From Minisyncoccota bacterium (lineage in GTDB: Bacteria; Patescibacteriota; Minisyncoccia; Phycocordibacterales; UBA1006), in assembly GCA_028697455.1 (NCBI GenBank), contig JAQVEZ010000001.1, forward strand, positions 131,902-164,970: a stretch of 33,069 bases of DNA, in the 5' to 3' direction. The notes beneath the pieces are model-generated. The model was not told the DNA's origin and did not search any database. It saw only the letters and a program-made list of their open reading frames with translations. Shown here piece after piece: positions 1-33,069 of the stretch. The position numbers and the translations under genes were made by a program. The stretch's first letter is position 1; each line of letters begins with the position of its first letter.

Positions 1-534
1 TTAGTCAATCGAGACATTGCTGAGGCTGAAAGGATTGCAGAAAGTGCAAATCTTCCAGGTCTCGGAACCCCTCTCAACATTCTTGTTTCAAAAAACCAAG
101 TTCTTATTGTGAGCGGTGCCTATCCTGAAGAGATTTTTGATACTCTTATTAATCAAATAAAAACAGTAGGAACTGTTGATAAGGAAACTCTTGATTCGTT
201 TATGATTACAGAAGCTGGTTACAGTCTCACTCAAGAAATTCGAGCTTTTGATGAATCTTCTGATCATTATCGTGGAAACACAAATGCAGAAATTACCATC
301 TACGAATATTCAGACCTCCAATGTCCATACTGTCGACAACTTCATCCAACACTCAAAAATATTTCAGAAAAATATGATGATGTATTATGGGTTTATCGAC
401 ACCTTCCTCTCAATATTCACCCACAAGCAATGCCTGCAGCTCTTGCAGCAAAATGTGTAGCTGAAGAAAAAGGAAATGACGCCTTCTGGCAATTCGCTGA
501 TGAAGTATTCGAAAATCAAGACCGACTTAATTAG
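1..534 (+). CDS. DsbA-like thioredoxin-fold protein, 5' end outside window; C-terminal end of one thioredoxin-like domain followed by a truncated second DsbA-like domain
   Basis: Frame 1 is open from base 1 (LVNRDIAEAERIAESANLPGLGTPLNILVSKNQVLIVSGAYPEEIFDTLINQI...), then ITIYEYSDLQCPYCRQLHPTLKNI with a CPYC active site; stops at TAG 532-534. Confidence 0.8.
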   Translation, partial: LVNRDIAEAERIAESANLPGLGTPLNILVSKNQVLIVSGAYPEEIFDTLINQIKTVGTVDKETLDSFMITEAGYSLTQEIRAFDESSDHYRGNTNAEITIYEYSDLQCPYCRQLHPTLKNISEKYDDVLWVYRHLPLNIHPQAMPAALAAKCVAEEKGNDAFWQFADEVFENQDRLN

Positions 535-542
535 TCAAAAAT

Positions 543-567
543 AAAAAACCTTTTAAGGGGTTTTTTA
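543..567. terminator. Bidirectional intrinsic terminator between convergent genes
   Basis: aaaaaaccttttaaggggtttttt hairpin with A and T tracts. Confidence 0.75.
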
Positions 568-568
568 T

Positions 569-1099
569 TTAACACACTTCTGGTTTCTCTATTTGTCGAA
601 TAAGATAGATGTTAGACATGACGAGAAGAACAAGTCCAAACAAAGATATCAAAAAAGCATGGCTCTGTAGGGGAAGAAAAAGAAATCGTAGTCCAAGAAA
701 ACTAAGAAGTGGTGCGAGAACAAGAGCTCCACACGACAGACATCCTACTCCAAAAACTCCAAAGAAAATACCAACAAAGCTCCCCCAAAAACCTTTCGAT
801 CGAAGAAGGGGTTTTTTCTTTTTAAATAAACGAATAAAAAACAAAATATTCAAAGAGAGCAATATTGGGAAAAGAATCAAAACAAATTTTTCTGGAAACG
901 AGAGAAGGAGAAATGAGTCGAAGATATATTTTTTAGTTAAAAGAATTTTTGCCCATAGGGAAAGACTTGAAATATGAAAAATAGCCTTGATGATGTGGGC
1001 ATAGCTAAAATAACGAATCCCTACAAAGATAATGAGAGAAAGGAAAAATTCCCAAAATATGTTTTGGGGGCGTGAGAAAAAACGAAGAAAAAATTTCAT
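569..1099 (-). CDS. Multi-pass membrane protein with intramembrane GxGCxxCG motif
   Basis: 176 aa, several hydrophobic segments, motif GVFGVGCLSCGALVLAPLLSFLG. Confidence 0.65.
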   Translation of the reverse strand: MKFFLRFFSRPQNIFWEFFLSLIIFVGIRYFSYAHIIKAIFHISSLSLWAKILLTKKYIFDSFLLLSFPEKFVLILFPILLSLNILFFIRLFKKKKPLLRSKGFWGSFVGIFFGVFGVGCLSCGALVLAPLLSFLGLRFLFLPLQSHAFLISLFGLVLLVMSNIYLIRQIEKPEVC

Positions 1100-1123
1100 A
1101 TATCTATAATAACACCTTGAAAA

Positions 1124-2914
1124 TTATTTTTTAGTTTTCTTGTTCTTTGATCGTTCTGATTCGGTAAGATATTCCTTTCGTATTCGAATATCTTGCGGAG
1201 TAACTTCTATATACTCATCTTCTTTCATAATACCCATTGCAAGCTCAAGATTAAGGGTAAAAGGAGGGGTAAGTTTAATACTTTCATCACTTCCTGATGC
1301 CCGCATATTGGTCAACTGTTTCCCCTTGGTTGGATTAACGAGAAGTTCATCTCCCTTATTACTGTTTCCAATAACCATTCCTTCATACACCTCATCAGCC
1401 GGTTTAATATACAAGGTTCCTCTCTCCTGTAGGTTTGCAAGAGAAAAGCCAAGGGCTTTTCCTGTTGCCATAGATACCATTGATCCAAGCTCTGTTTTTA
1501 CAATATTTCCAGCATACGGTTTAAAATCTTCAAAAACTGAGGTGATAATTCCTTCTCCTCGTGTATCAATAATAAACTCATTACGATACCCAAGAAGTCC
1601 TCGTGTAGGAATTGAAAATATAAGGGAGGTCTGTCCATTATCAGTTTTCATATTTACCATTGTTGCCTTTCTCTTCCCCAGTTTCTCAATAACAATTCCA
1701 CTGAACTCGTCAGGAACAAAAATAGAAACTTCTTCATATGGCTCATAGTCATGTCCGTCAATTTTTTTAACGATAACTTCAGGTTGTGAAATCGCAAGCT
1801 CAAAACCTTCTCGTCTCATATTTTCTACCAAAACAGCAAGGTGAAGTTCCCCTCGCCCATAGACCTTATATTTTGCAGAATCTGTTGTTTCAATTTTAAG
1901 CCCCACGTTTACCTCAAGTTCCTTCTCAAGACGCTCTAGTATTTGTCGTGAGGTTAAAAATTTTCCAACACGCCCCGAGAAAGGAGAATCATTTACAAAA
2001 ATATTAAAAGAAATAGTCGGCTCATCAATAGAGATATGCGGCAAAAGCTCTCCTTCAGCGCTTGAAAGAATAGTTTGTCCAATAAAAATATCTGGAAGCC
2101 CAGCAATCATAACAATATCACCAGCGATTGCTTCTTTTTGTAGCTCACGATTGAATCCCAAAAAATTAAACAATTTGGTAACCTTACCCGAAAATTGTTG
2201 ATCTTCGGTTTTGAGGAAAATCTGTTGTCCTTCTTTGAGCACTCCATTATAAATACGTGCGATTCCCATTCTTCCCAAAAAGTTATCATATGCGAGATTA
2301 AAAACCTGTGCCTGAAGAGGTTGCGCATTTAAATCTTCTCCTGATACCGAAGGAACTTCCTCGAGAATCAGATCAAGAAGAGGTTCTAGGTTTATTCGTT
2401 CGTCATCGAGATTTCTCATGGCAACACCGTCTCTCCCAATGGCATAAATAACCTTAAAATCCAATTGCTCATCAGAAGCACCAAGATCAAGAAAGAGTTC
2501 GTAAATATCTTCCTCAGCTGCCGCTGGGTTTGCTGCAGGTTTATCTATCTTGTTCAAAATAACAATTGGTTTTAATCCCAACTCTAATGATTTCTTGAGA
2601 ACAAATTTTGTTTGTGGCATTGGTCCTTCAGCAGCATCAACAACGAGGAGCACTGAATCAATTGATCGCAAAACACGCTCAACCTCAGAACCAAAATCTG
2701 CATGGCCAGGAGTATCAAGAATATTAATCTTGGTTCCCTTATAGAGAAGTGCCGTATTTTTTGAATAGATGGTAATCCCTCGTTCTTGTTCAATTTCGTT
2801 TGAATCAATTGAAGTATCACCAGTGACAGCACCCGTTTGTCTTAACAACGCATCAGTAAGGGTCGTTTTCCCGTGATCGACATGGGCAATAATAGCTATA
2901 TTTCGTATTTCCAT
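1124..2914 (-). CDS. typA: Translational GTPase TypA/BipA
   Basis: MEIRNIAIIAHVDHGKTTLTDALLRQTG, RGITI, DTPGHADFGSEVERVL, NKID; full-length 596 aa. Confidence 0.97.
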   Translation of the reverse strand: MEIRNIAIIAHVDHGKTTLTDALLRQTGAVTGDTSIDSNEIEQERGITIYSKNTALLYKGTKINILDTPGHADFGSEVERVLRSIDSVLLVVDAAEGPMPQTKFVLKKSLELGLKPIVILNKIDKPAANPAAAEEDIYELFLDLGASDEQLDFKVIYAIGRDGVAMRNLDDERINLEPLLDLILEEVPSVSGEDLNAQPLQAQVFNLAYDNFLGRMGIARIYNGVLKEGQQIFLKTEDQQFSGKVTKLFNFLGFNRELQKEAIAGDIVMIAGLPDIFIGQTILSSAEGELLPHISIDEPTISFNIFVNDSPFSGRVGKFLTSRQILERLEKELEVNVGLKIETTDSAKYKVYGRGELHLAVLVENMRREGFELAISQPEVIVKKIDGHDYEPYEEVSIFVPDEFSGIVIEKLGKRKATMVNMKTDNGQTSLIFSIPTRGLLGYRNEFIIDTRGEGIITSVFEDFKPYAGNIVKTELGSMVSMATGKALGFSLANLQERGTLYIKPADEVYEGMVIGNSNKGDELLVNPTKGKQLTNMRASGSDESIKLTPPFTLNLELAMGIMKEDEYIEVTPQDIRIRKEYLTESERSKNKKTKK

Positions 2915-2953
2915 AACTTGAAAAGCCTATCACAAAAAAAAGACAAAAGAAAC

Positions 2954-2975
2954 AAAAAAACCCGCAAAGGGTTTA
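2954..2975 (-). terminator. Intrinsic terminator at end of the 2973-3485 gene
   Basis: aaaaaacccgcaaagggttt hairpin overlapping the stop codon. Confidence 0.5.
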
Positions 2976-3485
2976 TTCATTACTACAGGTTACTTTGTTG
3001 AGGAAGAACTCTTCGGTATCAAAAATAATCTTTTGAATGTCTTGATACATCAAAATATCTCCTTCTTGTTCCATTGGGGTATCAACTGATTGATATCCAA
3101 TATAGAGTTTGTCTCCATCTATTTTATACACTCGCTGTTCCTTCCATGTTTTTTCTCCGACAACAACAGAAGCGATGGTATTAACAAAAGTATTATCAGT
3201 AACTCCAACGAGAGTTGCTCGGCTATCAGAACCTTGAGCTGGAGCAATAACATGAGTTCCTGTAAGTTGTCCATCATCAGCAATTGAGAACTCAACGTTT
3301 TCTTTATTAAAGAGTTCTTGTCCATCTTCTCCTGTTATAGGAGCTTTGTATTCAAAACAAAGATGTGAGGCTCCATTCATATCAAGCGAAGCTGTTCCTG
3401 ATTTTTTCTTTTGCCCAAGAAAAATAATAACAAGAACTGCAAGAATAATAATTAAACCTATCGTATATAAAGTATTTTTTTTCAT
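2973..3485 (-). CDS. Secreted/membrane-anchored hypothetical protein
   Basis: 170 aa with one N-terminal hydrophobic segment (MKKNTLYTIGLIIILAVLVIIFLGQKKK). Confidence 0.65.
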   Translation of the reverse strand: MKKNTLYTIGLIIILAVLVIIFLGQKKKSGTASLDMNGASHLCFEYKAPITGEDGQELFNKENVEFSIADDGQLTGTHVIAPAQGSDSRATLVGVTDNTFVNTIASVVVGEKTWKEQRVYKIDGDKLYIGYQSVDTPMEQEGDILMYQDIQKIIFDTEEFFLNKVTCSNE

Positions 3486-3516
3486 AACCTCTCTATCATA
3501 CTATAGCGCTCAAAAT

Positions 3517-3540
3517 AAAAAAAGCCTTAGGCCTTTTTTA
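3517..3540. terminator. Intrinsic terminator after MliC-META gene
   Basis: aaaaaagccttaggcctttttta. Confidence 0.7.
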
Positions 3541-4278
3541 TTTTTTCTTGAAAATTACCTGTCCTGAATCAAGAGGAAGCTCGAGAACAAGACTCTCAGC
3601 ATTTGGCTGGAAGATAGATTGTACTCTCTGAAGAAGAGAAGTAAATTCTGCTTCTTGAGATCCTTCACAATATTTCAAAGTTGAAGCAAATCCATCTCCA
3701 AAAGTAATAGTTCCATTGGTTACCGTATATGATCCAGTAAAACCGTTACAATCAGTGGTTCCGTTTACTGTTCCGTCTTCGTTAAGAGTAAGAACAAATT
3801 TATCACTCTTTGGTTGAGGAGCGGCACCACCTTCATCGGTTGGGTATACTGTTTCAGCCCACTCCCATGAACCAAGGTATGATTTTGAATTCTCTTCTTG
3901 TGGAAGAACTTCTTCGGCTTGCTCTTCTTCAAGAGATTGAGAATCAATTCCCTCAAAGACAATGGCATCATTTACATAAACAGTTGCTTCGTCTCCCTTA
4001 TTCCAGAAAACAAAACTCTCATCATCATTAGCATATCGAGCTCCAGACCCAGAAATAACCTGATTGAGAGTCATCACTTCCCCGTTGAAGTTTATAGTAA
4101 CTTTTCCATCAGTATATTCAGCTGGGATTTCTTGCCCATTGGCATCGGTATAAAGAGCTGTTGCGATAACTTCATCTGAAGATGTGTCAACTGGCGCATT
4201 TTTAGTAAATGAAGAAATAACAAGTACAAGAGCGGCAATAACAATTAGTAATAGTAAGTATTTATAAGTATTTTTCAT
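3538..4278 (-). CDS. Membrane-anchored protein with MliC-like (C-type lysozyme inhibitor) and META/HslJ-like domains
   Basis: MTLNQVISGSGARYANDDESFVFWNKGDEATVYVND resembles MliC; FVLTLNEDGTVNGTTDCNGFTGSYTV...LKYCEGSQEAEFTSLLQ resembles META; internal ATG (MKNTYKYLLLL) preferred over the ORF-track start at 4287. Confidence 0.8.
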   Translation of the reverse strand: MKNTYKYLLLLIVIAALVLVISSFTKNAPVDTSSDEVIATALYTDANGQEIPAEYTDGKVTINFNGEVMTLNQVISGSGARYANDDESFVFWNKGDEATVYVNDAIVFEGIDSQSLEEEQAEEVLPQEENSKSYLGSWEWAETVYPTDEGGAAPQPKSDKFVLTLNEDGTVNGTTDCNGFTGSYTVTNGTITFGDGFASTLKYCEGSQEAEFTSLLQRVQSIFQPNAESLVLELPLDSGQVIFKKK

Positions 4279-4305
4279 AATTAACAATTAAAAATAATTA
4301 AAAAA

Positions 4306-4653
4306 TTATTTCTTTTTTGTCATTGTTTTTTTCTTTGCGGCTGGTTTTTTCTTAGCAACTACTTTTTTAGCTGCTGGTTTTTTAGCAGCTGGTTTTTTCT
4401 TAGCAACTACTTTTTTAGCAGCTGGTTTTTTCTTAGCTACAGTTTTCTTTGCTGCTGGTTTTTTCTTAGCTACAGTTTTCTTAGCTGCTGGTTTTTTCTT
4501 AGCTACAGTTTTCTTAGCTGCTGGTTTCTTTTTAGCAACTACTTTTTTAGCTGCTGGTTTTTTCTTAGCTACAGTTTTCTTTGCTGCTGGTTTTTTAGCA
4601 GCTGGTTTTTTAGCTGCAGTTTTTTTAGCAGCTGGTTTTTTAGCTTGTGCCAT
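4306..4653 (-). CDS. Lys/Ala-rich histone H1-like repeat protein
   Basis: 115 aa made of KKPAAKK/KKTVAKK/KKVVAKK repeats. Confidence 0.75.
   Translation of the reverse strand: MAQAKKPAAKKTAAKKPAAKKPAAKKTVAKKKPAAKKVVAKKKPAAKKTVAKKKPAAKKTVAKKKPAAKKTVAKKKPAAKKVVAKKKPAAKKPAAKKVVAKKKPAAKKKTMTKKK
4318..4645. repeat. Imperfect tandem repeat encoding (K)KKPAAKK(T/V)VAK units
   Basis: Recurring gctgctggttttttcttagc(t/a)ac(a/t) blocks. Confidence 0.85.
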
Positions 4654-4730
4654 AAAATAAAAATATAAACAAAAAATAAATTAGGTGTAAAAAATTTTTT
4701 ACCACTCGAGTGTATACGTGACGTGTGGTA

Positions 4731-4765
4731 CTTTTATTATAGCAAGAAAAAAAATACAATGCACT
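4731..4765 (-). promoter_or_regulatory. Putative promoter of the histone-like gene
   Basis: Minus strand TGCATT-N16-TATAAT preceded by TGC (extended -10), reading toward 4653. Confidence 0.45.
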
Positions 4766-4944
4766 AGTTTTTTAAAAAAAATTTTAAAAAATAAAAAAAA
4801 TAAAAAAAATAAAATAAAAAAACGAGAAGAATTTTTCTTCTCATCTTTTTACGCGTTCCTGATAACCACCAGGCATGGAGTAAGTCGAACTTACTGCTCT
4901 TAGTATACCATAATTTAAAAAGGGACAAATTTTTTTTCTCTTTT

Positions 4945-5958
4945 TTATGAAACTTTTGTTCGTTCTTTTTTATTTACTCTCATCGATGAAATATACGCGA
5001 ACAAAACAAAAGCAATTCCTATCGTCCCCGTCACTACCTCTGGAACTTCATGAATCAAAGAAACAAACATAGAGAGAGCAAGAGCAAAAATAGCCCAATG
5101 AGCTCCGTGTTCAAGATATCTCAAGACACTCAAAGTTTTTTCTTTCACCATATAAAGAGTCAGTGATCTCACAAAGACGGCCCCCACCCCAAGACCGATG
5201 ACAATAACCAAAACTGAGTTTGTGAGAGCAAAAGCTCCAATAACCCCATCCAAAGAAAATGAGGCATCCAAAATTTCAAGATAGATAAACGCTGCAAGTC
5301 CCATACTTCCAGCTTTTGAGGTATCGAGTGACATCATGCTGGTAATACCATGCATAACAATAAAGAGAACCATCCCCAAAACACCAGAAACCAAAACTGT
5401 AAACTGTTCAAACTGAGGAACCAAATATGACATCCCAACGAGCCCTACTAAAACAATAATAATTTCAAGAGATTCAATGTACCCCCAGTGCGAAAGTTTC
5501 TTCTCAAGCCATACAAACCAATGAACCTTTTTACTTCGGTCAAAGAAATATTTAAGCGCCACCATGAGAAGAAAGGCAGCCCCAAAAGAATGAATGGCAA
5601 ATTTCGTAGAATCCAAAAGTGTTCCATACTGAGAAGCATCAAAGATTGCCATACTTGCAACTCCCCACGGAGAGATTCCCGCAACAATACTTACGATAAC
5701 AATAGGGAGAACAAAACGTGTTCCAAAAACAGCGATGGCAATACCCCAAGTGATAAAACGTTTTTTCCACTTCTCGGTCATTTGCTCGAGAACTTTGGCA
5801 TTCACTACTGCGTTGTCAAAAGATAGCGTAATCTCAAGAAGCATTAACAAAAACCCAATCCAAAGAGCAGTGAGCCCTCCAATGTAATACAAGAGGATGA
5901 GCCCAACAACAGCAATCAGAATATCCCATCCGAAAAATCTCATTATTTTTTTATTCAT
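4945..5958 (-). CDS. DUF475/TerC-superfamily integral membrane protein
   Basis: LLEITLSFDNAVVNAKVLEQM, RFITWGIAIAVFGTRFVLP, GAAFLLMVALKYFFD, YLEILDASFSLDGVIGAFA. Confidence 0.9.
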   Translation of the reverse strand: MNKKIMRFFGWDILIAVVGLILLYYIGGLTALWIGFLLMLLEITLSFDNAVVNAKVLEQMTEKWKKRFITWGIAIAVFGTRFVLPIVIVSIVAGISPWGVASMAIFDASQYGTLLDSTKFAIHSFGAAFLLMVALKYFFDRSKKVHWFVWLEKKLSHWGYIESLEIIIVLVGLVGMSYLVPQFEQFTVLVSGVLGMVLFIVMHGITSMMSLDTSKAGSMGLAAFIYLEILDASFSLDGVIGAFALTNSVLVIVIGLGVGAVFVRSLTLYMVKEKTLSVLRYLEHGAHWAIFALALSMFVSLIHEVPEVVTGTIGIAFVLFAYISSMRVNKKERTKVS

Positions 5959-6037
5959 ACCTCAATACTATAGCACAAAAAACTCCTCAAAGACTACGGG
6001 TGCTTTTCTTTAAAAAAAATACTGGTAAGTTTGATAT

Positions 6038-7783
6038 ATGAAAATATTTAAACATTACCTTTTAAAATATAAAAAAGTTTTAGCCCTCGCTCTTTTAAGT
6101 GCAGGAATAAACCAAATTTTTTCTTTATTAAATCCACAAATATTTAGAATTATTCTCGATAATTATGCAGCAAAAATTCTTGAATACAGCCAACACGACT
6201 TTATCAAAGGTGTTGGTTTTCTCCTTCTCGCATATATTGGGATTGCCCTCATCTCTCGAACAGCAAAAGCTTTCCAAGATTATTTTGTAAATGTTGTTTC
6301 TGAACAAGTAGGAACTTCTCTTTATGGAACGGCGGTTCAACATATCTTTAAACTTCCCTTCTCAATTTTTGAAGACGAACAGTCAGGATCTATTCTCCAA
6401 AAAATGCAACGAGCACGTGACGCAGCAAAAAAATACATTCGAAGCCTTGTTAACATAGGATTCTTTTCTTTGGTAGGAATTATTTTTGTTGTTGTATACT
6501 CGTTCTCTGTTCATTGGCTTGTGGGGACCGTATTTCTTCTTTCAATCCCTCTTGTGGGAGGAATTATTTTTATAACAGGTCGCCAAATCAAACGTGCCCA
6601 AAGAGCTATCATTAAACATTCTGCCGAGCTTGCTGCCTCAACAACCGAAACCTTGCAGAATGTCGGGCTCGTAAAATCTCTTGGCCTTGAAAATGAAGAA
6701 ATCGAACGTCTCAATACGGTGAATGACGAGATTCTCAAGCTCGAACTGAAAAAAGTTATTATCTTAAGGAAACTGAGCTTTATCCAAGGAACCATTGTTA
6801 ACGTCATAACGACCCTTGTCATTTTCATTTCAATGATTCTTATCTTCAAGGGAGTCATTAGTGTCGGAGAATTCTTGGCTCTGTGGGTGTATAGTCTTTT
6901 TGTTTTTGGGCCTCTTGGTCAAATCGCCGATCTCGTTCAGGGTCACCAAGAAACTCAAGCAAGCCTTCTCGAACTCAACGAAATTCTTTCAAAAGAGGTT
7001 GAAGAACATGATGATGCTCATGGAACAAAGATTCAACATATTGAATCAATACAATTCAATGATGTTTCATTCTCCTATCATGGAAACCCGGAAGCCTCTA
7101 TTAATAATATTTCTCTTTCCTTCCGTGAGGGAGATACGATTGCTTTTGCGGGGCCTTCAGGTTCAGGAAAATCAACTTTGATAAAACTTCTCCTCGGGCT
7201 CTACAACCCTATTCAGGGTTCGGTTCTCATTAACAATATACCCATTCAAGGTCTCAACCTTTCTTCTCTCCGGAAAAAAGTAGGTTACGTTCCTCAAGAG
7301 AGTCAGGTTTTTGCAGGAACTATTCGCGAGAATCTTCTTTTTGCGGCTGGAGACGCAAGCGACGATGACTGTATGCGTGCCTTGAAACAAGCCCAAATAG
7401 AAAGTCTCGTCCTCCGCTCAGAAAAGGGTCTCGATACAGTTATTGGAGAAAATGGTATTAAACTCTCAGGAGGAGAAAAGCAACGTCTTTCTATAGCACG
7501 AGCGCTCATTCGTAATCCAGAAATTCTTATCTTTGATGAAGCGACCTCAAGCCTCGATTCAATTACCGAAAAAGAAATCTCTTCAACTATCGAAGAAATA
7601 CGACGACTCCATCCCAAACTCATTATGGTTATGATTGCCCACCGACTCTCAACCATAGAAAAAGCTGACCATATTTATGTCCTCAGAAAAGGTTCTCTCG
7701 TAGAACACGGAGAACACGACAAACTCATTGACCACAATAGACTTTATAAAAACCTTTGGCTCGAACAACAAGGAGCTCATTAA
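6038..7783 (+). CDS. ABC transporter, fused permease and ATP-binding domains
   Basis: N-terminal TM region; Walker A GPSGSGKST, signature LSGGEKQRLSIARAL, Walker B ILIFDEATSSLD, H-loop IAHRLST. Confidence 0.96.
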   Translation: MKIFKHYLLKYKKVLALALLSAGINQIFSLLNPQIFRIILDNYAAKILEYSQHDFIKGVGFLLLAYIGIALISRTAKAFQDYFVNVVSEQVGTSLYGTAVQHIFKLPFSIFEDEQSGSILQKMQRARDAAKKYIRSLVNIGFFSLVGIIFVVVYSFSVHWLVGTVFLLSIPLVGGIIFITGRQIKRAQRAIIKHSAELAASTTETLQNVGLVKSLGLENEEIERLNTVNDEILKLELKKVIILRKLSFIQGTIVNVITTLVIFISMILIFKGVISVGEFLALWVYSLFVFGPLGQIADLVQGHQETQASLLELNEILSKEVEEHDDAHGTKIQHIESIQFNDVSFSYHGNPEASINNISLSFREGDTIAFAGPSGSGKSTLIKLLLGLYNPIQGSVLINNIPIQGLNLSSLRKKVGYVPQESQVFAGTIRENLLFAAGDASDDDCMRALKQAQIESLVLRSEKGLDTVIGENGIKLSGGEKQRLSIARALIRNPEILIFDEATSSLDSITEKEISSTIEEIRRLHPKLIMVMIAHRLSTIEKADHIYVLRKGSLVEHGEHDKLIDHNRLYKNLWLEQQGAH

Positions 7784-7794
7784 AAAATAAAAAG

Positions 7795-7824
7795 AAAAAA
7801 CCCATCTGTGCAGAGACGGGTTTT
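7795..7824. terminator. Intrinsic terminator for the minus-strand RNA, probably bidirectional with the ABC gene
   Basis: Minus strand AAAACCCGTCTCTGCACAGATGGGTTTTTTC: 7-bp stem (one G-U) plus U-tract. Confidence 0.75.
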
Positions 7825-8087
7825 GTTTTTCCGCGAAACCTTTCATCGCCAAGACTGATCGCTCACCTTCTGACAGCATGAAGGCACTGGGCTTGGGACA
7901 AAAAGGTGGCCTTGTTCCCGAGTAGACTTATCACTCACCTTTTGAAAACAAAAGGTACTGGGCTCATACGGGGGCACTTCTGAATCTTGTATAGAGACAA
8001 GCTTAAGGTCAAATTCTTCAAGGTCTTCCCCAAAGAACTAGTACGGGCGGTGGAATGGTATCAATATATATGAATATCGTAGGTATT
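7795..8087 (-). ncRNA. Putative novel structured non-coding RNA, ~290 nt
   Basis: Promoter TTGCCC-N17-TATAAT at 8122-8094, strong 3' terminator, closing helix GAUACCAUUCCACCGCC/GGCGAUGAAAGGUUUC, and two copies of GCCCAGUR-CCUU(hairpin)AAGG-UGAGYGAUMAGUCU; no convincing ORF. Confidence 0.6.
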
Positions 8088-8093
8088 TTCCTC

Positions 8094-8122
8094 ATTATAA
8101 ATAAAAATGTGCTTATGGGCAA
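8094..8122 (-). promoter_or_regulatory. Sigma70-type promoter for the minus-strand RNA
   Basis: -35 TTGCCC (8122-8117), 17-nt spacer, -10 TATAAT (8099-8094). Confidence 0.65.
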
Positions 8123-8150
8123 GTTATGAAAGAATTTCTTCTGTTAAAGA

Positions 8151-8178
8151 TAAAAACCGCATATGCGGTTTTTATTTT
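8151..8178. terminator. Intrinsic terminator following the HNH remnant
   Basis: aaaaaccgcatatgcggttttta palindrome. Confidence 0.8.
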
Positions 8179-8320
8179 CCAGATTTTATTCTGTTATCTT
8201 CCTTGCAAAGCATTTGGCAATTTTCAGCAACAGTTCTTCCTCCTTCGTCCAAGGCTTGATATGATCAGCCCCCATCTCTCCTATCGAAAATTCTTTTTCA
8301 GAAAAGAACCAAAAATATAA
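8172..8320 (-). pseudogene. Frameshifted 3' remnant of an HNH endonuclease
   Basis: One frame reads FSIGEMGADHIKPWTK; the +1 frame continues GGRTVAENCQMLCKEDNRIKSGK-stop, the conserved HNH tail; consistent with loss of one G near 8240. Confidence 0.75.
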
Positions 8321-8370
8321 TTTTAATTATTTTATTTTAAAATATTTTTACTAATTCTCAATATAAAAAA

Positions 8371-9066
8371 TTACTCAAATATAGGAATAGATAAATCTAT
8401 ATCTTGTATTTTTTTAAACTTATATTTCCCATCTGTAAATATTTCTAAACGAAACATTCCGTTAAGAAATTTTCTATACGGGCGATCAGTATATGACATT
8501 AGCCTTAAATAAAATGAATCATCAGTTTTTCCATCAAATAATATAAAATAAAAATGAGAAAAATTAACTCTATTCTCTGGAAAAATACCTTTTAGGAATT
8601 CATGAGAATCAAACCTTTCTGAATCCATATCATTTATGATAACCAATGATTTATCATATCTATATCCAACACCTTGCTTGTGATTAATTTTATTATTTAC
8701 AGTATAATCACGTTTTTCAAAATAATTACTTCCTTTAGAAAATTCACATAAATAAGTTGTTTCTATTTTTTCCAAACTATTTATAAATTTATCCGTTTGA
8801 TGTTCATATTGTAAATCCAAAACATAACCATCATCACTGACTCCATCATCTTTACCACGAATTACCCAACCACCACTAGATTCAATAAATTTTCTGAATG
8901 CACCTATTACACTTAATACATAAAATTCTGCAAAAGAAATATTAAAATGATAGTCTAATTTTCCAGTTTTCTTTAATCTTTCAGGGTTATTCCTTAAGTC
9001 AAGAATACAATGTCTAAAAAAAGTTTCATCTATTATAATCTCCTTTTCTGTTATTTTATTTCCCAT
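8371..9066 (-). CDS. Uncharacterised protein translationally linked to the R-M gene
   Basis: 231 aa ORF whose ATG overlaps the end of the R-M ORF by 16 nt; no recognised motif. Confidence 0.75.
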   Translation of the reverse strand: MGNKITEKEIIIDETFFRHCILDLRNNPERLKKTGKLDYHFNISFAEFYVLSVIGAFRKFIESSGGWVIRGKDDGVSDDGYVLDLQYEHQTDKFINSLEKIETTYLCEFSKGSNYFEKRDYTVNNKINHKQGVGYRYDKSLVIINDMDSERFDSHEFLKGIFPENRVNFSHFYFILFDGKTDDSFYLRLMSYTDRPYRKFLNGMFRLEIFTDGKYKFKKIQDIDLSIPIFE

Positions 9067-12000
9067 ACACCATCAATCTCCTTCATGATCCGATCTGTTT
9101 CTGAGAGGACTTTGATAATTTTTTGATAATGTTCAATGTCTTCGTTGGTGAGGGTTCTTCCCTTTCGGTCCTTGAGCCATTTTTGCGCTGGTTGATAACC
9201 TCCGATATAGGAATTCCAAGCAAGCTCTGGTACATTACCAAAATACTGACTTTCGTTGATAAAGACCTTTCCGTCTTTATAAGAAATTTTGTCTACACTA
9301 TCAGTTCCTGATTCTGGGAAGGTTGTTATAAAATCATAAACCTTTTTATCTTCCATAAGATGCAAAGTTCTCAATTCCTCGCCAAGTTTTACCAAATGCC
9401 AAAAAGTTTCTTTGTTCTCTGGATATGGCACGCGTGGAAAATCTATTTTGAGAAATTCTTTATATTTCTCACGATATGTTGGAGAGTGTAAGACTGCATA
9501 AATATAATCCAAAATATTTTCTGGCGTTGTTTCTCCTACAAGCTCGTTTATTTGTTTCCAAATCTCTTTATCAAGGTTTGGGATTTTTTCGTTTTGATCG
9601 GTATAGAGGTAAAGTGGATAAAAATAAGTTTGAGCAGAAAGATAATTCAAATCCATTATTTTGTTTGTAATAAAAACCTCATTCCAATCTCCACTGGTAG
9701 CCCTCTTTGAAATTAAACTAACATTAGTCTTTCCAACAATATGTTTATTTGTTTTTTCTCTTGGATATGCTAAAAATCCTTTTGAGTTTTCTGTATAGAA
9801 AGTATATCTATCGTCTAATGGTCTATATGATATATCTTCAAAACTTCCATTCCTAAAAACATCTTCCTTTGCCCAAGAAATTTTCCAATCTCTACCGTCA
9901 TTTGGTAAATCAAACTTAGTTCTGATTTCCTCTATATCCATTTCTTTTATAGAGGAAATAATATTTTCTATTTCATTTTTGGAAAACTGTATTGTTAAAT
10001 TATCTCTTTTTGTTTGTATCCCTGAATTATATTCATGAAATATTTCAACAATATTAAACCCTTTCTCGTATTTTTCTATCATTCCAAAATCTTTGGGAAC
10101 AAAGAAATAATACGGTTCAGAATAATTTAAGTTTTCCCACTTAATCTGTTCTATATTATTTTTATTAAGAAAATCATATTTATCTTTTCTTTCTCCATAT
10201 ACATCGTAGTGAAAAACCTCTCCCAATTCGGATTCTTTTTTCTTGTTTGTTTTTACAAAAATATTTATAGAAACACCTTGCATAATATCAAAGACATTTT
10301 GATCCTTACTTCCATCTGGTGCAGTTTCTTTTTTACGAGCATTTCCGTGTAAATCAAGAATGTAAATCTTATCAAAAGACTTCAAAAGTGATTCTCGCAT
10401 TTTTCGATGAGTAATTCCATCAATAAAACTATTGTTTGAAATATATGCAACAATTCCCTCTTGGTTTTTATCAACCATCCACTGAGCAAAACGAATAAAC
10501 TTGATATAGTCATCATCAATATTTATTTTCTTTTCGTTTAAGCCTTTTTTATAATTTTCTATTTTTTCTTGAATCCACTCACCCTTATTGCTTGAACTTA
10601 TTGAATACGGTGGATTTCCTATCACACACATGATTGGATATTCTTTTTTGATTCTTGAAGCTGATTTTGATTCTTCGGCAATACTATCAAGAACTCCAAA
10701 GAGTGTATTTTGGTTTGCATAATCTACGGGAGCTTCAAGTGTGTTGGTGAGATACACCCCGAGTCGTTCGTTGAGATCCTTTGCTCCAAAATCTTGCAAA
10801 GTCATACCGAGTTTGAGGTGCGCAATGGTGTATGACGCCATCATAAGCTCAAATCCATGGAGTCGTGGGAGAAGATCGTTTTTGACATAGGCGTCCCAGC
10901 GACCTTCCTGTCCGATAAAACTTTTATGGATATGGTGAATCACTTCGTTCAAGAAGGTTCCTGTTCCTGTTGCAACGTCAAGGACTTGGACCTTGTGATA
11001 TTCTTTTTTTATTTTTTGATCTTTGCCTGTTTTGGGGTTTAGTTCTTTTTGTTCTCTTTCAATTTTTTCGGTATCGGCAAGCCCCTTCATAAGTGCAAAA
11101 TCATTTTTGAGAATACTGTCTACGGCACGCACAATAAACTGCACCACTGGTTGCGGTGTATAGAATACTCCCATGTCCATTTTCTTTTTGGCGTCATATT
11201 CCTTCAAGAAGTCTTCATAGAAATGAATGATAGGATCTTTTTCTTGTTTTTCTTTTTGATAAAAATCAACAAGGAGTTTGTGAATATCAGCATGAGCAAA
11301 AACTTCACAAAGTTCATCAACAATAAATTTTAGTCGGTCAGGAAAAGCGTTTCCTGCAATATGATCAAAAAACGAACGAAGGAACGGATTGGTTTTTGGA
11401 ACGAGTTCTCGCGCTTCAGCACGAGAAAAATCTTCAGGCGTTGTATCTTCATATCGTGCTGCGAATAATCCATAAACTAATGTTTGCGCATACATATCAG
11501 CAAAGTCTTCGTGACTGAGGCCGTGAATGAGATTTTCGCTGATGTAATGTTCCATATTAACGAGTCCGTCGTAGGTATCTTTACCTGATTCAAGCATTTC
11601 AGAAACATTGTCGCGAATACGACGAGCTTTTCCTCCCATAATCTGTGCAAGGTGAATACCTCGTTTGATTTCTTCTTTGTGTTTTTGTGGAAAATCAAAA
11701 ATAGCCTTTGCTAAGGTTTCGATATTTCCTTTATCAGCAAGCGACAGATTTTTTTTATCAATATCTGCAAGAGTAATGGTATCTACTTTTTCACCATTTC
11801 TAAAAAACCGAAAATCAACATAATCAGAAATAATGAGATTGTCATACCCAAAATAACGTTCTGCTTGATTTGATTTTTCTATTTTATCAAGATCTTCACC
11901 AACTTTTTTTACTTCAATATACAAGACAGGAACTTTGTTCTTGATAATTACAAAGTCAGGCTTGTTTCCATCTATCGCCTTTTGGTCTTGCTGGGTAAAA

Positions 12001-12119
12001 TACCCTTGAGAAGCAGGGAAAATTTCTTTAAGAAAATTCTCAAAAGTCGTTCGGTAAGAGTGCTCTGAACTGTTTATATCTTTATAATATTTTCCAATTT
12101 CTGACAGATAATTATTCAT
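9051..12119 (-). CDS. Single-chain restriction-modification enzyme: N-terminal PD-(D/E)XK nuclease, N6-adenine methyltransferase, Type ISP-like specificity region; no helicase
   Basis: KPDFVIIKNKVPVLYIEVKK (nuclease), GVFYTPQPVVQFIVRAVD, VLDVATGTGTFL (SAM motif), VIGNPPYS (NPPY), GRDWKISWAKEDVFRNGSFEDISYRPLDDRYTFYT (Type ISP-like); ORF-track start is 12128. Confidence 0.88.
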   Translation of the reverse strand: MNNYLSEIGKYYKDINSSEHSYRTTFENFLKEIFPASQGYFTQQDQKAIDGNKPDFVIIKNKVPVLYIEVKKVGEDLDKIEKSNQAERYFGYDNLIISDYVDFRFFRNGEKVDTITLADIDKKNLSLADKGNIETLAKAIFDFPQKHKEEIKRGIHLAQIMGGKARRIRDNVSEMLESGKDTYDGLVNMEHYISENLIHGLSHEDFADMYAQTLVYGLFAARYEDTTPEDFSRAEARELVPKTNPFLRSFFDHIAGNAFPDRLKFIVDELCEVFAHADIHKLLVDFYQKEKQEKDPIIHFYEDFLKEYDAKKKMDMGVFYTPQPVVQFIVRAVDSILKNDFALMKGLADTEKIEREQKELNPKTGKDQKIKKEYHKVQVLDVATGTGTFLNEVIHHIHKSFIGQEGRWDAYVKNDLLPRLHGFELMMASYTIAHLKLGMTLQDFGAKDLNERLGVYLTNTLEAPVDYANQNTLFGVLDSIAEESKSASRIKKEYPIMCVIGNPPYSISSSNKGEWIQEKIENYKKGLNEKKINIDDDYIKFIRFAQWMVDKNQEGIVAYISNNSFIDGITHRKMRESLLKSFDKIYILDLHGNARKKETAPDGSKDQNVFDIMQGVSINIFVKTNKKKESELGEVFHYDVYGERKDKYDFLNKNNIEQIKWENLNYSEPYYFFVPKDFGMIEKYEKGFNIVEIFHEYNSGIQTKRDNLTIQFSKNEIENIISSIKEMDIEEIRTKFDLPNDGRDWKISWAKEDVFRNGSFEDISYRPLDDRYTFYTENSKGFLAYPREKTNKHIVGKTNVSLISKRATSGDWNEVFITNKIMDLNYLSAQTYFYPLYLYTDQNEKIPNLDKEIWKQINELVGETTPENILDYIYAVLHSPTYREKYKEFLKIDFPRVPYPENKETFWHLVKLGEELRTLHLMEDKKVYDFITTFPESGTDSVDKISYKDGKVFINESQYFGNVPELAWNSYIGGYQPAQKWLKDRKGRTLTNEDIEHYQKIIKVLSETDRIMKEIDGVWEIK

Positions 12120-12162
12120 TATTCTCATAGTATACCAAAAAACCTCAAATTAAATGAGGAAT

Positions 12163-12708
12163 TTAAGGGGTATTGTTTGTTGTGAGCTTCTCAAGAATAT
12201 CTTTGATAACAACAGAATACTCCTGTCCTACTCGCACTCGAAAGAACGGAACGCCAACACTATCTAAAATATCATTTTTAATTTTATCGTATCTTGATTG
12301 TTGTTCTTGTTTATGACCAAAACCGTCAAGCTCAATAACACAAACGATTTTACTAGTATTTTTACCAAGGAGAACAAAATCTAAATGTTTGGATTTTATA
12401 TAATTTCTTTTGATATTATTTTCCCGATAGCCAAGTTGTCCTGTAGTGGTGACCACATCTTCAAGTCGTACTTTTGAAAGAATATTAAAAGAATTTTCTG
12501 CTTGTCTAATAAGTTCTTCATAAAAAGGTTTTTCAGTATAAGTGAAAAAATAATCTCGTAATTTAAAATAAGATCCAATATTTTTTTGTCCTTCTGTCCT
12601 TCGTCCCAAATTATAAGAAGAAGAATTCAAAAAACTTCTCAAGGCAAGAACAATAAAAAAGAAAGAAATACCAAAGAAACAAAAAATAATAAAAACAAAA
12701 AATACCAT
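12163..12708 (-). CDS. Membrane-anchored DUF2726 domain protein
   Basis: N-terminal TM; LDFVLLGKNTSKIVCVIELDGFGHKQEQQSRYDKIKNDILDSVGVPFFRVRV. Confidence 0.75.
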   Translation of the reverse strand: MVFFVFIIFCFFGISFFFIVLALRSFLNSSSYNLGRRTEGQKNIGSYFKLRDYFFTYTEKPFYEELIRQAENSFNILSKVRLEDVVTTTGQLGYRENNIKRNYIKSKHLDFVLLGKNTSKIVCVIELDGFGHKQEQQSRYDKIKNDILDSVGVPFFRVRVGQEYSVVIKDILEKLTTNNTP

Positions 12709-12784
12709 ACCAAAAGTATAACATTTTTATATAGAGAGAATTAAACCCTCTTTTTTCGAATCCTTTCTGATCAGGTAAAGCAAA

Positions 12785-12817
12785 AAGCATCTCCATACTT
12801 TTGTATGGAGATGCTCT
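12785..12817 (-). terminator. Intrinsic terminator downstream of tRNA-Gln
   Basis: Minus strand GCATCTCCATAC-AAAA-GTATGGAGATGC-TTTTTG. Confidence 0.85.
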
Positions 12818-12825
12818 GCTTTATG

Positions 12826-12896
12826 CTGCCAGACTAGGATTCGAACCTAGATAGCCAGGACCAAAACCTGGAGTCCTACCATTAGACGATCTGGCA
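12826..12896 (-). tRNA. tRNA-Gln(UUG)
   Basis: TGCCAGA TC GTCT AATGGTA GGAC T CCAGG TTTTGGT CCTGG CTAT CTAGG TTCGAAT CCTAG TCTGGCA G; full cloverleaf, anticodon TTG, discriminator G, CCA not encoded. Confidence 0.95.
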
Positions 12897-12924
12897 ATAA
12901 ATTTAAAATATATGTGTAACTGTT

Positions 12925-13070
12925 TTTGTGAGAGAATATCAGGTTTTGAGCAAAACCTAGCCTATCACCTGTTCGCACGCTCACAGCGGTGATTTCCGAG
13001 TAAACTCGGAACCGGATACTTTCCTTTTCAAAAGCAAAGTATTCCTACCATTAGACGATCTGGCAATAAA
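12925..13070 (-). repeat. Tandem unit A: tRNA-Gln 5' half fused to a multi-hairpin element
   Basis: tcctaccattagacgatctggcaata at 13043-13068 matches 12874-12899 of the tRNA gene; rest nearly identical to unit B. Confidence 0.9.
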
Positions 13071-13094
13071 ATTAAAATATATATTTGTAAATAT

Positions 13095-13240
13095 TTTTTG
13101 TGAAAGAATATCAGGTTTTGAGCAAAACCTAGCCTATCACCTGTTCGCACGCTCACAACGGTGATTTCCGAGTAAACTCGGAACCGGGTACTTTCCTTTT
13201 CAAAAGCAAAGTATTCCTACCATTAGACGATCTGGCAATA
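13095..13240 (-). repeat. Tandem unit B: tRNA-Gln 5' half fused to a multi-hairpin element
   Basis: Same 26-nt block at 13215-13240; period to unit A 172 bp, unit A to tRNA 169 bp. Confidence 0.9.
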
Positions 13241-13268
13241 AGTTTAAAACAAAATTCCTTGAACAAAA

Positions 13269-13295
13269 AACAAGGTTGTGCATGACAACCTTGTT
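13269..13295. terminator. Terminator-like inverted repeat overlapping the dnaX stop
   Basis: aacaaggttgt-gcatg-acaaccttgtt. Confidence 0.6.
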
Positions 13296-14328
13296 ACTCA
13301 TTATTATCAATAATCTCTAAAATTGCAAGTTCAATAGGTGCGTACTTGAGGAACGCTGACGAGATTTTTCCATAGGTTTCGAGAATTTTTGAAAGAAGCG
13401 CTGAGTGAATATTGTTTTTGTCTTTTGCAAGACTTTCAAGAAAAAGATACTGGTCTTCACCGAGGTCTTCTTTGATTTCTGCAGCTCGTTTTGGGGAAAA
13501 TCGTATTTGAAGAACAGAACGAATATTCCGAGTAAGGAGTTCAAGAAAAATAACAGGATCAGTATTGTTTGCTTCAGCTTCGTGAATAATTTCGAGAGCC
13601 TTCTCAGCATTTCGCTCATTAATAGCGGTGAGAAGCTCGTGTATCATGGTCTGTCGTGGCGCTCCGGTAACGCTTTCAACTTCTTCTCGAGTGAGCTCCT
13701 TGTCAGCGCTGTATGACATAAGTTTCTGCAAAACTCCCTGTGTATCACGATAGGACCCGTTTCCGAGAATCGCAACGAGATCAAGAGCTCCTTCATCAAT
13801 ATGATAACCCTCTCTCTCGACAACTTTTGAAATCATTTCTTTGAGAAGTTTCTGTGTTGGTGCTCGAAAATTAAAAATCTGACACCGAGAAGCAATCGTA
13901 ATAGGAATTTTATCAAGTTCTGTTGTCGCAAGGATAAAGACAACATGAGCAGGTGGCTCTTCAAGCGTCTTGAGAAAAGCATTAAAGGCTTCCTTGGTAA
14001 GCATATGAGCTTCGTCGAGAATATAAACTTTCTTTTCGCTATCAAAAGGCAGCGAAAGAACTGATTCTCGGAGGGCCCGAACATCTTCAATCTTACGATT
14101 TGAAGCTGCGTCCATTTCAACAATATCATTTGAAGAACAACCCAAAGCACGAGCGAAGATTCTCGCTGTTGTCGTCTTTCCCGTTCCTCGTGGACCCGAA
14201 AAGATATATGCGTGTCCCGTTGTCCCCTGCTCGAGAGACCCTTTGAGAACTTTTATGATATGTTCCTGCCCAAAAATTTCTTCAAAACTCTCTGGGCGAT
14301 ATTTTTGATACAAAACTTGTTTATCCAT
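13294..14328 (-). CDS. dnaX: DNA polymerase III gamma subunit (DnaX), short form without zinc module
   Basis: MDKQVLYQKYRPESFEEIFGQEHIIKVL, GPRGTGKTTTARIFARAL, VYILDEAHMLTKEAFNAFLKTLEEPP; start chosen at MDKQV. Confidence 0.93.
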   Translation of the reverse strand: MDKQVLYQKYRPESFEEIFGQEHIIKVLKGSLEQGTTGHAYIFSGPRGTGKTTTARIFARALGCSSNDIVEMDAASNRKIEDVRALRESVLSLPFDSEKKVYILDEAHMLTKEAFNAFLKTLEEPPAHVVFILATTELDKIPITIASRCQIFNFRAPTQKLLKEMISKVVEREGYHIDEGALDLVAILGNGSYRDTQGVLQKLMSYSADKELTREEVESVTGAPRQTMIHELLTAINERNAEKALEIIHEAEANNTDPVIFLELLTRNIRSVLQIRFSPKRAAEIKEDLGEDQYLFLESLAKDKNNIHSALLSKILETYGKISSAFLKYAPIELAILEIIDNNE

Positions 14329-14360
14329 AGCAAAAGTATACACAATAATAAAAGGAAGCC

Positions 14361-15398
14361 CTAACAAGGGATTTGTTCGTCGAGAATATCGGGATGTTCT
14401 TTTTGAAATGCTGCACAAATATCTTCAATTTCCTTGAGGGTGTGTGCATCCATGAGGGCAATTCTCAATTCTTTTGAATCTGTAAAACCGCTCACGTAGG
14501 CTTTGTAGTGTTTTTTCATGATCGCAAAATTCTTATGGTCTCCAAGCTCTTCCAAAAAGAGTTTTGTGTGTTCGAGAAGTACCTCAAGTTTGTCTTTGAC
14601 ACTTACCGTATTTTTATCATGATCAAAAAACCAAGGATTTCCAAAAATTCCTCTCCCTATCATAATTCCATCAAGCTTATAATTCTCGGCAAAGCGATAC
14701 GCTTGATCCAAAGAAACAACATCTCCGTTCCCAAGAATTTTTGTTGTCTTACCTGATGCACGGACGATCTCTCCTGCTCGTGCAATCCAGTCCCAATTTG
14801 CTGGAACCTTGCTCATAACCTTACGAGTACGCCCATGGAGAATAATGGCTGCAATATCACATTCAAGGAGTGCAGGAATCCATTCTTCAATTTGGTTTTC
14901 TGTCCAGCCGACACGTGTCTTTACCGAGATGGGGATTTTGCCATCAACACCTCTTTTTGCTGCGTAGATGACTTCTTGAGCTTGTTTGGGATTCTTAATA
15001 AGCGCAGAACCAGCTCCTTGTTTACAGATATTTTTTTCTGGGCACCCCATGTTGATATCAACACCATCAAAACCCAGCGAAAGACACAATCGTGCAGCCT
15101 TCTCTACGGTATCAGGGTTACTCGAAAAAATCTGAGCAACAATCGGATGCTCGTGGGACGAGAACCGTAAATCCTTGATAAGTTTTTCTCTCCCCTGTTC
15201 GTGATCAAGCCCATCAGCCGAAACAAACTCGGTATAAAAAACATGAGGACCCCCATTAGTTTCCCCATGTCGTGAATACTTTGCAATAATTTTACGAAAG
15301 GCACTGTCCGTCACGTCCGCCATAGGGGCAAGAACAAGAAAAGGGTTTGGGAGCTTCTCCCAAAAGCCCATTATTATTTTTTCATTATTATTCTTCAT
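14361..15398 (-). CDS. dus: tRNA-dihydrouridine synthase
   Basis: FLVLAPMADVTDSAFR, DGVDINMGCPEKNICKQGAGSALI, VKTRVGW, LHGRTR, GNGDV, GIMIGRGIFGNPW; start chosen at MKNNNEK. Confidence 0.94.
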   Translation of the reverse strand: MKNNNEKIIMGFWEKLPNPFLVLAPMADVTDSAFRKIIAKYSRHGETNGGPHVFYTEFVSADGLDHEQGREKLIKDLRFSSHEHPIVAQIFSSNPDTVEKAARLCLSLGFDGVDINMGCPEKNICKQGAGSALIKNPKQAQEVIYAAKRGVDGKIPISVKTRVGWTENQIEEWIPALLECDIAAIILHGRTRKVMSKVPANWDWIARAGEIVRASGKTTKILGNGDVVSLDQAYRFAENYKLDGIMIGRGIFGNPWFFDHDKNTVSVKDKLEVLLEHTKLFLEELGDHKNFAIMKKHYKAYVSGFTDSKELRIALMDAHTLKEIEDICAAFQKEHPDILDEQIPC

Positions 15399-16293
15399 GG
15401 TCGTTATGAAAAGACTGTGGTGAGAACGTATAAAAAATTCTTCCATCAACACGAAGGTCAAGTGATTCAAGGTTTTGCGGCTGCTCTCGAAAATCTTTTT
15501 CAAATCCTGGTGTTCCAAATGCTATACCAATATTTCGAAAGAGTGTAGCATAATCATCACTCTGATTAAAAAAGAGTTTTGGAAATGGTCGTTCGTAGAG
15601 CGTTGTATCAATCGAAGAAATTTCCATACTCACATCATCAAACTCCTCAAAGAAAATTCTAAAAACATGAATTCCATATTCAGACTGTATTGCCTCCAAA
15701 AACGTCAAAAAATCTTCTAGTGGGACATTCTTGCTGTATGAAAAAACATTTTCTCCAAGGAAATAATTTTGCCCTTCTCTTTGCGGAAGGAAGAAAAATT
15801 TTAAGAAAATATCTCCTGAAAAATACGGAGCTCGTGCATAAAGAATTCCATCATTATCAGCAAAATAGCATTCTTCATCAAGAGCTTGTTCATACTCTTT
15901 ATTCACACACCAAAGCGAGTGGGCAAAACGCTCATCAAGAGTAATCACAAGTCTTTTTGTTTCAACTAAACCTGCATCGACTTTGAGTATCTTAGGAAAT
16001 TTTGTCCTAAGTCTATTTTCAAGTTGCGCGGAAGAAAAAAGCAGAAAATTTCTTTTTGGTAAAAGCCAGAGATACTTTTCAGAGAGAAATTCATTAATAT
16101 CAAGCAAAAGCTCTTCTTCTCCAAGTGTTTGCTCTCCACTTATTTCAATCTCTTTAATGAGAAAATAATCATTATTCATAATAATAACGAAAGAAACGAG
16201 AATAATAATCAAAGCCCCCCAAAAAAACACCGTTCGTTTGTTGGAGCGTTTCTTTTCTCTCAGAGTTTTTCGATTATTAATATCTCGATACAT
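15388..16293 (-). CDS. FtsQ-like cell division protein with POTRA-type domain
   Basis: Basic N-terminus, single TM, then FLIKEIEISGEQTLGEEELLLDI...LWLLPKRNFLLFSSAQLENRLRTKFPKILKVDAGLVETKRLVITLDER. Confidence 0.7.
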   Translation of the reverse strand: MYRDINNRKTLREKKRSNKRTVFFWGALIIILVSFVIIMNNDYFLIKEIEISGEQTLGEEELLLDINEFLSEKYLWLLPKRNFLLFSSAQLENRLRTKFPKILKVDAGLVETKRLVITLDERFAHSLWCVNKEYEQALDEECYFADNDGILYARAPYFSGDIFLKFFFLPQREGQNYFLGENVFSYSKNVPLEDFLTFLEAIQSEYGIHVFRIFFEEFDDVSMEISSIDTTLYERPFPKLFFNQSDDYATLFRNIGIAFGTPGFEKDFREQPQNLESLDLRVDGRIFYTFSPQSFHNDHEE

Positions 16294-16385
16294 ATGAGCT
16301 AGCTCTATAGTAGCAAAAATTTCTCTTTTATAAAAAATAAAAAGCGAATTTTTTAAATCCGCTTTTTGGCTTGGTTTTTTCTTAC

Positions 16386-16826
16386 TTAGAGAGTGAGGTC
16401 AAACTCCTTAAGATAAAGACGTCTGATTTTGGTATCGAAGCTTCCTTTTGACGAAGCATCTTCCACTTCAACCTCATCAAGATCAAAGGCTTTCTTGATA
16501 GCTTCAATGATTAGAGGCTTCATATCAGCCCAATCAACAAAAGGGGCTTTCACAATCGTAATAGTGAGAATTTTCTCCCTACGTATCCAAACCCTGATAA
16601 CTCCTTGGATGGATTCTATTGGATGGATAATCTCCAAAGCTTGTTTGTCTCTGAATGAATCATAAAGACGTCCTCGCATAAAGGAGCGATGAGTAGTCTC
16701 TTTAAGGATGTGAAATGAAAGATAGTCCTCATTGGGGTGTTCTTCGATTACTATCTTGGGGGGTCTTTTGACGTCTTCTGTTTTTAGAGAAAAGAATATT
16801 GAAAAAAAATTAAATACTTTTTTCAT
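16386..16826 (-). CDS. Small hypothetical protein, possibly Nfu/NifU N-terminal-like
   Basis: SFRDKQALEIIHPIESIQGVIRVWIRREKILTITIVKAPFVDWADMKPLIIEAIKKAF resembles the Nfu_N pattern; weak. Confidence 0.4.
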   Translation of the reverse strand: MKKVFNFFSIFFSLKTEDVKRPPKIVIEEHPNEDYLSFHILKETTHRSFMRGRLYDSFRDKQALEIIHPIESIQGVIRVWIRREKILTITIVKAPFVDWADMKPLIIEAIKKAFDLDEVEVEDASSKGSFDTKIRRLYLKEFDLTL

Positions 16827-16907
16827 TTTTTATTGTTTGTTTAAGATAAATATGCCAAATTATACATAATTGTCAAATACCCAAAAATAAAAAGCCTGTG
16901 TGGCTTA

Positions 16908-18176
16908 TTATTTTCCAATATACTTTTTTCCTCCCATAAATGGTTGTAGCACCTCAGGAATACGTATCGTTCCATCGGCTTCCTGGAAGTTTTCAACCAA
17001 AGAAACTAAAATTCTTGGGGTAGGAATTGCAGTACAATTCAATGAATGAGCAAAACGGAGCTTCCCTTCTTGATCTCGATAACGGATATTAAATCGTCGT
17101 GTCTGAAAATCATGAAAATATGAAGCCGAAGAAATCTCTCGATATTTTTCCTCAAGAGGAACCCACAATTCGATATCGTATTTTTTAACTTGCCCTTGTC
17201 CAAGATCTCCTCCGCAGTTAAGAACAGTTTGGTACGGGATGCCGAGTGATTCAATAAACTCCTCGGTATTACGGTTAATCCATTCGTGATATTCAACTGA
17301 TTTTTCGTGAGAGGCTTCACAAAGAACAACTTGCTCCCATTTATAAAACTCATGAACTCGGATAAGTCCTCGCGTATCTTTTCCGTGGCTTCCTGCCTCG
17401 CGTCGATAACAAGGAGAGAAAGCAAGATAGCGGAGAGGAAAGGCTGTCTCTTCGAGAACCTCATGGCTGTGATATCCCATAACGGGAACCTCAGCTGTTC
17501 CAGCAAGGTAGTCATTGTCTTGAGTCTTATAAACATCATCTGCATCGTTAGGAAGATGCCCTGTTCCATAAAGGTTTTCTTCTCGTACAATAATAGGAGG
17601 CATCATTGGTTGGAAACCTTTTCCACCAAAAAAGGAAAGCGCATATTGCCAAATAGCAAAAGAAAGAAGGACCGCATCGTTTTTGAGATAGTAACCACGA
17701 AATCCATGAACCTTTGACCCTCGTTCAAAATCAACAAGATCAAGTTTTTGCATAATATCAATATGGCTCTGAGGTTCAAAAGAAAAATTTGGTTTTTCTC
17801 CCCAGGTTTTTATCTGAACATTATCAAAATCTCCATCCCCATCAGGGACACTCACATCAGGAATGTTCGGAACGCGTAACATAAGCTCATACCATTTTGA
17901 ATAGAGCTTGTTATATTCTTGTTCTTTTTCTTTGAGACCTTCCTTGAGCAATCTCATGTTTTTTATGGACTGTTCTTTCTCGGCTGGATCAGTGAGTTTT
18001 TGGATAATCCCTGACTGAACGTTTTGTTCGTTCCGAAGCCCTTCGATCTCTTGCAAGAGTGCAACTCGCTCATCATCGAGACGAATGAGCTTATCAATAT
18101 CAATCGTAATGTGCTTTTTGATCGCTGCGGATTTTACCACATCACGATGATCTCGAATAAATTTTATATCTAACAT
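16908..18176 (-). CDS. serS: Seryl-tRNA synthetase
   Basis: MLDIKFIRDHRDVVKSAAIKKH; GTAEVPVMGYHSHEVLEETAFPLRYLAFSPCYRREAGSHGKDTRGLIRVHEFYKWEQV. Confidence 0.97.
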   Translation of the reverse strand: MLDIKFIRDHRDVVKSAAIKKHITIDIDKLIRLDDERVALLQEIEGLRNEQNVQSGIIQKLTDPAEKEQSIKNMRLLKEGLKEKEQEYNKLYSKWYELMLRVPNIPDVSVPDGDGDFDNVQIKTWGEKPNFSFEPQSHIDIMQKLDLVDFERGSKVHGFRGYYLKNDAVLLSFAIWQYALSFFGGKGFQPMMPPIIVREENLYGTGHLPNDADDVYKTQDNDYLAGTAEVPVMGYHSHEVLEETAFPLRYLAFSPCYRREAGSHGKDTRGLIRVHEFYKWEQVVLCEASHEKSVEYHEWINRNTEEFIESLGIPYQTVLNCGGDLGQGQVKKYDIELWVPLEEKYREISSASYFHDFQTRRFNIRYRDQEGKLRFAHSLNCTAIPTPRILVSLVENFQEADGTIRIPEVLQPFMGGKKYIGK

Positions 18177-18267
18177 ATATGTACAAGCCAGTGGCAAAAG
18201 AAAATCGCCACTAAAAACTACAAGTTATTATCCTTGAATATTTCAAGAATACCATCTGATAATTTTC

Positions 18268-18395
18268 AGGGACGATGTATCCGAGCAGCCGTGTTGCTGT
18301 AGGATAAAACCGCGGTGCCACCCTTGTTCTCAATAATGATTGAGCTCTTTTCTTTTTTGTTATACCTCCACGGCGCTACTCGCTTCATAGGTATA
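18268..18395 (-). promoter_or_regulatory. T-box leader (tRNA-Ser-responsive) upstream of serS, with very short Stem I
   Basis: Minus strand AAGGGUGGCACCGCG (18325-18311) and matching CGUCCCU (18274-18268); preceded by CUCAAU-CAUU-AUUGAG hairpin and UAUACCU...AGGUAUA hairpin containing GAAGCGAGUAGCG. Confidence 0.85.
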
Positions 18396-18400
18396 TATTT

Positions 18401-18428
18401 ATTGTAAGTAAGAAATATTTATTTTCAA
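18401..18428 (-). promoter_or_regulatory. Putative promoter of the T-box/serS transcript
   Basis: TTGAAA (18428-18423)-N16-TACAAT (18406-18401). Confidence 0.55.
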
Positions 18429-18501
18429 GAAAAAGTGCCAAGATAAAAAACTTGACATAACAACTTAAAAGAATCAGAATTTATATAAAGAAACAATAAT
18501 A

Positions 18502-18807
18502 ATGAAAAAGTTTTTGAGTATCGTTCTTACTCTCTTTTATATGGGATGTGCGATAGTGTCGTATTCGGTCCATCTCCACCTAGAGAGTTCGTTCCCGACA
18601 TTTTCGTATCTTATATTTATCTTGGGAGAGATGCCAATTTTGATCTTTCTGCTTCTTTGTCTTTTGAGCTTGGGAGTAGGAGGAATGCACCATTCTTTTT
18701 TTATGGAGGAAAAAAAATTCATTCCAATAGCAATACTCTTTTCCTTTGTACCAATCTTGGGAGTTCTTGCTGTCTGGAAATTTAAAACAAACCCCTTTTC
18801 TTTTTAA
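18502..18807 (+). CDS. Small membrane protein, hypothetical
   Basis: 101 aa with about three hydrophobic segments. Confidence 0.55.
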   Translation: MKKFLSIVLTLFYMGCAIVSYSVHLHLESSFPTFSYLIFILGEMPILIFLLLCLLSLGVGGMHHSFFMEEKKFIPIAILFSFVPILGVLAVWKFKTNPFSF

Positions 18808-18822
18808 GAAAGGGGGTATTTT
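18790..18822 (+). terminator. Intrinsic terminator overlapping the stop codon
   Basis: ccccttttctttttaagaaagggggtatttt hairpin. Confidence 0.6.
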
Positions 18823-18836
18823 GTTATACTAAAGTC

Positions 18837-19673
18837 ATGGAACAAATTCCCCTTCCCTATCTCCTCAAACAAATTCCCGATGCTCCAAAGCAACTTTTTA
18901 TTCGAGGAAATTTTCCTTCTGGGGAAAATACTGTTTTTATTACCATTGTTGGTTCTCGAAAATTCACTCCTTATGGTCGCCAAGCATGTGAATATCTTGT
19001 TCGGGGACTTCGTGGCTATCCTGTTGTTATTGTTTCAGGACTTGCTTTGGGTATTGATACGCTCGCACATGAAACAGCCATTGAAAACAATATCACAACC
19101 ATCGCAATCCCTGGATCAGGATTGAATGACGCTGCGCTTTATCCTGCAACAAACCGCGGTCTTGCAGAAAAAATCATTCAATCAGGAGGATGTCTTCTTT
19201 CAGAATTTGAGCCAAACTTTAAAGCAACCAACTGGAGTTTTCCAAGAAGGAATCGCATCATGGCAGGAATCTCTCATGCTCTTGTTGTAATCGAAGCAGA
19301 AAATATCTCAGGAACACGTATCACCGCACGACTTGGGACAGAATATAATCGTGAGGTTTTTGCTGTACCGGGATCTATTTTTTCAGCTCAGTCTGAAGGA
19401 ACCAATGAGCTTATACGAGAAGGAGCAACACCTCTTACCTCAGCGCAAGATATTATTGATTTCTTTGGTTTTGAAAAGGCTGAAGGCAATGAACAATTTA
19501 TCGCACTAGGACCCGATGAAGCCAAAATAATGGAGCAACTCACTGAGCCACTCTCTCGTAATCAGCTTGCTGAAAAGCTCGGTATGAGTATCGTCACCCT
19601 CAATATTCTCCTCTCATCAATGGAGATAAAAGGTCTTATAAAAGAAAATCTTGGAAAAATATATAGAATCTAA
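18837..19673 (+). CDS. dprA: DNA processing protein DprA
   Basis: VGSRKFTPYGRQACEYLVRGL, VSGLALGIDTLAHETAI, ATNRGLAEKIIQSGGCLLSEFEP, FPRRNRIMAGIS. Confidence 0.95.
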   Translation: MEQIPLPYLLKQIPDAPKQLFIRGNFPSGENTVFITIVGSRKFTPYGRQACEYLVRGLRGYPVVIVSGLALGIDTLAHETAIENNITTIAIPGSGLNDAALYPATNRGLAEKIIQSGGCLLSEFEPNFKATNWSFPRRNRIMAGISHALVVIEAENISGTRITARLGTEYNREVFAVPGSIFSAQSEGTNELIREGATPLTSAQDIIDFFGFEKAEGNEQFIALGPDEAKIMEQLTEPLSRNQLAEKLGMSIVTLNILLSSMEIKGLIKENLGKIYRI

Positions 19674-19718
19674 TTATTTGCAAAAAAAATAAAACTATGT
19701 AATGAATACTATATTATT

Positions 19719-22175
19719 ATGAAACTACTCATCGTTGAATCCCCATCCAAAGCAAAAACTTTGGAAAAATATCTCGGGAAAGACTATCAGGTAAAATCAT
19801 CTGTCGGACACATTCGAGACCTCCCCAAAACCAACAAAGATGCCATTGATATCCAAAATGGTTTTACTCCACGATACGAAATCTCACAAGGAAAAACAAA
19901 AGTCATCCGTGAGCTCATCAGCTCTGCAAAGAAAGCTGATGAAATCTTTTTGGCTTCCGACCCGGACCGAGAAGGTGAAGCTATCGCTTGGCACATCAAT
20001 GAAATTCTCAAAGACGAACTTGGATCAAAACTCCCCCCTACAAAAAGAATTACCTTCAATGAAATTACCAAATCTGCTGTACTTGATTCTCTTGAACATC
20101 CACGAGAAATTAATCAGAATCTCAAGGAAGCTCAAGAGGCACGAAGGGTACTTGACCGTATTGTTGGATACGATTTGTCAGGACTTATTTGGAAAAAAGT
20201 ACGTTACGGATTATCAGCAGGACGAGTGCAGTCCCCTGCTCTGCGTATCTTGATGGAACGAGAACGAGAAATTCGTTCTTTTAATCCAGAAGCCTATTAT
20301 GTTATTGAGGGAATTTTTCAGTCAAAGAATCTGAACCTTCCTCTTGTTTGTTCAAAAGAGATTAAAAATATCGATGAAGCGCTCGAGATTGTAACTCGCG
20401 CTGAAGAAGGCCTGTGGTCAGTTACTGATATCAAAGAAACAAAAAGTGTCCGAAGACCAAAACCTCCTTTTACAACTTCTACCCTTCAACAAACAGCTTC
20501 ATCTCGGCTTGGTTTTTCTCCCTCACGAACAATGCGTGTAGCACAAAAACTCTATGAATCAGGATACATCACCTATATGCGTACTGATAGCTTGAGTTTT
20601 TCAAAACAGGCTCTTGCAGGAATTGCTTCCTATGTTGAACAAACATACGGAAAGGAAAATCTCAACCTTACCCAATACAAAACACAGTCAAAAAATGCAC
20701 AAGAAGCTCACGAGGCGATTCGTCCGACTAAATTCGACAGTCATATATATGGAACTACCGCTGATGAACGAGCCCTCTATGAACTTATTTTAAAAAGAGC
20801 TGTTTCGTCACAAATGAAAGCAGCTGATATCATGAGAACAAAACTCGTTGCTAATATTGACGAAGAAACTGGAAAATCAACAATTCCTGACTTTATCAGT
20901 AATGGGTCCCGCATCTTGAGTCTTGGGTGGCTCTTGTGTGATACACGAGCTCGTGGTGAGGATATCGAATTACCAAAAGTAAGTAAAGGAGATAGTCTTT
21001 CTTTACTTGAAATAACCAATACCGAAAAATTCACCACTCCTCCCAATCGATACTCTGAAGCAGGTCTCATCAAAGAACTCGAAAAACGAGGTATCGGACG
21101 TCCGTCAACATATGCCTCAATCATTAAGACAATTATCGATCGTGAGTATGTGGTTAAAGAAGGACGAACACTTATCCCAACTGACACGGGAGATATTGTT
21201 TCGAGTTTCCTTGAAGATCACTTTGATACCTATATTGGAGATGACTTTACCGCCGAAATGGAGAATAACCTCGATGCTATCGCCCAGGGCGAAAAAGCAT
21301 ACGAAAAAGTTTTATCTGATTTCTACAAACCCTTTGAACAAGCAGTACACAGCAAGGAGGATATTCCAAAACTAACGAACCTTGGTATGGCTCCAAAAGA
21401 ATTCTCCTGCCCTAAATGTGGTGCAGCGATGATGTATAAGCTTGGGCGAACGGGAAAATTTATGTCCTGTACTCGTTATCCTGATTGTGATGGGGCGCTT
21501 ACCGTTGATGGAAAAGAAATTGGAAATAATACTCCAATAGGAAAACATCCTGATACGGGAGAAAATATTTATGTTCTTGAGGGGCGCTTTGGACCCTATG
21601 TACAAATGGGAGAAACACCTATCGTTCCTAAACTCACTTCTTATCCAAAAGGGCACAAAAAAACTGAAGAAGAAAAGGAAAAGATGCGAGCTGAAAAAGA
21701 AGCTATCAAACAAGCTAAAGAGCTCCCTCAACCACGAAGAGCGAGTCTTACACCAGGACTCAAAGCCGAGGATGTCACTCTTGAAAAAGCAATTGAGCTC
21801 CTCATTCTTCCGCGTCTTCTTGGAACTGACCCAGACACAGGAGAAGATGTTGTTGCAAATATTGGACGCTTTGGTCCTTATGTTGGAGCAGGAAGAAACT
21901 TTAGATCAATCAAAAGAACAAGCGGGCTCGATCCTTACACCATAAGTTTTGAAGAAGCCCTTGCTCTTCTCAGAGAACCGAAGGCACTTCCCAAAGGAGT
22001 AAAACTTTTTAAGAATCTTGGAAAGCATCCAAAAACAGGAAAGGATATTATGATTTTGGAGTCTAAATCAGGTCACTATATGCAAAAAGGACTCAAGAGG
22101 ATTTACCTTGATAAAAAAGTAGATCTTGAAAATATCACCCTTGAGCAAGCTCTTCAAATCTTAGACAAAAAATAA
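19719..22175 (+). CDS. topA: DNA topoisomerase I
   Basis: MKLLIVESPSKAKTLEKYLG, ASDPDREGEAIAWH, GLSAGRVQSPALR, YITYMRTDS; one four-Cys zinc motif plus C-terminal repeats. Confidence 0.97.
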   Translation: MKLLIVESPSKAKTLEKYLGKDYQVKSSVGHIRDLPKTNKDAIDIQNGFTPRYEISQGKTKVIRELISSAKKADEIFLASDPDREGEAIAWHINEILKDELGSKLPPTKRITFNEITKSAVLDSLEHPREINQNLKEAQEARRVLDRIVGYDLSGLIWKKVRYGLSAGRVQSPALRILMEREREIRSFNPEAYYVIEGIFQSKNLNLPLVCSKEIKNIDEALEIVTRAEEGLWSVTDIKETKSVRRPKPPFTTSTLQQTASSRLGFSPSRTMRVAQKLYESGYITYMRTDSLSFSKQALAGIASYVEQTYGKENLNLTQYKTQSKNAQEAHEAIRPTKFDSHIYGTTADERALYELILKRAVSSQMKAADIMRTKLVANIDEETGKSTIPDFISNGSRILSLGWLLCDTRARGEDIELPKVSKGDSLSLLEITNTEKFTTPPNRYSEAGLIKELEKRGIGRPSTYASIIKTIIDREYVVKEGRTLIPTDTGDIVSSFLEDHFDTYIGDDFTAEMENNLDAIAQGEKAYEKVLSDFYKPFEQAVHSKEDIPKLTNLGMAPKEFSCPKCGAAMMYKLGRTGKFMSCTRYPDCDGALTVDGKEIGNNTPIGKHPDTGENIYVLEGRFGPYVQMGETPIVPKLTSYPKGHKKTEEEKEKMRAEKEAIKQAKELPQPRRASLTPGLKAEDVTLEKAIELLILPRLLGTDPDTGEDVVANIGRFGPYVGAGRNFRSIKRTSGLDPYTISFEEALALLREPKALPKGVKLFKNLGKHPKTGKDIMILESKSGHYMQKGLKRIYLDKKVDLENITLEQALQILDKK

Positions 22176-22177
22176 CA

Positions 22178-22202
22178 ACGGCGTTTTGCTGTTTTTATTT
22201 TG
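22178..22202 (+). terminator. Weak intrinsic terminator after topA
   Basis: aacggc-gttt-tgctgtttttatttt. Confidence 0.4.
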
Positions 22203-22220
22203 CAAAAAAACAAAAAACTC

Positions 22221-22248
22221 TTGCATTTTTTCTTGAATCTATTATACT
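22221..22248 (+). promoter_or_regulatory. Promoter of RNase J gene
   Basis: TTGCAT-N16-TATACT, leaving a ~170-nt 5' UTR. Confidence 0.55.
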
Positions 22249-22428
22249 TGTGCTATTATTACCTACGTCAAGTAGGACTCTATTATTTTTTAAAAAATTA
22301 TTCCTCGCGAGAATTCTCTTGCAACAATTGTTTGTATATATCGATCGAGAGAGTAATAAAAACTACTTAGGTGGGTAATGAAAATTTCCTTTTATAAAAG
22401 AAAATTATTTCACTTTAAATAACTATTT

Positions 22429-24333
22429 ATGAATTTAGAAAAAAATACAGATACAAAGAAAAGTTCTTCGACCGTACGAAGAAGTTTTCGAAATGATATA
22501 AAAAAACAAAATAAAAAAACATCATTTCTAAACCAAAAAACAACAACAAAAGATTCTCACAAAAGTTCCCTTTTTAAAATAAAGAAAAATAAAGGAAACA
22601 AGGTCAATCACAAAGAAAATACTCAAAAGAAAAATAATCTTCCCGAAGTGCAAGGAGATGCAATACGCATTATTCCCCTCGGAGGAGTTGAGCAAGTTGG
22701 ACAAAATATGAACGTTATCGAAACCAAAGATGATATCTTTGTTGTCGATATTGGTATCCAGTTCTCAAGCGAAATTGAAACACCAGGAGTTGATTACATT
22801 ATTCCTAATACTCAATACCTCGTAGAGAAAAAAGATAAAATACGTGGAGTATTTGTCACTCACGGCCATCTTGATCACATCGGGGCCTTCCCTTACATCA
22901 TTGATCAGCTTGGATATCCAAAGATCTATTGTGGACTTCTCACCAAATGGATGATAGAAAAAAGAAACGAAGAATTTCCTCATCTTGAAAAACTTGATTA
23001 CGAAATCGTAGAACCGGGTCAAACCGTAACCGTAGGTAATGGTATGAAAGTAAAAATCTTTGAGGTCACTCACTCGATTCCTGACGCTATTGGTTTCTCC
23101 TTTGAAACGTCACAAGGAAACATTATTCTTGCAGGAGATACCAAACTCGATCACCGAGAAGGAGTGGTTTCTGAAAAAGAGAAACAAAACTACGGAAAAC
23201 TTTCACGACCTGGACAAGAAAACCTTCTTTTCCTCTCTGACTCAACAAATGCTGAGCAACCTGGATGGTCAAAAAACGAAGACGATATTATCGTTAATAT
23301 TATTAATCTTATTAGGGACGCAAAAGGTCGGGTTTTTCTTGGAACTTTTGCATCACAAATAAGCCGAATCACTTCAATTATTGATGGAGCTCACGCTCAT
23401 GGGAAAAAAGTAGTCCTCGAAGGACGATCCATGAAGCAAAATATTGCAATTTGTATCGAATCTGGACGTTATGTTCCTCCAAAGGGAGTACTCATCAGTG
23501 TTGAAGAGTCACAGACACTTCCTCCTGATAAGGTTGTTTGCCTTCTCACAGGATCTCAAGGGGAAGAATTTGCTGCTCTTATGAGAATTTCCTCAAAAAA
23601 GCATCCTAAATTGCGCTTTAATGAACGCGACACCGTGATTCTTTCTTCTTCAGTAATTCCTGGGAACGAAATGCCCGTGAGAAAACTCAAGGACAATCTC
23701 TCTCGTCACGGGCTCCGAATTGTTCAATACAATACAAATGATATCCATGCTTCTGGGCACGGGAACCAAGACGAGCTTCTTTGGATTCAGAAAACTATTG
23801 GAGCAAAATTCTTTATGCCAATTCACGGATATCACTCAATGCTAAGGGCTCATGCCCAAGCTGTAATTGAACGGAATAATTTCAAAAAAGAAAATATTAT
23901 TATTCCCGATAACGGATCGCTTATTGATATCCACAAAAACGGCTTTACCGTTCATAAACAAAAAGCACCAAACAGTGCAACTGTTGTGGAAGGATTCCGT
24001 GTTGGAGATATCCAAGACGTTGTTGTACGAGACCGAAAGACACTAACCAAAGAAGGAATCTTTGTGGTGATTACCAGCATTGATCCACGGACTGGAAAAA
24101 TGCGAAAATCTCCTGATATTATTTCAAGAGGTTTCGTATATCTCAGAGATTCTCAGGAGCTCATACAAGGAGCTCGGTCCTTGGTCAAACAAAGCATCAT
24201 TAAAAATTCAAAAGGAAAAAATCCAATCGACTTTGAGTTTATCAAAAAGAAACTTGTTGACGATCTTGGAAGATACCTTGTACAAAACACTGGAAAAAGA
24301 CCTATTATCATTCCCGTTGTTCTCGGTATATAA
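22429..24333 (+). CDS. rnj: Ribonuclease J with Lys-rich N-terminal extension
   Basis: IRIIPLGGVEQVGQNMNVI, VTHGHLDHIGAFPYI, SGHGNQDELLWIQKTIGAKFFMPIHGYHSMLRAHA. Confidence 0.94.
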   Translation: MNLEKNTDTKKSSSTVRRSFRNDIKKQNKKTSFLNQKTTTKDSHKSSLFKIKKNKGNKVNHKENTQKKNNLPEVQGDAIRIIPLGGVEQVGQNMNVIETKDDIFVVDIGIQFSSEIETPGVDYIIPNTQYLVEKKDKIRGVFVTHGHLDHIGAFPYIIDQLGYPKIYCGLLTKWMIEKRNEEFPHLEKLDYEIVEPGQTVTVGNGMKVKIFEVTHSIPDAIGFSFETSQGNIILAGDTKLDHREGVVSEKEKQNYGKLSRPGQENLLFLSDSTNAEQPGWSKNEDDIIVNIINLIRDAKGRVFLGTFASQISRITSIIDGAHAHGKKVVLEGRSMKQNIAICIESGRYVPPKGVLISVEESQTLPPDKVVCLLTGSQGEEFAALMRISSKKHPKLRFNERDTVILSSSVIPGNEMPVRKLKDNLSRHGLRIVQYNTNDIHASGHGNQDELLWIQKTIGAKFFMPIHGYHSMLRAHAQAVIERNNFKKENIIIPDNGSLIDIHKNGFTVHKQKAPNSATVVEGFRVGDIQDVVVRDRKTLTKEGIFVVITSIDPRTGKMRKSPDIISRGFVYLRDSQELIQGARSLVKQSIIKNSKGKNPIDFEFIKKKLVDDLGRYLVQNTGKRPIIIPVVLGI

Positions 24334-24362
24334 AAACAAGCACGCGTCTGTGCTTGTTTTTA
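24334..24362. terminator. Bidirectional terminator between RNase J and ychF
   Basis: aaaacaagcac-gcgtct-gtgcttgttttt. Confidence 0.85.
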
Positions 24363-24368
24363 TATTAC

Positions 24369-25481
24369 TTATATTCGAAACTCAATAACGTCTCCATCTT
24401 TAACAACATAATCCTTTCCTTCCGTGCGAAGAAGCCCTTTGGCCCGTGCTTCTCCAAAAGAACCAGCATCAAGAAGCTCTTGCCATCCAATAATATCTGC
24501 ACGGATGAATTTGGTTAAGAAATCACTATGAATGGCAGAACCCGCAACAGGAGCGGTTGAATCACGTTTAATGGTCCATGCGCGTGTTTCTTTTTCTCCG
24601 GTTGTAAAATAAGTAATCAATCCCAAAAGTTTATATGCCTTTTGAATAAGCTCATCAATCCCATCATCATGAGAATCGAGCTCTGCTGTAAAAAGCTCTT
24701 TTTCATCTTTTGAAAATTCAGAAAGATCTTCCTGTGTTTTTGCATCAATAACAACATACTCTGCTGAATATTTTTCAATTTCCTCAAGAATTTTTTGAAA
24801 AGTACTTGGGTCTGATTCATCAAGATTTTTTCCTCCTGACTTTTTATTGAGCCCATACATAACTGGTTTCATAGTAAGAAGATGGAGGGTCTTGATAACC
24901 ACGAGCTCTTCTTCACTGAGCTTGAAGTATTGGGCAAGTTTTTCAGACGAAAGCCAATCATACATTTTTGCACAAACAGCATCTTCAAAAATAGCTTGTT
25001 TGTCTCCTCTTTTTACGTCACGAAGAATTTTTTCTCGCCTATTTTGTACCGTCTCCATATCGGCGAGAATAAGCTCCATATTAATAACTTTGATATCTCG
25101 TAAAGGATCGATGGAACCATACAAGTGCGTTTGTTCTGTTCCCGATTCATCTTGAATATCAAAAATACGCACCATATGCAAGATAGCATCAACCTCACGA
25201 ATATGGGCCAAAAATTTATTTCCAAGCCCTTCCCCCTTTGATGCCCCTTCAACGAGACCCGCAATATCAACAAACTCAACAACCGCAGGAATGGTTTTTT
25301 GTGTATGAGAAAAAAGAGAAAGTTTTTCTAATCTTTCGTCTGGGACAGAAACAATCCCCACAGAAGGATCGATTGTACAAAAAGGATAATTTTCTGCAGG
25401 AACACATTTTCGAGTTAATGCATTAAAAAGAGTTGATTTCCCGACGTTGGGGAGCCCAACAATTCCAATAGAGAGTGACAT
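24369..25481 (-). CDS. ychF: Obg-family ATPase/GTPase YchF
   Basis: [76 protein letters not shown]. Confidence 0.97.
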
Positions 25482-25482
25482 A

Positions 25483-25743
25483 TTATTTTTTCTTCTGCTG
25501 CCACGCCATCATCATTTTTTGGAGTTCTGCTTGGTTTTCTCGAATGGTTTGCATCATTGCATGCTGTTCATTAAGTCCGTTTTTTTTCTTTTGTGACACC
25601 TGTTCCTCTATTTTCTTGAAAAACTCAGGATTTTCGCTAACAAGAGCCATAACCATTTCTTGTTGTTCTTTTGGCAGTCCTTTCATTTTTGACTGAACAA
25701 GTTTCTTTATAAAAAAATCTTTAATACCCATAATAATAAACAA
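25483..25743 (-). CDS. Small charged, likely helical hypothetical protein
   Basis: 86 aa ORF directly upstream of ychF on the same strand; no recognised domain. Confidence 0.55.
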   Translation of the reverse strand: MFIIMGIKDFFIKKLVQSKMKGLPKEQQEMVMALVSENPEFFKKIEEQVSQKKKNGLNEQHAMMQTIRENQAELQKMMMAWQQKKK

Positions 25744-25852
25744 AATAAATCAAATAATATGAATAATCATAGCAAAAATAAAGTCTTTTTCAATGAAAAT
25801 ATGAATTTTAAGCTTTTTATGTAATAATAAACAGATACAAACGTCATATCTT

Positions 25853-26380
25853 ATGAAGGACCGTAGTACAATAGAAAAACAGTTTTTATCTCTCTATGAT
25901 AAATATTCAGACGATATTTTTCGATTTTGCCTTGTTAAAACGAAAGATAGAGCACTTTCACTTGATATCACACAAGAAACTTTTACAAAGTTTTGGGAAC
26001 TTCTTCTCAAGGGCTCTGGTTCCAAAATAGAGCAAAAAAGAGCCTATCTTTATAAGATAGCTCGGAATCTTATCATTGATCAGTCCAGAAAAAAATCTTC
26101 GTACCTCGTTGAAGACTTTACCGAGAGTATATATGAATCACTGTTGCAAGAAGATCCTTATGAAAGGCTCCAAAACAAAATCGACGGAGAAAAAGCTCTT
26201 CTTCTTTTAAATGAGCTTCCTGATTCAACCAAAGATCTTATAACCCTAAGGTACGTAGAGGGACTCTCTATTCAAGAAATAGCAAAGATCACAAAGAAAG
26301 AGCCTCAAACTGTTTCAGTCTACATCCATCGCGGAATAAAAAAAATGCGAGAAATTTTAAAAGAACATGAACAAAGATAA
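25853..26380 (+). CDS. ECF-type RNA polymerase sigma-70 factor
   Basis: SDDIFRFCLVKTKDRALSLDITQETFTKFWE (region 2); ELPDSTKDLITLRYVEGLSIQEIAKITKKEPQTVSVYIHRGIKKMRE (region 4). Confidence 0.93.
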   Translation: MKDRSTIEKQFLSLYDKYSDDIFRFCLVKTKDRALSLDITQETFTKFWELLLKGSGSKIEQKRAYLYKIARNLIIDQSRKKSSYLVEDFTESIYESLLQEDPYERLQNKIDGEKALLLLNELPDSTKDLITLRYVEGLSIQEIAKITKKEPQTVSVYIHRGIKKMREILKEHEQR

Positions 26381-27539
26381 TATAAAAAACTTAATACGAT
26401 CATTACGATCTATCCAGATGACATCTGATGAAAAAACTCTCTTGCGAAAAAATCTTATGTCCTCTCTTGGAATAGAATCAAAAATGAGCACCTATTACAA
26501 AAAAGCATTTTTCTTGACCAAAAATGGTCTTGTTGCTGCTTTTGTTTTTGTTCTAGCTCTTGGTTCATTAACTCACTCTGCAGCTGGAAAAACTCTTCCT
26601 GGGGATGATTTATACCCCATCAAGATAATGTATGAGGAATTGCGATCTGCTACTACCCTTAACTCAGAAAAGAAGATAAGTTACGAAATAGAACGCACCG
26701 AAAAAAGAATGCAGGAGGCTTCAAAGCTTGTAAAAGAAAATAAGCTTGATGAAAAAAAGAAAGAAATGGTAACAAACTCAATCAAAAAACAAACTGAGAA
26801 AATTAAAAATAAAATCAAAGAAGTGACTGATTCTGATCCAACAAAGGCTCTCTCTTTGAGTGAAGGACTCTCCACAACAATTGCAAATAATATAGAAACT
26901 CTAAAAAAAGTTTCTGAAAAAGATACTCTCACAGAACCTGATCAAAATGCTTCCAATGCCGAAGAAAGTTCCATTCTCCCCCTAAATGAACTTGATATTT
27001 CTCTTGAGGCGGTGGATATTACCTCAGAACCTCAAAGAGCAGAAATCTCTTCAGAAGAAATTTCTCTCAACCAAAAGAAAAAAGAGCTTCTTCTTGATTC
27101 TCTCGTTGAATCTATGGAAAACGAAATTTCTAGTCTCAACGAACAAAAAAAGGTAATTCAAAACGAAATAGAGAACAAAAACACCAAAGATACACTGACA
27201 CAAACAGAGCCAGCGGCAACTGAGCTTCCAAAAAAAGTTCTTACACCAGAAGAAGAGGCTCAACAAAAAATACGTGATCTTTCTGCAAAAATAGAAGTTC
27301 TCAAAAAGACAGCGGAAGAAAAACAAATTCTTGGTGAGGATTTTCTCAAAAAAGAAGCTCTTCTCAGAGCGGGATTTGATGCCTCTGTAAAAACAAAAGA
27401 CTGGAAACAAGCCCTTGAAAAGATAGTAGAAATCTACAATAACTACGAAAAGCTCGCAAACCCAGAAGTAAAACAAGAAAAAAATACTGAGAATGTTCGT
27501 CTCAATAATCTTAATACTGAAAGTATTAAGATTCAATAA
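26367..27539 (+). CDS. DUF5667-like membrane protein, putative anti-sigma partner
   Basis: Overlaps sigma ORF by 14 nt; single TM then GKTLPGDDLYPIKIMYEELRSATTLNSEKKISYEIERTEKRMQEASKL; long coiled-coil-like Lys/Glu-rich tail. Confidence 0.7.
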   Translation: MNKDNIKNLIRSLRSIQMTSDEKTLLRKNLMSSLGIESKMSTYYKKAFFLTKNGLVAAFVFVLALGSLTHSAAGKTLPGDDLYPIKIMYEELRSATTLNSEKKISYEIERTEKRMQEASKLVKENKLDEKKKEMVTNSIKKQTEKIKNKIKEVTDSDPTKALSLSEGLSTTIANNIETLKKVSEKDTLTEPDQNASNAEESSILPLNELDISLEAVDITSEPQRAEISSEEISLNQKKKELLLDSLVESMENEISSLNEQKKVIQNEIENKNTKDTLTQTEPAATELPKKVLTPEEEAQQKIRDLSAKIEVLKKTAEEKQILGEDFLKKEALLRAGFDASVKTKDWKQALEKIVEIYNNYEKLANPEVKQEKNTENVRLNNLNTESIKIQ

Positions 27540-27568
27540 AAAACACGCATTTCTTACGTGTTTTTTAT
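27533..27568. terminator. Bidirectional terminator between convergent genes
   Basis: aaaaaacacg-catttctta-cgtgtttttt. Confidence 0.75.
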
Positions 27569-29040
27569 TCCAAAAGTTCAATATCTCCAACGACGGTGTC
27601 TTCTTGCTCTTCTAGGGGTTTTTCCTCGCGGAAACGACGACGCAAGATAACCCTCACAATAACAATAATAATGGCAAGAATCGCTGCGTAAACGGTATAT
27701 ATTTTGAGTTTCTGACTTGTCTCCGAGATGTCTTCTGGGTGAGAAACGGCTTGATCTTCTCCTCGGTAAAAATCTACTCTGATTTTATCAGGATTTTGCA
27801 TAAGATAAGCATCGGTGGCATCAATGGGACCTTCGTCATCCTCAGGTTCTCCCAAAGGATCGGAAGAAAATCCCCCTCCTACTGTGTTTGTAGCAAAAGC
27901 TGGTTCACCTTGTTGAGAAAAAGGGAGGAAGGTACTTATTGTTATTCCCTGGTTTGACACGAGATTAATATACCTTTCCCGAGATAAAAGAATTTTATGT
28001 ACTCGAAAAGGGATCACAAGAACCCCTGAAGGCTCAAGGTAAGTATTTCTTGGAAAAATGAAATTTTTATCTCCTGAAAAAAGCTTCCATCCACCTAAAT
28101 TTATTTTTGTATTTGTGCTATTACTTATGTGAATATTTGTCTCGATATCAACATTTGATATTTCAATAGAAGAATCTGATACTTTAATTTTCTTGGCGAG
28201 CTGTGTTATTGGCTTCTCTCCTGCTTCAAAGGCGAGCTTACTTGAATAATATTCAAGAATTATTTCATAATTTCCAGGATACGAATAAGAATAGGCAAAA
28301 TTTAAAGGGTCGCTACTCTCAATAAAAGACCCGTCTCCCATATTAAGAAAATAATACCCATTAAGGATTTTCTTTTTCCCATCTTTTGTGTGGGTAGCAA
28401 AAGCCTCAAGGGGAAAAGAAGATCTTGCTGTAAAAAACTGAGGAATATCAAGAGTTGGGGCAAAGGTTTCAACACTTTTCTTTGGTGTCTCTGTTTTTGG
28501 ATCTTCTTCCTCTACATCCCCACCCTCGTCTCCAGGAGAAACAACTTCCCCAGCGTTTTCTTCTCCAGGAGTTGGGTATGCTTGCCCCCAATCATCATTA
28601 ATGAGTTGTAAACTCATACCGTTTCCACCTGCACCCCACTCAGAGCTATACAAAATACTGAAAACAACCTCTTTCTCCTTATTTGAGAGAGCAAGTTCTT
28701 CTCCTGTGTTATTGAGAGAAAAGGAGCTCTTGATGAGAAACTGACTATAAGAATATTCTTGCTGGAAAGTTGGTACGTCTTGAACAACAACGGCTCGTTC
28801 TCCTGGCTCAAGAGATTGAAAATCTTGTGGACTAAGCTTGTGGTGGACTTGATTCTCAAGGAAATGCCAATCTGCAACAACGACGGCTTCACTTCCCGTA
28901 TTCATAATCTCAATCCATTCTCTTTTGGTATCAGCTCCTTCTGGGTCATACATAATCTCAGTGATAACAAGATTGGCAAAACAAAACTGAGAATATCCAA
29001 GAACTGAAAATAAAATTATCGCTCTTGTAAGGGTGGACAT
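27565..29040 (-). CDS. Secreted, C-terminally anchored lamin-tail domain (LTD) protein
   Basis: Signal peptide; LVITEIMYDPEGADTKREWIEIMNTGSEAVVVADWHFLEN; PKD-like FLNMGDGSFIESSDPLNFAYSYSYPGNYEIILEY; second LTD-like SNVDIETNIHISNSTNTKINLGGWKLFSG; C-terminal TM. Confidence 0.8.
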   Translation of the reverse strand: MSTLTRAIILFSVLGYSQFCFANLVITEIMYDPEGADTKREWIEIMNTGSEAVVVADWHFLENQVHHKLSPQDFQSLEPGERAVVVQDVPTFQQEYSYSQFLIKSSFSLNNTGEELALSNKEKEVVFSILYSSEWGAGGNGMSLQLINDDWGQAYPTPGEENAGEVVSPGDEGGDVEEEDPKTETPKKSVETFAPTLDIPQFFTARSSFPLEAFATHTKDGKKKILNGYYFLNMGDGSFIESSDPLNFAYSYSYPGNYEIILEYYSSKLAFEAGEKPITQLAKKIKVSDSSIEISNVDIETNIHISNSTNTKINLGGWKLFSGDKNFIFPRNTYLEPSGVLVIPFRVHKILLSRERYINLVSNQGITISTFLPFSQQGEPAFATNTVGGGFSSDPLGEPEDDEGPIDATDAYLMQNPDKIRVDFYRGEDQAVSHPEDISETSQKLKIYTVYAAILAIIIVIVRVILRRRFREEKPLEEQEDTVVGDIELLE

Positions 29041-29045
29041 GTTAT

Positions 29046-30830
29046 TTATATATTAAATATATTTTTTAAAATATCTTCAGGAACTTCTTTCTTTGAGGCA
29101 CCTTCTCCTTCATAATCTAAAGTCTGTGGTTTTTCTTGCTTCTGTGTATCGTCTTTCTTTGTTTCTTTTTGATTATCATTTGTTGAAGAGAGAGGGCGAG
29201 GTGTTTTTTCTTCTTTTGAGGCAAGAGCTTTTTTAAGAGCGTCCTGGAGAGAGTTTTTAGTTTCTGTCGAGGAAGAGCGTGTTTGGATCTTCTTTTCTTT
29301 TGAATTACTTTCAGAAGCTTTTGTTCCCGAAGAAATTATTACAGATTCTTTTTTATAGGGCTTTTTATTTTCAATCTTCTTTTCTGAATCATCCTTTTTA
29401 CGATGAGATCCTCCAATTTTATCCAAGAGATTATTTAACTTAGGAGAAACAATTTGCTTCATTTCTTCTTCTGTTTTTCTGGGAGAATCTTTTTCTGGAA
29501 AAGTCTTATCACCCACCGCTCTCTTAACAATATTTTTTTTGATAGGTTCAAACCATTTTTCAATACGTGCCTCAACAAGAGCTCGTGGCTGAGCAAAATT
29601 CCTTTGTGAGCTTTTAATAATCTCCTCCTTTAGAGAAGGTCCTTCTTTGGGGACAGGAGGCATCGTTCGTGCTGAAAAAGGTCGTGAACCGATACCGTCA
29701 ATCATAAGAGAGAGATAGATTTGATATTTTCCCAAGTTAACAATATCTTCAACCGAAAAAGTAGGTGCGAATTGCTTTTCAAGAAATTCTGCATCGGTAG
29801 GCCCTACTCGAAAAGTAATCATTGTTCCGACGTTACCAAAAATCGCCGCTGAAACATTTTCATCCATCTGAGCAATATACTGATGGGCTACCGTAAGGTT
29901 AAGTTTATATTTTCGTGCCTCTGAAAGAATGTCAGCAAAAGATTCATTGGCAAAGTTCTGAAACTCATCAACAAATAAGAAAAAGTTAGGGAGCTGAAAA
30001 AGGTTCTTCGCACCAACGTCTGCACGACTCATTGCCGCCAAATAGAGCTTTGTAATGAGCATTCCCCCAAGAAGATGCTGGTTGGTCTCTCCAATAAGCC
30101 CCTTTGAAAGATTAACGAGTAAAATCTTCTTCTCATCCATAATAGCCCGAAAATCAAGTGTTGATTTTTCTTGTCCTATAATATTTCGAATCAAAGGGTT
30201 GGTGGTGAATTGTCCTATCTTGTTTTGGATTGCCGCACCCGCTTCTCGTGCATATCGTACATCCCATTTGTTATATTCATCAACCCAGAAAGACCTCACT
30301 GAAACATCAGTGATATGGTTGATAACATCATCACGATAATCTTTTTCTGAAAGCATTCGATTGACCCCAAGGAGTGTTGCATTAGGGTATTCAAGAAGTG
30401 CTAAAAGTGTATTGGAAAGAATATACTCCATTCTTCCAGAAAAAACATCAGGCCAAATTTTCTTGAAGGCAGCCATAAGCCCAGATACAACGACGTGTCT
30501 CTTGTCTGCTTCAACAGACTCAAGAACATTAAAGGAAATAGGAAATTCCGTATCGACTGGTGCAAAATAAATAACATCTTTTATACGGTGCTCCGGAATA
30601 TAATCAAGAAGATTATCAATACCCGAACCATGCGGATCAACAAAACACATCCCCTCACCATTAAGGATATCTTGAGCAGCCATATTTTCGAGAAGTGTCG
30701 ACTTTCCCATTCCTGTTTTCCCGATAACGTAAACGTGACGTGACCGGTCTGTTTTTTTAATTCCAAACCGTGACCTTTGGTTTCTAAAATCAGTTTCGCC
30801 AAAATAGGTAATCGTATTAGAGCTTTCCAT
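29046..30830 (-). CDS. VirD4/TraG-like DNA-binding ATPase (DUF87/T4SS-type) with long charged C-terminal tail
   Basis: SRHVYVIGKTGMGKSTLLENMAAQDI, GEGMCFVDPHGSGIDNLLDYIP, LFQLPNFFLFVDEFQNFANESFADILSEARKYKLNLTVAHQYIAQ. Confidence 0.85.
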   Translation of the reverse strand: MESSNTITYFGETDFRNQRSRFGIKKTDRSRHVYVIGKTGMGKSTLLENMAAQDILNGEGMCFVDPHGSGIDNLLDYIPEHRIKDVIYFAPVDTEFPISFNVLESVEADKRHVVVSGLMAAFKKIWPDVFSGRMEYILSNTLLALLEYPNATLLGVNRMLSEKDYRDDVINHITDVSVRSFWVDEYNKWDVRYAREAGAAIQNKIGQFTTNPLIRNIIGQEKSTLDFRAIMDEKKILLVNLSKGLIGETNQHLLGGMLITKLYLAAMSRADVGAKNLFQLPNFFLFVDEFQNFANESFADILSEARKYKLNLTVAHQYIAQMDENVSAAIFGNVGTMITFRVGPTDAEFLEKQFAPTFSVEDIVNLGKYQIYLSLMIDGIGSRPFSARTMPPVPKEGPSLKEEIIKSSQRNFAQPRALVEARIEKWFEPIKKNIVKRAVGDKTFPEKDSPRKTEEEMKQIVSPKLNNLLDKIGGSHRKKDDSEKKIENKKPYKKESVIISSGTKASESNSKEKKIQTRSSSTETKNSLQDALKKALASKEEKTPRPLSSTNDNQKETKKDDTQKQEKPQTLDYEGEGASKKEVPEDILKNIFNI

Positions 30831-30925
30831 GATATAAATTATATCATATTATTTTTGTCTTCATCCACAAGCTTTCCACGACTTATATTTGCAGTTTAAA
30901 AAAGAATCGTTAAAATCTAGTCTAG

Positions 30926-32299
30926 ATGAATCAAAAAAACCAAAAACTTAAAGTCCCTCCGCAAAATATCGACGCTGAGAAAGCTACTCTTGGGTCAATC
31001 ATGCTTAAACCCGTTATTTTACAAGAAATTATGTCTATTTTAAACGAAGACGATTTCTATGTTCAAAAACACCGAGTTATTTTTCGAATAATGAGCGATC
31101 TTTCTCGTACTGGAGATCCTATTGACCTTATTTCTGTTTCAGAGAAAATGCTCAATCTTAACCTTGTTGAACAAGCAGGAGGGGTGAGTTATTTGAACGA
31201 GCTTGCAAACACGGTACCCTCCTCTGCACATATTGAATATTACGCAAAAATAGTTTCAGAAAAATCAACACTCAGAAAACTCATAGAGGCTGGTGGAGAT
31301 ATCACTGAAATGGGATACCAAGAAGAAAAAAATATCGAAGCCGTTATCGACACTGCCGAACGAAGAATCTTTGAAATTACTTCAAATATCCAAAGTACCA
31401 AAAAGTTTACCAGTATCAAAGAGATTATTCCAAAATCTTGGGAAAAACTTGAAAAACTCTCCCAAGGAGATGGGGCTCTTCGAGGAATACCTACTGGTTT
31501 CAAAAAACTTGATGCTATTCTTTCTGGTTTTCAAAATTCAGATCTCATTATTCTAGCAGCACGGCCTTCTGTCGGAAAAACATCCTTTGCTCTTGATATT
31601 GCGCGTAAAGTTGCTGTAGACAAAAATGTCCCTATTGGATTCTTTTCTCTTGAAATGAATGCGGAACAATTGACTGACCGTATGCTTTCAGCAGAGTCAC
31701 AAGTTGACTCATGGAGAATACGAACAGGAAAAGGTCTCACTGAAGATGACTTTACTCGTGTTGGACAAGCTATGGAGACACTTTCAAAGGCTCCCATTTA
31801 CATTGATGATAAGCCGGGAAATTCTATTTTGCAGATGAGATCAACAGCACGGAGACTCAAGGCAGAGCATGGCCTTGGACTCATCATTGTTGATTACCTT
31901 CAGCTTATGACAACACAAAAGAACTACGATTCTATGGTAAACCAAGTAACGGAAATCTCACGATCTCTCAAATCTCTTGCGCGAGAATTAGAAGTCCCTG
32001 TCATCGCACTCTCTCAGCTTTCTCGAGCGGTTGAGCAACGAGGTGGTCGTCCACGACTATCAGACCTGCGTGATTCAGGGTCTATTGAACAAGATGCCGA
32101 TGTTGTAATGTTTCTCCACAGAGAAAGAAATGAAGATGGTGCTGGAAAGGCTCAGATGACCGACGTTCTTATAGAGAAACATCGAAATGGTGCAACAGGA
32201 CAGTGTCAACTCTTCTTTGACGACGCAAGAACAAGTTTCCTTGATGTTGAAAGTAGCTATGGTGAAGGACAGAGTCGAAGTATCGACGAGGAATTCTAA
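30926..32299 (+). CDS. dnaB: Replicative DNA helicase DnaB
   Basis: VPPQNIDAEKATLGSIML, LIILAARPSVGKTSFALDIAR, GLIIVDYLQLM, VIALSQLSRAVEQRGGRPRLSDLRDSGSIEQDADVVMFLHRE. Confidence 0.98.
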   Translation: MNQKNQKLKVPPQNIDAEKATLGSIMLKPVILQEIMSILNEDDFYVQKHRVIFRIMSDLSRTGDPIDLISVSEKMLNLNLVEQAGGVSYLNELANTVPSSAHIEYYAKIVSEKSTLRKLIEAGGDITEMGYQEEKNIEAVIDTAERRIFEITSNIQSTKKFTSIKEIIPKSWEKLEKLSQGDGALRGIPTGFKKLDAILSGFQNSDLIILAARPSVGKTSFALDIARKVAVDKNVPIGFFSLEMNAEQLTDRMLSAESQVDSWRIRTGKGLTEDDFTRVGQAMETLSKAPIYIDDKPGNSILQMRSTARRLKAEHGLGLIIVDYLQLMTTQKNYDSMVNQVTEISRSLKSLARELEVPVIALSQLSRAVEQRGGRPRLSDLRDSGSIEQDADVVMFLHRERNEDGAGKAQMTDVLIEKHRNGATGQCQLFFDDARTSFLDVESSYGEGQSRSIDEEF

Positions 32300-32338
32300 T
32301 CCTTGAAACTTTATCAAATAAATTTATACTAGGGAGAT

Positions 32339-32953
32339 ATGGATGGGGCTATTGAAAAACTCGCTGCTCTTTTTGAAGAGTTTCCTGGTATTGGAAGAAG
32401 ACAATCAAAACGATTTGTCTATTTTCTTTTACACAAAAACAAAGCCTTTTCCAAAGATCTCACAGAAAAAATCGAAGCGCTCAAACAAGAAGTCAGTCAG
32501 TGCGAAGAATGTTTTCGTTTTTTCCCAAAAGAAAAAGACCACGTTCTTTGTTCAACCTGTCGAGAAAGAAGTTCCAGTACCCAAGTACTCATCGTTGAAA
32601 AAGATAGTGACTTTAACACCATTGAAAAAGCAGGAATTTATAAAGGGAAATATTTTATCTTAGGAGGTTTTATCTTTGATAACGAAAAAAAGAAATCTTT
32701 TGCCCGAGTCGATCAGTTAATTCAATCTGTTGAACAAAAACTCCAAAATAAGAAACTTGACGAACTTATCTTTGCACTCTCTTTAAGTCCTGAAGGAGAA
32801 TACACAAGAATCCGACTTCAAAATATTTTACGAGAAAAATTTCCAGAACTCTCCTTCTCAACTCTTGGTCGAGGACTTTCAAGTGGTGTTGAATTAGAGT
32901 ACTCAGATTCTGAAACACTCAAGTATGCTTTTCAATCCCGTCTCCCCCAATAA
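32339..32953 (+). CDS. recR: Recombination protein RecR
   Basis: AALFEEFPGIGRRQSKRFVYFLL, CEECFRFFPKEKDHVLCSTC zinc finger, TOPRIM VLIVEKDSDFNTIEKAGIYKGKYFILGG. Confidence 0.96.
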   Translation: MDGAIEKLAALFEEFPGIGRRQSKRFVYFLLHKNKAFSKDLTEKIEALKQEVSQCEECFRFFPKEKDHVLCSTCRERSSSTQVLIVEKDSDFNTIEKAGIYKGKYFILGGFIFDNEKKKSFARVDQLIQSVEQKLQNKKLDELIFALSLSPEGEYTRIRLQNILREKFPELSFSTLGRGLSSGVELEYSDSETLKYAFQSRLPQ

Positions 32954-32981
32954 AAAAACCACCCCCTGGTGGTTTTTTCTT
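32951..32981. terminator. Bidirectional terminator after recR
   Basis: aaaaaaaccaccccctggtggttttttc. Confidence 0.85.
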
Positions 32982-33069
32982 CAAGCTCCCTTCAGTTGTT
33001 CCGTCCTGTGGCCTTGTGCCGCACTGAATTCAGGTGCATCACACAGGTCTTTGCTCTCGGTTAAGGTAT
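32982..33069 (-). ncRNA. Possible 3' part of an unidentified structured RNA running off the window
   Basis: Locally GC-richer non-coding tract with CCUGUG...CACAGG pairing, abutting a bidirectional terminator; shares ACAAGGCCAC with the 7795-8087 RNA. Confidence 0.3.

What the first reader, a model, noticed from the sequence alone, without database searches (positions are those of the whole stretch)
12874..13240. Tandem units fusing the tRNA-Gln 5' half to a multi-hairpin element
The 26-nt block TATTGCCAGATCGTCTAATGGTAGGA (acceptor 5' strand plus D-arm of tRNA-Gln) occurs three times on the minus strand: in the intact tRNA and in two upstream units at 172- and 169-bp spacing. In each unit the anticodon and T-arm halves are replaced by ~110 nt of hairpins: AUACUUU/AAAGUAU, CCGAG-UUUA-CUCGG, CAC-CG-(C/U)UGU/ACAG-GUG, and AGGUUUU-GCUC-AAAACCU. 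One inter-copy difference, C to U in (C/U)UGU, preserves pairing as G-U. The last hairpin, CUAGGUUUUGCUCAAAACCU, resembles a degraded T-arm (CUAGGUUCGAAUCCUAG), so each unit may be a tRNA-like decoy or pseudo-tRNA with a large insertion. Mobile elements usually duplicate tRNA 3' ends, not 5' halves, so this is atypical for integration.
Basis: partly seen in the sequence, partly recalled or inferred. Interest (0 to 1): 0.78.

Follow-up and report, generated by a model that had tools for sequence, protein, structure and literature searches.

The report
Mobile RNA element lodged in tRNA copies
Next to a tRNA gene of an ultra-small bacterium sit two broken copies of that tRNA, each invaded by a folded RNA element; the same element turns up beside about twenty kinds of tRNA in a quarter of the genomes sampled from that bacterial order, usually ending in a stretch complementary to the neighbouring tRNA, and I found no earlier description of it.

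Summary
In detail: two tandem units (13240-13069, 13068-12900, minus strand) repeat tRNA-Gln(UUG) nt 1-23, followed by ~80 nt of hairpins and a fold-back hairpin. That last hairpin is not a degraded T-arm: it is the anticodon-arm 5' strand (X) followed by its antisense (X'). The ~80-nt core belongs to a large, strongly covarying RNA family (36 of 38 base pairs change on both sides; GU:AC 172:19, so RNA of the tRNA strand), found in 98 of 397 genomes of the host's order and in none of about 278 sampled elsewhere in the phylum. Of 103 copies, 71 lie upstream of an intact tRNA; 60 of these begin with that tRNA's own 5' end and 49 carry an X' complementary to it. Cores spread between tRNA loci: the nearest relative of a core sits at a different tRNA in 55 of 71 cases, and one genome has 98.8% identical cores at Ser and Lys tRNAs, each with its own tRNA-specific arms. 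Best reading: an undescribed dispersing, non-coding structured RNA element that lands after a GG, usually G18-G19 of the D-loop, in duplicated tRNA genes. How it moves, and whether X' is a guide, regulator or by-product, is not shown.

The parts
12825..12896 (-). Intact tRNA-Gln (anticodon UUG)
   Evidence: ARAGORN and Rfam RF00005, 60.3 bits
13069..13240 (-). Unit 1 (172 bp): tRNA-Gln 5' copy, core, X-X' hairpin, AT-rich spacer
   Evidence: exact 26-mer repeat; R1/R2 match 13109-13238, E 8.1e-41 and 5.1e-36
12900..13068 (-). Unit 2 (169 bp), tandem copy of unit 1
   Evidence: R1/R2 match, E 9.5e-42 and 7.5e-37
13215..13237 (-). Unit 1: copy of tRNA-Gln nt 1-23
   Evidence: identical to the tRNA
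13136..13214 (-). Unit 1: structured core (hp1 13214-13189, hp2 13183-13166, hp3 13165-13136)
   Evidence: covariance model and pair counts over 103 copies
13123..13130 (-). Unit 1: X, sense copy of the anticodon-arm 5' strand (AGGTTTTG)
   Evidence: sequence
13112..13120 (-). Unit 1: X', antisense to tRNA nt 27-35 (CAAAACCTG)
13043..13065 (-). Unit 2: copy of tRNA-Gln nt 1-23
12964..13042 (-). Unit 2: structured core
12951..12958 (-). Unit 2: X
12940..12948 (-). Unit 2: X'
13076..13104 (-). Promoter-like site in the spacer of unit 1 (TTCACA-17-TATATT)
   Evidence: consensus scan only
13269..13295 (-). Terminator-like hairpin between dnaX and unit 1

Best explanation
Each unit is a broken partial copy of tRNA-Gln that carries a member of a dispersing, non-coding structured RNA element. 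The element's core is about 80 nt with three hairpins (loop CUGC in hp1 of most members, tandem GA pairs in hp3) and forms in RNA of the tRNA strand. It lands directly after a GG, most often G18-G19 of the D-loop, in a redundant or duplicated tRNA gene, and the neighbouring intact tRNA keeps the cell alive. The disrupted copy then loses its distal part and keeps the tRNA 5' end, the core, a short sense piece (X) and an antisense piece (X') that matches the intact tRNA. In the window the whole 169-172 bp unit was also duplicated in tandem. Shown: the family, its RNA structure, its association with tRNAs, the match of 5' end and X' to the own tRNA, and the dispersal of cores between tRNAs. Inferred: that insertion is carried out by an enzyme or by the RNA acting in trans (no gene is inside the element), that an intact duplicate is what makes insertion tolerable, and that X' is either formed from the new target at insertion or kept by selection for pairing with the tRNA transcript.
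For: R2 family in 98/397 genomes of the order, up to 7 copies each. 95.2% of cells paired, 36/38 pairs with changes on both sides, covariation 0.600 against 0.07-0.09 for slid structures and 0.166 for shuffles; GU:AC 172:19. 71/103 copies upstream of an intact tRNA, 60/71 with the own tRNA's 5' end. Nearest core at a different tRNA in 55/71; same-genome/other-tRNA identity 0.689 exceeds same-family/same-tRNA 0.640. G023 Ser and Lys units: cores 98.8% identical, arms tRNA-specific; G263 has several near-identical cores in Asn, Ile, Lys and Thr copies. Left junction ...TGG|A and right end AGGNGG in most copies. Copies outside tRNAs: rpsI 3' ends, inside B elements. Patchy: 5 of 12 genomes of the own genus have matches beyond the tRNA itself.
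Against: No exact empty site of a single core was compared between close strains, so movement is inferred from core relationships. No transposition enzyme is identified. Long retention and compensatory change at some tRNAs (Thr unit identical over ~118 nt between G008 and G009 beside diverged coding sequence; Ser(GCU) covariation) suggest a function beyond selfish spread. In Gln and Glu the junction is a few nt after G18-G19, and tRNA-like units with quite different cores exist at Lys, Leu and Arg tRNAs of the own genome.
Confidence: 0.7

Rival explanations
1. The units are cis-acting regulatory leaders of the tRNA transcript: X' pairs with nt 23-36 (or 10-24) of the tRNA made just behind it, or of the finished tRNA, and switches folding, processing or transcription of that tRNA. 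The core is the scaffold.
For: X' is complementary to the intact tRNA over a longer run than to anything in its unit in 37/44 and follows the tRNA in 17 Glu units with eight different segments (12.8 against 9.9 of 15). 71/103 copies are co-oriented just upstream. For Lys the conserved promoter TTGACT-17-TATAGT lies upstream of both units in G000 and directly upstream of the tRNA in G008 and G009, which places units in the leader. Thr unit extremely conserved.
Against: No terminator or other switch output after X'; 16 of 71 units have only chance-level X'; the set of tRNAs with units differs from genome to genome; closely related genomes lack units; cores occur away from tRNAs and downstream of them.
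Confidence: 0.17
2. The core is an intron of the tRNA copy: it is spliced out, with X' as a splint that aligns the two exons.
For: The core interrupts otherwise recognisable tRNAs in a minority of loci with both parts present (L205, L222, L228, L193). X' of Lys, Val and Thr units spans the junction and pairs with both sides.
Against: Most units, including the window's, have no 3' part to join; where it is present the outer tRNA is often damaged; no match to Rfam intron families; about 80 nt is shorter than known self-splicing introns (general knowledge).
Confidence: 0.06
3. The repeats are footprints of tRNA-targeting integrative elements (att sites left after integration and loss).
For: Copies of tRNA ends as direct repeats; 3' counterparts (B elements) also exist downstream of tRNAs.
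Against: No island or integrase gene between the repeats, which are only ~95-190 bp apart; a conserved RNA core and antisense arms; 5' part rather than 3' end; the same core at about twenty tRNA types.
Confidence: 0.03
4. Neutral debris: tandem tRNA duplication plus template-switching at palindromes, without any element.
For: X-X' fold-backs look like template-switch products; units with unrelated cores share the layout.
Against: A shared core with 36/38 covarying pairs across 98 genomes and strand-specific GU bias cannot arise this way.
Confidence: 0.04

Closest known systems
Small palindromic repeats inserted into genes, e.g. Rickettsia palindromic elements (RPEs; PMC3767692)
   Same: Short (about 100-150 bp), non-coding, palindromic, dispersed, found inside existing genes, restricted to one bacterial lineage.
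   Different: Lives mainly in tRNA copies after a GG; three-hairpin core with strong covariation and RNA-strand bias; arms match the particular tRNA; an intact tRNA copy stays alongside. RPEs are described mainly in protein genes.
E. coli tyrT 178-bp repeats / rtT RNA (from memory; not re-read here)
   Same: Tandem repeats of about 170-180 bp beside a tRNA gene, each containing a piece of that tRNA.
   Different: There the piece is the tRNA 3' end, downstream; here the 5' end, upstream, with an order-wide core and antisense arm at many tRNAs.
T-box riboswitch (general knowledge)
   Same: A leader RNA with complementarity to a tRNA's anticodon region.
   Different: 9-15 nt antisense to the D- or anticodon-arm 5' strand instead of a codon; upstream of the tRNA gene itself; no T-box motif or terminator seen; no Rfam match.
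Group I or bulge-helix-bulge tRNA introns (general knowledge)
   Same: An insertion that interrupts a tRNA and pairs with the sequence on both sides.
   Different: About 80 nt, no Rfam intron match, and the usual copy lacks the 3' part while an intact tRNA stands next to it.
RNA-guided insertion elements such as IS110 bridge-RNA systems (general knowledge)
   Same: A structured RNA with a segment complementary to the target site.
   Different: No recombinase gene in or next to the element; guide role of X' not shown.

Membership tests
Small mobile palindromic element (RPE/MITE kind) | Short, non-coding, hairpin-forming repeat in many copies per lineage | tested here: met
   core about 80 nt, up to 7 matches per genome, 98/397 genomes
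Small mobile palindromic element (RPE/MITE kind) | Copies at non-orthologous places related to one another more than to copies at the orthologous place | tested here: met
   nearest core at another tRNA in 55/71
Small mobile palindromic element (RPE/MITE kind) | Defined ends, target duplication, empty sites | tested here: inconclusive
   TGG left and AGGNGG right are constant, possible 3-nt duplication; the right end may belong to the element; no strain-level empty site
Small mobile palindromic element (RPE/MITE kind) | Mobilised in trans by an identified transposase | tested here: inconclusive
   Y1 transposase in 75/98 positive and 175/299 negative genomes, OR 2.3, p 0.0016, phylogeny not controlled; absent from two copy-rich genomes
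T-box riboswitch | Rfam T-box model match | tested here: not met
   only tRNA above gathering scores
tRNA intron | Match to a catalogued self-splicing intron family | tested here: not met
tRNA intron | Both exons present and joined after removal of the core | not testable with these tools
   both parts seen in a minority (L222, L228, L193); splicing needs RNA data
tRNA-integrated island (att site) | Integrase-bearing DNA between the repeats | tested here: not met
   only about 95-190 bp without genes between repeats
Functional tRNA-like decoy | Complete acceptor stem and presented anticodon | tested here: not met
   window units lack the acceptor 3' strand; anticodon paired in X-X'

The most novel reading that the evidence does not exclude
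A guide-bearing mobile RNA: the core is a scaffold and X' is a 9-15-nt guide, complementary to the tRNA at or beside the insertion point, that directs insertion into that tRNA (gene or transcript). The guide is renewed from each new target, so the element can re-aim itself from one tRNA to another without any protein gene of its own.
Probability: 0.17. Interest if true: 0.95.

Novelty: new variant of a known kind. Interest (0 to 1): 0.79.

Why it matters
It adds an apparently undescribed structured RNA family, present in about a quarter of sampled genomes of one order of ultra-small (Patescibacteria-type) bacteria and living mainly in broken copies of tRNA genes. It shows that tRNA D-loops can be entry points for small mobile RNAs, and it gives a natural system in which an element's arms follow whichever tRNA it sits beside. 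If X' acts on the tRNA it would be a tRNA-specific regulator outside the T-box kind; if it aims insertion it would be a very small self-retargeting element. Either way the question can be tested with RNA sequencing.

Tried and rejected
Rfam (gathering and E-value) for units and 3' elements: only tRNA above gathering scores. Close copies in phages and plasmids: none; an exact 38-mer in viral contigs: none; later viral scans failed on the server. Y1 transposase as partner: weak, and its one adjacency (L258) is a separate transposase gene next to a B element. 'Degraded T-arm' for the last hairpin: rejected by the Gln(CUG) unit. Complete outer tRNA fold for the window units: no acceptor 3' strand. 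Assembly artefact: rejected by relatives. Promoter at the dnaX end as driver of the Gln units: not relied on, since it overlaps conserved codons and a terminator-like hairpin lies between. X' span tracking the junction: 31/40 against a permuted mean of 25 (largest 32), so suggestive only. Literature on tRNA repeats, tRNA introns or RNA motifs in these bacteria: nothing found in the held open-access library.

Full report
OBSERVATION. The 26-mer TATTGCCAGATCGTCTAATGGTAGGA occurs three times on the minus strand and nowhere else in the window, with no match expected by chance. One occurrence starts the intact tRNA-Gln(UUG) at 12896-12825; the other two start units of 172 and 169 bp. The two units differ at 2 of their first ~135 nt but have diverged much more in the AT-rich spacer.

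WHAT THE LAST HAIRPIN IS. Homologous units stand upstream of tRNA-Gln(UUG) in G009, at the same dnaX-side place, and upstream of tRNA-Gln(CUG) in G008. The terminal hairpin follows the isoacceptor: CTAGGTTTTG-CTC-AAAACCTGGAG beside CTCCAGGTTTTGG, and CTGGCTTCTG-CTC-AGAAGTCGGGG beside CCCCGGCTTCTGG. So it is a sense copy of the anticodon-arm 5' strand (X) followed by an antisense arm (X') that matches the neighbouring tRNA over up to 13 nt. It is not a T-arm. In the window X' has eroded to 9 nt.

THE OWN GENOME. All 34 tRNA genes and their flanks were read. Besides Gln, Lys(UUU), Leu(UAG) and Arg(GCG) have two tandem upstream units each, and Ser(GCU), Ser(GGA), Ile(UAU) and Glu(UUC) have one; each carries 5' sequence of its own tRNA, though several have cores unlike that of the window. 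Over 163 tRNAs in five genomes, own-tRNA sense copies (exact, at least 11 nt) lie upstream in 19 cases and downstream in 36, against about 1% for tRNAs of other amino acids from the same genome.

THE FAMILY. A covariance model from four Gln units (R1) found units at Ser and Tyr tRNAs in the family. A second model (R2) found matches in 98 of 397 genomes of the order, up to seven per genome, and in a phylum-wide sample of 290 only in five genomes, all of the own order. In 103 aligned copies 95.2% of cells pair, 36 of 38 pairs change on both sides, and covariation is 0.600 against 0.07-0.09 for slid structures and 0.166 for shuffles. The alignment was fitted to the structure, which favours it, but a gap this wide is not explained by that. 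Non-Watson-Crick pairs are G-U rather than A-C, 172 to 19, which points to RNA of the tRNA strand. Consensus: GGA-hp1(loop CUGC)-UCC-GG-hp2-hp3(UUGU-GA-GC..GC-GA-ACAG)-AGGNGG.

CONTEXT. 71 of 103 copies have an intact tRNA within 330 nt downstream on the same strand, of 18 isoacceptor types in this set; Ser(UGA), Ser(GGA), Ile(GAU) and Thr(CGU) are added. The 5' flank is the own tRNA's 5' end in 60 of 71. X' starts about 15 nt after hp3 and is antisense to nt 23-36 (Glu, Gln, some Thr), 10-24 (Lys, Val, Asn, Tyr, Ser) or 34-49 (Leu); 49 of 71 score at least 9 and 38 beat at least 99% of tRNAs for other amino acids. The junction lies within or near the X' target in 31 of 40 (permuted mean 25, largest 32), which is suggestive only. 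X' pairs with the intact tRNA over longer runs than with anything in its unit in 37 of 44 (these were chosen for a good X' score). In 17 Glu units with eight different tRNA segments X' fits its own tRNA at 12.8 of 15 positions on average, other Glu tRNAs at 9.9.

OTHER ARRANGEMENTS. Class II copies lie downstream of the intact tRNA: antisense 24-10, sense 10-19, core, then the tRNA 3' part (Thr: L205, L222, L224, L253). In L228 an intact tRNA-Gln sits in the loop of hp3 of a core that itself splits an outer tRNA-Gln. Cores also lie inside 3'-side 'B' elements (L246, L235, L236, L240) and away from tRNAs, for instance at the end of rpsI, whose last codons form the 5' arm of hp1 (L195, L238).

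MOBILE OR VERTICAL. Core identity is 0.689 for same genome/other tRNA, 0.640 for same family/same tRNA and 0.54-0.57 between families; the nearest core is at another tRNA in 55 of 71. The clearest case: G023 units at Ser(GCU) and Lys(UUU) have cores identical at 98.8% but own-tRNA 5' ends and own X'. So cores move between tRNAs and the arms do not travel with them. On the other side, the Thr(UGU) unit (a different core) is identical over about 118 nt in G008 and G009 while the adjacent coding sequence is much diverged, and Ser(GCU) units in four species share compensatory changes, so some units are retained for long.

MECHANISM. The most likely account is a dispersing structured RNA element that enters duplicated tRNA genes after a GG (G18-G19 of the D-loop in most) and leaves a 5'-half unit beside the intact gene. 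The route (reverse splicing with reverse transcription, or a DNA enzyme acting in trans) is unknown; Y1 transposase is at best weakly associated. X' may be a guide, a tRNA-pairing regulator, or formed by the insertion; its renewal at each new tRNA is the part that most needs explaining. For Lys a promoter seen in three genomes shows that the units can lie within the tRNA's 5' leader.

KNOWN KINDS. It works most like a small palindromic insertion element (RPE kind, PMC3767692) but differs in residence, target-matched arms and RNA conservation. No Rfam family matches, and no description was found in the open-access papers searched.

LIMITS. Genomes are mostly fragmented assemblies; copies are not phylogenetically independent; the large searches used strict filters, so counts are lower bounds; no expression data exist here.

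Noticed in passing
L060, L066, L068, L072, L011, L033 and about 20 of 35 tRNA loci of G015; stub AGGATTCGAA at window 12764-12755 (-): A second, unrelated tRNA-linked element ('B') on the 3' side: terminator, antisense T-arm, a core with GGCGGGGTCGAG...GGTGACC, then a copy of the own tRNA's 3' end from the T-loop on. It folds with the antisense and sense T-arm copies as closing stem.
   Followed up: partly
L069, L080, L083: Lys(UUU) units of G000 and Thr(UGU) units of G008/G009 share another core (GAGGYGAGGGGUG-hairpin-CACGCCGARC) with the same layout of tRNA 5' copy, X and X'.
   Followed up: partly
L059 (Leu UAG), L067 (Arg GCG): Two tandem 95-bp units upstream of each of these tRNAs in the own genome, without the window's core; Gln, Lys, Leu and Arg all have exactly two.
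   Followed up: no
L228; also L183, L035, L054: Nested tRNA-Gln: an intact tRNA lies inside the insertion that splits an outer tRNA-Gln; in L183 the outer acceptor stem has a compensatory pair change (TGCCGGA/TCCGGCA against TGCCAGA/TCTGGCA).
   Followed up: partly
L195, L238: The core sits at the 3' end of rpsI in two families and uses the last codons (TGG AGT AAA MGN TAA) as the 5' arm of hp1.
   Followed up: no
window 14361-15518 (-): A tRNA-dihydrouridine synthase gene (Pfam Dus), an enzyme of the D-loop, lies directly upstream of dnaX and so close to the D-arm-disrupted tRNA copies; probably coincidence.
   Followed up: no
window 9051-12708 (-): A type ISP restriction-modification gene (PF18135) and a DUF2726 gene lie just 3' of tRNA-Gln, as in a tRNA-associated island.
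   Followed up: no
order-wide PF01797 search: Many Y1 transposase ORFs of about 210-250 aa, the size of REP-associated transposases, occur through this order; 250 of 397 genomes match.
   Followed up: no
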